DNA of 64,000 bases from Parabacteroides johnsonii DSM 18315 (GTDB taxonomy: Bacteria > Bacteroidota > Bacteroidia > Bacteroidales > Tannerellaceae), in the NCBI RefSeq assembly GCF_025151045.1, contig NZ_CP102285.1:496001-560000 (forward strand), written 5' to 3'. The notes below the pieces were generated by a model that saw only the letters and a list, made by a program, of their open reading frames with translations, searched no databases and was not told the origin of the DNA. Below, piece by piece: positions 1-64,000 of the stretch. Each line of letters opens with the position of its first letter. The first letter of the stretch is position 1. Both the position numbers and the translations under genes were made by a program.

Positions 1-1
1 T

Positions 2-196
2 CGTGGTTCCGGCTCTTATCGTGCGGCTGCCAACGGTGATCCTTCGTCACTCGAATCTTTCCAGGCTCCGCAGATGTCCCTTTTCAAAGGACAACTGACA
101 GCAGTCGTACAGACAGAAGAAACACCGGGTGTCATTGTCTTCGAAGCTTCTGCTCCGGGTGTGAAAAGTGCAAAAATAGAACTGATCAGCGAATAA
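2..196 (+). CDS. C-terminal end of a secreted glycoside hydrolase, probably GH2 beta-galactosidase (partial)
   Basis: The window opens inside this gene; 64 residues up to the TAA are visible. The start, RGSGSYRAAANGDPSSLESF, followed by QAPQMSLFKGQLTAVVQ, resembles the C-terminal immunoglobulin-like module of GH2 beta-galactosidases, where a phrase like NGDPTSLE(S/P)F introduces the final beta-sandwich. No catalytic part is present, so the enzyme class rests on this motif alone. A strong stem-loop follows 31 bp after the stop. Confidence 0.55.
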   Translation, partial: RGSGSYRAAANGDPSSLESFQAPQMSLFKGQLTAVVQTEETPGVIVFEASAPGVKSAKIELISE

Positions 197-227
197 GTCG
201 AATTTCGTGATTGTCCCGATAAAAACG

Positions 228-290
228 GATAGGCATCGGATTGGAAGCGGATAGGCATCCGTTATGAATCCGATGCCTATCTGTTTTTTA
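228..290. terminator. Bidirectional terminator with a duplicated left arm
   Basis: A perfect 15-bp stem pairs 228-242 with 267-281, followed by TGTTTTTT on the plus strand; on the minus strand the stem is followed by CCGTTTTTAT. It separates two convergent genes. The left-arm core CGGATAGGCATC also occurs a second time at 248-259, so a shorter alternative hairpin (249-259 with 272-281) can form with the same right arm. Confidence 0.8.
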
Positions 291-1136
291 TTTGTTGGTG
301 ACGATATTCCCAAATACATCGAACTCGATTGTTACAACCTGCCCGTTGTGTATGACATTGAATTTGTGGAATGCGCCGTTGGCATCGGTAAACATATAGA
401 TAGATTCCACTGGGTCACTTCCGTATTCGGAGGTCTTGAATGCGTCCATGATAACTGTCGGGACTTCCTGTTCCGAAACTTTCCAGGCCGTACTTTTCCA
501 GGTATATATCTGGGTCAGTTCGACAATCTTTAAAGTCTTCCCGTCAAGGATTGCCAATTGTACACCGAAAGTCGTGTTTTCTATATCCAGTAACTCTGCT
601 CCCTGGAAGGTCAGTTCCATTAGGTCGGCCACTTTTTCGGGGACGGTGATCGGTTGGTCGACATCGTCTTTAGCATTATCGACCGCTTTGATCAGATCGC
701 CGTATAAGGTGTAATACAGGTCAGTCTCCTGTTCCGCCTTTTCTATTTCCACCTTATATACGGTTCCCATTCCAGCTCTGCCGATGGTATCGGCTTCCTC
801 CATCTTCCAATCGGCATATTTGCCTTGTTTGATATCGGTCGAGATAGCTGTAGGCAACTGGCTAAGCGGCAGATCCGTCTTAATCATGGCCCATACTCCG
901 AGATGGTTGAACCAGGCGGTGTTGTCGAGAGAGTTGTTTTCAAAGTCAATTACATAATAATCGTCATTGACTGTCCATTCTGTGTCGCGGGCATCCGGAT
1001 ATTTGGCCTTGAAAGCGTCCAGGATAGTTTTAGGAGGTTCAATACCGCCCGGTACGTTTTCGTCGTCTTTGCTACAGCCGGCAAAGAGTAGGGCGAAACT
1101 CGCGAAGATCGTAAAGACTGAAATTTTAGCGTTCAT
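288..1136 (-). CDS. PepSY-like (DUF2874) periplasmic/outer-membrane lipoprotein
   Basis: 282 residues beginning with a lipoprotein signal peptide (ASFALLFAGC; predicted lipidated Cys about residue 21). The mature part shows repeated PepSY-like (DUF2874) units: each has an ILDAFKAKYPDA / VIMDAFKTSEYGS type helix followed by a W/Y-rich beta-meander. Members are abundant Bacteroidota envelope proteins of unknown substrate, distantly related in fold to beta-lactamase inhibitor proteins. It is divergent from the sigma54-driven efflux operon and shares its upstream region, including operator 1, so co-regulation is possible but not shown. Confidence 0.75.
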   Translation of the reverse strand: MNAKISVFTIFASFALLFAGCSKDDENVPGGIEPPKTILDAFKAKYPDARDTEWTVNDDYYVIDFENNSLDNTAWFNHLGVWAMIKTDLPLSQLPTAISTDIKQGKYADWKMEEADTIGRAGMGTVYKVEIEKAEQETDLYYTLYGDLIKAVDNAKDDVDQPITVPEKVADLMELTFQGAELLDIENTTFGVQLAILDGKTLKIVELTQIYTWKSTAWKVSEQEVPTVIMDAFKTSEYGSDPVESIYMFTDANGAFHKFNVIHNGQVVTIEFDVFGNIVTNK

Positions 1137-1198
1137 AATTTATCGTTTTAATTTGTTACGAATAAACAACAGCAGGGATGGAAAAGTTTTCTCAAAAC

Positions 1199-1223
1199 CG
1201 AACACACTGTCCGATATTGAACA
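1199..1223 (+). promoter_or_regulatory. Upstream activator site 1 of the sigma54 efflux regulon
   Basis: Three half-sites: CGAACA (1199-1204), 3 bp, TGTCCG (1208-1213), 4 bp, TGAACA (1218-1223). The last two form the dyad TGTYCR-N4-YGRACA; the 16-bp dyad is the exact reverse complement of the one at 7741-7756. It lies exactly 45 bp upstream of the GG of the sigma54 promoter. Likely bound by the NtrC-type regulator encoded at 11589-12962 (inference). Confidence 0.75.
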
Positions 1224-1268
1224 CTTATTTTGAAAGATAACTTCATGTAATCAATGATTTATGTTTTT

Positions 1269-1282
1269 GGCATGAAGTTTGC
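1269..1282 (+). promoter_or_regulatory. Sigma54 (-24/-12) promoter of the efflux operon
   Basis: TTGGCATGAAGTTTGCC at 1267-1283 has the invariant GG (1269-1270), 10 bp, GC (1281-1282) of RpoN promoters and matches the TGGCAY-N5-TTGC consensus. It lies 59 bp before the chosen start of the membrane-fusion gene, which rules out translation starts upstream of about 1295. Confidence 0.85.
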
Positions 1283-1341
1283 CTTGTGAAAGCCGTCAAG
1301 GTGGAAATGCTGGAAAAAGAAGAATTAAAATAATAGTAAAT

Positions 1342-2589
1342 ATGGACAGAGAGATTTCAAAAGAAGTACAGAGAAAAGAGCAGCGCAAACAGTTGATCAA
1401 GATAGGGGTGGTTGCCGGTGGTCTTATCGTCCTGATCGTAGTGGTGATCTCCATGCTTCAGACCAGTCTGAAACGGAAAGACCTCAACATTTCGACGGTC
1501 GACAGGGGAGTGATCGAAGTTTCGGTCAGTGCATCCGGCAAAGTGATCCCCGCATTTGAGGAGATTATCAACTCACCGATCAACTCCCGTATCGTGGAGG
1601 TATATAAGCGGGGCGGGGATTCAGTCGATATCGGTACGCCTATTCTGAAATTAGATTTGCAGAGCGCCGAGACGGAATATAACAAGCAGTTGGACGAAGA
1701 ACAGATGAAGAGCTTGCAACTGGAACAGCAACGTGTGACGAACCACAACAAACTTTCGGAGATGGAAATGAACCTGAAAGTCTCCCGTATGGAACTGGAT
1801 CGCAAAGCTGTCGAACTCCGTAACGAACGCTATTTAGACAGCCTGGGAGCCGGTACAACCGATAAAGTCCGCCAGGTGGAACTTGATTATAATGTGAGTG
1901 TCCTCAAACTGAAGGAAGATGAGCAAAAATATAAGAACGAACAAGCCTTGGCTGAAGCGGACCTGAAGGTAAAAAAGCTGGAACTGAATATCTTCCGCAA
2001 AAGCCTTGCCGAGACCCGGCGCACGTTGGAAGATGCTCAGATCCGTTCACCTCGCAGAGCGATCCTGACCTATGTGAATAACGAGATCGGCTCGCAGATA
2101 GGCCAGGGGGCTAAGGTGGCAATCGTTTCCGACTTGTCTCATTTCAAGATCGAAGGCGAGATCGCTGACACCTATGGCGACCGTATTGCCGCAGGCAGTA
2201 AGGCTGTTATTAAGATCGGCAGTGAGAAACTGGACGGAACGGTCAGTGATGTTACTCCTTTATCAAAGAACGGCGTGATCTCTTTCACTGTCCAATTGGA
2301 GGAAGACAATCATAAACGTCTCCGTTCCGGTTTGAAGACCGATATCTATGTGATGAATGCCGTGAAGGATGATGTGCTTCGCATTGCCAACTCCTCTTAT
2401 TATGTAGGAAAAGGAGAATACGAACTCTTTGTCGTAAACGGAGACCAGTTGTTGAAACGCAAAGTACAGTTGGGAGACAGTAATTTCGAATATGTAGAAG
2501 TGGTTAGTGGCCTGCAGGAAGGTGATCAGGTCGTTGTCTCGGACATGAACGCTTATAAGGACAAGAACAAATTGAAAATAGAGGACTGA
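1342..2589 (+). CDS. Periplasmic membrane-fusion protein of ABC efflux system (HlyD/MacA family)
   Basis: 415 residues. A short N-terminal cytoplasmic stretch, one membrane anchor (about residues 20-38, VVAGGLIVLIVVVISML), a split lipoyl/barrel-sandwich domain (INSPINSRIVEVYKRGGDSV and RSPRRAILTYV), a long charged coiled-coil hairpin about residues 110-230 that would reach a TolC channel, then beta-barrel and membrane-proximal domains. The open frame extends upstream to 1279, but that would overlap the -12 promoter element, so ATG 1342 is chosen. It is first in an operon with four permeases and should bridge them to the TolC-like protein at 10050. Confidence 0.88.
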   Translation: MDREISKEVQRKEQRKQLIKIGVVAGGLIVLIVVVISMLQTSLKRKDLNISTVDRGVIEVSVSASGKVIPAFEEIINSPINSRIVEVYKRGGDSVDIGTPILKLDLQSAETEYNKQLDEEQMKSLQLEQQRVTNHNKLSEMEMNLKVSRMELDRKAVELRNERYLDSLGAGTTDKVRQVELDYNVSVLKLKEDEQKYKNEQALAEADLKVKKLELNIFRKSLAETRRTLEDAQIRSPRRAILTYVNNEIGSQIGQGAKVAIVSDLSHFKIEGEIADTYGDRIAAGSKAVIKIGSEKLDGTVSDVTPLSKNGVISFTVQLEEDNHKRLRSGLKTDIYVMNAVKDDVLRIANSSYYVGKGEYELFVVNGDQLLKRKVQLGDSNFEYVEVVSGLQEGDQVVVSDMNAYKDKNKLKIED

Positions 2590-2607
2590 TCAAAAATAAT
2601 TGGCTTT

Positions 2608-3879
2608 ATGGTAAAACAATATTTGAAGCAAGCGTTATACATGCTGAAAGAGAACCGGTTCGTCAGCGTGATTTCCATAGCGGGTACAGCCATTTCCATC
2701 GCTATGATCATGGTAGTGGTCCTGGTGTTCCAGGTACAGTTTGCCAGCTTTTATCCGGAGAACAATCGTGACCGGATGATGTATGTGGACGGTGGGACGG
2801 AAGTCCGGTCCGACAATGGTTGGAACCGGGGGAATATGTCGGCCGAGGCGGTGAAGGAATGTTTCTATACGTTGCAGATACCGGAAGCCGTCTCTGGTTA
2901 TGCGTTGCAGTTGAAGCCGTTGTCCATTCCGGGCAAGCGGATGTACAAGGGGTATGAGATCAAATATACCGATCCTGGCTTCTGGCAGGTCTTCTCTTTC
3001 CGCTTCGTGTCGGGGAAACCGTTCACGCAGGCGGACTTCGATTCGGCCATTCCTGTCGCGGTCGTCTCGGAAAGCGTGGCACGCAAGCTCTATGGCTCGA
3101 CGGAGGTGGTAGGGAAGAGCGTAATCATCGACATGGCTGCCTATACGATTTGCGGGGTGGTGGAAGATGCCAGCCGGGCTGCTGATACGGCTTTCGCGTC
3201 TGTTTGGGTGCCTTATACGACCGATCGGGTTCTTTTGGCCAATACGATAAAAGAGAATATGGCTGGTTCTTTCTCGGTTTGCCTCTTGGCAAGGAAGAAG
3301 GGAGACTTTAGGGCCATCCGGCAGGAGTTGGACCGGCAGGTTGAACGTTATAACGGGATGAAGCAGGATAACAAGATCAACTTCATGGGGAATCCCATCT
3401 CCCGGTTGGATGTGGCGATCGGTTCCCAGGGACAAGCGCATGTGGCGTTGAAGGATTACTTGTTGGAGACCGGGGCGTTGTTGCTCTTCCTGTTGTTTGT
3501 CCCAGCTCTTAATCTTTTGGGCGTGACGCAGTCTGCCGTACAGAAACGGCGGGCAGAGATGGGGGTGCGCAAGGCGTTCGGGGCGACGACCGGAACCCTG
3601 TTGTGCCAGGTGTTGTATGAAAACGGCCTGACGACGTTGATCGGTGGAGTCGTTGGATGCGGGCTATCCCTGTTGTTCTTCTCGTTAGGCAAGGATTTCT
3701 TGCTGGAGAGCACGAACACGGCTTTGAGTGGAGAGATGTTGTTCCAGCCGATGGCATTCGGAGCGGCTTTGCTGTTTTGCTTGTTGCTGAACTTGTTGTC
3801 TGCCGGTATTCCGGCTTTGCGGATTGCCCGGCAGAAGATCGTGGTTGCATTGAAAGATGGGGAAGAGTTTACTAAATAA
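2608..3879 (+). CDS. ABC transporter permease A1 (MacB/FtsX family)
   Basis: 423 residues with MacB layout: an N-terminal transmembrane helix (SVISIAGTAISIAMIMVVVLVF), a large periplasmic domain including a VSESVARKLYGS segment typical of the MacB periplasmic core, and three C-terminal helices with the FtsX signature KRRAEMGVRKAFGAT. No ATPase domain is fused; the ATPase is probably the one at 7890. It starts 18 bp after the fusion-protein gene. Its closest relative in the window is permease A2 (5179-6441), but its codons are visibly richer in G and C at third positions. Confidence 0.88.
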   Translation: MVKQYLKQALYMLKENRFVSVISIAGTAISIAMIMVVVLVFQVQFASFYPENNRDRMMYVDGGTEVRSDNGWNRGNMSAEAVKECFYTLQIPEAVSGYALQLKPLSIPGKRMYKGYEIKYTDPGFWQVFSFRFVSGKPFTQADFDSAIPVAVVSESVARKLYGSTEVVGKSVIIDMAAYTICGVVEDASRAADTAFASVWVPYTTDRVLLANTIKENMAGSFSVCLLARKKGDFRAIRQELDRQVERYNGMKQDNKINFMGNPISRLDVAIGSQGQAHVALKDYLLETGALLLFLLFVPALNLLGVTQSAVQKRRAEMGVRKAFGATTGTLLCQVLYENGLTTLIGGVVGCGLSLLFFSLGKDFLLESTNTALSGEMLFQPMAFGAALLFCLLLNLLSAGIPALRIARQKIVVALKDGEEFTK

Positions 3880-3894
3880 AGGAGGAAAAGAGAT

Positions 3895-5163
3895 ATGGTC
3901 AAGCATATATGGAAAATGATTTGGAACCAGCGGGGCAGCAATGGCTGGATATTCCTGGAACTGCTGCTGGTGTTCGGGGGGCTTTGGGCGATGATGGACT
4001 CGATGTTGGTTAGTTGGTATATCTATCGGCAACCGTTGGGCTTCGATATCACGAATGTGTATAAGATAAACATAGGAAAGAAATCGGCCGGCATACCGGG
4101 TTACCAACCGGATTCGCTGCTGGCGACATCGGAAGGGGAAGACTTGATCCGTTTGGTGGAGAACATCCGCCGGGCGGAGGAGGTGGACGAGATTTGCGTG
4201 GCGAGTACTTCTTGCCCTTACACCTGGAGCAACATGTGGTCGCAACGGGTGCGGGCGGATGCCGATACGAGCGTGAAAGCCAACTATTACCAATGCTTCG
4301 AGGTGACACTTCCCTATTTCGATGTGTTGCGGATCAAAGACCGGGAAGGGCATCAGTTGCGCCCGGTGGTGGAGAAGAACGTGGGCACTCTGGCTGTTTC
4401 TTCTGATTTTGAAAAGGAGTTGTTTGAAGGGGAATCTTGTGTCGGTAAGCAGCTCAAATGGTTTGCCAAAAGCACGGAGACGGAAACGATTGCCGCAGTT
4501 ACTTCCCCTATCCGCCAGAACGAGTTCAAGGTGAGTACCCCTTGCTTTTACCAGTTGATGCGCACGGATGAAGAGGTGGCCGAGTGGGTCTCTCGGAGGA
4601 AAGCAGAAAACATGGATTGCCTCGTCCGCATGAAGAATGGTTTCAAGGCGGATGAGATGGATGCCTTCTTAGGCAAGATGGGCGAGCGACTGGAAGTGAA
4701 CAACCTGTATGTCTCTTGCGTGATCCCGTTGGAAGAGCAGCGTCCTGTGATCCTGAAAGGGCGGTTGGACAATTTGAAGAAGAAAACGGCTTTGGTCGGC
4801 TTCATGCTGGTGAACGTCTTCTTTGGCATCGTCGGCACCTTCTGGCTGCGGACGCAATACCGCCGGGGCGAACTAGGGTTACGGTCGGCATTGGGGGCTT
4901 CGCAGGGTATCTTAAAGCGCTATCTTGATGTGGAGGGGCTTTCGCTGTTGGCCTTTACGGTACCGTTGGTGCTGGTCTTCATTGTCAATATACTCTATTT
5001 CGATTTGCCCGATACGGGACGGATGGCCTATTCGGGGTGGCGCTTCCTTGTCACCTTCGGTGGTGCGTTCCTGTTGCTGGCCGGTATGATCTGGGTCGGT
5101 ATCTGGTTCCCGGCACGCAGGATTGCGAAGATGAATCCGGCAGAGGCTTTACATTATGAATAA
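3895..5163 (+). CDS. ABC transporter permease B1 (FtsX-like)
   Basis: 422 residues. It shares with B2 (6452-7723) the N-terminal pattern NQRxSNGWIFxELL, a periplasmic domain of about 250 residues, and a C-terminal bundle containing NVFFGIVGTFWLRTQYRRGELGLR-type sequence, the FtsX coupling motif. It ends in MNPAEALHYE, a common MacB-permease C-terminus. It lies 15 bp after A1, so A1 and B1 may form a heterodimeric permease. Like A1, it uses more GC-rich third positions than A2/B2. Confidence 0.87.
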   Translation: MVKHIWKMIWNQRGSNGWIFLELLLVFGGLWAMMDSMLVSWYIYRQPLGFDITNVYKINIGKKSAGIPGYQPDSLLATSEGEDLIRLVENIRRAEEVDEICVASTSCPYTWSNMWSQRVRADADTSVKANYYQCFEVTLPYFDVLRIKDREGHQLRPVVEKNVGTLAVSSDFEKELFEGESCVGKQLKWFAKSTETETIAAVTSPIRQNEFKVSTPCFYQLMRTDEEVAEWVSRRKAENMDCLVRMKNGFKADEMDAFLGKMGERLEVNNLYVSCVIPLEEQRPVILKGRLDNLKKKTALVGFMLVNVFFGIVGTFWLRTQYRRGELGLRSALGASQGILKRYLDVEGLSLLAFTVPLVLVFIVNILYFDLPDTGRMAYSGWRFLVTFGGAFLLLAGMIWVGIWFPARRIAKMNPAEALHYE

Positions 5164-5178
5164 TAAATAACGAGGAAT

Positions 5179-6441
5179 ATGTTCAAACAGTATTTTAAAC
5201 AAGCCATCCAGATGTTGAAGGAGAATCGCCTCACCAGTGTGATCTCGATCCTTGGAACGGCGCTTTCAATCGCGATGATATTGGTGGTGATCCTCCAGTT
5301 CCAAATCAAGCTGGTCGGTTTTCGTCCGGAGTCGAACCGTGGTAGAATGCTTTATATCATGGGAATACGAGCGGATTCACGGAATAGTGGAGACCGGAAT
5401 TCGACCGCTATGTCCGATGGTGTCGTGAAGGAATGTCTTTATCCGCTTCAAACACCCGAAGCGGTGACGGCGATAGCGAGCAACAGAGCGATTGTCTCGT
5501 TGCCGAACCGTCAGTTGTTTGAGGAATATGTGATAAAGTATACCGATCCCGGTTTCTGGAAGGTCTTTGATTTTCGCTTCATTTCCGGCAAACCGTTTAC
5601 GGAGGCGGATTTCAGTTCAGGCCTGCCTTGTGCGGTCATTACAAATACGTTGGCTCGTAAGCTTTTCGGATCGGAAGACCCGATCGGGAAAGAGGTGTTG
5701 ATGGGATATGTGCCGTATACCATAACGGGAGTGGTGGAAGCTCCGACGCGAGCAGCTAATAGTGCTTACGCAGATGTTTGGGCTCCTTATACCAGCAATA
5801 CGAATTATGTGAACAGTATGTCGTGCGGAGGTGTCTGCGGTAGTTTCCAAGGGGTTATCCTGGCTCGTTCGGCGAGCGATTTTGATGCGATCCGTACGGA
5901 AATCAAGCAAGCGGTCAGCCGTTATAATGCTACCGGTCGTGAGTTTGTCTTAGGGATGAACTTCGTGTTCTCTCGATTGGACGTGGCATTGGGATCGAAC
6001 GATGTGAACGGAGGTATATTGAAGGGATGGAAAGAATATTTGACGCAAACGGCTCCTTTGTTGTTGTTCCTGCTGTTGGTACCAACCTTGAATCTGACAG
6101 GTGTCGTCCAGTCATCCGTCCAGAAACGCCGTTCCGAGATGGGGCTTCGTAAAGCGTTTGGAGCGACGAAAGGACGTCTGCTGACACAGGTCTTATGCGA
6201 GAATCTGATCATCACCTTGATCGGGGGCTTGATCGGGATCGTCCTGTCTGTAATTTTGCTTCAACTTTGCAAGTCGTTTCTTTTGACAAAGGAAACGGCG
6301 GTTACCTTCGAGATGCTTTTCAAGCCTATCCTGTTCGTTGCTGCCCTCTTTTTCACCCTGCTGTTGAACTTGCTGAGTGCCGGCCTTCCGGCAATCCGGA
6401 TCTCCCGTGAACAGATTGTGGATGCGTTAAACAATAAATAA
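5179..6441 (+). CDS. ABC transporter permease A2 (MacB/FtsX family)
   Basis: 420 residues, clearly a paralogue of A1: same N-terminus (FKQYFKQAIQMLKENRLTSV), same periplasmic signatures (IKYTDPGFWKVFDFRFISGK) and the same KRRSEMGLRKAFGAT coupling segment. Transmembrane helices lie near the N-terminus and in three C-terminal stretches. It starts 15 bp after B1. Divergence from A1 is substantial, so the duplication is old or one pair was acquired separately. Confidence 0.87.
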   Translation: MFKQYFKQAIQMLKENRLTSVISILGTALSIAMILVVILQFQIKLVGFRPESNRGRMLYIMGIRADSRNSGDRNSTAMSDGVVKECLYPLQTPEAVTAIASNRAIVSLPNRQLFEEYVIKYTDPGFWKVFDFRFISGKPFTEADFSSGLPCAVITNTLARKLFGSEDPIGKEVLMGYVPYTITGVVEAPTRAANSAYADVWAPYTSNTNYVNSMSCGGVCGSFQGVILARSASDFDAIRTEIKQAVSRYNATGREFVLGMNFVFSRLDVALGSNDVNGGILKGWKEYLTQTAPLLLFLLLVPTLNLTGVVQSSVQKRRSEMGLRKAFGATKGRLLTQVLCENLIITLIGGLIGIVLSVILLQLCKSFLLTKETAVTFEMLFKPILFVAALFFTLLLNLLSAGLPAIRISREQIVDALNNK

Positions 6442-6451
6442 ACCCAATATA

Positions 6452-7723
6452 ATGATCAAACATATTTTAAAGATAATGTGGAACCAGCGTCGTAGCAACG
6501 GCTGGATATTTGCGGAGTTGTTGGTAGTGGCAGCAGTGCTCTGGATGATGGTAGATACGTTCTGGGTGGATTACCGGACCTATCATGCTCCTTTAGGCTT
6601 CGATATCGGAAATGTATGGCGTTTTAAGTTAAGTAATTTGGATGTGAAGGCACCAGGTTACGTGCCCGATTCTCTTTACCATTCGTCCGACCCGGAAGAT
6701 CTGACGCAGTTGATGACTCAGATCCGTCAGAACCCGGAGGTGGAGGACGTTTGCGTCACTTTCTATTCCTGTCCCTATTCGAGTGGTAATTCATGGCGGG
6801 AAGTCAAGCCTGTGGATGGCGACACTATCTATGCGGCTCATATGGAGTCATTCCAGATGCGCAACGTCACACCGGAATATTTCCGTCTTTTCCGTATCCG
6901 GACAGTTGATGGGGAACCGGTGTATGATAAGGTCGTAGGGCGGCATAACGTGATTGTGATCACACCGGAAATGGCGGAAGGTTTCTATCATGGTGCTCCG
7001 GATATTGTCGGCCGTCGTGTGTATCATGGCGGTCATGATCTGTCGTCTGAGATCGCAGCGGTTTCCACTTCCATCCGAACGAATGAGTATGAGCGTTCCG
7101 AAGCCTCTTATTTCCAGTGTTTGGAAGGTGAAACTTACAATTCAACCATCAGCAGCTTCGGTGCCAGTAGTGCCGAGTTTTGTGTCCGGATGAAACGTTC
7201 TTATACGCAGAACGAGATGAACCTGTTCTTGGATGGAATGGGAGAGAGGTTGAGGGTCAACAATCTCTATGTCTACGGCATTACCCCGATCTCTTCTTTC
7301 CGTGAACAGCAACTGAGTTGGAAAGAACGGGAGGCGAATAACAAGATGTCCTTGATGGCCTTTATGCTGGTAAATGTCTTTTTTGGTATCATCGGCACTT
7401 TCTGGCTTCGTATGCAGAACCGAAAAGGCGAGATCGGTCTCCGGATGGCTTTGGGGGCTCACCGTATCACGCTGGAACGCTATATGTATACCGAGGGACT
7501 TTGTTTACTTGTCTTGACATTGCCCTTGCTAGTCATCTTCGCCTTTAATATGGCTTATATGGACCAGCTCGATTCTTACCGCCAACCACTTACATTTATG
7601 CGTTTCCTCATGACTTTCAGTTTCACCTATCTTCTGATGGGTGCCATGATCTGTATAGGTGTCTGGTTTCCGGTACGTAAGGCGATACGGTTGGCGCCGG
7701 CGGAGGCATTGCATTATGAATGA
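6452..7723 (+). CDS. ABC transporter permease B2 (FtsX-like)
   Basis: 423 residues, paralogue of B1: NQRRSNGWIFAELL near the N-terminus, the LGFDIGNVWRFKL segment, periplasmic domain, and the NVFFGIIGTFWLRMQNRKGE coupling region followed by helices and a terminal LAPAEALHYE. It is last gene of the first unit; operator 2 of the regulon begins 8 bp after its stop, so the downstream ATPase has its own sigma54 promoter as well as possible read-through. Confidence 0.87.
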   Translation: MIKHILKIMWNQRRSNGWIFAELLVVAAVLWMMVDTFWVDYRTYHAPLGFDIGNVWRFKLSNLDVKAPGYVPDSLYHSSDPEDLTQLMTQIRQNPEVEDVCVTFYSCPYSSGNSWREVKPVDGDTIYAAHMESFQMRNVTPEYFRLFRIRTVDGEPVYDKVVGRHNVIVITPEMAEGFYHGAPDIVGRRVYHGGHDLSSEIAAVSTSIRTNEYERSEASYFQCLEGETYNSTISSFGASSAEFCVRMKRSYTQNEMNLFLDGMGERLRVNNLYVYGITPISSFREQQLSWKEREANNKMSLMAFMLVNVFFGIIGTFWLRMQNRKGEIGLRMALGAHRITLERYMYTEGLCLLVLTLPLLVIFAFNMAYMDQLDSYRQPLTFMRFLMTFSFTYLLMGAMICIGVWFPVRKAIRLAPAEALHYE

Positions 7724-7731
7724 TGACAAAA

Positions 7732-7756
7732 CGGACAATGTGTTCAATATCGGACA
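7732..7756 (+). promoter_or_regulatory. Upstream activator site 2 of the sigma54 efflux regulon
   Basis: CGGACA (7732-7737), 3 bp, TGTTCA (7741-7746), 4 bp, CGGACA (7751-7756). Same tripartite layout as sites 1 and 3, again ending exactly 45 bp before the GG of a sigma54 promoter. It falls between the last permease stop and the ATPase gene. Confidence 0.75.
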
Positions 7757-7801
7757 TCTTTTGTTTTGTATAATAATTGATTAATAGCTATTTACTTCTT
7801 T

Positions 7802-7815
7802 GGTATGCAATTTGC
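7802..7815 (+). promoter_or_regulatory. Sigma54 (-24/-12) promoter of the ABC ATPase gene
   Basis: TTGGTATGCAATTTGCC at 7800-7816 carries GG (7802-7803), 10 bp, GC (7814-7815). It gives a leader of about 60 bases before ATG 7890. The frame of the ATPase is open back through this promoter, but translation from there would begin inside the promoter and is unlikely. Confidence 0.83.
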
Positions 7816-7889
7816 CAGTTGGAAGTATATACGAAGAATATAATAACAACGGGCAGCCTCAACCCTGTCCACAACAAACAATAACGATT

Positions 7890-8555
7890 ATGATAACACT
7901 TACAAATCTTGAGAAGATCTACCGGACGAAAGAAATTGAAACGGTAGCCCTGGAGAACGTGAACCTGACGGTCGATAGAGGAGAATTCCTGAGTATCATG
8001 GGGCCTTCCGGTTGCGGTAAATCTACACTGCTGAACATCATCGGGCTACTGGATGCCCCGACCTACGGTACAGTCGAGATTGCCGGAGTCAACACAATCA
8101 ATATGAACGACAAGCAACTAGCCGAGTTCCGTAACCAAAAGCTAGGCTTCGTTTTCCAGTCTTTCCACCTGATTAATTCGCTAAACGTGCTTGATAATGT
8201 CGAACTGCCCCTTCTCTACCGCAAGGTCAGTGCCAAGGAGCGCCGTGCCGCAGCTGAAGCCGTACTCGAAAAGGTCGGCCTTTCTCACCGTATGCGCCAC
8301 TTCCCGACGCAGCTCTCTGGCGGCCAGTGCCAGCGTGTCGCCATCGCACGTGCCATTGTCGGCAACCCTGACATCATCCTCGCCGATGAGCCGACCGGTA
8401 ACCTGGACTCCAAGATGGGAGCTGAAGTCATGGAATTACTCCACAAGCTGAACAAGGAAGACGGTCGTACCATTGTCATGGTTACCCACAACGAGGAGCA
8501 GGCAAAACAGACAAGTCGTACGGTACGTTTCTTCGATGGGCGGCAGGTAATGTAA
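7890..8555 (+). CDS. ABC transporter ATP-binding protein (MacB/LolD type)
   Basis: 221 residues, a complete single nucleotide-binding domain: Walker A GPSGCGKST, Q-loop FVFQSFHLI, signature LSGGQCQRVAIARA (canonical LSGGQ), Walker B IILADEPTGNLD and the H-loop MVTHNEE. This subfamily energises MacB, LolCDE and FtsX-type permeases by mechanotransmission. No other ATPase lies in the locus, so it probably serves both permease pairs. ATG 7890 is chosen because the upstream part of the open frame overlaps the sigma54 promoter. Confidence 0.93.
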   Translation: MITLTNLEKIYRTKEIETVALENVNLTVDRGEFLSIMGPSGCGKSTLLNIIGLLDAPTYGTVEIAGVNTINMNDKQLAEFRNQKLGFVFQSFHLINSLNVLDNVELPLLYRKVSAKERRAAAEAVLEKVGLSHRMRHFPTQLSGGQCQRVAIARAIVGNPDIILADEPTGNLDSKMGAEVMELLHKLNKEDGRTIVMVTHNEEQAKQTSRTVRFFDGRQVM

Positions 8556-8588
8556 AACGGAATAACACTATTTGTTTAACAAAGAAAG

Positions 8589-8621
8589 GCCCGATTTCGC
8601 AGGGATTGCGAGACCGGGCTT
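8589..8621. terminator. Stem-loop between convergent ATPase and PAP2 genes
   Basis: A 12-bp imperfect stem pairs 8589-8600 with 8608-8619 around a 7-base loop. On the minus strand it is followed by CTTTCTTTG, on the plus strand only by TTAAACTT, so it works best as terminator of the PAP2 gene but may serve both. Confidence 0.6.
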
Positions 8622-8627
8622 AAACTT

Positions 8628-9185
8628 CTAAAATGTCATGGATGCATATATGCCGAAGTGTTTATCGCTCGCAACAGGGCTGATAGACAGGTTATGCTTC
8701 GTAGCAAACGGACGGGTAAAAATGTAGGCGCTTCCAGCTCCGAGAGCAGCTCCCGCCACTACGTCCCACCAGTCGTGCTTCTTGGCATATGTCCGGCTCC
8801 ATCCTACATATGAGGCAATCGCATAAGCCGGAATTCCCCATTTCCAGCCATAGCGCCGTTGGATGAACGCAGCTCCCGTAAATGAAACCGAGGTATGCAT
8901 AGAAGGAAACGAATGTTTGTCGCTACCGTCCGGCCGCTCTTTCTTAATCAGATATTTCAAAGCGTATGTCATACCTATAGTCGAAACTCCTGCCAAAGCG
9001 CCTTGCTTCAATCCTTGCCAATCCTGCAATACCAACACGGTAGTCAGGCTCGCTACAGGCGTTATGAACGCCAACACATCACCCGATGTACGGACAGCCT
9101 TGCGACTTCCGCTTATCTCAACTTCTTGCGCTTTTCCCGATAAACAAACGAATAATACGAAAATCAGGGTAAGAATTCGTTTCAT
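8628..9185 (-). CDS. PAP2-family membrane-associated phosphatase
   Basis: 185 residues with an N-terminal signal sequence (LIFVLFVCLSGKAQ). The three PAP2 phosphatase motifs are present: KYLIKKERPDG, PSMHT (PSGH position) and SRTYAKKHDWWDVVAG, with the catalytic His and Asp. Such enzymes remove phosphate from lipid phosphates (phosphatidate, undecaprenyl diphosphate, lipid A) on the periplasmic side. The exact substrate cannot be read. It sits 22 bp downstream of a 69-residue gene, antisense to the efflux locus, with a DgkA-type kinase further upstream. Confidence 0.85.
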   Translation of the reverse strand: MKRILTLIFVLFVCLSGKAQEVEISGSRKAVRTSGDVLAFITPVASLTTVLVLQDWQGLKQGALAGVSTIGMTYALKYLIKKERPDGSDKHSFPSMHTSVSFTGAAFIQRRYGWKWGIPAYAIASYVGWSRTYAKKHDWWDVVAGAALGAGSAYIFTRPFATKHNLSISPVASDKHFGIYASMTF

Positions 9186-9207
9186 TTATAGATATGTCTT
9201 GTTTACG

Positions 9208-9417
9208 TTATTTACTTTTTTCAAGAATAAGGCGGCTGATGCGTGCCTGTACCTGCATTAGTGTTACAACGTCAATATTTTCAAAGTCAATATCGATGAG
9301 TTTGATTTTGTCTTTTTTAGCCATTCTGTGTGGAGAATGTCCCATTTCCTTTACTAAATCGTCAATCATTTCTTTAATTTTCTCCGCTCTTTTCGAATAA
9401 TTTACTGTGCGTGCCAT
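9208..9417 (-). CDS. Small conserved-looking hypothetical protein
   Basis: 69 residues, highly charged (MARTVNYSKRAEKIKEMIDD...), predicted largely helical, no signal peptide or membrane span. A -7 element (TATATTTG) lies 34 bp before the start and a purine-rich AGGAG is 5 bp before the ATG. It is probably co-transcribed with the PAP2 gene. I do not recognise the family; the basic N-terminus followed by an amphipathic helix could suit a nucleic-acid-binding or regulatory role, but nothing proves this. Confidence 0.65.
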   Translation of the reverse strand: MARTVNYSKRAEKIKEMIDDLVKEMGHSPHRMAKKDKIKLIDIDFENIDVVTLMQVQARISRLILEKSK

Positions 9418-9451
9418 AATCTCCTGTTTTAATTTTTAATTAATAATGGCA

Positions 9452-9459
9452 CAAATATA
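9452..9459 (-). promoter_or_regulatory. Bacteroidota -7 element of the small gene/PAP2 unit
   Basis: On the minus strand the sequence reads TATATTTG, a perfect match to TAnnTTTG. No clear TTTG -33 box is found at 19-20 bp. Confidence 0.6.
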
Positions 9460-9513
9460 AACAAAGAGAATTGTAAAACAATGAAATAAAGGATTATTCT
9501 TTTAAATAGTCAT

Positions 9514-9885
9514 TCAGAATCCCAGTTTAGGAAAAAAAATAATCGATCCGACTATGGCAGCCGCTATTGCCATAATTAAAACGGCTCCTGCTGCGAGGTC
9601 TTTCGTTTTTTTTATTGCTTCGTTGTATTCGGGTGAGACCAAATCTGCCAATGATTCAATGGATGAATTGATTGCTTCGGCCGATAATACGGCTCCGATT
9701 ACGATCACGACCGCCATCCATTCTGTTTGGGATAAACCGAAAGAAAAGCCGGCTATAATCACGCAAATAGTAGCAAAACAATGTATCCATGCATTGTGCT
9801 CTTTTTGTATCAATAAACGGATGCCATTAAAAGCATACCGGAAACTGGCCAGTCGTTTACGAAAAGTGAAGCCGCTGTTTTTCAT
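9514..9885 (-). CDS. dgkA: Diacylglycerol/undecaprenol kinase (DgkA family)
   Basis: 123 residues, the usual length of prokaryotic DgkA, with three membrane helices. Family signatures are clear: EAINSSIESLADLVSP (consensus ExxNTAIExxxD) and KTKDLAAGAVL. It phosphorylates diacylglycerol or undecaprenol at the inner membrane. The frame is open upstream to 9954, but that would run into operator 3, and MKNSGFTFRKRLASF at ATG 9885 is the normal family start. It is divergent from the TolC-like gene, with the sigma54 operator between them. Confidence 0.88.
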   Translation of the reverse strand: MKNSGFTFRKRLASFRYAFNGIRLLIQKEHNAWIHCFATICVIIAGFSFGLSQTEWMAVVIVIGAVLSAEAINSSIESLADLVSPEYNEAIKKTKDLAAGAVLIMAIAAAIVGSIIFFPKLGF

Positions 9886-9938
9886 ATTATTTATTGTTTT
9901 GAGAGAACGGGACAAAGATATGAATAATACTTCAAAAA

Positions 9939-9963
9939 CGGACACACTGTTCATTTTCGGACA
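9939..9963 (+). promoter_or_regulatory. Upstream activator site 3 of the sigma54 efflux regulon
   Basis: CGGACA (9939-9944), 3 bp, TGTTCA (9948-9953), 4 bp, CGGACA (9958-9963), the cleanest copy. A weaker extra half-site, TTGGACA, follows at 9972-9978. The third half-site again ends exactly 45 bp before the GG of the promoter. Confidence 0.78.
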
Positions 9964-10008
9964 CTATTGTTTTGGACATGTTACAGACAATCAGTTATAT
10001 ATCTTTTT

Positions 10009-10022
10009 GGCATAACTTTTGC
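10009..10022 (+). promoter_or_regulatory. Sigma54 (-24/-12) promoter of the tolC-regulator-kinase unit
   Basis: TTGGCATAACTTTTGCC at 10007-10023 has GG (10009-10010), 10 bp, GC (10021-10022). The following genes include the presumed activator itself, which implies positive autoregulation. Confidence 0.85.
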
Positions 10023-10049
10023 CAACGGAAAGTCAAAACATTTATTACG

Positions 10050-11531
10050 ATGAAAAAGATCTATATAGCCATCATTTCTATTCTGTTGTCGGGTACCGGA
10101 TTGCAGGCACAGGAACAAGATACTGTCAGGCTGACTCTAAAAGAAGCGATCAACTTGGCGCAAATGCAATCGGTGGATGCAGCAGTGGCCTTGAACGAGC
10201 TGAAGACTGCTTATTGGGAATACCGTACGCATATTGCCGACCAGTTGCCGGAGATCAACTTCAAGGGAACGCTTCCAGCCTACAGTAAACAGTATACTAA
10301 ATACCAGCAGTCCGACGGTTCGTACACTTTTGTCCAAAACAATTCGCTCGGCCTGAACGGAGAGATTTCGATCGATCAGAATATAGCCTTGACAGGTGGT
10401 AAGATATCGTTGAACTCTTCTCTCGATTTTAACCGGCAGTTGGGGAAGGGGGCTTTCAACGAATATATGAGCGTACCTATCGGGTTGACGCTTACGCAGC
10501 CGATTTTCGGTGTGAACGACCAGAAATGGAAAAGGCGCATCGAGCCTGTCCGTTATCAGGAAGCGAAAGCCGCTTATATCGAGAGTGTGGAAGGAGTGAC
10601 GATCAACACGATCGGCTATTTTTTCAACCTGCTGCTGGCAAATGAAAACTTGCAAATTGCCAGGCAGAACCTTGAAAATGCCGATAAGTTGTACGAGATA
10701 GCGGTTGCCAAGCGTAAGATCGGTCATATCTCCGAAAGCGAACTGATGCAGTTGAAGCTGTCTGCCTTGCAGATGAAGGGGAAGCTGACCGAGGCACAAT
10801 CCGGTCTAAATGCCAATATGTTTCAGCTCCGCGCTTTTTTGGGGTTGAGCGAACAGGAAGTGATCGAGCCGATCCTGCCGGAGTCTGCCCCTTCTTTACG
10901 GATGATGTATGAGGTAGTGTTGCAAAAAGCGCAGGAAAACAATTCGTTCGCCAAGAATATTCGCCGTCGCCAGCTGGAAGCTGATTATGAGGTGGCGACA
11001 GCCAAAGGAAATCGTCGCAGTATCAATCTTTTCGCCACGATCGGTTATACAGGAAAAGATCATACGTTCGATTCCGCCTATAACCGATTAAAGGGAAATC
11101 AGGTGGTGGAAGTCGGCATGACGATCCCGATCCTCGATTGGGGCAAGCGCCGGGGAAAAGTGAAAGTTGCCGAATCTAACCGAGATGTGACTTTATCCAA
11201 GATCCGTCAGGAGGAGATCAGTTTTAACCAGGATATTTTTTTGTTGGTGGAAAACTTTAATAACCAGGCCGCTCAGTTGGAGATCGCTCAGGAAGCCGAT
11301 GCGATTGCTGAGAAGCGCTACAAGACCTCTATCGAGACATTCATGATCGGTAAGATCAATATTTTGGACCTGAACGACGCGCAACAATCGAAGGATGAGG
11401 CTAAACAGAAGCATATCCAGGAGTTGTACGACTATTGGAACTACTATTACAATATACGAAGTGTCACCCTTTATGATTTTATCAATGACCGGACTCTTGA
11501 TGTGGAATTTGAGAAGATCGTAAGGCGATGA
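10050..11531 (+). CDS. TolC-family outer-membrane efflux channel
   Basis: 493 residues with signal peptide MKKIYIAIISILLSGTGLQAQ, then two OEP (outer membrane efflux protein) repeats: long amphipathic coiled-coil helices interrupted by beta-strands. The conserved turn VGMTIPILDWGKRRGKV begins the last third. ATG 10050 places a normal signal peptide at the N-terminus; the frame is open further upstream but crosses the promoter. It should complete the tripartite pump with the fusion protein at 1342 and the permeases. Confidence 0.9.
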   Translation: MKKIYIAIISILLSGTGLQAQEQDTVRLTLKEAINLAQMQSVDAAVALNELKTAYWEYRTHIADQLPEINFKGTLPAYSKQYTKYQQSDGSYTFVQNNSLGLNGEISIDQNIALTGGKISLNSSLDFNRQLGKGAFNEYMSVPIGLTLTQPIFGVNDQKWKRRIEPVRYQEAKAAYIESVEGVTINTIGYFFNLLLANENLQIARQNLENADKLYEIAVAKRKIGHISESELMQLKLSALQMKGKLTEAQSGLNANMFQLRAFLGLSEQEVIEPILPESAPSLRMMYEVVLQKAQENNSFAKNIRRRQLEADYEVATAKGNRRSINLFATIGYTGKDHTFDSAYNRLKGNQVVEVGMTIPILDWGKRRGKVKVAESNRDVTLSKIRQEEISFNQDIFLLVENFNNQAAQLEIAQEADAIAEKRYKTSIETFMIGKINILDLNDAQQSKDEAKQKHIQELYDYWNYYYNIRSVTLYDFINDRTLDVEFEKIVRR

Positions 11532-11588
11532 TCGATTAAATTCCATAAATTTGCAAATCATAAATCATAAATTTGAAATCATACATCA

Positions 11589-12962
11589 ATGATCCTGATA
11601 ATAGACGATGATGCAGCCGTTCGTTCTTCGTTAACTTTCTTGTTGAAACGGGCCGGGTTCGAGCCGGAAGCTGTTCCGGGACCGGAAGAGGCATTGGCTG
11701 TTGTACGCCGGATGGTGCCACAGTTGATCCTGATGGATATGAACTTTACACTGACTACGACCGGTGAAGAGGGGATACAACTGCTGAAGCAGGTGAAGAT
11801 TTTCCAGCCTGACGTCCCGGTTATCCTGATGACGGCATGGGGATCCATTTCGCTTGCCGTGCAGGGGATGCAGGCAGGAGCTTTTGATTTTGTGACCAAG
11901 CCTTGGAACAATCTCGTTCTGCTGAAATCCATCCGTACGGCAATCGAACTGAGCGAACAGAAGAAGGAACTGGAAACACCTTTGAACCGCTTGGATGCCG
12001 ATAATAAATTTCATTTTGATAAGATCATTGGCCAGAGTGCCCCGTTGATGGATGTGTTGGGGACGGTTTCCCGGATTGCTCCGACCAACGCTTCCGTTCT
12101 GATAACCGGCGAGAGCGGAACAGGGAAGGAGCTGATTGCCGAGGCGATCCATACGAACAGCCCTCGTACGAAAGAGCCGTTTGTAAAGGTCAACCTCGGC
12201 GGGCTTTCACAAAGTCTTTTCGAGAGCGAGATGTTCGGGCATAAGAAAGGAGCGTTTACTGACGCTTACATCGACCGTACCGGACGTTTCGAGATGGCAA
12301 ACAAGGGGACGATCTTTCTTGACGAGATCGGTGATCTCGAACTGTCCTGCCAGGTAAAGCTGCTACGTGTCCTGCAAGACCAGACATTCGAGGTTTTGGG
12401 TGATAGCCGTCCTCGCAAAGTCGATATCCGTGTGGTTAGTGCGACAAACCGCAACTTGCGCGAAATGGTGGCTGAACGCATGTTCCGGGAAGATTTGTTT
12501 TATCGTATCAACCTAATAACTGTTCATCTGCCTGCGCTTCGCGATCGTAAAGATGATATCCCTTTGTTGGCACGTTATTTTGCCGATAAACAATCAGAGA
12601 TAAACGGCTTGCCTACTGTCCGTTTTTCATCCGAAGCTTTGACCTTCCTGCAAAAACTGCCTTATCCGGGTAATATCCGTGAGTTGAAGAATTTGGTGGA
12701 GCGGACGATACTGGTATCGGGCAAGGCTGTTTTGGAGGCCTCTGACTTCGAGGGCCAGTGTCTTCATACGACATTGTCGGCAAAGGCTGAAGGGGCTCCT
12801 TCGTTTGAAGGCCTGACATTGGATGAGTTGGAAAAGCAAACGATTCTCCAGGCGCTGAAAACACATGCCGGTAATCTTTCACACGCTGCCATGGCACTCG
12901 GTATCAGTCGGGCGGCCCTGTACCGCCGTCTTGAGAAATATGATATTCCTGTAGACAAATAA
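11589..12962 (+). CDS. NtrC-type sigma54-dependent response regulator
   Basis: 457 residues: receiver domain (acidic DDD at 6-8, phospho-acceptor D50 in LILMDMNF, T82, K104), AAA+ sigma54-interaction domain about 143-375 (Walker A GESGTGKE at 174-181, Walker B TIFLDEIGD), and a C-terminal Fis-type helix-turn-helix (AAMALGISRAALYRRLEKY). The sigma54-contact loop reads GAFTDA at 221-226 instead of GAFTGA. It is 57 bp after the TolC-like gene and 13 bp before the kinase gene. The repeated upstream sites next to three sigma54 promoters are its obvious candidate targets. Confidence 0.93.
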   Translation: MILIIDDDAAVRSSLTFLLKRAGFEPEAVPGPEEALAVVRRMVPQLILMDMNFTLTTTGEEGIQLLKQVKIFQPDVPVILMTAWGSISLAVQGMQAGAFDFVTKPWNNLVLLKSIRTAIELSEQKKELETPLNRLDADNKFHFDKIIGQSAPLMDVLGTVSRIAPTNASVLITGESGTGKELIAEAIHTNSPRTKEPFVKVNLGGLSQSLFESEMFGHKKGAFTDAYIDRTGRFEMANKGTIFLDEIGDLELSCQVKLLRVLQDQTFEVLGDSRPRKVDIRVVSATNRNLREMVAERMFREDLFYRINLITVHLPALRDRKDDIPLLARYFADKQSEINGLPTVRFSSEALTFLQKLPYPGNIRELKNLVERTILVSGKAVLEASDFEGQCLHTTLSAKAEGAPSFEGLTLDELEKQTILQALKTHAGNLSHAAMALGISRAALYRRLEKYDIPVDK

Positions 12963-12975
12963 ATCGCCCCGACTG

Positions 12976-14277
12976 ATGAGAATAAAAGGATTGTTTTGGA
13001 TATTGACTGCATTGCTGTTGTCTGTATTGGCGATTATTACCTATCATGCTTTCTATGCGGAGTCGTCTTTTATGTTCTTTTTCGTGGAAGGGATCGTGAT
13101 CCTGACAATCATCTATTTGTTTGTGTTCTATAGTCGTATCATTAAGCCTCTTACGATTATAGGGAATGGTATGGATTTGTTGAAGGAGCAGGATTTCAGT
13201 TCCCGTCTGAGTCGTGTGGGACAGAAGGAGGCGGATCGTATTGTCGATATTTTCAACAAGATGATGGAACAGTTGAAGAACGAACGCTTGCATCTAAGGG
13301 AACAGAACCATTTCCTGGATTTGCTGATCAATGCCTCGCCGATGGGGGTGATTATGTTGAACCTTGATAAGGAAGTCCTTTCGGTCAATCCGGCGGCTCA
13401 TAAGATGCTGGGAGTTCCTTCCTTGCCGGATATCGTGGGCAAGCGCCTGTCGGAACTGGATTCACCTTTGGCGGCGGAGTTGGAGCCGATCCCCTTATAC
13501 GATTCGCAGACAGTCCGCCTGAACGATGCCAATATATATAAATGTACGCATTCATCGTTTGTGGATCGTGGCTTCCATCATTCTTTCTATTTGGTGGAAA
13601 TGTTGACGCAGGAGGTCTTTAAGGCCGAAAAGAAAGCGTATGAGAAGGTGATCCGTATGATTGCTCATGAGGTGAACAACACGACTGCCGGTATTACTTC
13701 CACATTGGACACGCTTGAGGCGACCTTCAGCGAGATGCAGGACACAGAAGATATTTGTGAAGTCCTGCGTGTTTCGATAGAGCGTTGTTATAGTATGAGT
13801 CATTTTATCACGAAGTTTGCAGACGTGGTTCGCATACCGGAACCTCAAGCCAAGACACAGCCGCTGAATGCAGTTGTCTTTTCGTGCAAACGTTTTATGG
13901 AAACGATTTGCCTGAACCGGAATATCCGGATCGTGATGGATCTGGACCCTGTTTCGCCGATTGTCAATCTGGACAATTCACTCTTTGAACAGGTGTTGGT
14001 CAACATCATCAAGAACGCTTCCGAATCGATCGACCATGATGGTGAGATTTATATCCGTACCTCCCGTAATCCGGTCTGTCTAGAGATTGCCGACACTGGC
14101 AAAGGCATTGACAAGGAAACGGAGGCCAAGCTGTTCAGCCCTTTCTTTTCGACTAAACGTGGTGGCCAGGGCATCGGCTTGATATTTATCCGTGAAGTTC
14201 TCCAAAAACACAACTGTTCCTTTTCCCTCAGGACGTATGCGGATGGATTGACGCGGTTCAGGATTTTATTCGAATAA
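12976..14277 (+). CDS. Sensor histidine kinase, partner of the NtrC-type regulator
   Basis: 433 residues. Two membrane helices (about 5-24 and 32-52) leave almost no periplasmic loop (AFYAESS), so the signal is probably sensed in or near the membrane. Then a HAMP-like linker, a PAS domain about 113-210, a dimerisation/phosphorylation helix with H231 in MIAHEVNNTTAG, and an HATPase domain with N-box NIIKNASES, DTGKGID and GGQGIGL. This NtrB/AtoS-like layout suits a kinase for a sigma54 activator. Confidence 0.92.
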   Translation: MRIKGLFWILTALLLSVLAIITYHAFYAESSFMFFFVEGIVILTIIYLFVFYSRIIKPLTIIGNGMDLLKEQDFSSRLSRVGQKEADRIVDIFNKMMEQLKNERLHLREQNHFLDLLINASPMGVIMLNLDKEVLSVNPAAHKMLGVPSLPDIVGKRLSELDSPLAAELEPIPLYDSQTVRLNDANIYKCTHSSFVDRGFHHSFYLVEMLTQEVFKAEKKAYEKVIRMIAHEVNNTTAGITSTLDTLEATFSEMQDTEDICEVLRVSIERCYSMSHFITKFADVVRIPEPQAKTQPLNAVVFSCKRFMETICLNRNIRIVMDLDPVSPIVNLDNSLFEQVLVNIIKNASESIDHDGEIYIRTSRNPVCLEIADTGKGIDKETEAKLFSPFFSTKRGGQGIGLIFIREVLQKHNCSFSLRTYADGLTRFRILFE

Positions 14278-14313
14278 GGATTGGAGTTTGCAAGTAAGTG
14301 CAATTATGATGAA

Positions 14314-14373
14314 AACCCTATGCTTTAGCGGTCGTAACCCTATGGGTTAGCAGTCGTAAGGCATAGGGTTAGC
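14314..14373. repeat. 22-bp tandem intergenic repeat with an inverted third unit
   Basis: Two 22-bp direct copies (14314-14335 and 14336-14357) both begin AACCCTATG and end GTCGT, differing at three positions. They are followed by GGCATAGGGTTAGC, which is inverted relative to the first nine bases, so a hairpin can form. It lies in the 156-bp gap between the convergent kinase and TPR genes. No terminator-like T-run follows. Confidence 0.7.
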
Positions 14374-14433
14374 ACCCTTAAACCGGATGTCCTGTCTTTT
14401 GGAGGATTGCATCCGTTTTGTTATCCGTCTTGC

Positions 14434-15168
14434 TTATTTGGCTGCATTGATAGCATCCAGAATCTTTTTAGAATTGGCATCGGCTGCGTTCAGAGCGATT
14501 GCCTGCTCCAGGTAACCTTTGGCTTTTGCCATTTGAGCATCTGCTTTTTTCTTTTCAGCTGCGTATTTATCAGGATCGGATGTTGCGATCGGGTTGGCAT
14601 CTGCCAGGATTTTTGCACCTGCATTGTAGAACATAACGCCGAGGCTGTAAAGGGCGTTACCTTTATATTTGGCGTTACCTACAACTAATACGTCTTTAAA
14701 CAGTTCTTCCGCTTCTTCAGTCTTACCTGCTTTCTGGGCAGCCTGTCCTTTCTTCATGCAATAAGCATACAGAAGTTTTTCGAGATTTGCGTTCTGGGCA
14801 TTAGCTTTCAGACCTGCTTCGACTGTTGCTGTAAAATCGGCTGCTTTGTCCTGGCTACGCAAAGACATAGCTTTGCCTACATAAGCGTCGTCTGTCTTAT
14901 AGCCCTTTTGAATGGCCATGTCGTAGAATTTGATGGCATCGTCATACTTTTTAGCATTGTAAGCTGCAAATGCACAGTTAAAGACGCGGCTTTCATCTTC
15001 ATAGTTCGTAAGTTTTAAGTATTCGCTGTACTTTGCTACAACTTCGGGATAGTTTTTTGCAGTCATGGCTGCGTCCCCTTCTTCGCGCAGTTTGTCTGCG
15101 TTCGCATCTTGTGCGAATAAATTGCCTACACTCAGGCAAAAAGCCAGTAATAAGATAATTTTCTTCAT
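14434..15168 (-). CDS. Secreted TPR-repeat protein
   Basis: 244 residues with a cleavable signal peptide (IILLLAFCLSVGNLFAQ), then several TPR-like helix pairs (EGDAAMTAKNYPEVVAKYSEYL, AAYNAKKYDDAIKFYDMAI, GQAAQKAGKTEEAEELFKDV) ending in a lysine/alanine-rich helix. Periplasmic TPR proteins usually scaffold other proteins; no partner can be named. It is transcribed alone from a well-formed promoter, downstream of the secA terminator. Confidence 0.8.
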   Translation of the reverse strand: MKKIILLLAFCLSVGNLFAQDANADKLREEGDAAMTAKNYPEVVAKYSEYLKLTNYEDESRVFNCAFAAYNAKKYDDAIKFYDMAIQKGYKTDDAYVGKAMSLRSQDKAADFTATVEAGLKANAQNANLEKLLYAYCMKKGQAAQKAGKTEEAEELFKDVLVVGNAKYKGNALYSLGVMFYNAGAKILADANPIATSDPDKYAAEKKKADAQMAKAKGYLEQAIALNAADANSKKILDAINAAK

Positions 15169-15200
15169 GGTGATTAAATGTAATATTTAAATTAGTTCGA

Positions 15201-15231
15201 CTAAGGTAACAAGTGTATTGTAAGGGACAAA
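15201..15231 (-). promoter_or_regulatory. Bacteroidota promoter of the TPR gene
   Basis: On the minus strand TTTG (15228-15231) is followed after 19 bp by TACCTTAG (15201-15208), one mismatch from TAnnTTTG. The spacing is canonical. Confidence 0.65.
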
Positions 15232-15262
15232 GGATTTTGTGTTTTTTTAGATTTATAAAGAA

Positions 15263-15295
15263 AACGAAAGCGACCTTTTCGGGGCCGCTTTCGTT
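15263..15295. terminator. secA terminator
   Basis: A 10-bp perfect stem, 15263-15272 with 15286-15295 (AACGAAAGCG and complement), extended by partial GG/CC pairing in the loop. On the minus strand it is followed by TTTTCTTT. It is placed 20 bp after the secA stop. Confidence 0.75.
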
Positions 15296-15315
15296 TTTCA
15301 TGTTGCCGGATAGGA

Positions 15316-18675
<3,360 letters not shown>

Positions 18676-18685
18676 AACTTATTAA

Positions 18686-18701
18686 ATTGACAATTGACAA
18701 T
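18686..18701. repeat. ATTGAC-type intergenic repeat, inverted copy
   Basis: ATTGACAATTGACAAT, the reverse complement of the repeats at 18781-18811, 79 bp away. The two can pair in the transcript between the PafA-like gene and secA. Confidence 0.6.
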
Positions 18702-18767
18702 GCAATTGGCTCTATCAATTGGATGGTTACTATGTTTATTTTGTTTTAATTATATACCAATGGATAT

Positions 18768-20393
18768 TTATTTAGATGAAATTGTCAATTGTCCATTGTC
18801 AATTGTCAATTCCCTCAACGGCAGACTGAGGGATGCATTGGGTGGCCTGATCCTCAGCACATGGGTTACCGTAGGGGCTACTTCTGTGGCTTTTACTTCG
18901 CGGTAGATGTGTTCCGGTTTGATACCGTTACCCATAAATACCAGCGGGGTTATAACTGCATTATTTCGTATTACTTTTACTTTTGCTTTCGGATCGTCAT
19001 TGTTGATAGTCCATCCGGGCTGCAACTCGATGATCAGGTCACCACGACTTGAAAGGTGTGTACCGTGCAGGTATTTGGAAGTCTTTTCGTTCCAGTTACC
19101 CGTACGAAGGACGTTTTCGGTCGCTACAAACTGTACGCCGCTGAATTCGCGCAGGAATTCGGCAGCCTTTTCTTGTATGACAGCCAGTTCCAGCTTTGCG
19201 TCTTCTATCGCTTTGCGGTTCAGGTAGATCTGATTGTTATAGAATCCTTTTACCCAACTTGTATGTTGACCGTAAATAGCCATCAGATACATATTGAGCA
19301 ATGCGACGCAACGTTTCGGATGGAATTCGCCATTCGTCAACTGCATGCCGTCAGGATATTCTTCTTCACTCTTATAATATCCCGAACCGGTAAATACGAT
19401 CAGCGTGTTGCTCAGTCCGACCTTCTTGTCGATCTTGTCCAACAACTGTTCCAGATCCTTGTCCAACTGATAATAGGTGTCTTGTATCTCGCGGGTATAT
19501 TCCTTATGCATATTGCCACGATAGTTGCCTGCATAATAAGTGATGGCAAGCATATCCGGACAGGAACGTGTACCGAAAGCCCCGTATTCGAGGAACTGAA
19601 GCGCCAAGCGATTGATTTCCTTATTGATAAAAGGAGAGGTCTTCAGGTTGAAGAAACACTCGTTCGTATTTTCTTTGAATGTGTATTTGAAAGGTATCTC
19701 GTCTAATACGTATGGGAATGCGTTGAACTTGTCCGGTGACAAAGACGGTGTCCAAGCCATCTGCTCCAAACGGGCCGACAGGGATTCCGGGCCGTTGTTG
19801 TAGCGGTCCACATACCAAGGAAGCCCTTTGTAGTAGGTCGTTGTCGCCCATTTGCCGTTGTAATCGTCCATCCAAAAAGCACCGTTTGCCGCATGTCCGG
19901 CAGAAAGGATCGCACTTTCGGGGTTGGGAGCAATGGCATATACGTCACTTCTGCCTTTGGAAGCGATTTTCAGTTCATCTCCGATCGTGGAGCTGATCAG
20001 TTTCCGGGGAGAATAATGTTCTTTCGTATAATTGCCGATATAGTCCGGATCATATAAGACCGAAACCTCTTTTTCCTTGTCAAAATCGTAGATATTCTTT
20101 CCTGATATTCCGCTGAAATTAGGATTACTTCCGGTAAATAGGGTGGCAAAGGCACTGGCTTCGTCGATGTCAGAGAATTCGAACCGGATGTTGTTATACA
20201 CCAGTCCTTCATTCATCAACCGCTTGAAACCGCGTTCGCCGAATGTATTATAAAAGTATTCTATATAATCGCCCCGCAACTGGTCGACGGTGATGCACAC
20301 GACCAATTTGGGCGTGCTTTGTTGAGCCTCCAGATTGGTTGCTGCCAGAATTGCGATAAGCGATGTTAATATTTTCCGTACCCGATGTTCCAT
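18768..20393 (-). CDS. PafA-like alkaline phosphatase family protein, apparently catalytically inactive
   Basis: 541 residues with signal peptide (ILTSLIAILAATNLEA) and the PafA fold signatures KLVVCITVDQLRGDYI, LFTGSNPNFSGISG, AGHAANGAFW, QDTYYQLDKDL and ITPLVFMGNGI. By eye against PafA, only the first metal ligand (D37) is kept. The nucleophile Thr is replaced near E78, the DYxGH ligands read YAGNY, the SADHG ligands read FTGSG, and the last His is absent. The start overlaps lnb by 28 bp, so the two are translationally coupled. ATG 20393 is chosen for its signal peptide. The last 12-15 residues come from an intergenic repeat. Confidence 0.82.
   Translation of the reverse strand: MEHRVRKILTSLIAILAATNLEAQQSTPKLVVCITVDQLRGDYIEYFYNTFGERGFKRLMNEGLVYNNIRFEFSDIDEASAFATLFTGSNPNFSGISGKNIYDFDKEKEVSVLYDPDYIGNYTKEHYSPRKLISSTIGDELKIASKGRSDVYAIAPNPESAILSAGHAANGAFWMDDYNGKWATTTYYKGLPWYVDRYNNGPESLSARLEQMAWTPSLSPDKFNAFPYVLDEIPFKYTFKENTNECFFNLKTSPFINKEINRLALQFLEYGAFGTRSCPDMLAITYYAGNYRGNMHKEYTREIQDTYYQLDKDLEQLLDKIDKKVGLSNTLIVFTGSGYYKSEEEYPDGMQLTNGEFHPKRCVALLNMYLMAIYGQHTSWVKGFYNNQIYLNRKAIEDAKLELAVIQEKAAEFLREFSGVQFVATENVLRTGNWNEKTSKYLHGTHLSSRGDLIIELQPGWTINNDDPKAKVKVIRNNAVITPLVFMGNGIKPEHIYREVKATEVAPTVTHVLRIRPPNASLSLPLRELTIDNGQLTISSK
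18781..18811. repeat. 31-bp ATTGTC intergenic repeat running into coding sequence
   Basis: Four ATTGTC/ATTGTCC units in 31 bp. The same element occurs at 47932-47962 with two mismatches. Here it forms the last codons of the PafA-like gene, so it contributes the peptide ELTIDNGQLTIS. Confidence 0.7.
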
Positions 20394-21565
20394 ATTTTTC
20401 TGTAAACGCCATATCCCGAACGGAGCCAAATGCTCATTACCAGCGGGATAAATGCTGTATTTAAATGCTGCGGAATGAAATGCCAGCCAGCCAGCATCAG
20501 CGTAAGCGCCGCAAAGTTAATAAAATGATAATAATATGCGGCCTTTCTTAACTTTTTTACTGTAAACAAAATAACAGCTGCCAAGTCAAAAGGTTGCAAC
20601 CAGATAATATTCCAGTTCGGGCAAACACATGGATGTGTCGAAACGAAACTCAGGAAAAACAGTACGATTCCTGCTATTCCGGCGATGAGAAACAAGAGGC
20701 AATCGACAATCCTGAAATAAGATTTGCGACGCCATTCTATGAACGTGACAGCCAACACGACCAGGAAAAAGGCCCAACAGCTGACAAGTGGCGTAAAGAA
20801 ACCCGTGTCCGGTCTTTCTTCATCGGCAAGCCCGTTTACCAATGTTTTGGTTGAACTTACCAATTTTTTCCGGGAACCGTCTGCGCCGGTAATGGTTGCA
20901 GTGCCGAACGCTTCTTTCAAGTAGGGCGGTAGGAACATCATTTCATGGGGAGTCGCGATCCGGTCGGTCGGGCTGCCAAGTGCCAGGTCACACCCGAACG
21001 TAAGCCAAGGTCTGTTACGTGTACAATAGTTGATGAGATCGCGGAACGTCTGCTGCTTGAATGGTGCATCATAATCTATTTTTCCATCTGTCTGATTTTC
21101 GATAATGGCGGCGGGTCTTGTCGCACAATTGTCAAAAAAGAAATTATAGCGATACACGCGGTTTTCCGGCCGGTTATTAATCATCAAGGCTTCCCATATC
21201 CGTGCTTTTCCTGCGGAATCGATATCCAGGATTTGTTCGGTGACTTCGCTCCCCCGCATCTCATATTCGATCAGGAAGTCGCGTGTATATTGCGCTGCGA
21301 GTCTGTAATCGGTTTCTCCTTTTGCAAACCGGTAGATGAAGTTGGGCTTTGAGAAGTCGAATATCCCGTAATTAAATACGGTATCGAGTTTTTTCGAGGT
21401 ATCTCTTACCCGTAAAGCCGTATGTCCGTAAACTGTGTACACTTCGTCTTCCGATGGCGAAACAGTCAACAAGCTGATCTCGGCATCTTTGCTGAGCAAC
21501 GGATATTGCGCCTGAAGCGAGACGGAAGCGAAGAGTAGCAAAAGTGCGTAAATATATCTTTCCAT
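20366..21565 (-). CDS. lnb: Lnb/DUF4105 membrane protein, probable lipoprotein N-acyltransferase
   Basis: 399 residues: signal peptide (LLLLFASVSLQA), a periplasmic DUF4105 domain about 25-235 with papain-like catalytic candidates H48 (VYGHTALRV) and C147 (FFDNCATRP), then about five membrane helices (TPLVSCWAFFLVVLAVTFIE onward). This architecture matches the Lnb family reported to add the N-acyl chain to lipoproteins in Bacteroides, which lack Lnt. It is upstream of the PafA-like gene and secA; I recall the same order in Bacteroides. The enzymatic role is transferred by family, not proved here. Confidence 0.78.
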   Translation of the reverse strand: MERYIYALLLLFASVSLQAQYPLLSKDAEISLLTVSPSEDEVYTVYGHTALRVRDTSKKLDTVFNYGIFDFSKPNFIYRFAKGETDYRLAAQYTRDFLIEYEMRGSEVTEQILDIDSAGKARIWEALMINNRPENRVYRYNFFFDNCATRPAAIIENQTDGKIDYDAPFKQQTFRDLINYCTRNRPWLTFGCDLALGSPTDRIATPHEMMFLPPYLKEAFGTATITGADGSRKKLVSSTKTLVNGLADEERPDTGFFTPLVSCWAFFLVVLAVTFIEWRRKSYFRIVDCLLFLIAGIAGIVLFFLSFVSTHPCVCPNWNIIWLQPFDLAAVILFTVKKLRKAAYYYHFINFAALTLMLAGWHFIPQHLNTAFIPLVMSIWLRSGYGVYRKIWNIGYGKY

Positions 21566-21592
21566 TTTTTATTCAATTTGCTTTCATGGCAC

Positions 21593-21624
21593 AAATATAT
21601 AACGATGTGGTGGATATATCAAAA
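21593..21624 (-). promoter_or_regulatory. Bacteroidota promoter of the lnb operon
   Basis: On the minus strand TTTG (21621-21624), 20 bp, TATATTTG (21593-21600), both boxes perfect; 27 bp before the lnb ATG. Confidence 0.75.
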
Positions 21625-21632
21625 TGTCACTG

Positions 21633-21684
21633 CTATACCGTGAAAATTTATTTTCTACCCCATGAAAATGGAATTACTATAGCG
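21633..21684. promoter_or_regulatory. Possible operator in the lnb / beta-galactosidase divergent region
   Basis: The 349 bp between lnb and the GH2 gene are AT-rich. GCTATA (21633-21638) and TATAGC (21679-21684) form an inverted repeat enclosing two similar stretches, CCGTGAAAAT and CCCATGAAAAT. This could bind a sugar-responsive regulator; it is only a pattern. Confidence 0.3.
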
Positions 21685-21841
21685 GGTAATATTTTTTAAC
21701 ATATCGATATGAACGCTATTCAGTTCTTTTCTCTGTCGAAATGATAATTAGGAAATAGTTCTTTCAAGGACTCTTTGATAAAAAGATACTTGGATTTTGC
21801 TTTTTGAGGGGTATCTCTTTTATGCTTTTATCTTAATTGCG

Positions 21842-21849
21842 TATATTTG
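21842..21849 (+). promoter_or_regulatory. -7 element of the GH2 gene
   Basis: TATATTTG, perfect TAnnTTTG, 65 bp before the chosen ATG. No -33 box at standard distance, as expected if an activator is needed. Confidence 0.55.
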
Positions 21850-21914
21850 TAAACGATTTGGCACGTCTAAGAATGAATACACAAATAAAATCTATTATTC
21901 CTAAAATGAACATC

Positions 21915-24900
21915 ATGAAAAAAATCTCGTTAGCCTTAGCGCTCTGCTGTGCTTCTTTTTATAGCATGGCTGATCAATTGCCGCTTGGGGGATTTGGTTA
22001 CGGACCGGTGGAAGCACCGACCGGTAAAGAGTGGGAGTCTCCTGAGAACCTGGCTCTGAACAAAGAACAACCGCATGCTTATATTTTCCCTTTCCAGGAT
22101 GTGGAAAGTGCCCGTAAAGTATTGCCGGAAAACAGTAAATTTTGGCAGTCTCTGGATGGAAACTGGAAGTTCAATTGGGCGCCTGATCCCGATTCACGGC
22201 CGAAAGACTTCTATAAGACAGAGTTTGATGTATCCGGTTGGGATAATATTCCGGTTCCTTCCAGTTGGAATATATACGGAGTCCAAAAAGACGGTAGCTT
22301 GAAATATGGAGTTCCAATCTATGTGAACCAGCCGGTAATCTTCCAGCATAAAGTGGCGGTCGACGACTGGCGCGGAGGCGTGATGCGTACTCCGCCGACA
22401 AACTGGACGACTTACAAGCACCGGAATGAAGTCGGTTCTTTCCGTCGTGACTTCGAGATACCGCAGGATTGGGACGGACGAGAAGTTTTTATCAGCTTTG
22501 ATGGAGTCGACTCTTTCTTCTATCTGTGGATTAACGGTCGTTATGTGGGTTTCTCCAAGAATTCACGCAATACGGCTAATTTCAACATTACTCCTTATCT
22601 CCGTAAAGGAACGAATGTGGTAGCCGCCGAAGTATATCGCAGTTCCGACGGTTCTTTTCTGGAAGCACAGGATATGTTCCGCCTGCCGGGAATTTTCCGG
22701 ACGGTCGCTCTTTATTCAGCTCCGAAAGTACACGTTCGCGACCTGATCGTGATTCCTGATCTGGATGCTGCTTATAGGGATGGCTCGCTGGCGATCTCGG
22801 CTGATGTACGGAATCTGGATAAGAAAGCGGCTAAAGGGTATAAGTTGGAATATACGCTGTATGCCAACAAACTATATTCGGATGAGAACACGAAAGTCGA
22901 TAATGTGGCTGCTTCGGCAACAGTAGATGTCATAAATCCGGGCCAGACGCAAACTTCGCAGGCTTTATTAAATGTAAAGGCTCCTAACAAATGGTCGGCT
23001 GAATACCCGTATCGTTATACGCTGGTGGCGGAGTTGAAAAATGCCAAAGACAAAACGGTGGAAACAGTTTCGACTATAGTCGGTTTCCGCAAGGTGGAAA
23101 TCAAAGATACGCCGGCTGAAGATGATGAATTTGGATTAGCCGGACGTTACTATTATATAAATGGTAAGACCGTCAAGTTGAAAGGTGTCAACCGCCATGA
23201 GTCGAATCCGGCGGTCGGGCATGCCATCACGCGCGATATGATGGAAAAAGAGGTGATGCTGATGAAGCGTGCCAATATCAACCATGTGCGTAATTCACAT
23301 TATCCGGATGATCCTTATTGGTATTTCTTATGCAATAAATATGGTCTTTATCTGGAAGACGAAGCCAATATAGAGTCGCATGAATATTATTACGGCGCTG
23401 CCTCTCTTTCGCATCCGGTAGAATGGAAAAAGGCGCATGTCGCACGTGTGATGGAGATGGTTCATGCCAATATCAACAATCCGTCTATCGTGATCTGGTC
23501 GTTGGGCAATGAAGCTGGACCGGGGGAAAACTTTGTGGCTGCTTATGATGCGTTGAAGCTGGTGGATAAATCCCGTCCCGTCCAATATGAACGTAATAAT
23601 GATATAGTGGATATGGGTTCGAACCAGTATCCGTCTATCGGTTGGACGCGTGGTGCGGTGAAAGGTGATTATGATATCAAATATCCGTTCCATATTTCCG
23701 AATATGCTCATTCTATGGGGAACGCTTGTGGTAACCTGGTGGATTATTGGGAGGCGATAGAGTCGACAAACTTTTTCTGTGGCGGTGCTATCTGGGATTG
23801 GGTGGACCAGTCGATGTATAATTATGATAAAAAGACCGGTAAGCGATATCTGGCGTATGGAGGGGATTTCGGTGATACTCCGAATGACGGTCAGTTTGTG
23901 ATGAATGGTATTGTGTTTGGTGATCTGGAACCGAAACCGCAGTATTATGAGGTGAAGAAAGTTTATCAGCATATTGATGTGAAAGCGGTCGATGTCCGGA
24001 AGGGGCTTTTTGAGATATTCAATAAATACTATTTTAAAGACCTTTCGGATTATGATATAAGATGGTCGCTTTATGAAAACGGAAAGGAGATTCGATCCGA
24101 CTTGGTTAATTCGGGAACGATCCCTGCTCGTACTAAAGCACAAGTGGCAATACCTGTATCTTTTGATAAACTTAAGAATGATTCCGAGTACTTTGTAAAG
24201 GTGCAATTTCTTCTTAAGCATGATATGCCGTGGGCTGAAAAAGGGTTTGTGATGGCGGAGGAACAAATTTTATTGCAGGAAGCCACAGCACGCCCTTCCA
24301 TCAGTGCCGTGACGGCTTCTGTCGGAAAAGTGCAACTGGATAAGTCTGATACTTCGATTAAAACGGTGAGCGGTGATAATTTCGTAGCCAAGTTCGATAT
24401 GGAGACAGGGACGATCTATAGCCTGACCTATGGAGGCAAGACTATTATAGCTGATGGAAACGGTCCGAAGCTTGACGCTTTGCGTGCTTTTACCAATAAC
24501 GACAATTGGTTTTATTCGCAGTGGTTTGAACACGGTTTGCATAACCTGCAACATCGGGCAATGAACAGTACGGTATTGGAAAGAAACGATGGTTCGGTTG
24601 TCTTGGCCTTTACTATCGAATCGCAGGCGCCGAATGGTGCTAAGATCAAAGGTGGAACTAGCACAGGGAAGAATAGTATAGAGGAACTGACAGATAAGAG
24701 ATTTGGAGAAAATGATTTCAAATTTACGACAAATCAGATCTGGACCGTTTATCCTGACGGCTCTATCGAATTGCAGTCGAGCATCACTTCTAACCGTCCG
24801 AGTCTGGTATTGCCTCGCCTTGGATATGTGATGAAAGTCCCGCAGCAATATACTGGCTTTACCTATTATGGACGTGGTCCGATCGACAACTATGCCGACC

Positions 24901-25937
24901 GTAAGAGCGGACAGTTTATCGAATTACATAAGAATACGGTGGCTGGTGAGTTTGTGAATTTCCCGAAACCGCAAGATATGGGTAATCATGAGGATGTACG
25001 CTGGTGTGCCCTGACCGATCCGGAGGGTGAGGGTGCTGTGTTTGTGGCTGCCGACCGTTTGTCTGTATCGGCTCTTCAATATTCTGCACTGGATTTGATT
25101 TTGGCTTCTCATCCCTACCAATTGCCGGTTGCGGGAGATACGTATCTGCATTTGGATGCGGCTGTGACCGGGCTGGGTGGTAACAGTTGTGGACAAGGCG
25201 GACCGCTGGAGCAGGATCGCGTCTTTGCCGGACATCATGACATGGGTTTTATAATTCGTCCCGTCGGAAAAGATTTAAACGTTACAGCAAATGTTGTGCC
25301 TGCTGGAGAAATGCCGTTGACAATTATGCGTAATCGAGCCGGAGCTGTAGAACTTTCATCGGCTCGTAAAAATGCTGTGATTTGCTATACGATCGACGGG
25401 AAAGGAAAAGCGAAGGAGTATACGGAAGCCATACCTTTCCGTAATGGTGGTACTGTAAAAGCTTGGTTTAAAGATAATCCGAAAATAAATGCAACGGTTT
25501 CTTTTAGTAAAATAGAGAGTATCCAGACGGAAGTGGTCTATACAAGCAGCGAAGAGTCCGGTTACGGAGATGCCAAGAACTTGACGGATGGTGATCCGAA
25601 TACGATCTGGCATACGATGTTTTCTGTTACCGTTGCTAAATATCCGCATTGGGTGGACTTAGATGCAGGTGAAGTAAAACAGATCAAAGGTTTTTCATTC
25701 CTTCCCCGTCAGGACGGATCGAATGGTAATATCAAAGATTATTCGATCAGTGTCAGCCAGGATGGTAAAAACTGGGGCGAACCGATCTTGAAAGGTACTT
25801 TTGAAAATAACCTGAAGGAAAAGAAAGTGTTGTTCGATCAGCCGGTCAAAGCCCGCTATATCCGTTTTACCGCATTGAGCGAGCAGCGCGGACAGGATTT
25901 TGCGTCGGGTGCAGAATTGATGATTTTAGCTGATTAA
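21915..25937 (+). CDS. Secreted GH2 beta-galactosidase with C-terminal discoidin-type domain
   Basis: 1340 residues. Signal peptide KKISLALALCCASFYSMA, jelly-roll sugar-binding domain, Ig-like domain, TIM barrel with acid/base E533 (WSLGNEAGPG) and nucleophile E596 (HISEYAHSMGN), LacZ-type small chain (TYYGRGPIDNYADRKSG), then a beta-sandwich like the chitobiase C-terminal module and an F5/8 type C (CBM32-like) domain from about residue 1210. It should release terminal beta-galactose from glycans in the periplasm or at the cell surface. ATG 21915 is favoured because MKKIS starts a normal signal peptide; 21906 is an alternative. Confidence 0.92.
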   Translation: MKKISLALALCCASFYSMADQLPLGGFGYGPVEAPTGKEWESPENLALNKEQPHAYIFPFQDVESARKVLPENSKFWQSLDGNWKFNWAPDPDSRPKDFYKTEFDVSGWDNIPVPSSWNIYGVQKDGSLKYGVPIYVNQPVIFQHKVAVDDWRGGVMRTPPTNWTTYKHRNEVGSFRRDFEIPQDWDGREVFISFDGVDSFFYLWINGRYVGFSKNSRNTANFNITPYLRKGTNVVAAEVYRSSDGSFLEAQDMFRLPGIFRTVALYSAPKVHVRDLIVIPDLDAAYRDGSLAISADVRNLDKKAAKGYKLEYTLYANKLYSDENTKVDNVAASATVDVINPGQTQTSQALLNVKAPNKWSAEYPYRYTLVAELKNAKDKTVETVSTIVGFRKVEIKDTPAEDDEFGLAGRYYYINGKTVKLKGVNRHESNPAVGHAITRDMMEKEVMLMKRANINHVRNSHYPDDPYWYFLCNKYGLYLEDEANIESHEYYYGAASLSHPVEWKKAHVARVMEMVHANINNPSIVIWSLGNEAGPGENFVAAYDALKLVDKSRPVQYERNNDIVDMGSNQYPSIGWTRGAVKGDYDIKYPFHISEYAHSMGNACGNLVDYWEAIESTNFFCGGAIWDWVDQSMYNYDKKTGKRYLAYGGDFGDTPNDGQFVMNGIVFGDLEPKPQYYEVKKVYQHIDVKAVDVRKGLFEIFNKYYFKDLSDYDIRWSLYENGKEIRSDLVNSGTIPARTKAQVAIPVSFDKLKNDSEYFVKVQFLLKHDMPWAEKGFVMAEEQILLQEATARPSISAVTASVGKVQLDKSDTSIKTVSGDNFVAKFDMETGTIYSLTYGGKTIIADGNGPKLDALRAFTNNDNWFYSQWFEHGLHNLQHRAMNSTVLERNDGSVVLAFTIESQAPNGAKIKGGTSTGKNSIEELTDKRFGENDFKFTTNQIWTVYPDGSIELQSSITSNRPSLVLPRLGYVMKVPQQYTGFTYYGRGPIDNYADRKSGQFIELHKNTVAGEFVNFPKPQDMGNHEDVRWCALTDPEGEGAVFVAADRLSVSALQYSALDLILASHPYQLPVAGDTYLHLDAAVTGLGGNSCGQGGPLEQDRVFAGHHDMGFIIRPVGKDLNVTANVVPAGEMPLTIMRNRAGAVELSSARKNAVICYTIDGKGKAKEYTEAIPFRNGGTVKAWFKDNPKINATVSFSKIESIQTEVVYTSSEESGYGDAKNLTDGDPNTIWHTMFSVTVAKYPHWVDLDAGEVKQIKGFSFLPRQDGSNGNIKDYSISVSQDGKNWGEPILKGTFENNLKEKKVLFDQPVKARYIRFTALSEQRGQDFASGAELMILAD

Positions 25938-25960
25938 TTGAACTTTATATTATATAATGG

Positions 25961-25994
25961 AACAGGAAAGGAAGTCATTCCTTTCCTGTTTTTT
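25961..25994 (+). terminator. Strong Rho-independent terminator after the GH2 gene
   Basis: A perfect 13-bp stem, 25961-25973 with 25978-25990, loop GTCA, followed by TTTT. It blocks read-through and makes the upstream half of the coaX open frame unlikely to be coding. Confidence 0.9.
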
Positions 25995-26063
25995 ATACTT
26001 TGTGCCTTCGATATGTCTGTTATCTCATCATTTTTGTTTTTCTTTGCGGAAAAATTCAGACAC

Positions 26064-26792
26064 GTGAATCTCATTATAGAACAAGGAAACACATCATCGA
26101 AGGTGGCTGTATACAACAAGAGGCATATGGAGGCTTCTTTTGTGTTTAAGAAATTCGACGTGGAAGTCATCTCTTCTATCTTTAAGAAATACCCGCTGAC
26201 AAAAGGGATATTCTCGACAGTGATAGATAAAGATGGCGAATTGGTTGCGTATTTGGAAAACAATCTTCGGAATTTTGTGTTTTTGGACGAAACTGTATCT
26301 CTTCCGATCAAGGTGCAATATAAAACGCCTAAAACATTGGGCAGAGACCGGTTGGCTGCCGCTGTCGGGGCCAATTACCTACAACCCGGAAAGGATTTGT
26401 TGGTGATTGACGCCGGAACAGCTATTACGTATGAATTGATCGATGCTTCCGGCTCTTATTTAGGGGGGAATATTTCGCCTGGAATGACAACCCGGTTTAG
26501 GGCATTGAACCAGTTTACAAAGAAATTACCTTTGGTGGTCGAACAGGAGAACATTCCTCTGGTCGGAACGGATACGGAAACAGCCATTCAGGCTGGAGTA
26601 GTAAATGGTATAGTGTGCGAGATGGATGGGTATATCGAAATGCTTCGGCTAAAATATCCTAACCTTTTGGTTTTTTTAACAGGCGGTCATTCGTTTTATT
26701 TTGAAAGACGACTAAAAAACTCCATCTTTGCAGACATTAATTTAGTGTTGACAGGATTAAACAGAATCTTAGAGTATAATGTTGAAGATTAA
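26064..26792 (+). CDS. coaX: Type III pantothenate kinase
   Basis: 242 residues, the family size. Motifs: N-terminal phosphate loop NLIIEQGNTSSKVAV (usually IDxGNT), TPKTLGRDRLAAAVGA, LLVIDAGTAITYELID and GGNISPGMTTRFRAL. It catalyses the first step of coenzyme A synthesis; panC, earlier in the same pathway, is at the far end of the window. The frame is open from 25938, but that crosses the terminator stem. The family normally begins MNLIIDQGNT, so GTG 26064 is chosen. The end overlaps the next gene by 14 bp. Confidence 0.9.
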   Translation: MNLIIEQGNTSSKVAVYNKRHMEASFVFKKFDVEVISSIFKKYPLTKGIFSTVIDKDGELVAYLENNLRNFVFLDETVSLPIKVQYKTPKTLGRDRLAAAVGANYLQPGKDLLVIDAGTAITYELIDASGSYLGGNISPGMTTRFRALNQFTKKLPLVVEQENIPLVGTDTETAIQAGVVNGIVCEMDGYIEMLRLKYPNLLVFLTGGHSFYFERRLKNSIFADINLVLTGLNRILEYNVED

Positions 26793-28068
26793 TAAGGTAC
26801 TAATAACAAGCGTTCTTATATTCATACTGTTGCCTTTGATGGCGCAAAACAATACAAACTCGCCCTATACTCGTTTCGGGTATGGTGATTTGGGAGAACG
26901 TTCGTTCGGCGCAGGTCGAGCCATGGGCGGTGTAGGTTACGGATTACGTTCGCCAAAACAAATAAATCCGATGAACCCGGCATCATACAGTTGCATGGAC
27001 TCCCTGACTTTTCTCTTTGATTTTGGTGTTGCCGGTCAGTTGTCATGGTTTGATGACGGAAATGCCCGGCAGAACGATATCAACGGAAATGTGGAATATA
27101 TCGCGATGCAATTTCCGATTCATCGCCGGATAGCCTTGAGTATCGGTTTGTTGCCTTATTCTTATGTCGGTTATAAATTTGGTACTTTGCGTAACGACCA
27201 AGGAGTAACATTTACAGAAACTTATAACGGTTCGGGCGGTTTGAGTGATTTATATGGAGGTATCTCTATAGATATCTGGAAAAAGCGTTTAGCTGTGGGA
27301 GCAAATTTCGGCTTTCTGTTTGGGAATATCAAACATGAACAAGTTGTGATCATGAGTGGTGAAGGAACAGGAGCATATAATACGAATCGTAACCAGGAAT
27401 TGAGGGTACGTGACTTGAAAATGGATTTCGGATTGCAATATACGCATCCGTTAAGTAAAACGGAGAGTGTGACGTTAGGGCTTGTTTTTTCTCCTAAAAA
27501 GAGTTTGCATGCAAAATCCTATCAATTGACTCAGTCCTATACTTCTTCCGGATCGGATGGAGAAGTGCTTCAATCTGATACGATTAGTGGGAAAGCGTTT
27601 GCGCTGCCTAATTCGTATGGAGTGGGCCTTTCTTATGTAAAACAAAATAAATTAACGTTAGCAGCCGATTTTTCCTATGAAGATTGGGGAAAAATGCTTT
27701 ACTTTGGGGAAAAAGGTAATTTCAAGAATCGTTACCGAGTAGCGGTAGGTGGCGAATATATACCGGATTATATGCGCAAATCATATTTCAGCCGGATTCG
27801 TTATCGTGCAGGTGTTCATTATGGCAATTCTTATTTGCGTATGAACCGGACAGATGCCAACCCTTCCGGAGACGGTTATAACGAGATCGGAGCAAGTCTC
27901 GGTCTGGGGTTACCGTTGATCGATAACCGTTCATTGATTAATATATCGTTTGAGTATGTGAAAAAGAAACCGGAAGTGAAGATGAACATGATTGATGAAC
28001 AGTATTTCCGTTTTACTGTGAATTATACGTTCAATGAAGCATGGTTTATGAAATTTAAGGTCGATTAA
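26779..28068 (+). CDS. Outer-membrane beta-barrel protein of unknown function
   Basis: 429 residues with a signal peptide (VLITSVLIFILLPLMAQ), then NSPYTRFGYGDLGERSFGAGRAMGGVGYG, a start typical of FadL/PorV-like Bacteroidota barrels. Alternating amphipathic strands run to the end, closing with VNYTFNEAWFMKFKVD. No plug motif identifies a substrate. It overlaps coaX by 14 bp and precedes a secreted TPR gene and lptC, so it belongs to an envelope-biogenesis run. Confidence 0.75.
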   Translation: MLKINKVLITSVLIFILLPLMAQNNTNSPYTRFGYGDLGERSFGAGRAMGGVGYGLRSPKQINPMNPASYSCMDSLTFLFDFGVAGQLSWFDDGNARQNDINGNVEYIAMQFPIHRRIALSIGLLPYSYVGYKFGTLRNDQGVTFTETYNGSGGLSDLYGGISIDIWKKRLAVGANFGFLFGNIKHEQVVIMSGEGTGAYNTNRNQELRVRDLKMDFGLQYTHPLSKTESVTLGLVFSPKKSLHAKSYQLTQSYTSSGSDGEVLQSDTISGKAFALPNSYGVGLSYVKQNKLTLAADFSYEDWGKMLYFGEKGNFKNRYRVAVGGEYIPDYMRKSYFSRIRYRAGVHYGNSYLRMNRTDANPSGDGYNEIGASLGLGLPLIDNRSLINISFEYVKKKPEVKMNMIDEQYFRFTVNYTFNEAWFMKFKVD

Positions 28069-28097
28069 CTAAATAGTTAACTTTAATAGAAATAAAT

Positions 28098-29462
28098 ATG
28101 AAGATCAAAGTATTATTGTTGGCTCTCGGATGCTCTATGATGTCGTTCGGAGCTTATGCACAAAAAGGTGTGGATACTGGTACTCCGTTCGGTTCTGGTG
28201 AAGATAGCGTACGTTGTATTACCAATATCAGCTTGTTTGTCCCTTACGCCAAAGCAGGGAATTTCAAGGATGCTTATGAATTCTGGCATCAGGCTTATAC
28301 CGAATGCCCGGGAGCTCATAAGGATATCTACTTGTATGGTGTGAGAATCATGGACTGGAAAATCAATACCGAGAAAGATCCGGCTAAGAAAGCTGCTCTT
28401 ATCGATGACTTGATGAAGGTTTATGATACGCGTGTGAAATATTTCGGTAATGACCGGAAGTATGGTAAGGACTGGATTGTTGCTCGTAAGGCTGCTGATT
28501 ATATCCGTCTTAAGGGAGATAATGCAGATCCGAAAGTGTATTATGCTTGGTTAGGTGAAGTGATCAATGAGTTTGGTGAAAACTCTGAAGCAATGGGGGT
28601 ATCCTTGTATATGATGGGATCTCACCGTCAATTGTTGGCTGATCCTAATTTCAAAGAAACTTATTTGGAAGACTATTTGAAATGTTCCAAAATCATTGCA
28701 ACTCAGTTGGCTGCAGCTCAAGCAGCAAATAATGAAAAAGAAGTAAAGAACCTGACTACCTACAAGTCTGCCATCGATGGCGGTTTTGCAGGAAGTGGTG
28801 CTGCTGATTGCGAAACATTGCAGAATATGTATGCTTCCAAAGTTGAAGCAGCAAAGGACGATCTGCCTGCATTGAAAGAAATCGTATCTCTGTTGAGACG
28901 TGTTCGTTGCCAGGAAATCGATGCTTTCTATACTGCTGCAGGTTATGCTTATAAACTGGAACCGAGTGCGGATGCCGCTCTGGGTATTGCAAAACAGGCT
29001 GTAAAAGCTAAAGATTATGATAAGGCTATTCAGTATTTTGAAGAAGCTGCCAATATGGAAACGGATGCTGTTTCAAAGGCTGAAGACTATTATCTGATCG
29101 GTGTACTGTTGTTCGAACAGAACAATATGTCAAAAGCAAGACAATATTGCCAGAAAGCAATCGAAACCAATCCTGATTACGGTGCACCGTACATTCTGAT
29201 CGGTAATATGTATGCTAAATCTGCAAAATCTATCTATCCGAATGATGCCGTTTTGGCGAAAGCTGTTTACTATGCAGCTATCGATAAATTTGAAAAGGCA
29301 AGACAGGTAGACCAGAATGTAGCAGAAGACGCTGGTAAATTGGCTAATACTTATCGTGCTCACCTTCCTTCTACGGAAGAAGTTTTCATGCACCCGGATC
29401 TGGAAAAAGGAAAAACTTTCAAAATCGGGGGCTGGATTGGTGAGACTGTCACAATCAGATAA
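28098..29462 (+). CDS. Secreted TPR-repeat protein
   Basis: 454 residues. Signal peptide (LLLALGCSMMSFGAYAQ), an N-terminal helical region with YAKAGNFKDAYEFWHQAY, and C-terminal canonical TPRs (AVKAKDYDKAIQYFEEAAN, EDYYLIGVLLFEQNNMSKARQYCQKAIETNPDYGAPY). It is 2 bp before lptC and 29 bp after the barrel gene. It probably acts in the periplasm on outer-membrane proteins or LPS transport; this is inferred from context only. Confidence 0.8.
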   Translation: MKIKVLLLALGCSMMSFGAYAQKGVDTGTPFGSGEDSVRCITNISLFVPYAKAGNFKDAYEFWHQAYTECPGAHKDIYLYGVRIMDWKINTEKDPAKKAALIDDLMKVYDTRVKYFGNDRKYGKDWIVARKAADYIRLKGDNADPKVYYAWLGEVINEFGENSEAMGVSLYMMGSHRQLLADPNFKETYLEDYLKCSKIIATQLAAAQAANNEKEVKNLTTYKSAIDGGFAGSGAADCETLQNMYASKVEAAKDDLPALKEIVSLLRRVRCQEIDAFYTAAGYAYKLEPSADAALGIAKQAVKAKDYDKAIQYFEEAANMETDAVSKAEDYYLIGVLLFEQNNMSKARQYCQKAIETNPDYGAPYILIGNMYAKSAKSIYPNDAVLAKAVYYAAIDKFEKARQVDQNVAEDAGKLANTYRAHLPSTEEVFMHPDLEKGKTFKIGGWIGETVTIR

Positions 29463-29464
29463 TT

Positions 29465-30205
29465 ATGATTAAGAAGCGTTTTCTTTGTAAAACGAACGAG
29501 CAAGGCATAACAACTATCTTAGTGGTAGTTGTTATGCTTCTTTTATTTACTGCCTCTTGTAATGGCGATAACAAGGAAGTTGTTGTGGTTGCTTTCGATC
29601 CCGAAACAACTTATACACTGAGGACTACTGATTATACTACTCAGTTCTCCGATTCGGGAATTACGCGTTATCGTGCTACCGCTAAAGAATTTTTGAAATT
29701 CGATAAAGCAAAAGAACCGTTCTCGTATTTTCCAGAAGGTATTTATGTGGAGAAATTCGATACCTTGTTTAATATTGAAGCAAGTCTTAAAGCTGATACG
29801 GCTTATAACTATGAGAAGAAAGGACTATGGAAACTGATAGGTAATGTGAAGGTTGAGAATCTGGAAGGGAAAAAATTTGAAACTTCCTTACTTTTTTGGG
29901 ACCAGAAAGAAGAAAAAGTCTATTCTGATAAATACATTCGGATACAAGAAGAAGATAAGATTATAACAGGTGTCGGATTCGAGTCAAATCAGAATATGAC
30001 TCAATATAAGATATTTAATTCTCAGGGGATATTCCCAGTCAGTGAATCGGCAACGACCGATTCGACCCCAAATACTGTTCCGGCAGATTCTGTACCCGTA
30101 GCCGTCAATCCTGCTACAGCAACTGTTCCGCAGAAGCAGCCGGTACAAATGGAAAAAGCGGCTCCACAGAAATTGGTGCCGGTCGAGATGGATAAAAAGA
30201 AGTAA
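29465..30205 (+). CDS. lptC: LPS export protein LptC
   Basis: 246 residues. Lipoprotein-like N-terminus (VVVVMLLLFTASC), then an LptC/OstA-like beta-jellyroll: TQFSDSGITRYRATAKEFLKF, FPEGIYVEKFDT, NVKVENLEGKKFETSLLFWDQKEEKVYSDKYIRI. These are typical of Bacteroidota LptC, which relays LPS from LptBFG to the periplasmic bridge. The C-terminus adds a proline/alanine-rich tail of about 50 residues not needed for the fold. Its stop overlaps the next start (TAATG). Confidence 0.88.
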   Translation: MIKKRFLCKTNEQGITTILVVVVMLLLFTASCNGDNKEVVVVAFDPETTYTLRTTDYTTQFSDSGITRYRATAKEFLKFDKAKEPFSYFPEGIYVEKFDTLFNIEASLKADTAYNYEKKGLWKLIGNVKVENLEGKKFETSLLFWDQKEEKVYSDKYIRIQEEDKIITGVGFESNQNMTQYKIFNSQGIFPVSESATTDSTPNTVPADSVPVAVNPATATVPQKQPVQMEKAAPQKLVPVEMDKKK

Positions 30206-31461
30206 TGGGCGCACTTACATACATATTAATATCATTGGCTTTTTCTGCGTTCTTTTCAGGAATGGAGATCGCCTTTATCTCTTCCAATAAGTTACGTTTC
30301 GAACTTGACAAAAAGGAAAAAAGCCTAACGAGTAAGATTCTGGATGTATTTTACCGGAACCCGCATCAGTTTATATCTACAATGCTGGTCGGAAACAATA
30401 TTGCGTTGGTGGTCTACGGTTTGCAGATGGCGATTATACTGGAACCGTTTATTGCGCATTTGGTAAATAACGAGGCACTGATTGTTTTGATTCAGTCTAT
30501 AATCTCGACTATCCTGATATTGTTTACCGGAGAATTTATTCCAAAGACTGTTTTTAAATTGAATCCGAACTTTTCGCTTACGTTATTTTCGGTGCCTTTG
30601 TTAATCATATATGTTGTTTTGTATCCGATTTCTAAATTTTCTTCTTTGCTCTCTTTCCTGATTCTGAAAATTGCAGGTGTAAAGAATGTGACCGGTTCGA
30701 CGCAGCGGGCATTGGGTAAAGTCGACCTTGATTATTTTATTCAGCAGAGTATTGAAGATGCGCCTCAAAATTCAGATATGGATACGGAGGTGAAGATTTT
30801 TCAGAATGCACTTGATTTCTCGAATGTGCGTTTGCGTGATTGTATTGTTCCCCGTACGGAAATTGTAGCTTGTGATAAGACGGCTACTCTTGAGGAATTG
30901 CGTTCCCGTTTTATAGAGACGGGACTTTCCAAGATACTTGTTTATAATGAAAATATAGATGATATTGTCGGATACATCCATTCTTCGGAAATGTTTAAAA
31001 ACCCGGATGACTGGACACAGAGTATCCGGAGCGTCTCGATCGTTCCCGAAACGATGGCAGCCAATAAATTGATGAGAGTCTTGATGCAGGACAAGAAAAG
31101 CATGGCTGTCGTGGTGGATGAGTTCGGAGGAACTTCGGGAATCGTAACCTTGGAAGACCTGGTGGAAGAAATATTCGGAGAGATAGAAGACGAGCATGAT
31201 ATCAAGTCGTATGTCGCCAAGAAGGTGGAAGATGACGAGTATCTGTTGTCCGGTCGTATAGAGATCGATACGCTGAATGAGAAGTTTGACCTGGAATTGC
31301 CGGAGTCGGACGATTATGTGACGATTGCCGGTTTTATATTGCATTTTTATCAGAAATTTCCGAAGTTGAATGAAACGGTTGTAATCGATAAATATTCTTT
31401 TAAAATCATAAAAGTGACAGCTACGAAAATCGAATTAGTTCGTATGAAAGTAGTGAGTTAA
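30205..31461 (+). CDS. CNNM/CorC-type transporter with CBS domains (hemolysin family)
   Basis: 418 residues: DUF21/CNNM membrane domain (about 1-185, with SAFFSGMEIAFISSNKLR and LVGNNIALVVYG), paired CBS domains about 200-320 (IVPRTEIVACDKTATLEEL, KSMAVVVDEFGGTSGIVTLEDLVEEIFGEI), and a C-terminal CorC_HlyC domain. Relatives export magnesium or sodium across the inner membrane. Named hemolysins historically, but not toxins. It overlaps lptC by one base and is likely translationally coupled. Confidence 0.9.
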   Translation: MGALTYILISLAFSAFFSGMEIAFISSNKLRFELDKKEKSLTSKILDVFYRNPHQFISTMLVGNNIALVVYGLQMAIILEPFIAHLVNNEALIVLIQSIISTILILFTGEFIPKTVFKLNPNFSLTLFSVPLLIIYVVLYPISKFSSLLSFLILKIAGVKNVTGSTQRALGKVDLDYFIQQSIEDAPQNSDMDTEVKIFQNALDFSNVRLRDCIVPRTEIVACDKTATLEELRSRFIETGLSKILVYNENIDDIVGYIHSSEMFKNPDDWTQSIRSVSIVPETMAANKLMRVLMQDKKSMAVVVDEFGGTSGIVTLEDLVEEIFGEIEDEHDIKSYVAKKVEDDEYLLSGRIEIDTLNEKFDLELPESDDYVTIAGFILHFYQKFPKLNETVVIDKYSFKIIKVTATKIELVRMKVVS

Positions 31462-31558
31462 TTAAAAAAAGAGCATAAAAAGATGCAGCAATCTCTTTTT
31501 TTCGTATCTTCGTGCCCTTAAAATGTAGAATAATAAACTTTAAAATAGATAAAGATAA

Positions 31559-33697
31559 ATGGCTACGCTGGAAAAAATCAGAAGCAAAGCAGGACTGCTG
31601 GTACTCGTTGTGGGGGTGGCATTGTTCGCTTTTATCATCGGTGACTTTTTGAACTCCGGTTCTACTTATTTCAGACAATCGCAGGAGAAGGTTGCGGAAG
31701 TAGACGGAGAAGTTATTAAAATTCAAGAATTTCAGGATCGTGTGGACGAAATGACTGAAATGTACAAAATGCAGACAGGTTCCACTAGTCTGCCCGAAGA
31801 ATACCAGACTCAAATCCGTCAGTCTGTATTCGATGGTATGGTACAGGATATCGTTTTGAATGAAGCAACTTCCGAATTAGGAATGGGAGTAGGTCCTGAA
31901 GAACTGTTCGATATGGTTCAAGGTGAAAACATTTCTCCGATGATCCAACAGATGCAGATGTTCGTGAATCCGCAGACAGGTGCATTTGACAAAACTGCAT
32001 TATTAAACTTTTTAAAGACTATCGACGATGATAATATCGCCAATTATCCTGCTGACCAGCAGGCGCAGTTGTTGCAGGCTCGTCAGTTCTGGATGTTCTG
32101 GGAAAAGAATATCAAACGTCAGCGTCTGGAACAGAAATATACGACTTTGTTGAGCAAGGCTGTTTCAGCCAACAAACTGGATGCAAAAGATGCTTTCGAC
32201 GGTTCGGCTGTAAGTTCTGATATCGTTTATGCAATGCAATCTTATGCTTCTATTCCTGATTCTACAATACAGGTAAGCAAGAGTGACATCGAAAAGCTGT
32301 ACAATCAGCGTAAAGAGTTGTTCAAGCAGAAAGAAGGAAAAGTAATCAAATATATCGCTGTCGACATCCGTCCAAGCAAAGAAGACTACGACAAAGCAAG
32401 TGCGGAGATCGAAGCATTGAAGAGTGAGTTGGCTACTTCTGAAAAAGTGGCTGATTTGGTGACGGAAAATTCTGAAATACCTTATATGGATGCTTTCTTT
32501 ACAGAGAATGCATTAGACCCTGAAATGAAGCAATTTGTAAAGACTGCAAATGTTGGTGACGTATACGGTCCTGTTTTTGAAAACGATAAATACAGATTGT
32601 TTAAGTTGGTCGATAAAACCGTTGCTCCTGACTCTGTGAAGGTCAGTCATATTATGTTGGCAAATACAGGCGATGAAGCTGCTATCAAAGCAAAAGCCGA
32701 TAGCTTGTTGAACGTATTGAAGAAAGGTGGTGACTTTGCTGCCTTAGCAAAGGAATATTCGGCTGACCAAGCTGCTGAAAAGGGGGGTGAACTGGGTTGG
32801 TTTACTGAAGCGACAGCTTTGAGAGGTGTAAATGATGATTTCAAAAAAGCTGTTTTCTCGACTCCGGTCAATGATTATTCAATTGTAAAATCTTTGTATG
32901 GTACACATATCATCAAGGTTACCGATAAGACTGCAAATGTTGACAAATATAAAGTGGCAGATATCGATATGACCGTATCGCCGAGTACAAAAACTTATGG
33001 TAACATTTATAATGAATTGAACCAGTTCATTTCAAAGAATCAGAATATGGATAAATTGGATGATGCCGCTAAAGAAGCCGGTTACAACCTGTTGTCTAAT
33101 GTGACAGTAACTGCTAACGACCAGTTGCTGGGTTCTATCAAGAATTCGCGTCCGGTAATCCGGTGGGCGTTCCAGAACAGCAAAGGTGATATTTCTGAAA
33201 TTTTCGAATGTGACGATAAGTTTGTGATTGCTGCTATTCAGGGTACGTTGCCAGAAGGTTACCGTTCTTTGGAATCTGTAACTCCAATGTTGAAATCAGA
33301 GTTGATCGCCCAGAAGAAGGGAGAAAAGATCGTGCAGGATCTGTCTGCTAAGAATTTGAGTTCTGTCGATGCTTATGCTCAGGCTATGAATTCTTCTGCA
33401 GATTCTGTTAAGTTCGTTAGCTTTGCAACGCGCCGTATCGCAGGTATCGGTGTTGAACCGAAGTTGAATGCAATGGTTTCCTTGGCTCAGAAAGATCAGC
33501 TGAGCGCTCCGGTTGCCGGTAACAACGGTGTATATGTATTTAAGGTATACGAACAGAACAAGGATGCCAAGAATTATGACGAAGCTGCCGAAATCAAAAC
33601 ATTGGATGCTTCTAACGCTTACCGTTTCGGTTTCCAGGCTATCCAGTCATTAGTTAATAAAGCTGATGTAGAAGATAACCGTATCCGCTTCTATTAA
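31559..33697 (+). CDS. PpiD-like periplasmic peptidyl-prolyl isomerase/chaperone
   Basis: 712 residues. One N-terminal membrane anchor (GLLVLVVGVALFAFIIGDFL), SurA_N-like chaperone segment (VDGEVIKIQEFQDRVDEM), a parvulin domain about residues 360-460 (VKVSHIMLANTGDEA, DFAALAKEYSADQAAEKGGELGWFTE, LYGTHIIKVTDK), and a C-terminal helical extension. It helps fold exported proteins at the inner membrane exit of Sec. A strong terminator follows. Confidence 0.9.
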   Translation: MATLEKIRSKAGLLVLVVGVALFAFIIGDFLNSGSTYFRQSQEKVAEVDGEVIKIQEFQDRVDEMTEMYKMQTGSTSLPEEYQTQIRQSVFDGMVQDIVLNEATSELGMGVGPEELFDMVQGENISPMIQQMQMFVNPQTGAFDKTALLNFLKTIDDDNIANYPADQQAQLLQARQFWMFWEKNIKRQRLEQKYTTLLSKAVSANKLDAKDAFDGSAVSSDIVYAMQSYASIPDSTIQVSKSDIEKLYNQRKELFKQKEGKVIKYIAVDIRPSKEDYDKASAEIEALKSELATSEKVADLVTENSEIPYMDAFFTENALDPEMKQFVKTANVGDVYGPVFENDKYRLFKLVDKTVAPDSVKVSHIMLANTGDEAAIKAKADSLLNVLKKGGDFAALAKEYSADQAAEKGGELGWFTEATALRGVNDDFKKAVFSTPVNDYSIVKSLYGTHIIKVTDKTANVDKYKVADIDMTVSPSTKTYGNIYNELNQFISKNQNMDKLDDAAKEAGYNLLSNVTVTANDQLLGSIKNSRPVIRWAFQNSKGDISEIFECDDKFVIAAIQGTLPEGYRSLESVTPMLKSELIAQKKGEKIVQDLSAKNLSSVDAYAQAMNSSADSVKFVSFATRRIAGIGVEPKLNAMVSLAQKDQLSAPVAGNNGVYVFKVYEQNKDAKNYDEAAEIKTLDASNAYRFGFQAIQSLVNKADVEDNRIRFY

Positions 33698-33742
33698 TAG
33701 TTGAACTGTTGTGGCAGCCAGATACTGCCAATTCATCATAGG

Positions 33743-33777
33743 AAACCGCCAATCGCAGTCGATTGGCGGTTTTTTTG
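33743..33777 (+). terminator. Rho-independent terminator after ppiD-like gene
   Basis: A 13-bp stem, 33743-33755 with 33760-33772, loop CAGT, then TTTTG. The T-run directly abuts the -7 element of rlmN. Confidence 0.9.
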
Positions 33778-33785
33778 TATCTTTG
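33778..33785 (+). promoter_or_regulatory. -7 element of rlmN
   Basis: TATCTTTG, perfect TAnnTTTG, 24 bp before ATG 33810. Its -33 region falls inside the preceding terminator hairpin and has no TTTG box. Confidence 0.6.
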
Positions 33786-33809
33786 CATGAAAGAAACAGA
33801 AGAAGGATT

Positions 33810-34841
33810 ATGAGTGAGAAAAGACGTTTATTGGGAATGACTTTAGAAGAACTGAAAGGCGTGGCTTCCGAAGCTGGACTTCCAGGTTATGCAGCCAAGC
33901 AGATAGCTGACTGGCTGTATAAGAAAAAAGTTACTTCTATAGCAGCGATGACGAATATTGCCGCGGCAAAACGCACCTTGTTGGAGGAAAGCTTTGAGGT
34001 GGGAGCCGTGCCTCCTTCCGATTTGATGAAGTCGGTGGATGGAACGATCAAGTATTTGTATCCTGCCGGTCCCGGTAATTTTGTTGAGTCTGTGTATATC
34101 CCGACGGAGGACAGGGCGACATTGTGTGTCTCTTCCCAGGTAGGGTGTAAAATGAATTGTCTTTTCTGTATGACTGGCAAACAGGGTTTTACCAAGAACT
34201 TGTCAGCTAACGAGATCCTGAACCAGATACAATCCTTACCGGAAACGGAGGAACTGACCAATATCGTTTTTATGGGAATGGGGGAACCATTGGACAATGT
34301 GGATGAGCTGTTTAAAGTATTGGAAATCCTGACTGCTCCTTACGGATATGCATGGAGTCCGAAGCGAATCACAGTTTCGACTATCGGAGTTGCCAAAGGA
34401 TTAAAACGGTTTCTTGAAGAGAGCGAATGCCATTTGGCCGTCAGCCTGCATTCCCCTTATCCGGGCGAACGGCTCTCCTTGATGCCGGTTGAAAAGGCTT
34501 TTCCTGCGCGTGATATTATCGAGACGATCAAACAATATGATTTTACGCACCAACGCCGTATTTCGTTCGAATACATTGTTTTTAAAAATTTGAATGATGA
34601 TCTTCAACATGCGAAGGCTTTGGTTTGTTTATTAGATAAAGTCCCTTGCAGAGTCAACCTGATCCGTTTTCATGCAATCCCCAATGTGTCGTTGGAAAGT
34701 TCGGACTTGGCAAGAATGGAGGCGTTCCGGGATACGTTGAATGCAGCTGGCATTGTTTGTACGATCCGGGCATCACGAGGAGAAGATATATTTGCCGCAT
34801 GCGGGATGCTTTCTACAGCTAAGAAACAACAAAAAGAATAG
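33810..34841 (+). CDS. rlmN: Dual-specificity RNA methyltransferase RlmN
   Basis: 343 residues. Radical SAM cluster motif CKMNCLFCMTG, the FMGMGEPLDN motif, VSTIGVAKGLKRF, LAVSLHSPYPGERLSLMPVEK, and the C-terminal catalytic cysteine in ASRGEDIFAACGML. It methylates C2 of A2503 in 23S rRNA and A37 in some tRNAs. ATG 33810 gives the usual N-terminus (GMTLEELKGVASEAGLPGYAAKQIADWLY); the upstream open frame runs through the terminator and promoter. Confidence 0.96.
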   Translation: MSEKRRLLGMTLEELKGVASEAGLPGYAAKQIADWLYKKKVTSIAAMTNIAAAKRTLLEESFEVGAVPPSDLMKSVDGTIKYLYPAGPGNFVESVYIPTEDRATLCVSSQVGCKMNCLFCMTGKQGFTKNLSANEILNQIQSLPETEELTNIVFMGMGEPLDNVDELFKVLEILTAPYGYAWSPKRITVSTIGVAKGLKRFLEESECHLAVSLHSPYPGERLSLMPVEKAFPARDIIETIKQYDFTHQRRISFEYIVFKNLNDDLQHAKALVCLLDKVPCRVNLIRFHAIPNVSLESSDLARMEAFRDTLNAAGIVCTIRASRGEDIFAACGMLSTAKKQQKE

Positions 34842-34869
34842 AAATGGTATCTTTTGAGGGAAAAGAAGC

Positions 34870-34877
34870 TATATTTG
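34870..34877 (+). promoter_or_regulatory. -7 element of the DUF4837 gene
   Basis: TATATTTG, perfect TAnnTTTG, 23 bp before the ATG at 34901. Confidence 0.55.
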
Positions 34878-34900
34878 TATAACAAAAAAATTAAACGGGT

Positions 34901-35932
34901 ATGAAAACACATTCTTTATTGATCAGCTTTTTAGTGCTTCTTATCATGATGGGAGCATGTAGTTCGGGCCCGGTGATGAGAAATGCTACCGGTTTCGCCT
35001 ATGAAATTGTTGTGACGATGGATAAAGCTGACTGGGATGCTCCTGCCGGAAAGGCTATCAAAGCCGAACTGACTTCCGATATTCCGGGACTGCCACAGTC
35101 CGAACCAGCCTTTAAGATCACCTATGCGACTCCTGACCAGTTTAACGGTCTGTTAACGTATGTACGCAATGTTTTGATTGTTAAGATAGATAAGTCTCAG
35201 TATACGAAAGTTTCACTGAACTATGAGAACAATCGCTGGGCGAAAGGCCAGGTTGTGATGACGTTGACAGCTCCTGACGATGCAGCCATTCTTGAATACG
35301 TAAAGGCTCATCCACGGAACATAGTGGATTTTTTTACCAAATGTGAAAGAAACCGTACGATCGAGCAATTGGAGAAAGAACACAGTCCGGTGGTTATGGA
35401 TCATGTGAAGGATCGCTTTAACGTTATGTTGAGTGCTCCGGCAAACATGACTTATTTCCGTGACACGACCGGCTTTTTCTGGGCTTCCAACAATGCTAAT
35501 ACTGGACGTACGGATATTGTCGTCTATGATTTTCCATATAAGGATGCCAATACTTTTACAGCCGACTATCTGATTGCAAAACGTGACTCTGTTATGAAGC
35601 TGAATATGCCGGGAACGTTTCCGGGATCTTATATGGCTACGGATACAGCATGGGTGACTTATACCCCGACAACGGTAAATGACAAATATTGTGGTGTGCT
35701 GCGTGGTTTGTGGCATATGAAAGGTGATATGATGGGCGGTCCGTTCGTTAGTCATGCACGTTTGGACGAAAAGAATAATCGGGTTGTAGTCGTTGAAGGC
35801 TTCGTATTCGCCCCAGAGACGGATAAGCGCAATTTTATCCGTCGTGTCGAATCTGCATTGTATACTTTGCGCCTGCCTGGTGAATTTGAAGAAACACAGG
35901 TGGAGAAACTGGATGTTCCTGAAGAGAAATAA
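34901..35932 (+). CDS. DUF4837 family lipoprotein
   Basis: 343 residues with a lipobox (LLIMMGAC-SSG). The mature part resembles DUF4837: GFAYEIVVTMDKADWDAPAGKA near the start, NVLIVKIDKSQYTK, and a C-terminal MKGDMMGGPFVSHARLD region. Function is unknown; the family is a conserved Bacteroidales envelope protein. It lies between rlmN and pdxA. Confidence 0.8.
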   Translation: MKTHSLLISFLVLLIMMGACSSGPVMRNATGFAYEIVVTMDKADWDAPAGKAIKAELTSDIPGLPQSEPAFKITYATPDQFNGLLTYVRNVLIVKIDKSQYTKVSLNYENNRWAKGQVVMTLTAPDDAAILEYVKAHPRNIVDFFTKCERNRTIEQLEKEHSPVVMDHVKDRFNVMLSAPANMTYFRDTTGFFWASNNANTGRTDIVVYDFPYKDANTFTADYLIAKRDSVMKLNMPGTFPGSYMATDTAWVTYTPTTVNDKYCGVLRGLWHMKGDMMGGPFVSHARLDEKNNRVVVVEGFVFAPETDKRNFIRRVESALYTLRLPGEFEETQVEKLDVPEEK

Positions 35933-35941
35933 CAAAAAATT

Positions 35942-35983
35942 ATGATTTATAGTAGAGATGGGATAAATCATAAATCATAAATC
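35942..35983. repeat. AAATCAT intergenic repeat with inverted copy
   Basis: ATGATTTAT (35942-35950) and ATAAATCAT (35963-35971) are inverted copies, followed by two further AAATCAT units. Related AAATCAT clusters lie before the response-regulator gene (11562-11585) and after panC (63957-63990). Confidence 0.5.
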
Positions 35984-35990
35984 AAAATAT

Positions 35991-37091
35991 ATGGAAGAAC
36001 GATTGGTTAAGGTGGGCATTACCCACGGAGATATAAATGGTATCGGTTACGAGGTGATACTGAAAACATTGTCGGATACTCGTATAACCGAACTTTGCAC
36101 GCCGGTCATTTACGGTTCGTCGAAGATCGCCGCTTATCACAGAAAGGCCTTGGAGCTGCCCGCTGTAAATTTGAGTATCATTGCACAGGCTGAAGATGCC
36201 GGAGTAAACCGGGTGAACGTTATCAATTGTGTGGATGACGAGACTAAAGTTGAGTTGTGTCAATCTACAACTGTTGCTGGCGAAGCCGCTTATCTGGCTC
36301 TGGAGGCTGCCGTTACCGACTTGAAACGTGGTGCGGTGGATGTATTGGTAACAGCTCCTATCAATAAACACAATATACAGAATGAACAATTTCATTTTCC
36401 CGGTCACACAGAATACCTGGAGCAATGTTTCGGAGGTTTGGGAAAAAAGGCATTGATGATTCTGATGAAAGATAATCTTCGTGTTGCGCTGGTGACGGGA
36501 CATATTCCATTGGCCCAGGTCGCATCAAAGATTACTGTTGAAGATATTGTGTCCAAATTGCGTATTTTTAATCAGTCTCTTAAGCAGGATTTCGGAATCG
36601 TGCGTCCTCGTATAGCAGTCCTTTCATTAAATCCGCATGCTGGAGATGCCGGATTGTTAGGTAAGGAGGAGGAAGAAATAATTGTCCCGGCTATCCAGGA
36701 AGCAGAGAAGAGGGGGGTGATGTCTTTCGGACCGTATGCTGCTGATGGCTTCTTTGGTTCGCAAATGTACGATAAATTCGATGGTGTACTGGCTATGTAT
36801 CACGATCAGGGTTTGGCTCCCTTTAAAACGTTGGCGATGGATGATGGTGTTAATTATACGGCAGGTTTATCGATCGTACGGACTTCACCGGCTCATGGTA
36901 CGGCTTATGATATTGCCGGTCAGAATGTAGCCTCTGAAGAATCTTTCCGTCAAGCTTTATATGCTGCTTTGGATATTTACCGGAACCGTACTCGTTATCG
37001 GGAGGCAACAGCCAACCCGCTACGCAAGCAGTATTTCGATAAGGGAGGCGACAATGAAAAGCTCGACCTGACCAAAGAGGAAGACGAATAA
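35991..37091 (+). CDS. pdxA: 4-hydroxythreonine-4-phosphate dehydrogenase
   Basis: 366 residues, family length. Motifs: GITHGDINGIGYEV, VTAPINKHNIQ, FPGHTEYLEQ (metal-binding His), MYHDQGLAPFK and TSPAHGTAYDIAG, holding the conserved His residues of the zinc site. It oxidises 4-phosphohydroxy-threonine in pyridoxal phosphate synthesis. A terminator follows at 37118. Confidence 0.95.
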   Translation: MEERLVKVGITHGDINGIGYEVILKTLSDTRITELCTPVIYGSSKIAAYHRKALELPAVNLSIIAQAEDAGVNRVNVINCVDDETKVELCQSTTVAGEAAYLALEAAVTDLKRGAVDVLVTAPINKHNIQNEQFHFPGHTEYLEQCFGGLGKKALMILMKDNLRVALVTGHIPLAQVASKITVEDIVSKLRIFNQSLKQDFGIVRPRIAVLSLNPHAGDAGLLGKEEEEIIVPAIQEAEKRGVMSFGPYAADGFFGSQMYDKFDGVLAMYHDQGLAPFKTLAMDDGVNYTAGLSIVRTSPAHGTAYDIAGQNVASEESFRQALYAALDIYRNRTRYREATANPLRKQYFDKGGDNEKLDLTKEEDE

Positions 37092-37117
37092 CCGGAAGTT
37101 CGGAAATCATTTAAATC

Positions 37118-37163
37118 AAAAAGCCATTTCTTACTTTACGAACAAAGTTGGAAATGGCTTTTT
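37118..37163 (+). terminator. pdxA terminator
   Basis: A perfect 13-bp stem, 37118-37130 (AAAAAGCCATTTC) with 37151-37163, 20-base loop, then GTTTTTTG. Confidence 0.85.
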
Positions 37164-37400
37164 GTTTTTTGTCCGTAGTAGAAAAGTAAAAGAGGGGTGT
37201 TTTTTGTTGTAAGTTCCTGTTTAATCGTTTGTTAGTTGGAGTTATGTCATTCTTGTATTTTACTTAAATATATAATTGTGGATATGAGGCGGAGAGGGAG
37301 AATGCCCAAACTGAATCAGGGACAGTCCTTTTTTTCGCCATTTTTTTTTTGAAAGGAAAAGTTTGTGTAAGTTTGCGGTTTCAAAAGGATATTAAGTATT
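37164..37400 (+). promoter_or_regulatory. Intergenic region with promoter of the lipid operon
   Basis: The 237 bp hold T- and A-rich tracts (a run of ten T at 37341-37350) and a -7 element TAAGTTTG at 37368-37375, 25 bp before the start codon. TTTG at 37348-37351 is too close (16 bp) for a standard -33 box. No other structure stands out. Confidence 0.5.
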
Positions 37401-37871
37401 ATGTTTAAGGATAAAACGATTGTATATACATCAGGGACATTCGATATGTTCCATTACAACCATCTTCGGATGATAAACTATGCCCGCAGCCTTGCGGATA
37501 TTTTGATTGTAGGGGTGAGTACGGATGAATTGGTGTCTTCTTATAAGGCGAAGCCGATCATTCCTTTTACAGAGCGTCTGCAAATTATCGAAGCATTGAA
37601 GACTCCCGATATTGTCATTCCACAACATACGTTGGATCATTCCGAAATAGTCAAAAAGCTGAATATCGACGCTTTTGTTGTGGGGGACGACTGGTATGGC
37701 AAGTATGATTATTTGAAGGACTTGGGCGTACAGGTGTTCTATTTCCCTTATGGGACGGGAGTGTCCTCTTCCAACTTGAAGAAAACGATCCATGATTCAT
37801 ACGAAGCGAATTTGAAGTCTCAGCGGCAGTCCAAACCTGAATCTGTTAAAGGCTTCGGTGAAAAAGAATAA
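37401..37871 (+). CDS. Cytidylyltransferase-like nucleotidyltransferase (TagD/GCT type)
   Basis: 156 residues. HxGH-type nucleotidyltransferase signature in SGTFDMFHYNHLRMINYAR (here HYNH), KPIIPFTERLQIIEAL, and a TagD-like VVGDDWYGKYDY segment with GTGVSSSNLKKTI (ISSTxI position). Such enzymes make CDP-glycerol or similar CDP-alcohols from CTP. It is first in a four-gene operon with a CDP-alcohol phosphotransferase, so CDP-glycerol or CDP-ethanolamine supply is likely. The substrate cannot be read directly. Confidence 0.82.
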   Translation: MFKDKTIVYTSGTFDMFHYNHLRMINYARSLADILIVGVSTDELVSSYKAKPIIPFTERLQIIEALKTPDIVIPQHTLDHSEIVKKLNIDAFVVGDDWYGKYDYLKDLGVQVFYFPYGTGVSSSNLKKTIHDSYEANLKSQRQSKPESVKGFGEKE

Positions 37872-37876
37872 GGGTG

Positions 37877-38608
37877 ATGATGGAAAAATGGGTATTGATT
37901 ACCGGAGGAACGAAGGGGATAGGCAAAGCGGTTGCAGAATGTTTGGCAAAAGCCGGTTACAGCCTGATTTTGACTTATGCCTCGGATGAAGATGGGGCTC
38001 TTCGGGTGGCAGACGGTTTGCTGCAACAATACAAAGTGAAGGTTCGTACGTTTCAGGCCGATATTTCCGACCGGGAGTCAATCGAAAAAATAGAATCGTT
38101 TTTAACCGAACGCTCTATGCGCTTGGATGCGGTGATCTTTAATGCCGGCTTGACCTGCCGTGATCCGTTTGAGGAATTGGATATGGCGGAATGGGAACGA
38201 GTGTTTTTTGCCAATGTGCATTTCCCAGTCTTCCTGTTGCAACGTATTGTCGGTTTGATTAATAAGGGGGGAAGTATTGTTTTTACCGGTTCCTTGATGG
38301 GAATACAGCCCCATTCGGTTTCGCTGGTGTATGGAGTGACGAAGAGTGCCGTGCATGCGTTGGTGAAGAATATGGTGAAGTTCCTGGTTCCGTACGAGTT
38401 GCGTGTGAATGCCGTGGCTCCCGGTTTTGTGGATACCGAATGGCAGAAAACGAAACCGGCTGAAATACGTCGTAATATAGAGAACAAGGTTTCATTAGGG
38501 CGTTTTTGTGATCCGGAGGAACTGGCGGAAGTTTATAAAATGTTAGTAGAAAATAGTTATTTTAATGGCGAAGTGATCGTCGTCGATGGCGGTTATTCGT
38601 ATAAATAG
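37877..38608 (+). CDS. Short-chain dehydrogenase/reductase (FabG-like)
   Basis: About 243 residues. Rossmann motif TGGTKGIGKA, NAG motif (FNAGLTC), catalytic Ser in FTGSLMG and Y/K in YGVTKSAVHA, and the C-terminal VDGGYSYK. It is an NAD(P)H-dependent ketoreductase, probably acting on an acyl intermediate given its lipid-gene neighbours. Two ATG codons (37877, 37880) are equally plausible starts. Confidence 0.88.
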   Translation: MMEKWVLITGGTKGIGKAVAECLAKAGYSLILTYASDEDGALRVADGLLQQYKVKVRTFQADISDRESIEKIESFLTERSMRLDAVIFNAGLTCRDPFEELDMAEWERVFFANVHFPVFLLQRIVGLINKGGSIVFTGSLMGIQPHSVSLVYGVTKSAVHALVKNMVKFLVPYELRVNAVAPGFVDTEWQKTKPAEIRRNIENKVSLGRFCDPEELAEVYKMLVENSYFNGEVIVVDGGYSYK

Positions 38609-38615
38609 AAAATAA

Positions 38616-39503
38616 ATGAGCGACTTGGATAAAGAGTACGAGGCTTCGTTGAAGTCGATAGAAACAGAAAACAAGATTGACCGGATTTTTTATCGTCCTA
38701 TCGGCTTTCGTATCGCCCGTATGTTAAAGGGTACAGGTATTACGCCTAATATGGTGACTGTTGTGTCTATTTTTGTAGGGGCGGCAGTCGGTTTCTTTTT
38801 TTATCATGATGATCTGATTTATAATGTTTGCGGTATCCTGTTGCTGGTGTTTGCAAATATTCTGGACTGTGTGGACGGGCAGTTGGCCCGCCTGACGGGG
38901 ATCAAATCGGCGATCGGCCGTATTTTGGATGGTTTTGCCGGAGATATCTGGTTTACGTGTATTTATGTCGCTTTCGCCCTTCGTCTGTCTCATGACTATG
39001 GAACGGACTGGTTCTTCGCATTGGCGGTTCTTTCCGGTTTGTCACATTTGGTACAGGCGAATATTACAGACTACTACAAGACACTTCATTTATATTTCAT
39101 CAGCAAGGATAAAGGTGCGGAGTTCCAGTCGTTGGAACAGGTACGTGCCCGCCATAAGGAAATGAAGTACGGTATCAATAAATTCTTCTATTTCCTCTAT
39201 CGTGGTTATACGCTTTTGCAAGTGAAGGCCACTCCGTCCTTACAGGGGATGCTTCGCAGTTTGCATGAGCGGTATGGAGATGATATTCCGGAAGATATCC
39301 GTATCCGTTTCCGCAAGCAGAGCAAGGAGCTGATGCACATGATAGACCTTTTGACTTTTAACGGACGTACGATCGTAATGTTCGTCGTGGTTTTGGTCGG
39401 TGAGGTCTGGGTTTATTTCTTGTATGAGATAATTGTGTTGAACATCGTTTTGCTGCTTGCCATGAGAAAGCACGAACAGATGTGTGCAACATTCTATAAA
39501 TAA
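38616..39503 (+). CDS. CDP-alcohol phosphatidyltransferase family protein
   Basis: 295 residues with several membrane helices. The complete catalytic signature DG-x2-AR-x8-G-x3-D-x3-D is visible in DCVDGQLARLTGI followed by GRILDGFAGD. It transfers a phospho-alcohol between a CDP carrier and a lipid. It differs in length and N-terminus from PgsA and PssA. It begins 7 bp after the SDR and ends 6 bp before an acyltransferase, so it is part of one lipid pathway. Confidence 0.88.
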   Translation: MSDLDKEYEASLKSIETENKIDRIFYRPIGFRIARMLKGTGITPNMVTVVSIFVGAAVGFFFYHDDLIYNVCGILLLVFANILDCVDGQLARLTGIKSAIGRILDGFAGDIWFTCIYVAFALRLSHDYGTDWFFALAVLSGLSHLVQANITDYYKTLHLYFISKDKGAEFQSLEQVRARHKEMKYGINKFFYFLYRGYTLLQVKATPSLQGMLRSLHERYGDDIPEDIRIRFRKQSKELMHMIDLLTFNGRTIVMFVVVLVGEVWVYFLYEIIVLNIVLLLAMRKHEQMCATFYK

Positions 39504-39509
39504 GAATTT

Positions 39510-40337
39510 ATGAAAGAGAGCGTAGTAGACATACATGATTTACAGGAAGCTGCCCCGTTCTTTAAAAGTCGTTTCGGTACTTTCGTGGGGAAAGTGCTGA
39601 TCAAATGGTTGAGTATCGATAAGGTAAACAAGGCTCATGCCCATAACTGCCATTTGCGGGGAGCGGAGTTCACAACCGCCTTGCTGAATGACCCGTTGAT
39701 CGATATCAAATATAATCTGCGTAACGCCGAGGTACTGGACCATCTGCCCGAAGGTGCTTTCGCCACTGTCTCGAACCATCCGATCGGATCTATAGACGGG
39801 ATTATGCTGATCGATATATTTGCTTCACGTCGTCCGGATTTCAAAGTGATGGTAAACGGCGTATTGACTAAAATAGGGGCTATGGGAGATAATTTCGTAT
39901 CTGTCAAGCCTGACTCTAATAATCAAGGAGCTAATCTGAAGAATATAAACGGGGTCCGTATATCCCTGCAACAGCTGAAAGAAGGGCATCCGATGGGTTT
40001 TTTTCCTGCCGGGGGAATCTCGATGTATAATAAGAAGACTAAGAAGATACAGGATTTACCCTGGACGCACAGCGTGATTCGTCTGATCCGGAAAGCCAAA
40101 GTGCCCGTGTATCCTGTTTATTTCGATTTCCTGAATTCCGGTTTTTTCTATTGGCTGGGTCGGATCGACTGGCGTATCCGTACGTTGCGCATACCGGCCG
40201 AGGCCTTTAATAAGCGCGGGCGTACAGTCGACGTTTACATCGGCGAGCCTGTTTCTCCAGAAGAAATCCAAAATATTGTCGATGACAAAGACCTGGCTGA
40301 GTTTTTATATCAACGGACGTACGCAGCTAAAAAATAA
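39510..40337 (+). CDS. Lysophospholipid/OlsB-type acyltransferase
   Basis: 275 residues. PlsC-like domain with catalytic His in VSNHPIGSIDG (the NHPxGxxDG spacing of hemolysin/OlsB-type acyltransferases rather than NHxxxxD), and GFFPAGGISMYNK as the glycerol-binding block. It should acylate a lipid or aminolipid headgroup. It is last in the operon 37401-40337. Confidence 0.82.
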   Translation: MKESVVDIHDLQEAAPFFKSRFGTFVGKVLIKWLSIDKVNKAHAHNCHLRGAEFTTALLNDPLIDIKYNLRNAEVLDHLPEGAFATVSNHPIGSIDGIMLIDIFASRRPDFKVMVNGVLTKIGAMGDNFVSVKPDSNNQGANLKNINGVRISLQQLKEGHPMGFFPAGGISMYNKKTKKIQDLPWTHSVIRLIRKAKVPVYPVYFDFLNSGFFYWLGRIDWRIRTLRIPAEAFNKRGRTVDVYIGEPVSPEEIQNIVDDKDLAEFLYQRTYAAKK

Positions 40338-40364
40338 CAAACCTGTATAGAAACCGCCTTCAGA

Positions 40365-40396
40365 TTCGGTTAATTGGATTAAGATTTGTAATTTTG
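40365..40396 (+). promoter_or_regulatory. Bacteroidota promoter of the second sigma54 activator gene
   Basis: TTCG (40365-40368), 20 bp, TAATTTTG (40389-40396); the -7 box is perfect and the -33 box has one mismatch. 39 bp before ATG 40436. Confidence 0.6.
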
Positions 40397-40435
40397 GCAG
40401 ATAAAACTGAAATAATTACAGATAGTAGAAGAAAT

Positions 40436-41623
40436 ATGATAAAGGTTGATGTGCAGCAGATAAAACAGCGTTTTGGAATTATAGGCAATAATGCCGGGCT
40501 GAACCGGGCTATTGATGTTGCTCTACAGGTCGCTCCAACAGATTTGTCTGTGCTGATTACCGGTGAAAGTGGTGTCGGTAAAGAAACTTTTCCTCAGATT
40601 ATACATCAGAACAGCCCGCGTAAACATGGACAATATATAGCAGTGAACTGTGGTGCCATTCCCGAAGGCACGATCGACTCGGAATTGTTTGGACATGAAA
40701 AAGGCTCTTTTACGGGAGCGTTGTCCGATCGTAAAGGCTATTTCGAGGTGGCGGATGGTGGGACGATCTTCCTGGATGAGGTGGGAGAGTTACCCACTCC
40801 TACACAGGCACGTTTGTTGCGTGTCTTGGAGACGGGAGAGTTTATCCGTGTCGGTTCATCCAAAGTCCAAAAGACAAATGTCCGTATTGTCGCGGCGACG
40901 AATGTCAATCTGACGCAGGCCGTAGCAGAAGGAAAATTCCGTGAAGATTTGTTTTACCGTCTGAGTACGGTGCCTATTCAGGTTCCTCCCCTGCGCGAGC
41001 GTGGTGAGGACATCATCTTGCTTTTCCGGAAATTTGCCAGCGATTGTGCGGAGAAATACCGGATGCCGCCGATCCGTTTGGATGAGGAAGCCCGTCAGTT
41101 GATGCTTTCCTATCGTTGGCCGGGAAATGTCAGGGAACTGAAAAACATAACGGAACGTATTTCTGTTATCGAGGAAAATCGGGATATCACCGCTTCCGTG
41201 CTTCGTCTGTATTTACCTGATCTGAATATCGAGAAATATCCGGTCCTAGTCAAGCAGGATTCCGACCAGAAGATATTCAACAGTGAACGAGAGATTCTGT
41301 ATCAAGTACTGTTCGACATGAAGAAAGATGTCAACGAACTTAAGAAGTTGGTACACGACATTATGGGAGGCAAGATGCCTATCGAGGTGCCGGAAGAACC
41401 GACGGCTTATCCCCATCCGATCCATACCGTCCATCCGGTTCCTTCCATCCAGGAAGCTGAAGCAGTGGAAGAGGAAGAGAGTCTGTCATTGGAAGAAGTC
41501 GAGAAAGAGATGATCCGAAAGGCGTTGGAGAAACATAACGGTCGTCGTAAGAATGCCGCTGCCGATCTGAAGATATCGGAACGGACACTTTACAGAAAAA
41601 TAAAAGAATATAATCTGGAATAA
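40436..41623 (+). CDS. Sigma54-interacting transcriptional activator without a receiver domain
   Basis: 395 residues. The AAA+ domain begins almost at once: Walker A GESGVGKE, sigma54-contact loop GSFTGA, Walker B TIFLDEVGEL, arginine finger region FREDLFYRLSTVPI. The C-terminal third has a linker (ILYQVLFDMKKDVNELKKLVHDIM) and a Fis helix-turn-helix (NAAADLKISERTLYRKIKEY). With no N-terminal sensory domain it resembles PspF in layout. Its stop is 3 bp before an LptE-like gene. ATG 40436 is preferred over the TTG at 40394, which overlaps the -7 box. Confidence 0.9.
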   Translation: MIKVDVQQIKQRFGIIGNNAGLNRAIDVALQVAPTDLSVLITGESGVGKETFPQIIHQNSPRKHGQYIAVNCGAIPEGTIDSELFGHEKGSFTGALSDRKGYFEVADGGTIFLDEVGELPTPTQARLLRVLETGEFIRVGSSKVQKTNVRIVAATNVNLTQAVAEGKFREDLFYRLSTVPIQVPPLRERGEDIILLFRKFASDCAEKYRMPPIRLDEEARQLMLSYRWPGNVRELKNITERISVIEENRDITASVLRLYLPDLNIEKYPVLVKQDSDQKIFNSEREILYQVLFDMKKDVNELKKLVHDIMGGKMPIEVPEEPTAYPHPIHTVHPVPSIQEAEAVEEEESLSLEEVEKEMIRKALEKHNGRRKNAAADLKISERTLYRKIKEYNLE

Positions 41624-41626
41624 AAG

Positions 41627-42139
41627 ATGTTGAAGAATAATAAGATATGGCTTTTCTGCTTAATCGGCCTGATAGTGACGGCTTGTTCGATCTCCTATAA
41701 GTTTAATGGTGCTTCTATCGATTATACGAAGGTCAAGACGATTACGATCAAGGATTTCCCGAACCAGGCTCCGTTAGTCTATCCACCCCTTTCTCAAAAA
41801 TTTACGGAAGCACTGAAGGATATTTATATCCGTCAGACTCGCTTGCAGTTAGTAGGTAGCAACGGTGACTTGGACTTGGAAGGTGAAATTACCGGCTATG
41901 ACCTGACCCCTATGGCTGTAAAAGAAGATGCTTATGCCTCACAGACCAAGTTGACAATTACGGTTCGGGTTCGTTATGCCAACCGGGTAAATCCGGATGA
42001 GGATTTCGAGCAGAGTTTCTCGGCATACCGTGAATTCGATGCGACTCAGATGTTGCAGCAGGTACAGGACCAGTTATCGGAGGAGATTATTGACGAGCTT
42101 GTCGATCAAATTTATAATGCAACGGTTGCCAACTGGTAA
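41627..42139 (+). CDS. lptE: LptE-like LPS-assembly lipoprotein
   Basis: 170 residues. Lipobox-like VTACSISYKFNGASIDYTKVKTI, then LptE/RlpB-like alternating strands: QTRLQLVGSNGDLDLEGEITGYDLTPMAV, LTITVRVRYANRV, and a C-terminal amphipathic helix. LptE plugs LptD at the outer membrane for LPS insertion. It is encoded with a sigma54 activator and secG, 3 bp after the former. Confidence 0.85.
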   Translation: MLKNNKIWLFCLIGLIVTACSISYKFNGASIDYTKVKTITIKDFPNQAPLVYPPLSQKFTEALKDIYIRQTRLQLVGSNGDLDLEGEITGYDLTPMAVKEDAYASQTKLTITVRVRYANRVNPDEDFEQSFSAYREFDATQMLQQVQDQLSEEIIDELVDQIYNATVANW

Positions 42140-42141
42140 AA

Positions 42142-42903
42142 ATGAAAGCTGCTGATCTATATCGACTGATGGAGAACCCGGCCCTGCTGACTGAGGATAC
42201 ACTTCCGCAGTTAAAGCAGATTGTCGATGAATTTCCGTATTTCCAGATTGCCCGGATGCTTTACCTGAAGAACTTGGCAGTCTTGAACGATATACGTTTT
42301 AGCGTAGAATTGAAGAAGATGTCAATCTATGTCCCTGACCGCAGGAAGTTGTTTACCCTGATAGAAGGTGAACGGTTCGGTTTGCAGTTACAGTCTGCGA
42401 AAGAGGAAAATCCAGCCCGTGAAGATGCTTTTTCACTGATCGATGCTTTTCTCTCCAATCGTGAGGAGGAAGAGCCGAAGGCGGATGCGTCTCTTCTGTT
42501 CCAACCGTCCGTTTCGTCAGATTACATCTATTGGTCACTGACGAAGGAAAACGGGCAAGTAGAGGAAAAAGAAGAGGAAGTCCGTTTGCAACATCACGAT
42601 CTGATCGATTCTTTTATAAAAAATGAAGAGCAGCGTACTCCTGGTAGTGGTCTGAACCTGGATATGGAGACAACCGGAGCACCAGTTCCCGGAAATCTGG
42701 CGGAGTTGGAGGAGAGCCAGCATAAACCGCTGGATGATTCTTATTTTACAGAAACATTAGCTCATATTTATGTAAAGCAGAAGCGATATGAGAAAGCATT
42801 GCAAATAATTAAAAACTTAAACTTGAAATATCCAGAAAAAAATGTTTACTTTGCAGACCAAATCAGATTTCTGGAAAAGTTGATTATTAACACTAAAAAA
42901 TAA
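42142..42903 (+). CDS. Cytoplasmic TPR-like protein of unknown function
   Basis: 253 residues with no signal peptide. The N-terminus (LYRLMENPALLTEDTLPQLKQIVDEFPYFQIARMLYLKNL) and the C-terminal TETLAHIYVKQKRYEKALQIIKNLNLKYPEKN look like single TPR helix pairs; the middle is acidic and of low complexity. It is 2 bp after lptE and 7 bp before secG. I cannot assign a function. Confidence 0.75.
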   Translation: MKAADLYRLMENPALLTEDTLPQLKQIVDEFPYFQIARMLYLKNLAVLNDIRFSVELKKMSIYVPDRRKLFTLIEGERFGLQLQSAKEENPAREDAFSLIDAFLSNREEEEPKADASLLFQPSVSSDYIYWSLTKENGQVEEKEEEVRLQHHDLIDSFIKNEEQRTPGSGLNLDMETTGAPVPGNLAELEESQHKPLDDSYFTETLAHIYVKQKRYEKALQIIKNLNLKYPEKNVYFADQIRFLEKLIINTKK

Positions 42904-42910
42904 AACAAAG

Positions 42911-43279
42911 ATGTACGTATTTATTTCTATCTTAATCCTGATCGCATCTATACTATTGATCTTGATTGTATTGATTCAGAACTCAAAAGGTGGAGGTCTG
43001 GCTTCAGGATTCTCTTCTTCCAACCAAATTATGGGGGTACGCAAAACCACAGATTTTCTTGAAAAAGCAACCTGGACTCTTGCCGGTACTGTTGTTGTTT
43101 TAAGTATTGTGATTACTGCTTTTATTCCGAGAGCTCAGCACACGAATCAGTCTGAAATCAAAGAACAGATAAATAATGCTGTAACAATTGATCCGAATAC
43201 AGTTGCTCCTGACTTTGGCACTGCCCAGCAGCCTGCAACAGCTCCTGTTTCTTCTGAAGAAGAAGCTCCGGCTAACTAA
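42911..43279 (+). CDS. secG: Preprotein translocase subunit SecG
   Basis: 122 residues. Two membrane helices joined by the SecG signature (IVLIQNSKGGGLASGFSSSNQIMGVRKTTDFLEKATW), plus a C-terminal acidic tail with PA repeats. It supports SecYE during export. It is followed by a terminator. Confidence 0.93.
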   Translation: MYVFISILILIASILLILIVLIQNSKGGGLASGFSSSNQIMGVRKTTDFLEKATWTLAGTVVVLSIVITAFIPRAQHTNQSEIKEQINNAVTIDPNTVAPDFGTAQQPATAPVSSEEEAPAN

Positions 43280-43305
43280 TCGGAAACGGATTTTCGATAT
43301 AATGG

Positions 43306-43339
43306 AGAGGCGTCCTGCAACAAGGATGTCTCTTTTTTT
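43306..43339 (+). terminator. secG terminator
   Basis: An 11-bp stem with two G-U pairs (43306-43316 with 43323-43333), loop GCAACA, then a run of T. Confidence 0.82.
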
Positions 43340-43407
43340 GTTTTATTTGATAGAATTATCGATAAGCGGATAGAAATAATTTATCATGGGCGATACATAT
43401 TTCTTCG

Positions 43408-43415
43408 TATCTTTG
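43408..43415 (+). promoter_or_regulatory. -7 element of the DUF4491 gene
   Basis: TATCTTTG, perfect TAnnTTTG, 41 bp before ATG 43457. Confidence 0.5.
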
Positions 43416-43456
43416 TCACTACAGGCGGATAGGCTTGTCTTAAATCGTAAACAAAT

Positions 43457-43768
43457 ATGGACATGATTAATTTTGATGGACTGTTGATAGGTATTGCAAC
43501 CTTTCTGATTATCGGGCTTTTTCATCCGGTTGTGGTAAAAGCGGAATATTATTGGGGCACGAAATGTTGGTGGATCTTTCTCGTTTTGGGAATAGTGGGA
43601 ACTGTCGCTTCCCTGCTGATTGAAAGCGTTTTCGTCTCGGCTATTTGCGGCGTCTTTGCCTTTTCCTCTTTTTGGACGATAAAGGAAGTTTTCGAGCAGG
43701 AAGAGCGCGTCTTGAAAGGCTGGTTTCCTAAGAATCCCAAACGTACTTATCCGGAGCATAAGCCTTAA
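43457..43768 (+). CDS. DUF4491 family small membrane protein
   Basis: 103 residues with three hydrophobic helices. The sequence LIGIATFLIIGLFHPVVVKAEYYWGTKCWW is characteristic of DUF4491, a Bacteroidota/Firmicutes inner-membrane family of unknown role. The C-terminus is basic (KGWFPKNPKRTYPEHKP) and cytoplasmic by the positive-inside rule. Confidence 0.82.
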   Translation: MDMINFDGLLIGIATFLIIGLFHPVVVKAEYYWGTKCWWIFLVLGIVGTVASLLIESVFVSAICGVFAFSSFWTIKEVFEQEERVLKGWFPKNPKRTYPEHKP

Positions 43769-43787
43769 TCGGGCTTTTTATGCTTAA

Positions 43788-44012
43788 TCAGTATTTGAGC
43801 GTTGCCACCATAATAACCGGATTGTCATTTTCTTTCAAGTTCTCCAGAATTTTGACTAGTTGGTCACGCTTTTCAAGCAGAAGGATTTCCGATCGCTTCA
43901 ACTCCTCTATATCGACCTGTTCCAGTAGGTCGAATGAGTTATAGGCGCAGAGCCATTGCTGGTCTGTTGTACTGGTAGGGTAGAAAGGAAGGCTGATAAG
44001 TCTTTTCCACAT
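43788..44012 (-). pseudogene. C-terminal remnant of a 6-bladed beta-propeller lipoprotein (possible)
   Basis: 74 residues. The end, LKENDNPVIMVATLKY, and the preceding QQWLCAYNSFDLLEQ resemble the C-terminus of Bacteroidota 6-bladed beta-propeller proteins (from memory of the family). There is no signal peptide or first blades: upstream sequence is AT-rich repeat DNA. A second damaged propeller gene lies 1.2 kb away. It could alternatively be an independent small gene. Confidence 0.4.
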
Positions 44013-44100
44013 CTATACAAGCGTTTTTTTCTGAAACAACTATCATACTGTCATATGTAAGTTTACATAGCTATAAACCAATGTATTAAATTATGATAGT

Positions 44101-44158
44101 GCCTGTTTTTATTATCATTTATCTATCATATACTATCATAGATAAAATAATAAAAGGC
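44101..44158. repeat. AT-rich imperfect palindrome with ACTATCAT units
   Basis: 58 bp fold back on themselves with GCC/GGC clamps at the ends (44101 and 44158) and arms rich in TTATTAT and ATAGATAA. ACTATCAT or its complement occurs four times from 44039 to 44140. There is no coding sequence here. This may be decayed mobile DNA or a cruciform-forming regulatory site. Confidence 0.5.
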
Positions 44159-44507
44159 TATATGTTAATTATTTGTTAAATATCGGATATACTTTGAGAT
44201 CGATATCAAATATGTTAAAACCGCCCATCTTTTGGGGCAAAGATAAGCTACTTTTTTTTTTAAGCAACTTGAAAAACTTCTTTAGATCCGGGTGTAGGCA
44301 GGTGGGAAACCCGGGTGTGGGAGATGTGAATATCCGGGTCTTTGCGAAACCGGAACGGGGATGTTGAGCTGTTTATCTGCCTTGTTCGGTAGGATTTTAT
44401 GCCCTGTTTCTGTTTTTATATAGAGAGGTGATATCTGATCGCGTTTTTGATGCGGAAGGTTACTCTGCCCAAAATATGAATCTATATTCATATTCAAATA
44501 TTATCCG
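44159..44507. other. Non-coding stretch
   Basis: About 350 bp with no convincing open frame. It holds a run of ten T near 44250 and three spaced CCGGGT boxes (44288-44336) in an unusually GC-rich patch. No tRNA, sRNA or IS end was recognised. Confidence 0.4.
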
Positions 44508-44515
44508 TACCTTTG
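44508..44515 (+). promoter_or_regulatory. -7 element of the 67-residue gene
   Basis: TACCTTTG, perfect TAnnTTTG, 20 bp before ATG 44536. Confidence 0.55.
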
Positions 44516-44535
44516 TCTCGTTAAACATCATCAGT

Positions 44536-44739
44536 ATGAAAACAAAAAAGAAAGATTCATTTATGGATTACATCAAAGCGAACCGAAAAGGAAGTAGGGA
44601 AGCGGAGATTGAGAATCATGGTCATCCGGTTAGTTTCAACCGAGTACATGTATCGAAAAAGGTTTATAACCGTAAAAGAGATAAGGCAGATGTCCGGAGG
44701 CATCTGCCTTATTGGTATTTTATCGTTTATTGCAATTAG
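44536..44739 (+). CDS. Small basic protein, unknown function
   Basis: 67 residues, strongly basic (MKTKKKDSFMDYIKANRKGSREAEIENHG...VYNRKRDKAD). It has a good promoter and lies in a normal position, and the sequence resembles small basic proteins common in Bacteroidales (recalled, not verified). The last 14 codons run through a terminator-like hairpin at 44681-44712 and encode a hydrophobic tail (YWYFIVYCN), which may mean that the original stop was lost. The end overlaps the convergent gene by 4 bp. Confidence 0.6.
   Translation: MKTKKKDSFMDYIKANRKGSREAEIENHGHPVSFNRVHVSKKVYNRKRDKADVRRHLPYWYFIVYCN
44681..44712. terminator. Hairpin inside the end of the 67-residue gene
   Basis: A 12-bp perfect stem, 44681-44692 (ATAAGGCAGATG) with 44701-44712, 8-base loop. 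The following sequence has only TATTTTATCGTTT, a loose T-tract. Confidence 0.6.
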
Positions 44740-45059
44740 TGCTGGTGGTTGTGCACAGGATATTTTTCCTTAAACCACTCGACTAATTTTCCGTCTTTGA
44801 AACTTAACAGGTAGTATCCTTCCGTGTTCTCAGTCATGGAAGCAGTCTTGTAACTGATGGTCTCGATTGAACCTTCGGAGGTCATGCGGGCACCCGCCGA
44901 TTCGAAATCTTTTCCCAATATGGAAATCACTTTCTTTTTGGTCATACCTAATTCTATATCTTTCATTTTACTGTCCATTTGATAAGGTTGCATAAGCGTT
45001 CCGCAGCTTGTCAGCAGGAATGTGGCCAGTAGTACATACATCCATTTTATCTTTTTCAT
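44736..45059 (-). CDS. Small lipoprotein, SmpA/BamE-like
   Basis: 107 residues. Lipobox LLATFLLTSC-GTL, then MDSKMKDIELGMTKKKVISILGKDF, the helix-turn pattern of BamE/SmpA domains (GMTxxxVxxxLG), and a strand pair ending YLLSFKDGKLVEWFKEKYP. BamE-type folds support outer-membrane protein assembly, but the fold is also used elsewhere. ATG 45059 is chosen because it gives a normal lipoprotein signal. Confidence 0.75.
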   Translation of the reverse strand: MKKIKWMYVLLATFLLTSCGTLMQPYQMDSKMKDIELGMTKKKVISILGKDFESAGARMTSEGSIETISYKTASMTENTEGYYLLSFKDGKLVEWFKEKYPVHNHQH

Positions 45060-45094
45060 ATATTCTTTTGTTTTTATAGTAAGTAAACACATGA

Positions 45095-45102
45095 CAAAAG
45101 TA
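45095..45102 (-). promoter_or_regulatory. -7 element of the BamE-like gene
   Basis: On the minus strand TACTTTTG, perfect TAnnTTTG, 35 bp before the ATG. Confidence 0.5.
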
Positions 45103-45166
45103 ATGATATTTTGTGAAAAGAGTCCGTTCTTTTTTAATATCTTTTGGAAGTGAGATATAAAGTTGA

Positions 45167-45876
45167 TCAAGGGACAGGTAAATCATATACATATATGACA
45201 TCTTCGGTGTCTCCGTCTACGGCATAAATTTTCTTTTCTTTGTCGGATACGCTGAAAAGGGTGAGTTTCCGGTCCATATCATATCGGGCTATGGGTTCTC
45301 CGTCCCAGTTCCAGACTTGCAATTCCTGTATTCTGTTTTCTGCTCGGGTCGAATTCTTGCACATGACATAGATGTATTTTCCGTTTGTGCGCGGGGGAAT
45401 ATGATAATAGACGACTCGGTCTTGCATATCTTCTTTGATTGCCTCTTCGTATGGAGGAGCTTTTATGATTACGTCCTTTATGATATGTCCGTCCGTATTC
45501 AAGATGAGGAACCGTTTGAAATACCCGTAAAAGGAAATAAAACGAGTATGATCGTTGTTAAGGACGCTGTTTTTTACGTATTTGAAGATTGGCTCTTCTT
45601 GGTTATTGGTCTTATCCCAGTCTGGGTAGGAGGTTAATTCTTTCGGTGTCGAATGAGAATCCAACGAAAGGTATTCGGCATCACTGTCCATTCCACCCCA
45701 ATAGATGATGGATGTATCATTTAGTGGTAAAACGCCGTTAGCAGGAATTTCGTCTATATCGAATTCTACAGCGTGTTCATTGTCTATCCATAATGTCGAA
45801 TCCTGTATCCATACTTCTTTTAGCTTTCTATCGGGTTGGGAAAAGATTTTGAATCCTTTTTCGGTCGGTAAAAACG
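45167..45876 (-). pseudogene. TolB-like 6-bladed beta-propeller lipoprotein, 3' part, cut by an IS
   Basis: About 236 codons from FLPTEKGFKIFSQPDRKLKEVW to VIYVYDLPVP. Blade-like repeats (STLWIDNEHAVEF, RFLILNTDGHIIKDV, KYIYVMCKN, KIYAVDGDTEDVIYVYDLP) match Bacteroidota TolB-like/6-bladed propellers. The open frame continues upstream, but those codons are antisense to the insertion sequence. A lipoprotein signal peptide lies at 47694-47790 on the other side of the IS, same strand, and is probably the detached 5' end. First blades (perhaps 100 residues) are missing, so a deletion accompanied the insertion. Confidence 0.65.
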
Positions 45877-45937
45877 GATCATACCGAAATCCTGAGGGGA
45901 AAAATCGTATCTTAGTGGCAGTAAAAAAATAAAAGAG

Positions 45938-46297
45938 ATGAGTTACGATCAATTTCTTCGTTTTATCTTTCCGGAGGGAATGTTTGATTATTTTGAGTTG
46001 TCTGATTTCAAAGAAAAGTCGGATAGGGTAGAAATATACTTTGAAGAGAAGAATATACACCCCCAAGAATATGCAACCGATAACTTGGAAAGCAAGGGCT
46101 TTTATGAACAAGTCAGGATGCAGGATTATCCGATGCGTGGGCGTAGCTGCCTGTTGTTTATCAAAAAACGAAGATGGTTCAATCACAGTACTGGCAAATA
46201 TGTAAGCCGCAATTGGAAATTAGTGGCAGAAGGAACGCAAATAACGACTGAATTTGCGTCTTTTTTAAAAGCATTGGATCGACTCTCGCGCTCTTAG
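45938..46297 (+). CDS. ISAon1-type transposase N-terminal protein (orfA)
   Basis: 119 residues, MSYDQFLRFIFPEGMFDYFELSDFKEKSDR..., ending in KYVSRNWKLVAEGTQITTEFASFLKALDRLS. It is the DNA-binding N-terminal portion of two-frame ISAon1 transposases. A TATCTTAG -7-like element at 45908-45915 could drive it. In relatives orfB follows in a different frame. Here orfB is at +1 relative to orfA, and a T6A slippery run lies at 46261-46267. Confidence 0.75.
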   Translation: MSYDQFLRFIFPEGMFDYFELSDFKEKSDRVEIYFEEKNIHPQEYATDNLESKGFYEQVRMQDYPMRGRSCLLFIKKRRWFNHSTGKYVSRNWKLVAEGTQITTEFASFLKALDRLSRS

Positions 46298-46307
46298 CAT
46301 TAGTCTT

Positions 46308-47260
46308 TTGGCGGATCATTACGGAATGGAAGCCAAACTGTTGGAGTCCCAATATAAGAATCATCTGAGTCATTTCAGGAATTGGGAGCAACGTGCCCAT
46401 GCCGAAGAATGGATTCTCTTCGAGAAAAACATGGGCCCTACGTCGGGATGGACGAAACGGCACTATCGTCGGGAGAACTGTATACAATCCTGATTAACAA
46501 AGAGGCCAAAGGAAGAAAAGGCACAATCATCGCCATGATCAAAGGGACATCCGTAGAAAAGGTATCCCAAGTTATACTCAAACTTTCCCGTCGCAGGCGG
46601 TTTCAAGTTCGGGAAATAACATTGGACATGGCACCCAATATGGCCCGGATAGCCCGTCTCTGTTTCCCGGCTGCCAAGCTGGTTATCGACCGTTTTCATG
46701 TTCAAAAGTTAGCTTTTGAAGCCGTTCAGGAAATGCGGATAAAGGCACGATGGGAAGCTTTGGATAAAGAAATGGTTGAGATCACATACGCTAAAGCATC
46801 AGGACAGCCTTTTGTTACTGAAACATTTGAGAATGGGGACAGTCGAAAACAGCTGTTGGCCAGAAGCCGCTATCTTTTGTTCAAAAAAACTGAACTGTGG
46901 TCGGAGAGCCAAAGAAAAAGAGCTAAAATCCTTTTCCGGGAATATCCCGATATCAAGAAGGCCTATTACTTAAGCATGAGGTTAGGGTTGATATATCATC
47001 AGGCACAATCGGCAGATATTGCCTTGACGCGTTTGGCACATTGGTATGATCAGGTGGACAAATCCGGTTTCCTGTCTTTTGGCACTGTCGCCAGAACCAT
47101 ACAAACACATTACTTGAATATTGTTGGCTTTTTTAAAAGACGCTCCACCAATGCCGCGAGTGAGTCCTTCAATTCTAAAATCAAAGCTTTTAGAGCACAG
47201 CTAAGAGGCGTGAGGGATATTGCTTTTTTCTTATTCAGACTCACCAATATTTATGCATAA
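46308..47260 (+). pseudogene. ISAon1/ISL3-type DDE transposase (orfB), frameshifted
   Basis: The DDE_Tnp_ISL3 domain is recognisable with all three acidic residues: D in YVGMDETALS, D in VIDRFHVQKL and E in NAASESFNSKIK. The first 40 codons (ADHYGMEAKLLESQYKNHLSHF...EEWILFEKNMGP) are in one frame and the rest (YVGMDETALSSGELYT to FRLTNIYA) in another. The break is near 46431-46440, at GGGCCCTAC, consistent with loss of one base. The element is therefore probably inactive unless frameshifting rescues it. Confidence 0.75.
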
Positions 47261-47326
47261 TTAATTCTCTATGAATATAGGTATCTCCTTATACGTACAT
47301 AACCGAGCTAATGCAACATAACTATT

Positions 47327-47362
47327 AAAAAAGCGTGTCCCTCCAATATAGAGGCAACACGC
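47327..47362 (-). terminator. Minus-strand terminator within the IS right portion
   Basis: GCGTGT (47333-47338) pairs with ACACGC (47357-47362), with inner CCTC/GAGG, and on the minus strand is followed by six T. It points away from the tRNA side. The 300 bp to its right hold no intact gene on either strand, only decayed-looking frames with stops. Confidence 0.65.
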
Positions 47363-47693
47363 TCTTTCTAATAGTTAAGGTTTGGGATATTTATATTTCT
47401 TGTCGTTATATACTGTTACAAAAAAAGCTTGACCTGAAAGTTGTCAAGCTATACCCATTGCACAGTCAAGGCTCCTTTGTTTTTGTTCACTCTATACCTA
47501 TAATCTCTCTGGAAATGAGTGACAGCACGAAGGAACGCTTTTATTTTATACAAAACAAATTTATCTGGAATTATTTTTACACTATCGGGGATTATAATAA
47601 ATACTTAAATACTATCAGGAGGCTTATAGGAAGATGCAATAGATACTTTAGGAGATGATTATATTTTAATCCCTCAGGATTTCGGTATGATCC

Positions 47694-47790
47694 ATTTTTC
47701 AATGACAGTTTCTGTTTGCGTGTTTGTCTTTGTGCACGCAAATGCTATTGTTGTAAAAAATAGCAGTAAAAGAAAGTTTGTATTTTTCAT
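47694..47790 (-). pseudogene. 5' remnant of a lipoprotein gene (probably the propeller at 45167)
   Basis: ATG at 47790 starts MKNTNFLLLLFFTTIAFACTK, a clear lipoprotein signal peptide with lipobox AFAC, followed by TNTQTETVIEKW. It then runs into the terminal repeat of the IS and meets a stop. Strand, position and lipoprotein type fit the missing start of the beta-propeller gene on the left of the IS. Confidence 0.6.
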
Positions 47791-47805
47791 GTAGTGAAGA
47801 ATTAA

Positions 47806-47837
47806 AAAAGAGGAAAACCTTTCGATTTTCCTCTTTT
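47806..47837 (-). terminator. Terminator after the tRNA-Gly gene
   Basis: A perfect 12-bp stem, 47806-47817 with 47826-47837, 8-base loop; on the minus strand followed by TTAATTC after the T-rich arm. Confidence 0.8.
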
Positions 47838-47841
47838 CAAG

Positions 47842-47914
47842 AGCGGAAGACGGGGCTCAAACCCGCGACCCTCAGCTTGGAAGGCTAATGCTCTATCAAC
47901 TGAGCTACTTCCGC
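47842..47914 (-). tRNA. tRNA-Gly (TCC)
   Basis: 73 nt. Acceptor GCGGAAG pairs with CTTCCGC; D-arm TAGCTCAGTTGATAGAGCA; anticodon loop CTTCCAA, anticodon TCC; T-arm GGGTTTGAGCCCC (loop TTTGAGC). CCA is not encoded. Confidence 0.95.
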
Positions 47915-47930
47915 AATTTGTTTGTTTTTT

Positions 47931-47962
47931 AATTGTCAATTGTTCATTCTCAATTGTCAATT
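47931..47962. repeat. 31-bp ATTGTC repeat between two tRNA genes
   Basis: Same element as 18781-18811 (two mismatches in 31 bp). It lies in the 54-bp gap between tRNA-Tyr and tRNA-Gly. Confidence 0.7.
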
Positions 47963-47968
47963 AATAAG

Positions 47969-48051
47969 TGGGCAGTGATGGATTCGAACCACCGAAGGCG
48001 AAAGCCAGCTGAGTTACAGTCAGCCCCATTTGGCCACTCTGGTAACTGCCC
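47969..48051 (-). tRNA. tRNA-Tyr (GTA)
   Basis: 83 nt with a long variable arm (class II). Acceptor GGGCAGT pairs with ACTGCCC; anticodon loop CTGTAAC, anticodon GTA; T-loop GGTTCGAATCC. CCA is not encoded. It is probably co-transcribed with tRNA-Gly. Confidence 0.95.
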
Positions 48052-48106
48052 CCGTTATTTTCAATTGCAGTGCAAAGGTACGATTATTTTTGAAACTTGC
48101 AAGCGT

Positions 48107-48589
48107 TTAGGCAGAAAAATTTACCATTTTAAGAGCGGTTACTGCTGCTTCATCGCCTTTGTTTCCGTATTTGCCACCTGCACGGTCTTCGGATTGCTGC
48201 ATGGTATCTGTCGTTAATAGTCCGAAAATGAACGGAATATCGTACATAAGGTTCAATTCTGTAATACCCTGCGTAACGCCTGAACATACATAATCGAAAT
48301 GAGGAGTATCGCCTCTTACAACACAACCTAAAACGATAACGGCGTCTACTTCTTTTGTTTCAGCCATTCTTTTTGCGCCAAAAGTCAGTTCGAAGCTGCC
48401 CGGTACTCGTTTTACATATATGTTTTCGGCTTTGACGCCATGTTTTTCCAATGTGTTGCAGGCACCTTCCAATAGCTTTTCGGTGATGTGCTTGTTCCAT
48501 TCTGCTACGACGATTCCGACAGTCACCTCCGATCCGTCAGGAACACTGTTGAAGTCGTATTCCGATAAATTTTGATAAGCTGTTGCCAT
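48107..48589 (-). CDS. ribH: 6,7-dimethyl-8-ribityllumazine synthase
   Basis: 160 residues, family length. Motifs: [16 protein letters not shown] (substrate-binding W), [32 protein letters not shown] with the catalytic His, and [21 protein letters not shown]. It makes the riboflavin precursor lumazine and normally assembles into a capsid-like shell. It is downstream of a TPR gene on the same strand, with a hairpin between. Confidence 0.97.
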
Positions 48590-48606
48590 ATTCTTGTTCT
48601 TAAAAG

Positions 48607-48639
48607 AAGAGGATGCCTTGTTTGACGAGACATCCTCTT
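48607..48639 (-). terminator. Hairpin between TPR gene and ribH
   Basis: A 9-bp stem (48607-48615 AAGAGGATG with 48631-48639), 15-base loop, followed on the minus strand by CTTTTAAG. It may reduce read-through into ribH. Confidence 0.5.
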
Positions 48640-48664
48640 ATATGATTATAATAATGTATATGCG

Positions 48665-49351
48665 TTATTTGTTCAATGCAGAAGCACGGGTGATATATTT
48701 GTCGATATCGGAAGCTTCCATTGAATTGAAATATTTTTCCTTGATCGTAGTGTATGCTTTAACTGCATCGCCATACTGTTTCAGGCTTTCGTAAGCGATA
48801 CCGGCTTTCTTCAGATAAGTCGGGCTGATCACTTCGTTGCTTGCCTGCTTGGCCGCTTTTTCGAAATAGCTGATACCTTCTTTTACATTGCCCATATTTA
48901 CGTAGCAGTCACCAATCAGGCCCGTGATAGCCGGAGAGATCATGTCGTCGCTACCGCTGAAAGATTTCAGAAGGTCCAATGCTTTTTCGTTTTCACCCAT
49001 CTTGAAATAGCAGATACCGGCATAAGCCTTTGCCAGGTTACCGGCTGATGTGCTTCCGTATTGATCGATGATAGCTTCGAATCCTTCATAATCCGCACCG
49101 TTTCCGTTCAATGCCAGGTTGAAAGAATCTTTGGCAAAATATTGTTCGCCTTTGAACATAGCTGCTGCGGCTTTTTTCTCTTGCGGAATTAAATATCCGT
49201 GCTTGATACCCAAAACAGCTCCAACAACGAGAGCGAGTGCTATAATACCATAAATGATTTTCTTTGAATTGTTTTCAATGAACTGTTCCGATCTCGAAAC
49301 AATTTCTTCGACCTCTAACTCCTTGTTGGTGTCTTTTTCCTTAGTAGCCAT
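48665..49351 (-). CDS. Inner-membrane-anchored TPR protein (YfgM-like)
   Basis: 228 residues. Acidic cytoplasmic N-terminus (KEKDTNKELEVEEIVSRSEQF), one membrane helix (IIYGIIALALVVGAVLGIKHGYL), then periplasmic TPRs (AYAGICYFKMGENEKALDLLKSF, GLIGDCYVNMGNVKEGISYFEKAAK). This topology resembles YfgM, a SecYEG-associated chaperone partner of PpiD; a PpiD-like gene occurs at 31559. The functional link is inference. Confidence 0.8.
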   Translation of the reverse strand: MATKEKDTNKELEVEEIVSRSEQFIENNSKKIIYGIIALALVVGAVLGIKHGYLIPQEKKAAAAMFKGEQYFAKDSFNLALNGNGADYEGFEAIIDQYGSTSAGNLAKAYAGICYFKMGENEKALDLLKSFSGSDDMISPAITGLIGDCYVNMGNVKEGISYFEKAAKQASNEVISPTYLKKAGIAYESLKQYGDAVKAYTTIKEKYFNSMEASDIDKYITRASALNK

Positions 49352-49459
49352 AATGTTTTATAGTTGTTATTATTTTATCACTGTTTTATGCCTGTGGCAA
49401 TTCAAGTCGCAAAAGTAGTTTTTTTTACTGAGAAAATCTATACTTAGAAGTATATTTTT

Positions 49460-49467
49460 TAATTTTG
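49460..49467 (+). promoter_or_regulatory. -7 element of recF
   Basis: TAATTTTG, perfect TAnnTTTG, 19 bp before ATG 49487; a very short leader. Confidence 0.55.
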
Positions 49468-49486
49468 TGCGACTAATATAGTGCGG

Positions 49487-50590
49487 ATGATACTTAAAAA
49501 GCTTTCTATACTCAATTATAAAAACATTCTTCAGGCAGAAGTTTCTTTCTCTCCCGATATAAATTGTTTTTTCGGGAATAACGGAATGGGGAAGACCAAT
49601 CTGCTGGATGCCGTTCATTATCTCTCTTTTTGTAAGAGCCATATCAACACGCCCGATTCCCAGTTGATCAACAACGGACAGGATATGTGTGTGTTGCAGG
49701 GTAACTATGACTATGAGGGACGTGAAGAGGAGATCTTTTGTGCCATCCGCCGCCGGCAGCGGAAACAGTTCAAGCGGAATAAGAAAGAGTACGACAAACT
49801 GTCGGAGCATATCGGTCTGTTGCCATTGGTGATGGTTTCTCCTGCCGATTCGGAACTGATACAGGGCGGGAGCGAAGAGCGCCGCCGCTTTCTCGATGTG
49901 ATTATTTCGCAGCAGGACAAACCCTACCTGCATGCACTGATACAATATAATAAAGCTTTGCTCCAGCGGAATTCGCTGTTGAAGGACCAGTGTACCGACG
50001 CTTCCCTCTATGAAGTGCTGGAAATGCAACTGGATATGTACGGCCGGATGGTGTATGAGAAGCGGCAGATGCTGGTCAACGATTTCATCCCGATCTTCAA
50101 CGAGTATTACCAGACGATTTGCCGTTCGACCGAACAGGTCGGTTTGCGGTATATTTCCCAGCTAGAGAAAGGGAATCTGTCGGATATGTTGGCTGCCAAC
50201 CGGGAACGCGACCGCATACTCGGTTATACCTCGACCGGTATTCACAAGGACGAACTGGAGATGACGCTGAATGACTACCTGATCCGCCGTGTCGGTTCGC
50301 AGGGGCAGAACAAAACGTATCTGATTGCCCTTAAGCTGGCTCAGTATGTGTTTCTTTCCCGCAGGGGACAGGCATGTCCGATCCTTCTGCTGGACGATAT
50401 TTTCGATAAACTGGATGCCGATCGGGTGGAGCAGATCGTCAAGTTGGTGAGCGGTGACCAGTTCGGGCAGATCTTCATTACCGATACGAACCGGAAATAC
50501 CTGGACGCCATCCTGCAATCGATTAATCACGGCTACGCTCTGTTCAGGGTCGAACAGGGCGAAGTACAACCAATGGAGGAGGCGGAATGA
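49487..50590 (+). CDS. recF: DNA replication/repair protein RecF
   Basis: 367 residues. Walker A FGNNGMGKTNLLDAVHYLSF, the RecF signature RRRFLDVIISQQDKPYL, ABC-like signature region RRVGSQGQNKTYLIALKLAQ and Walker B ILLLDDIFDKLD. It loads RecA on gapped DNA with RecO and RecR. ATG 49487 is chosen over the GTG at 49481. It overlaps the DUF721 gene by 4 bp (ATGA). Confidence 0.95.
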   Translation: MILKKLSILNYKNILQAEVSFSPDINCFFGNNGMGKTNLLDAVHYLSFCKSHINTPDSQLINNGQDMCVLQGNYDYEGREEEIFCAIRRRQRKQFKRNKKEYDKLSEHIGLLPLVMVSPADSELIQGGSEERRRFLDVIISQQDKPYLHALIQYNKALLQRNSLLKDQCTDASLYEVLEMQLDMYGRMVYEKRQMLVNDFIPIFNEYYQTICRSTEQVGLRYISQLEKGNLSDMLAANRERDRILGYTSTGIHKDELEMTLNDYLIRRVGSQGQNKTYLIALKLAQYVFLSRRGQACPILLLDDIFDKLDADRVEQIVKLVSGDQFGQIFITDTNRKYLDAILQSINHGYALFRVEQGEVQPMEEAE

Positions 50591-50880
50591 TGCACCGGAA
50601 TGCACAGACGTTAGGCGATGCGATCCGGGAGTTTTTTGAAGACAATGCCGAGTTGCGGGGGAAGATACAGGAAATTCGTGTCTTGCGGGCTTGGGGAGAG
50701 ATATTGGGACCGATGGTTGCACAGTACACGTGTAATATCTATATAAAAGACAAAGTGCTGCATGTTTCCCTCACTTCTTCCGTCCTGAGAAGTGAATTGG
50801 TCTTATGCCGAGAGCGTCTGGTAAAGAGCCTGAACGATTATGCCGGGGCGACAGTTATACAAGATATAGTGATCAGATAA
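50587..50880 (+). CDS. DUF721 / DciA-like protein
   Basis: 97 residues: LGDAIREFFEDNAELRGKIQEIRVLRAWGEILGPMVAQYTCNIYIKDKVLHVSLTSSVLRSELV fits DUF721, whose best known member DciA loads the replicative helicase in bacteria that lack DnaC. The position next to recF agrees with a DNA-replication role. Translationally coupled to recF; it overlaps the convergent cyclo-ligase gene by 8 bp. Confidence 0.85.
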   Translation: MMHRNAQTLGDAIREFFEDNAELRGKIQEIRVLRAWGEILGPMVAQYTCNIYIKDKVLHVSLTSSVLRSELVLCRERLVKSLNDYAGATVIQDIVIR

Positions 50881-51427
50881 TCTCCTTTTCTGTTATGATC
50901 AGGTCCATTTTCCGGTCGAACGGTTCGACCGGTATTTGGTCTTTCAGTTGGAAATCGTAGCTGATTCCGATTTTAGGAACGTTCAGTGTGGAGAGCAAAC
51001 GGTCGTAAAACCCTTTTCCCCGTCCGAGGCGGTTACGCTGCCGGTCGAAAGCTACGCCTGGAACAATGATCAGGTCTATTTCGTTTTCCGGTACGGCCAC
51101 GCAATCTTCGGTCGGTTCCAAAATGCCGAAAGCACCGGCTTTGAGTGATTCCTTTCCTGAGTATAGGAGTAATTGGAGGTCATTCCCCTTTATAAGAGGG
51201 AGCAATAATTTCTTTTCCCGATACCATTTTTCAATCAGACCGGCTGTTTGCACCTCGCCAGAAATGGCGTGGTAAAGTGCTATGCATGAAGCTTGCCGGA
51301 AGAGATCCGTCTCTTCCAGCCGTTCCATTATCTTAGCAGAGAGATCCTGCAATGTAGTCTTCGTGTATGATCTCTTTAAGGAGGCCATATCCTCTCGAAG
51401 CGTTTGTTTGGCTTTGCGCAATTCCAT
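50873..51427 (-). CDS. 5-formyltetrahydrofolate cyclo-ligase
   Basis: 184 residues. Family motifs: IALYHAISGEVQTAGLIEKW, KKLLLPLIKGND, IDLIIVPGVAFDRQRNRLGRGKGFYDRLL (ATP/Mg-binding signature). It converts 5-formyl-THF to methenyl-THF. The N-terminal part overlaps the end of the CtpA-like gene by 95 bp on the same strand in another frame; Met14 (51388) is a possible alternative start and would still overlap. Confidence 0.92.
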   Translation of the reverse strand: MELRKAKQTLREDMASLKRSYTKTTLQDLSAKIMERLEETDLFRQASCIALYHAISGEVQTAGLIEKWYREKKLLLPLIKGNDLQLLLYSGKESLKAGAFGILEPTEDCVAVPENEIDLIIVPGVAFDRQRNRLGRGKGFYDRLLSTLNVPKIGISYDFQLKDQIPVEPFDRKMDLIITEKEII

Positions 51428-53066
51428 TGGATGTATTGTTTTTGTTCTCCGGTGTCGGGAATGATTTGCCTTCGTTCAGAACTTTGATGGCACGTTTCAG
51501 TGTGATATCATCGTTCTGGAAGATAGGATAGAAGCCGGCTTCGTCGAAGAAGTTACGGACGATGTAGGCCTGGAGTTGTTTCTCGATCAGTTTGCCTGAT
51601 ATGTTGATCAGGTGCGGACGTTTCTTGATCCCTTTTGTTGCGGCATAGTTGGTGAAATCGGAAAGCAGCGGTTGCTGTTGCAGATATTGATACAAATCCT
51701 GATAGGTTTTGAAAGAAGACAACTTGTCGTAATTGCGATCCGAGTATTCGAGTGCATACAGGTTCAGCGTACCGGAATTGACTACGTTGGAGAAATAAGA
51801 AGTTACACCGCTTGTGTCACGCGGGATGAAGATATCCGGCATGATACCGCCACCACCGTAAACAGGGCGTCCCATTACAGTTTCGTATTTCTCGCTGTTG
51901 TTCAGCTTGATACTGTCGGCAGAGTCGAATTCACCGTGCATGAAGCGTTGGTAGATATCCTGTTCGTATTCGCTGTCTTTCCCTAATTCATACTTTTTCT
52001 GGATACAACGTCCCGACGGAGTGTAATAACGTGCGATCGTCAGACGGATTTCCGAGCCGTCACTTAACTGGATAGGAGATTGGACCAAGCCTTTGCCGAA
52101 AGTACGGCGGCCGATGATCAGCCCGCGGTCGTTATCCTGGATAGCCCCGGAGAAGATTTCGCTGGCGGAAGCCGAGAACTCGTCTGTCAGGACTACGATC
52201 GGAGCATCCTGGCAAGTGCCTGTGCCGTTCGTATAGACATCGTTGCGTGGGAATGCTTTTCCTTCCGTATATACGATCAGTCGACCTTCCGGCATAAATT
52301 CGTTTACCATATTGATGGCGGCGTCCATATAACCGCCCGTGTTACCGCGGAGGTCGATCACGAATGAGGTGCAGCCAGCCTGCTTCAGCTTGGCGATTGC
52401 CGTAATAAACTCGTTATAAGTGGTACGGCCGAATTTGCTTACTTTGATGTAACCGATTCCTTTGCTTACCTCGTAAGACACATCGACCGAACTGACGGGA
52501 ACATCGCCGCGAGTCACGTCGAAATACAATAACTCCGGCTCGTTTTTACGTTTTACACCCAGCTTGACCGTACTGTTCTTCGCACCTCGCAGGGTCTTCA
52601 TGATGACTTCCTGGTCGCTTTTGTTGCCGGCATACAGGGAGTCGTTGATCGTGATGATACGGTCGAAGGGCTTCAGGCCGGCCTTTTCGGACGGTCCGCC
52701 CGGAATGACGTTGATAACCAGGATGGTGTCGGTTTGCATATTGAAGGAAACCCCGATACCGCTGAACGATCCTTCCAGGTCTTCATTCACCCGTTGGGCG
52801 TCTTTGGCCGGTATATATACGGAGTGCGGGTCCAGCTCGCTGAAAACTTTAGGAATGGCATCTTCCACCAGTTGCTTCATATTGACGGTATCGACATACT
52901 GTTCGTCGATAATGTCAAGTATGGCATTGATCTTATTTCCACTGGAATAAATATGTCTTTTGCCTTGTGTCAGTCTAAGGTAATGATTCCCTACAAAGAT
53001 TCCGAGAGCAACACTTAAAGCTATAATCACAGGCAGCCATACGGCCAGCCTTTTGTTCTTGTCCAT
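51333..53066 (-). CDS. CtpA-type carboxyl-terminal processing protease (S41)
   Basis: 577 residues. N-terminal membrane anchor (LAVWLPVIIALSVALGIFVG), PDZ domain about 85-170 (SGIGVSFNMQTDTILVINVIPGGPSEKAGL), then the S41 core with FVIDLRGNTGGYMDAA, catalytic Ser in LTDEFSASASEIFSGAIQD and Lys in RTFGKGLVQ. It cleaves exported proteins near their C-termini in the periplasm. ATG 53066 gives the usual anchor. The last about 30 codons overlap the next gene; the tail RGYGLLKEIIHEDYIAGSLC looks unlike the family and may follow a frame change. Confidence 0.92.
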   Translation of the reverse strand: MDKNKRLAVWLPVIIALSVALGIFVGNHYLRLTQGKRHIYSSGNKINAILDIIDEQYVDTVNMKQLVEDAIPKVFSELDPHSVYIPAKDAQRVNEDLEGSFSGIGVSFNMQTDTILVINVIPGGPSEKAGLKPFDRIITINDSLYAGNKSDQEVIMKTLRGAKNSTVKLGVKRKNEPELLYFDVTRGDVPVSSVDVSYEVSKGIGYIKVSKFGRTTYNEFITAIAKLKQAGCTSFVIDLRGNTGGYMDAAINMVNEFMPEGRLIVYTEGKAFPRNDVYTNGTGTCQDAPIVVLTDEFSASASEIFSGAIQDNDRGLIIGRRTFGKGLVQSPIQLSDGSEIRLTIARYYTPSGRCIQKKYELGKDSEYEQDIYQRFMHGEFDSADSIKLNNSEKYETVMGRPVYGGGGIMPDIFIPRDTSGVTSYFSNVVNSGTLNLYALEYSDRNYDKLSSFKTYQDLYQYLQQQPLLSDFTNYAATKGIKKRPHLINISGKLIEKQLQAYIVRNFFDEAGFYPIFQNDDITLKRAIKVLNEGKSFPTPENKNNTSNGIAQSQTNASRGYGLLKEIIHEDYIAGSLC

Positions 53067-53077
53067 AAAACGTATCT

Positions 53078-53512
53078 TTAGTCGTTTATTTCTATATAAT
53101 CTATAATAACACCTGCGCGACGTAATAGGTTGCAACCATCTTCCACCCTGTATTTTTCAGAGTATACCACCCGCTTGATCCCAGATTGGATGATGAGTTT
53201 GGCACATTCGATGCAAGGAGCGGAGGTGACGTAGATCGTTGCGTCTTTGCTGCTGTTGGACGAAGCGGCCACTTTCGTGATGGCATTGGCTTCCGCATGT
53301 AGGACGTAAGGTTTGGTGACATTATTCTCGTCTTCGCAAACATTCTCGAAACCGGATGGCGTACCGTTATATCCGTCAGAGATAATCATTTGGTCCCTGA
53401 CTATCAGTGCCCCAACCTGGCGTCTCTTGCAATACGAATTTTCCGCCCATACGGCTGCCATCCTGAGATAACGCTTATCCAATTCGAGTTGCTTTTCCTT
53501 CTTATCGCACAT
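53078..53512 (-). CDS. dCMP/cytidine deaminase family protein (ComEB-like)
   Basis: 144 residues. Zinc-dependent deaminase motifs: HAEANAI (catalytic Glu) and TSAPCIECAKLII (PCxxC zinc ligands), with ISDGYNGTPSGFENVCEDE typical of dCMP deaminases. It provides dUMP for thymidylate synthesis. It is 11 bp upstream of the CtpA-type gene, so probably co-transcribed. Confidence 0.93.
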   Translation of the reverse strand: MCDKKEKQLELDKRYLRMAAVWAENSYCKRRQVGALIVRDQMIISDGYNGTPSGFENVCEDENNVTKPYVLHAEANAITKVAASSNSSKDATIYVTSAPCIECAKLIIQSGIKRVVYSEKYRVEDGCNLLRRAGVIIDYIEIND

Positions 53513-53652
53513 CGTCTTCTGATTTTATATACCTTAATTATATAATAGTAGGCAAAGGTACATATATTTGGGATAAATGGAATAGGTTCGAAGTTTTTTT
53601 GTATCGGCGAGTATGATAAAATTATATACCGGATAACTGTGGCCGGATGCTG

Positions 53653-53754
53653 GTGTAATTTGTTTTCGACGTTGTCGTGTATAAACTCGACGTTGTCGTA
53701 TATATATTCGACATTGTCAAAAATATACACGACAATGTCGAAAACAAATTACAC
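53653..53754. repeat. 102-bp palindromic element with TCGACRTTGTC repeats
   Basis: 31-bp arms (53653-53683 and 53724-53754) are complementary except for one position that would be a G-U pair in RNA. The 40-bp loop holds two more copies of TCGACRTTGTC (53688-53698 and 53709-53719), giving three in direct order and one inverted. The right arm includes the stop codon and last base of the M3 peptidase gene. No T-run follows either end. Confidence 0.85.
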
Positions 53755-55839
53755 TTGCATTTGATCAGAGCCGGATGCAGATGAGTCGGCAGGTTCTATC
53801 CCGTTCCTTTTCAACAGGGCGCCGATTTCTGCATCTTTTCCCCGGAAACGTCTGTACAGGATATCCGGATCTTCGGTGCCGCCTTTCGACAGGATGTTTT
53901 CACGAAAAGAACGGGCTGTCTCCCGGTTGAAGATTCCCGTTTCTTTGAAGACCGAGAAAGCATCGGCATCCAAGACTTCCGCCCATTTATAGCCGTAATA
54001 GCCGGCTGAATATCCCCCAGAGAAAATGTGCCCGAAACTGCTACTCATCAAGGTTCCGGTAACTTCCGGGACGATCACGGTCTGCTTCCAGGCCTCCTTC
54101 TCGAAAGCGATTACATCCCCGCCGAATGGCTCTGTCCGGGTATGCCAGGCCATATCCAGAAAACCGAAGCTCAGTTGACGGCAGCAGGCGTATCCTACGT
54201 TGAAATTGGAAGCGTCTATCAGTTTTTGTACTAATTCTTGCGGGATTTTTTCTCCGGTTTGATAGTGGATGGCGATCTGATCCAGAAACTCTTTCTCTGT
54301 CAGCCAGTTTTCCATCAGTTGGGAAGGAAGTTCCACAAAGTCGCGATAGACATTTGTGCCGGAAAGGCTCGCGTATGATCCTTTTGCAAACATTCCGTGC
54401 AGGGCGTGTCCGAATTCATGTAACAGTGTGTTGACCTCGTCGAAAGTCAATAAAGAAGGTTTCGTCTCGGTCGGACGTGTGAAGTTCATCACAATGATGA
54501 TTTGCGGCCGGCTGTCTTCGCCGTCTTGATCCCGGTATTGTTCCTTTATACTGTTCATCCAGGCTCCCGACTGTTTTCCGTCGCGCGGATGGAAGTCTGT
54601 ATATAATATGGAAAGAAACTTCCCGTCGGCATCGTAGACTTCGTATGCCTCTACTTCGGGATGATAAACCGGAATCTCTTTATTTTCTTTAAAAGTGATG
54701 CCATATAATTGTGTGGCCAGACCGAACACGCCTTTCTTTACATGGTTCAGTTCGAAATAGGGACGCGTCATTTCATCGTTCACGTTGAAACGGGTATCTT
54801 TCAGCTTTTCTGAGTAATAACTCCAATCCCAGGGCATGACCGTTATGTTTTTTTTCTCTGTTACCGAAGCAAATCCTTGCACGGCCTCGTATTCGCTTTG
54901 GGCAACCGGTTTGTATGCCTCCAGTAGCTCATTCAGTAATTTATAGACGCGTGCGGGAGTTTTGGCCATCGTGTGTTTCAGTTTGTAGTCGGCATAGTTG
55001 GCATGTCCCATCAGGTTGGCGATTTCCTGGCGGATATTGACGATTTTCCGTATGATTTCTTTATTGTCGTATTCATCCCCTTTGTTGCCTACGCTCATGT
55101 ATTCCCGGTACATCTTTTCCCGCAACCCGCGCAAAGCCGAGTAACGCATGAAAGGCACGTAGCTTGGGGCCGAGAGATTAAATAGCCATCCGGTTTTTCC
55201 TTTTTCTTTAGCCCTGAGTGCGGCGGCTTCGCGTATGCTTTCCGGTAGTCCTTCCAGTTCGTCTTCTTTTGTCAGCAACAGTTCGTAGCGGTTCTTGTCT
55301 TTCAATGCGTTCTGATCGAATGTGAGGGAAAGAAGGCTTAACTCGGAACTGAGTCTGCGGTATTTTTCTTTATTTTCGGGTCCGAGTGCGGCGCCACGTA
55401 CGGAAAAAGCTTCGAATGTCTCTTCCAGCAGACGTGCGTCTTCCGTCGGGAGATGCAGTTCTTCTTTCTGGTCGTAGACACTTTTTACCCGTGCGAACAG
55501 TTTTTCATTCAAATAAATATTGTTGGAGCTTTCCGACAGTTTGGGCGATACCCGTTGTGAGATATCCATCATTTCGTCGTCCGCTTCCGCATTCAATACG
55601 TTGAAGAAGGCCGAGCTGACTTTATCCAGTAGCTTGCCACTACGTTCGAGCGCTACGATTGTGTTCTCGAATGTCGGAAGTTTCGCATTGTTGGCAATGG
55701 CCCGGACTTCCTCGTCCAGTTGCCGGATTCCTTCGTCGAAAGCAGGTTCGTAGTGTTCTGTTTCGATTTGGTCGAACGGGGGAGTTTCGAACGGAGTCCG
55801 ATAAGTCCCGAAAAAGGGGTTTTCGCTATTTTGTTTCAT
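53749..55839 (-). CDS. M3 family oligopeptidase (Dcp/PrlC-like)
   Basis: 696 residues, normal for dipeptidyl carboxypeptidase/oligopeptidase A. Zinc motif HEFGHALHGMF with the downstream glutamate region (ELPSQLMENWLTEKEFLD), N-terminal FFGTYRTPFETPPFDQIETEHYEPAFDEGI typical of the Bacteroidota clade. No signal peptide, so it is cytoplasmic peptide degradation. ATG 55839 is chosen; the frame upstream to 55989 crosses the promoter. The C-terminal stop lies in the palindrome. Confidence 0.93.
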   Translation of the reverse strand: MKQNSENPFFGTYRTPFETPPFDQIETEHYEPAFDEGIRQLDEEVRAIANNAKLPTFENTIVALERSGKLLDKVSSAFFNVLNAEADDEMMDISQRVSPKLSESSNNIYLNEKLFARVKSVYDQKEELHLPTEDARLLEETFEAFSVRGAALGPENKEKYRRLSSELSLLSLTFDQNALKDKNRYELLLTKEDELEGLPESIREAAALRAKEKGKTGWLFNLSAPSYVPFMRYSALRGLREKMYREYMSVGNKGDEYDNKEIIRKIVNIRQEIANLMGHANYADYKLKHTMAKTPARVYKLLNELLEAYKPVAQSEYEAVQGFASVTEKKNITVMPWDWSYYSEKLKDTRFNVNDEMTRPYFELNHVKKGVFGLATQLYGITFKENKEIPVYHPEVEAYEVYDADGKFLSILYTDFHPRDGKQSGAWMNSIKEQYRDQDGEDSRPQIIIVMNFTRPTETKPSLLTFDEVNTLLHEFGHALHGMFAKGSYASLSGTNVYRDFVELPSQLMENWLTEKEFLDQIAIHYQTGEKIPQELVQKLIDASNFNVGYACCRQLSFGFLDMAWHTRTEPFGGDVIAFEKEAWKQTVIVPEVTGTLMSSSFGHIFSGGYSAGYYGYKWAEVLDADAFSVFKETGIFNRETARSFRENILSKGGTEDPDILYRRFRGKDAEIGALLKRNGIEPADSSASGSDQMQV

Positions 55840-55867
55840 GTTCTTTAGTGTTGATTTATTTATATAA

Positions 55868-55875
55868 CAAAGGTA
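55868..55875 (-). promoter_or_regulatory. -7 element of the M3 peptidase gene
   Basis: On the minus strand TACCTTTG, perfect TAnnTTTG, 28 bp before ATG 55839. Confidence 0.55.
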
Positions 55876-56063
55876 CGGAATAATCGGCAAATAAAAATGC
55901 ATTGATTTTCGGGCGATGCCAAACAACCGGATTTGGAAGTTTTTAACAGCTTGGCATGTGTTTGACAACACATATATGTACTTCTGCATAATTGTAACAG
56001 ATTATCAATCAAACTGTTTTTAAATCGTAAAAAATGAAATTTCTAAATAAATATGAAAGCAAA

Positions 56064-56095
56064 TTTGTTTTTTTATTTTTTAAGTGATACTTTTG
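56064..56095 (+). promoter_or_regulatory. Bacteroidota promoter of the glycogen operon
   Basis: TTTG (56064-56067), exactly 20 bp, TACTTTTG (56088-56095): both boxes perfect. It leaves a leader of about 60 bases. The rest of the 322-bp divergent region is AT-rich without further structure. Confidence 0.75.
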
Positions 56096-56161
56096 GTCAG
56101 GATACAAAAGCAATTTATTTGTTTTCACGTTAAAGCATAAACTTAAAACCAAATATAAAAT

Positions 56162-58102
56162 ATGAGTTATCTTAAATTTGACAAGACTCTTATGACGAAC
56201 CTGGAAGAAGCGCTACCAAGAGAGATTCTTCGTACAAATCGTTCGGGAGCCTATCATTGTACAACTATCGTTGATTGCAACACAAGAAAATATCACGGAT
56301 TACTTGTGATTCCGGTTCCGGGACTGGATGATGAGAATCATGTATTGTTGTCGTCATTGGATGAAACTGTCATACAGCATGGAGCCGAATTTAATTTAGG
56401 GCTTCATAAGTATCAGGGAGATAATTACAGTCCGAGAGGTCATAAGTACATTCGTGAGTTCGAGTGCGAGAAAGTTCCTACGACGATCTATCGTGTAGGC
56501 GGTGTTGTTCTGAAAAAAGAGAAGTTGTTTGTCCATCATGAGAATCGAATCTTGATTCGTTATACGTTGTTGGATGCTCACTCGGCGACAACATTGCGTT
56601 TACGTCCGTTCTTGGCGTTTCGCAGTGTCCGCGAATATACACACGAGAATGCTCAGGCCAGTCGCGAATATCAGGTTGTGACGAATGGTATCAAAACATG
56701 CATGTATCCGGGCTATCCCGAATTGTATATGCAATTGAACAAAAAGAATGAGTTTCATTACCAGCCTGACTGGTATCGGGGTATCGAATATCCGAAAGAA
56801 CAGGAGAGAGGCTATGATTTTAACGAGGATCTGTATGTTCCCGGATATTTTGAAGTCGAGATAAAGAAAGGTGAAAGTATCGTCTTTTCCGGTGGGGTTT
56901 CTGAAATCGGAACTCGTACATTGAAAAAAACCTTCGAAGACGAGGTTGAAGAACGTACGCCTCGCGATACTTTTCAACATTGTTTGATCAACGCTGCACA
57001 CCAGTTTTTGAATAAACAGGAAAACGAATCTTATATTTTGGCCGGTTATCCGTGGTTCAAGTGCAGGGCACGCGATTTGTTTATTTCTTTGCCCGGGTTG
57101 ACTTTGGCTATCGATGAGGTCTCCAAGTTTGAAATGGTAATGGAAACGGCCCGTAAGGCCATTTATAATTTTATCCACAATGAACCGAGCCGGATCAAAA
57201 TTTATGAAATGGAGCATCCTGATATCTTGCTTTGGGCCGTTTGGTGTATTCAACAATATGCTAAAATGGTTTCACGTGAGGTATGCCGCGAAAAATATGG
57301 TTTGTTGTTGGAAGAGATTATGAAGTTCCTCTGCCAGGATAAACATCCGAATCTGGTTTTGCATGATAACGGATTGCTTTATACGTATGGATCGAATAAA
57401 GCTGTTACATGGATGAACTCGACGGTTAACGGACATCCCGTTATCCCACGTACAGGATATATCGTTGAAATCAATACGTTATGGTATAACGCTTTGCGGT
57501 TTGTCGGAGAATTGTCGGGCGAGGCTGGAAATAACGCTTTCGCCGAATCATTGGGTGCTTTGGCAGAAAAAAGCGGGAAGTCGTTTGTCAATGTCTTCTT
57601 GAATGAATATGGCTATTTGCTCGATTATGTTGATGGCAACATGATGGAGTGGAGCGTACGTCCGAATATGATATTTGCTGTGGCATTTGATTATTCGCCT
57701 TTGAACTCCAGCCAGAAAAAAGGCGTGCTCGATATTGTAACGAAAGAATTGCTTACTCCTAAGGGACTTCGTTCCTTGAGTCCGAAAAGCGGCGGCTACA
57801 ATCCTAATTATGTCGGTCCCCAGATTCAGCGTGATTATGCTTATCATCAAGGAACGGCTTGGCCTTGGCTGGCAGGTTTCTATTTTGAGGCATATCTCCG
57901 TATCTATAAGATGAGCGGTATAGGATTTATCGAACGTTATCTGATCGGGTATGAAGATGAAATGTCGTCCCATTGTATCGGGTCCATTCCTGAACTGTTT
58001 GATGGTAATCCTCCGTTCAAGGGGCGTGGAGCCGTATCATTTGCAATGAATGTTGCAGAAATATTGAGAATATTATACTTATTAAGCAAATATAATTATT
58101 GA
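56162..58102 (+). CDS. Glycogen debranching enzyme (archaeal/bacterial amylo-alpha-1,6-glucosidase type)
   Basis: 646 residues. N-terminal GDE domain (EILRTNRSGAYHCTTIVDCNTRKYHGLLVIPVPG) and C-terminal GH133-like (alpha/alpha)6 barrel with PWFKCRARDLFISLPGLTLA, MNSTVNGHPVIPRTGYIVEINTLWYNAL and YHQGTAWPWLAGFYFEAYLR, which contain the usual acidic catalytic residues. It removes alpha-1,6 branches of glycogen in the cytoplasm. First gene of an operon with a glycosyltransferase and a GH57 enzyme. Confidence 0.93.
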   Translation: MSYLKFDKTLMTNLEEALPREILRTNRSGAYHCTTIVDCNTRKYHGLLVIPVPGLDDENHVLLSSLDETVIQHGAEFNLGLHKYQGDNYSPRGHKYIREFECEKVPTTIYRVGGVVLKKEKLFVHHENRILIRYTLLDAHSATTLRLRPFLAFRSVREYTHENAQASREYQVVTNGIKTCMYPGYPELYMQLNKKNEFHYQPDWYRGIEYPKEQERGYDFNEDLYVPGYFEVEIKKGESIVFSGGVSEIGTRTLKKTFEDEVEERTPRDTFQHCLINAAHQFLNKQENESYILAGYPWFKCRARDLFISLPGLTLAIDEVSKFEMVMETARKAIYNFIHNEPSRIKIYEMEHPDILLWAVWCIQQYAKMVSREVCREKYGLLLEEIMKFLCQDKHPNLVLHDNGLLYTYGSNKAVTWMNSTVNGHPVIPRTGYIVEINTLWYNALRFVGELSGEAGNNAFAESLGALAEKSGKSFVNVFLNEYGYLLDYVDGNMMEWSVRPNMIFAVAFDYSPLNSSQKKGVLDIVTKELLTPKGLRSLSPKSGGYNPNYVGPQIQRDYAYHQGTAWPWLAGFYFEAYLRIYKMSGIGFIERYLIGYEDEMSSHCIGSIPELFDGNPPFKGRGAVSFAMNVAEILRILYLLSKYNY

Positions 58103-58109
58103 AAGGAGG
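58102..58109 (+). promoter_or_regulatory. Strong Shine-Dalgarno sequence
   Basis: AAAGGAGG, 7 bp before ATG 58117, is close to a perfect anti-16S match. Such sites are rare in Bacteroidota and in this window. It fixes the start of the glycosyltransferase at 58117 and may boost it independently of the upstream gene. Confidence 0.75.
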
Positions 58110-58116
58110 AGCCTGT

Positions 58117-59385
58117 ATGAAAGTGTTAATGTTTGGATGGGAATTTCCTCCCAAAATATACGGTGGTCTTGCGGTTGCATCCTATGGTATTACTAAAGGT
58201 CTGAGTCTGCAGAATGATGTGGAGACGACTTTTTGTTTACCGAAGCCTACCGGTGAAGAAGAAGGTTTCCTGAATATCATAGGTATGAACCAAGTACCTG
58301 TCGTATGGAGGGATGTTAATTATGATTATTTAAAGTCCAGGCTTCCCAATTATATGACGCCGGAACAATATTATGCTTTTCGTGACCATATCTATGCCGA
58401 TTTCTCATATATGAATGTAAATGATTTGGGCTGTATGGAGTTTGCCGGAGGGTATCCGTCTAATTTGCATGACGAGATCAATAACTTTTCGATCATCGCG
58501 GGAGTCGTTGCTCGTCAGCAACAGTTTGACATTATCCATGCCCATGACTGGCTGACCTATCCGGCCGGTGTGCATGCAAAGATGGTGAGTGGAAAGCCTC
58601 TTTGCATTCATGTCCATGCAACCGATTTCGACCGTTCACGCGGAAAGGTTAATCCGACCGTATATGCAATGGAAAAGAACGGTATGGATTATGCGGATTG
58701 TATTATGTGCGTATCTGAATTGACACGGCAGACAGTTATACGGGAATATCATCAGGACCCGCGGAAATGTTTTGCCATGCATAATGCGGTTTATCCGTTG
58801 TCACAAGAACTTTTGGACATTCCTCGTCCGGAGCATAAAAAGGAAAAGGTCGTGACTTTCCTGGGACGTATCACTATGCAAAAAGGACCGGAATATTTTG
58901 TCGAAGCAGCAGCGCTTGTTTTGAAACGTACACGTAATATCCGGTTCGTTATGGCGGGTTCGGGCGATATGCTGGACGCCATGATCAATCTGGCTGCCGA
59001 GCGTGGAATTGCCGATCGTTTCCATTTCCCTGGATTTCAGCGTGGAAGGCAGGTATATGAAGCCTATAAGAACAGTGATGTCTTTGTGATGCCTTCGGTT
59101 TCCGAACCTTTCGGGATTGCTCCGTTGGAAGCTATGCAATGCGGAACGCCTTCCATTATTTCCAAACAGTCCGGTTGTGGAGAAATTCTCGACAAGGTGA
59201 TTAAGACGGACTATTGGGATATTTATGCAATGGCTGACGCTATCTATTCGATCTGTACGAATCCCTCTTTGTTCGAATATCTTCAGGTGGAAGGGAAGAA
59301 GGAGGTCGATAGTATCACATGGGAAAAAGTCGGCTTGCGGATTCGCGCTCTTTATGAGAATGTCTTAAAGAATTACGGTAAATAA
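58117..59385 (+). CDS. Glycogen synthase-like glycosyltransferase (GT-B fold, family 4/5 type)
   Basis: 422 residues. N-terminal GT-B domain with MFGWEFPPKIYGGLAVASYGITKGL (ADP-glucose binding KxGGL position) and IIHAHDWLTYPAGVHAK; C-terminal glycosyltransferase domain with VTFLGRITMQKGPEYFVEAA and the ESFGIAPLEAM-like SEPFGIAPLEAMQCGTPSI. It probably elongates alpha-1,4-glucan from a nucleotide glucose in the glycogen operon. Confidence 0.88.
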   Translation: MKVLMFGWEFPPKIYGGLAVASYGITKGLSLQNDVETTFCLPKPTGEEEGFLNIIGMNQVPVVWRDVNYDYLKSRLPNYMTPEQYYAFRDHIYADFSYMNVNDLGCMEFAGGYPSNLHDEINNFSIIAGVVARQQQFDIIHAHDWLTYPAGVHAKMVSGKPLCIHVHATDFDRSRGKVNPTVYAMEKNGMDYADCIMCVSELTRQTVIREYHQDPRKCFAMHNAVYPLSQELLDIPRPEHKKEKVVTFLGRITMQKGPEYFVEAAALVLKRTRNIRFVMAGSGDMLDAMINLAAERGIADRFHFPGFQRGRQVYEAYKNSDVFVMPSVSEPFGIAPLEAMQCGTPSIISKQSGCGEILDKVIKTDYWDIYAMADAIYSICTNPSLFEYLQVEGKKEVDSITWEKVGLRIRALYENVLKNYGK

Positions 59386-59402
59386 TCAAACAACAATTAG
59401 AT

Positions 59403-60710
59403 ATGAAAACAATCTGTCTTTATTTTGAAATACATCAAATTATACATTTGAAACGCTATCGTTGCTTCGATATCGGTACGGATCATTACTATTATGATGA
59501 TTATGAAAATGAACGCAGTATCACGGAGATTGCAGAGCGTTCTTATATTCCGGCATTGACAGCTTTGCTTGAAATGGCAAAGAGCAACGGAGGAGCTTTT
59601 AAAGTCGCTTTTTCTATTTCGGGTGTGGCTTTGGAACAGTTGGAGATCTATTCTCCTGCCGTGATCGACTTGTTGCATCAATTGAATGATACGGGCTGTT
59701 GTGAATTTTTGTGCGAACCTTATTCTCATGGGCTTTCTTCTTTGGCTAATGAAGAATGTTTCCGGGAAGAAGTTTCCAGAATGAGTGCGAAGATCAAACA
59801 AGTTTTTGGACAAACTCCCAAGGTTTTCCGTAATTCCAGCTTGATTTATTCGAATGAGATCGGATCGGTTGTCGCAAGTATGGGATTCAAAGGGATTTTG
59901 ACCGAAGGTGCCAAACATGTGTTGGGATGGAAGAGCCCGCATTATGTGTATCATTGTGCATATAATCCTAATTTGAAGATTTTGCTTCGTGATTTCAAAT
60001 TGTCGGACGATATTAGTTTGCGTTTCTCGAATTCGGATTGGAGCGAATATCCGTTATTCGCTGATAAATATATCGGTTGGATTGCTGGTTTGCCAGAAGA
60101 AGAACAGGTTATCAATATTTTTATGGAACTTTCGGCTTTGGGTATCTCACAGTCTTTGTCTTCCAATATTTTGCAATTCTTCAAAGCGTTGCCGGCTTGT
60201 GCAAAGGAAAAAGGCATTTCTTTCTCTACTCCGACTGAAATCGTTACGAAATTTAAGTCGGTCGACCAGGTTGATGTTCCTTATCCTTTGTCTTGGGCAG
60301 ATGAGGAAAGAGACACGAGTTGTTGGCTGGGTAACGTGATGCAGCGTGAAGCGTTTAATAAGTTGTATAGTGTGGCTGGTCGTGTTCATTTGTGCAATGA
60401 TCGCCGTATCAAGCAAGACTGGGATTATTTGCAGGCAAGTAATAACTTCCGTTTTATGACAACCAAGAAAACGGGGCTTTGGCTGAATCGTGGTATTTAT
60501 GATTCTCCGTATGATGCATTTACCAATTATATGAATATATTGGGTGATTTTATCAGCCGTGTAGATGCTTTATATCCAGTCGAGATAGAGAACGAAGAAT
60601 TGAATTCTCTCCTTACGACAATAAAGAACCAAGGGGAAGAAATTGAAAAGTTACAGAAAGAACTTGACAAGTATAAGAAAAAAGCTGCGAAAAAAGCTGC
60701 TGCAGAATAG
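59403..60710 (+). CDS. GH57 family alpha-amylase/4-alpha-glucanotransferase-like protein
   Basis: 435 residues. A GH57 N-terminal start (ICLYFEIHQIIHLKRY), the conserved VAFSISGVALEQLE, candidate nucleophile Glu in GFKGILTEGAKHVLG and Asp in SLRFSNSDWSEYP. The last 45 residues form a lysine-rich coiled coil (NQGEEIEKLQKELDKYKKKAAKKAAAE). It should cut or transfer alpha-1,4-glucan in the cytoplasm. Last gene of the glycogen operon, before a terminator. Confidence 0.9.
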   Translation: MKTICLYFEIHQIIHLKRYRCFDIGTDHYYYDDYENERSITEIAERSYIPALTALLEMAKSNGGAFKVAFSISGVALEQLEIYSPAVIDLLHQLNDTGCCEFLCEPYSHGLSSLANEECFREEVSRMSAKIKQVFGQTPKVFRNSSLIYSNEIGSVVASMGFKGILTEGAKHVLGWKSPHYVYHCAYNPNLKILLRDFKLSDDISLRFSNSDWSEYPLFADKYIGWIAGLPEEEQVINIFMELSALGISQSLSSNILQFFKALPACAKEKGISFSTPTEIVTKFKSVDQVDVPYPLSWADEERDTSCWLGNVMQREAFNKLYSVAGRVHLCNDRRIKQDWDYLQASNNFRFMTTKKTGLWLNRGIYDSPYDAFTNYMNILGDFISRVDALYPVEIENEELNSLLTTIKNQGEEIEKLQKELDKYKKKAAKKAAAE

Positions 60711-60727
60711 AGATAAAGTAATAAATG

Positions 60728-60767
60728 AAAACCGGGGCTTTCTATTTTAGGGAGCCCCGGTTTTTTT
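60728..60767 (+). terminator. Terminator of the glycogen operon
   Basis: A perfect 12-bp stem (60728-60739 AAAACCGGGGCT with 60753-60764), 13-base loop, then TTT. Confidence 0.9.
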
Positions 60768-60798
60768 ATATCTGATAGATAATAAATAGTCGGTCTGT

Positions 60799-62184
60799 TT
60801 ATCTATATTCGATTGTTACGATACGCATTTCCATGGCGTCTTTGTCGATACGCAGTTTTACACCGGAAGGTTTCAAATAGTTCTCGATGGCGACAGTGTA
60901 ATCTTGCGGTTGATTGTAATAATTGTATGTCGTCCCGACCCTACGTTGTACGGGGATAACATTGATAACCAAATCTTCATCCGGAGAGTTTTCGATATGG
61001 GTTTTAAGCAGCTTGGCTATGTTTCCGAATGAGTAGGTTCGGGTTGAAGCTACATATTCTCCCCGGTAGGAAGTGATATTATTTTCTACATTATTGTTTT
61101 TGAAGAATGTATCCATTGAGTCTTTCGGAAGTATCAGCACGTTGTCCGGAGCTTCAAATGCAAATTTCCAGTCTTCTTGCGGAAGGACCTTTAGAGAAAA
61201 GTCCACATTGCTGACAATACGCCCTTGGATAATCGGGGTAATATCTTGTGCCGGAATTGTCAACTGGGTGTATACGCCTGCCGGACTCTTCAGATAAGCG
61301 ATGCTGTCATTGGGCTCCAGCAGATGACTAATGTCTGTATTCTTGAATCTGTTCAATTGGATGACTTCGGATGTCGCACTGAAAGTCTCCCGAGTCTGTA
61401 CGAGTGAATCTTGGTCGGCGGAGCCTTTTACCGTGTACTTATAGTAAATGTTCATTTGGGTACTTTCGATGTTCAGGATGTTTCCAGTACCGTATGTATT
61501 TGTGACATAAATACCGGGAAAGAACTGATTGAACGTATTCTGATCGTTAAAAACTTCCGGAGTTTTGATTGTTGCGTCATAGAAACGTTGCCCCAATTCT
61601 TTAGGCATACGAATTGTGATATTAGGATCATAGGAATATACTGTTTGGCTACCGTTTGTTGTTGTCGCATTCCAAAGAGAATCCGAAACACTTAGATCAC
61701 GTGCCGTATACGTCTGCATACCTAATGATTTCTGCATATTGCAGTATTGTTCCGGATCGATATTCGTATAAAAATCCCTCGTTAGTGGAGTCGTTATTTC
61801 ATATAGTTGTGCACGCATCGGAGTTAGAGAATCCCCTGTCCAGCTTCGGCTATAATATATTTTAAATTCGACTGAATCTATTACGTCGTTGTAGGGTGTA
61901 TACCTGAACCGATAATTTTCCGGACAGTAGAACTGACACATAAAATCAGATTTTAGGTTTCCATACAAAGGATCGTATATTTCCCCTAATGAACCGTAAA
62001 TTGTTCGGGCATAGACTGAATCTGTCTGTAATGTTTTTGCTTTCATGTAGAATGTGTCCGCATATACCAGCGGTCTGTCATTCTCCGGTTGAATACCTGT
62101 TCCTACCTGCGTCAAATCATCATTACACCCGCTCAGAATTGAGATTCCGAGACTCAGGCCAAGTATAAAAAGCTTGATTTTCAT
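60799..62184 (-). CDS. DUF4270 family lipoprotein
   Basis: 461 residues. Lipobox LGISILSGC-NDDLTQVGTGI, then the DUF4270 pattern: VYADTFYMKAKTLQTDSVYART near the start, GNLKSDFMCQFYCP, IDSVEFKIYY, and a long beta-rich body ending in IRIDKDAMEMRIVTIEYR. Function is unknown; probably outer-membrane anchored. It lies 10 bp downstream of the short GT5-like gene and is likely in its operon. Confidence 0.85.
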   Translation of the reverse strand: MKIKLFILGLSLGISILSGCNDDLTQVGTGIQPENDRPLVYADTFYMKAKTLQTDSVYARTIYGSLGEIYDPLYGNLKSDFMCQFYCPENYRFRYTPYNDVIDSVEFKIYYSRSWTGDSLTPMRAQLYEITTPLTRDFYTNIDPEQYCNMQKSLGMQTYTARDLSVSDSLWNATTTNGSQTVYSYDPNITIRMPKELGQRFYDATIKTPEVFNDQNTFNQFFPGIYVTNTYGTGNILNIESTQMNIYYKYTVKGSADQDSLVQTRETFSATSEVIQLNRFKNTDISHLLEPNDSIAYLKSPAGVYTQLTIPAQDITPIIQGRIVSNVDFSLKVLPQEDWKFAFEAPDNVLILPKDSMDTFFKNNNVENNITSYRGEYVASTRTYSFGNIAKLLKTHIENSPDEDLVINVIPVQRRVGTTYNYYNQPQDYTVAIENYLKPSGVKLRIDKDAMEMRIVTIEYR

Positions 62185-62194
62185 TTCTCTAAAT

Positions 62195-63013
62195 TTATTT
62201 TGTGCCTAATACGACATCGTAGAATTCGTTGAATTTATCCATATAAACGTCCGGTGACTGGTAAGGCAGGAATGGAGTGTGCTTTTTAGTGGCAATATAA
62301 TCCAGCACATCTTGATTGATCGTTTCACTACCCTGTATCACACCGTCTGCGAAATCAATGGCGAGTTTGGTCAGCCCGGTGAAACTTGTATCGGCTTTGA
62401 TGCCTTTCAGGTCGCTGTCCTTGGCTCCATCCATCTTTAACTTGCTTGCAAATTCTTTTCTGAACGGTGTTTTGAAGTCATCGTTATAAATAGAGTATAC
62501 AATCTTTGCATCCTTGAGGCAAGGATCGTCGGCATACATACGTTTGATGTACAGTGCTGTTAGCGCTGACATCCAACCATGACAGTGAATGACATCCGGT
62601 ATCCAACGGAGTTTTTTCACTGTTTCCAATACACCACGAACGTAGAAGATCGAACGGTCGTCGTTATCCTCGTATTCGTTTCCATCATCATCGCTAATAG
62701 TATGCTTTCTTTGGAAGAAATCTTCATTGTCAATGAAGTATACCTGCATGCGGGCTGCTTGAATGGATGCTACCTTTATGATCAGCGGGTGATCGGTATC
62801 ATCAATGATGAGATTCATACCCGAAAGCCGGATTACTTCGTGCAACTGGTTGCGGCGTTCGTTAATGCTACCGAACTTGGGCATGAAAGTCCTAATTTCA
62901 CGACCGCGCTCCTGTATGCCTTGTGGCAGGTTTCTGCATATCGTTGCAATCTCTGATTCGGGAAGGTAGGGTGTTATTTCTTGAGCTATAAACAAGATTT
63001 TTTTTGCATCCAT
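62195..63013 (-). CDS. Short GT5-like (glycogen/starch synthase N-domain) protein
   Basis: 272 residues that cover only the N-terminal Rossmann domain of glycogen/starch synthase: KILFIAQEITPYLPESEIATICRNLPQGIQERG, VEFFDNED-like VYFIDNEDFF, and IPDVIHCHGWMSALTALYIKR. The KxGG substrate motif is replaced (PYLPESEIA), and the whole C-terminal GT domain is absent, so it is unlikely to be an autonomous synthase. Such short forms are typical of Bacteroidales next to panC. Divergent from panC. Confidence 0.8.
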   Translation of the reverse strand: MDAKKILFIAQEITPYLPESEIATICRNLPQGIQERGREIRTFMPKFGSINERRNQLHEVIRLSGMNLIIDDTDHPLIIKVASIQAARMQVYFIDNEDFFQRKHTISDDDGNEYEDNDDRSIFYVRGVLETVKKLRWIPDVIHCHGWMSALTALYIKRMYADDPCLKDAKIVYSIYNDDFKTPFRKEFASKLKMDGAKDSDLKGIKADTSFTGLTKLAIDFADGVIQGSETINQDVLDYIATKKHTPFLPYQSPDVYMDKFNEFYDVVLGTK

Positions 63014-63041
63014 TCTGTAAACTAGTTTTATAAAGACGCTA

Positions 63042-63049
63042 CAAAGATA
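63042..63049 (-). promoter_or_regulatory. -7 element of the short GT5-like gene
   Basis: On the minus strand TATCTTTG, perfect TAnnTTTG, 28 bp before the ATG. Confidence 0.55.
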
Positions 63050-63112
63050 CAAAATTTCTTTCATTTACCGCAATTATTTATTTGCTTTGCACCGTCAATA
63101 AGCATCTAAAGG

Positions 63113-63952
63113 ATGAAAATAGTAAACAGCATTAAAGAATTGAAGAGTTATCTCGCTGAAGAAAAGCGTAATAACAAACAAATTGGCTTTGTTCCCACTA
63201 TGGGAGCATTGCATGACGGACACTTGAGCCTGGTTGAACGTTGTGTGAAAGAAAATGACGTGTGTGTAGTCAGTGTTTTTGTCAATCCGACCCAGTTTAA
63301 CGACAAGCATGACCTTGAAACGTATCCTCGTACGTTGGATAAAGACTGTACTCTGTTGGAACCGGCCGGTTGTGACTATGTATTCGCTCCGTCGGCAGAA
63401 GAAATGTATCCGGAGCCTGATACCCGCACATTCGATTTCGGCACTGTTTCGGCCGTAATGGAAGGAGCGCGCCGTCCCGGACATTTCAATGGGGTTGCTC
63501 AGATAGTGAGCAAACTTTTTTATGTAGTCGAACCGGATAACGCCTATTTCGGTGAAAAAGATTTCCAGCAGATCGCTGTGATCCGTGCTATGGTGAAGCA
63601 ATTGGATATACCGGTGAAAATCAACGACTGTCCGATTTTGCGTGAGGCAGACGGTCTGGCTTTGAGTAGCCGTAATGTGCGCTTGACACCTGAACAACGT
63701 CAAAAAGCTCCATTAATAGCTCGTACGTTAAAAGAAAGTGCTAACTTTGCACCCGAAAAGAGCGTGCAGGAGGTGATCGACTATGTAATCAACACGATAA
63801 ATGCCGACCCTGTTATGCGTGTGGAATACTATGAGATTGTAGATGGCAATACGATGGAGTCCATCAAGAACTGGTCCGATACGACTTATCCGGTAGGATG
63901 TATTACGGTCTATTGCGGAGAGGTTCGTCTGATAGATAATATTAAATACTAA
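63113..63952 (+). CDS. panC: Pantothenate synthetase
   Basis: 279 residues, family length. Motifs: [20 protein letters not shown] (HxGH class ATP site), [41 protein letters not shown], and [17 protein letters not shown]. It condenses pantoate and beta-alanine. coaX, next in the CoA pathway, is at 26064. Only 48 bp follow, with an AAATCAT-type repeat at 63957-63990. Confidence 0.97.
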
Positions 63953-64000
63953 ATATGGATTTGTGATTTATGAATTATGATTTGTTTCCCGGATAACCAT

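Follow-up and report, generated by a model that had tools for sequence, protein, structure and literature searches.

The A1-B1-A2-B2 permease genes of the window (the whole stretch of 64,000 nucleotides that was analysed) belong to an operon type of Bacteroidota, and the system that they encode is a variant of the MacB-type tripartite exporters. Our working model, which we consider probable, is that these genes form two exchangeable A-B cassettes, acting as heterodimers, of one MacB-type (type VII) exporter with a common ATPase, adaptor and TolC. Gene order, A-B pairing, descent shared with the halves of fused permeases, the exchange of pairs as units and a common promoter element are all seen directly in the genomes compared. 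The locus runs adaptor, A1, B1, A2, B2, ATPase, TolC, NtrC-type regulator and histidine kinase, with these features:

1208..1223, + strand: dyad TGTYC-N6-GRACA, probable regulator site before the adaptor operon
1267..1283, + strand: sigma-54 -24/-12 promoter of the adaptor and permeases
1342..2589, + strand: periplasmic adaptor (membrane fusion protein), HlyD_3 domain
2608..3879, + strand: permease A1, MacB_PCD and FtsX
2800..5090, no strand, about 2.3 kb: A1-B1 block divergent from the sister species, exchanged cassette
3895..5163, + strand: permease B1, FtsX-like, under the Pfam cut-off
5179..6441, + strand: permease A2, MacB_PCD and FtsX
6452..7723, + strand: permease B2, FtsX and weak MacB_PCD
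7741..7756, + strand: dyad before the ATPase
7800..7816, + strand: sigma-54 promoter of the ATPase
7890..8555, + strand: ABC ATPase of MacB/LolD/DarD type, the sole ATPase of the locus
9948..9963, + strand: dyad before TolC
10007..10023, + strand: sigma-54 promoter of TolC, regulator and kinase
10050..11531, + strand: TolC-type outer membrane channel, OEP
11589..12962, + strand: NtrC-type response regulator (receiver, sigma-54 AAA+, Fis HTH)
12976..14277, + strand: histidine kinase, two apparent TM helices with a very short loop, then PAS and kinase parts

The permeases are encoded by four separate, intact genes of 420-423 codons each, which lie in the same direction and 10-15 nt apart. Between the ATPase and TolC are genes that we take to be PAP2-like and diacylglycerol-kinase-like.

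Pairing of A and B permeases

A1 and A2 share 53.6% global identity (223/416, shuffle z 65) and B1 and B2 share 43.4% (181/417, shuffle z 50), while A and B share 22.8-26.7%, which agrees with an earlier note on this DNA that described two paralogous pairs with A unlike B. Since the A-B comparisons still give shuffle z values of 6.8-9.6, A and B are remote homologues too. A1 and A2 agree at 29 of 40 N-terminal positions, at 112 of 244 periplasmic positions and at 82 of 132 positions of the C-terminal part. The features of the MacB/type VII family (periplasmic core and FtsX permease domain) are present, with A1 and A2 above both Pfam cut-offs, B2 above that of FtsX only, and B1 at 23.4 bits against the FtsX cut-off of 25.5. 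MacB is the top match by fold and by sequence for A as well as B. In monomer structure models of middling confidence (pLDDT 70 for A1 and 77 for B1), A1 and B1 each appear to have their own periplasmic part.

The A-B pair is the unit of the array. Strict (AB)n order was found in 70 of 76 loci, and the other six are at contig ends or have broken ORFs; no intact locus among the 76 has unequal numbers of A and B. A locus holds one to six pairs, certain later pairs carry their own promoter, and copy numbers per genome are lower bounds, with four or six candidates scored in each. All 53 loci having an adaptor and an ATPase contain a single adaptor, and 52 of them a single ATPase (one has two), which bears out the expectation of one ATPase for all pairs. 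No ATPase is visible in 12 of the 70 strict loci, in some through a contig end. The earlier statement that a single adaptor, ATPase and TolC must serve both pairs stands insofar as the operon has one of each and nearly all related loci agree; the window itself is no proof of it, because the genome encodes further MacB-type ATPases elsewhere. In the cell, the ATPase is presumably common to both pairs.

In a tree of 40 rows, which included the fused permeases (about 800 aa) of the window's own genome, A permeases and N-terminal halves were separated from B permeases and C-terminal halves with support of 100/99, and each of these four groups was confined to one side of the branch. This grouping favours an A-B heterodimer. 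The NCBIfam ADOP model gives the same picture, as A1 and A2 align to its positions 3-404 and 6-401, and B1 and B2 to 445-803 and 437-803. With half-profiles, A favours the N-terminal half in 10/10 fused permeases, and B favours the C-terminal half in only 5/10. On the tree, A and B share common descent with the halves of this genome's fused permeases, and each A would form a heterodimer with its own B, like the two halves of one fused chain.

The partners are inherited together. Their co-inheritance reached r 0.892, against a mean of 0.326 (sd 0.050, maximum 0.500) in 2000 shuffles, using the 72 of 79 A-B pairs retained by length (one cut pair of G015 was among those dropped). Best hits kept partners coherent in 1097/1448 cases (0.76), and the nearest foreign A and nearest foreign B belonged to one pair in 53/72. 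It is also the case that tight gene linkage by itself predicts co-inheritance of A and B. The heterodimeric MacB-like permeases proposed in the earlier note thus receive indirect backing from A-B alternation, partner co-inheritance and the match to fused N- and C-terminal halves.

Exchange of permease pairs and the history of pair 1

Median identity within the genus is 86% for the ATPase, 78% for the adaptor and 76% for TolC, as compared to 37% for A and 31% for B (excluding two compact-system pairs, of G018 and G021, and G054); for A and B, the median within one genome is not above that between genomes. The permease pair is the most variable part of the exporter and probably sets its specificity. 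Compared with the sister species (G013), backbone genes have dS of 0.3-0.6, while A1-B1 has 2.0-2.3, and the nucleotide identity of the divergent block is 62-71% over most of its length and about 90% on both flanks; this sharp block indicates an exchange of both partners together. Two other relatives, G015 and G016, differ by dS 0.22 in the adaptor and 0.36 in the ATPase, and among the five and three pairs compared only one match of at least 45% identity was found (dS 1.4/1.3). Pair 1 is missing in a species close to that of the window. Judging from these comparisons, related species have swapped or lost whole permease pairs and retained the other pump components; this points to a plug-in means of altering what the pump handles. 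Where the earlier note spoke of swapped specificity, the comparisons show the swapping of entire A-B cassettes between sister species.

The third positions of A1 and B1 are GC-richer than those of A2 and B2, as had been noted (GC3 0.694 and 0.686 versus 0.578 and 0.562; z 3.5 and 3.7), and from this the earlier note suggested that the first pair was acquired later. The sharp divergence from the sister species' copy agrees with an exchange of A1-B1 as a unit, and together with GC3 it is what would speak for a recent foreign gain of pair 1. We nevertheless regard such a gain as quite improbable, because 14 rows of the pair-1 type, each from a different genome of the genus, fall into one clade (13 lie before an ATPase, and the contig of the other has none), and on this phylogeny the type is old in the genus. 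GC3 is too weak to prove acquisition, as the pair-1 counterparts in three relatives range from 0.53 to 0.80, and codon usage is more deviant in the ATPase and SecA than in A1/B1. Support for the window and G013 copies as sisters (63/50.6) neither establishes nor rejects that grouping. Exchange of an old slot fits pair 1 better than a new gain. Pairs 1 and 2 have different histories, and the partners inside a pair agree; the four genes do not show the identical histories that would have spoken against the earlier note's reading.

A common sigma-54/dyad element and its regulators

The composite of sigma-54 promoter and dyad had 65 matches as compared to one in the control, and 63 of these precede genes of the system; of the other two, both off-locus, one is before an S41 peptidase gene (L133) and one is without a clear gene (L127). 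By its distribution, the composite element is the mark of the regulon. Neither part was usable as a marker alone, as the sigma-54 consensus gave 39 matches versus 26 in the reversed control and the dyad 29 places versus 20 in the control; the survey skipped L051, L065, L104 and L105 as overlaps or duplicates. Presumably the regulator binds the dyad and, through this one code, would activate three sigma-54 units: adaptor and permeases, ATPase, and TolC-regulator-kinase. The N termini of 35 kinases, read by eye, appear to have two TM helices and almost no periplasmic loop. With no periplasmic sensor domain apparent in the kinase, the membrane or the permeases themselves are the probable source of the signal. 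Passages of PMC12316311 describe COG0577 permeases as enriched under sigma-54 in Bacteroidia, a theme that the window's permeases would share with the sigma-54-controlled FtsX-type permeases there; pairs, arrays and the dyad are unmentioned in those passages.

Comparison with known exporters and alternative readings

One of the closest known systems is MacAB-TolC, a type VII tripartite exporter (PMC5985334, PMC8277102), which the window resembles in the MacB fold and periplasmic core of A, the HlyD-type adaptor and TolC. In contrast, the window's ATPase is a separate chain (the PRK10535 model is far under its cut-off), its permeases are by sequence two different proteins rather than one homodimer, and several pairs share one motor. 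LolCDE, in which two 4-TM permeases form a heterodimer served by an ATPase of its own chain (PMC8277102), is similar in having the ATPase separate and in the predicted heterodimer; unlike LolCDE, the window's system has an adaptor and TolC, and its permeases are repeated in arrays. The ATPase scores 244.6 bits with the LolD model TIGR02211 (cut-off 307.75). Compared with fused permeases such as YbbAP (PMC12646458), ADOP (TIGR03434) and DarB, A corresponds to the N-terminal and B to the C-terminal half; in ADOP and DarB a single chain of about 780-800 aa comprises both permease units, which are split into two genes in the window. The window's permeases are far under the curated cut-offs of ADOP (65-119 bits versus 622) and DarB, DarC gives 75.9 bits versus 450, and the best curated model of the ATPase is DarD of darobactin export, at 260.8 bits versus a cut-off of 375. 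Bce-type modules (BceAB-BceRS) place an FtsX-type transporter beside a two-component system whose kinase has two TM helices and almost no periplasmic loop. These antimicrobial peptide modules (treated in PMC10314905) are similar to the window in that the transporter adjoins the two-component system. They differ in that the window has an NtrC-type sigma-54 regulator, an adaptor and TolC, and in that BceB is a single chain with one large extracellular domain, whereas the window has two permeases, each with a periplasmic part.

Homodimers of A and of B, or free mixing of the four permeases, on a common ATPase would leave linkage as the only tie between A and B. MacB itself is a homodimer (PMC5985334), both A and B have FtsX-type C-terminal ends that could each contact the ATPase, and linked genes co-inherit regardless. 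We find this reading unlikely, as homodimers would permit arrays with unequal A and B, which no intact locus has, and as fused relatives join an A-like half to a B-like one within the same chain. That pairs 1 and 2 make up one larger multi-subunit machine, rather than alternative pumps, is more improbable still: four permease genes do stand in a single run with one adaptor, but the same frame carries one to six pairs, certain later pairs have their own promoter, and a species near the window's is without pair 1. As to cargo, the exporter might release a diversified peptide or lipid of the cell's own, with cassettes following the product and no removal of foreign compounds; the DarD match of the ATPase, though below cut-off (260.8 vs 375 bits), and the PAP2-like and diacylglycerol-kinase-like genes, so named on our own reading, are in its favour. 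We consider this less likely than not, as the regulon element is almost exclusively before pump genes, and the long unlabelled ORFs (at least 95 aa) of the loci examined included no biosynthetic or precursor gene that recurred. The neighbouring genes did not serve to name a substrate, since none of ten typed pump-adjacent ORFs was recurrent and cargo-naming (five HU-DNA_bdg/DUF4469, RhuM, PepSY-like, a helicase and two unknown). An inducible detoxification or antimicrobial-peptide pump is the likely role.

In the model of two heterodimeric cassettes, A1 would pair with B1 and A2 with B2, each pair being the counterpart of one fused permease of the YbbP/ADOP/DarB type; the single ATPase, as a dimer, would drive either heterodimer, and both would pass cargo to the same adaptor and TolC. 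Motor, adaptor, channel and regulators would form the constant frame, with the permease pair as the variable part and specificity set by the pairs. We also offer, as a speculative extension, a multi-specificity exporter whose fixed frame takes up to six plug-in heterodimers, gained, lost or exchanged as cassettes, in which the conserved 5' end of A and 3' end of B would be recombination sites, the permeases would report their own cargo to an intramembrane-sensing kinase, and one sigma-54/dyad code would switch on the whole bank.

ABC exporters have mostly been described with one permease set per motor. A fixed motor with a pair swapped between sister species provides natural part-exchange experiments on cargo choice in type VII exporters, and the regulon element offers a clean marker by which such pumps can be located in genomes. 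The swapped pairs offer a route to asking what compounds gut Bacteroidota encounter.

Gene order at the locus and across genomes

The window corresponds to G000:C1:496001-560000 in the genome of Parabacteroides johnsonii DSM 18315 (G000; 4.75 Mb, single contig), and the exporter genes are arranged as follows.

1342-2589: adaptor, at the start of the locus, then A1, B1, A2 and B2
7890-8555: ATPase, after B2
10050-11531: TolC, then the NtrC-type regulator and the histidine kinase

In a scan of named genomes, the nearest relatives over B2 were P. massiliensis (89% identity) and P. acidifaciens (84%), both Parabacteroides. PAP2-like and diacylglycerol-kinase-like genes (8628-9954, opposite strand; named by reading of the sequence) lie between ATPase and TolC, and near relatives have similar-sized ORFs at this position. 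A PepSY-like gene upstream of the adaptor (288-1136, opposite strand) keeps its position in P. massiliensis and the sister species (G013). A transposase-like ORF (46382-47260) and a second sigma-54 activator-like gene without a receiver domain (40394-41623) were also read in the window.

Comparison loci from the genus, the order and the phylum were picked by B-like matches, and their genes were labelled with profiles. At E 1e-25 or better, 33 of the 393 genomes sampled from the order had such a match, as did 21 of the 296 sampled from the phylum. After overlaps were dropped, 76 loci contained A or B, and 70 of them showed strict (AB)n order; the other six are contig ends (in genomes G017, G008, G060 and G014) or have A or B fragmented (G004 and G346). 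The pairing of A1 with A2 and B1 with B2 as like types, seen in the earlier note, was borne out far above chance. Strict loci carry one to six pairs in the genus (n = 35) and one to four outside it (n = 35), while the loci with both adaptor and ATPase (n = 53) have a single ATPase in 52 cases and a single adaptor in all; pair number therefore varies around a constant frame. The sole locus with two ATPases, L086 in G201, has three pairs. Lone A-B pairs (loci L035, L038 and L071), with no system ATPase nearby, are near-identical between genomes G021 and G023, and genes for an HU-type DNA-binding domain with DUF4469 lie within or adjoin arrays in L039, L040, L053, L068 and L070. We found no description of A-B arrays in the open-access papers searched.

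A and B compared with halves of fused permeases

The fold occurs as homodimer, heterodimer and fused forms, according to reviews (PMC5985334, PMC8277102). The P. johnsonii genome has 33 FtsX matches, many in fused permeases of ~800 aa. When 10 A and 10 B sequences were placed in one tree with the N- and C-halves of 10 of these fused permeases, A grouped with N-halves and B with C-halves (100/99), each of the four groups forming one side of a branch, and alignment positions in the NCBIfam ADOP model gave the same assignment. Half-profile scores favoured the N-half for A in 10/10 and the C-half for B in 5/10; scored jointly, A = N with B = C came out best in 10/10 fused permeases. Because the tree has long branches, some doubt attaches to this split despite its good support. 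The heterodimeric permease put forward in the earlier note has good, though indirect, support from strict A-B alternation, from co-inheritance of partners and from the match of A and B to fused N- and C-halves. A fused-type array, with three tandem fused double permeases, adaptor, TolC, ATPase and regulator, is present in the same genome (L074, G000:C1:4345000-4364900).

Exchange of pairs

Distance matrices of A and B correlate at 0.892 over 72 pairs, as compared to 0.326 when partners are shuffled within genomes. The concatenated tree places window pairs 1 and 2 in separate old clades that are sisters and have 14 rows apiece. Almost all these rows occupy the slot before the ATPase, and slot is conserved (5 changes versus 23-24 in shuffles). 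The window and the sister species share ~90% nucleotide identity except over the first ~200 bases of A1, where it is 80-83%, and from about 2800 to 5090, where it falls to 62-71%. The dS values are 0.28-0.59 for pair 2 and the backbone but 2.0 and 2.3 for pair 1. Selection on the protein does not produce such a rise in dS, whereas exchange of a diverged copy can account for it. The late acquisition of pair 1 hinted at in the earlier note agrees with this diverged block, whereas the old clade favours exchange of an old slot. Pair 1 is absent from P. massiliensis.

Other sister-species comparisons gave a similar picture. G015 and G016 have near-identical adaptors, yet only one match among five and three pairs. 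G021 and G023 differ in pair number, although the G023 operon ends ~220 bases from a contig end and may lack pairs there, and have one pair at dS 0.85-0.98 and two at 0.03-0.26. Unlike these, G027 and G030 agree in all three pairs. Genus median identity is 86% for the ATPase and 78% for the adaptor, versus 37% for A and 31% for B, whose periplasmic parts are their least conserved regions (32% and 24%).

Regulation, mechanism and cargo

FtsX-type permeases are enriched under sigma-54 in Bacteroidia, as reported in a 2025 study (PMC12316311). A sigma-54-like site lies before each of the window's three transcription units, and 59 nt upstream of it begins a perfect dyad, TGTYC-N6-GRACA, to which the regulator would bind. 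This composite element occurs 65 times in 38 genus genomes (once in the reversed control) and is absent from 9 of the 38; the window's genome has just three copies, all of them at this locus. The collected operon loci hold 51 elements, each of which precedes a gene of the system (adaptor 20, TolC 15, ATPase 11, A 5). Among the 14 elsewhere, 12 precede the system's TolC, adaptor or ATPase, counting L130 and L137, where the element falls inside an over-long called TolC start, and two do not. One of these two lies upstream of an S41 peptidase gene (L133, 6963-8396). Upstream of the lone A-B pairs in G018, G021 and G023, the strict pattern gave no match. The kinase N termini (35, read by eye) appear to have two hydrophobic stretches with only few residues between, reminiscent of the intramembrane-sensing kinases of Bce modules.

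The system would most likely be a MacB-type pump whose permease is an A-B heterodimer rather than a homodimer as in MacB. The single ATPase would act as a dimer and drive whichever A-B pair it encounters, and all pairs would share the adaptor and TolC. A stretch of the form E-x-G-x-R-x-A-x-G-A, conserved in both A and B, is consistent with both contacting the ATPase. The swapping of pair cassettes around a fixed motor is wider than the earlier note's claims and worth further study. Export of the cell's own product seems less likely; the fast cassette turnover suggests that the cargo consists of foreign, varied compounds.
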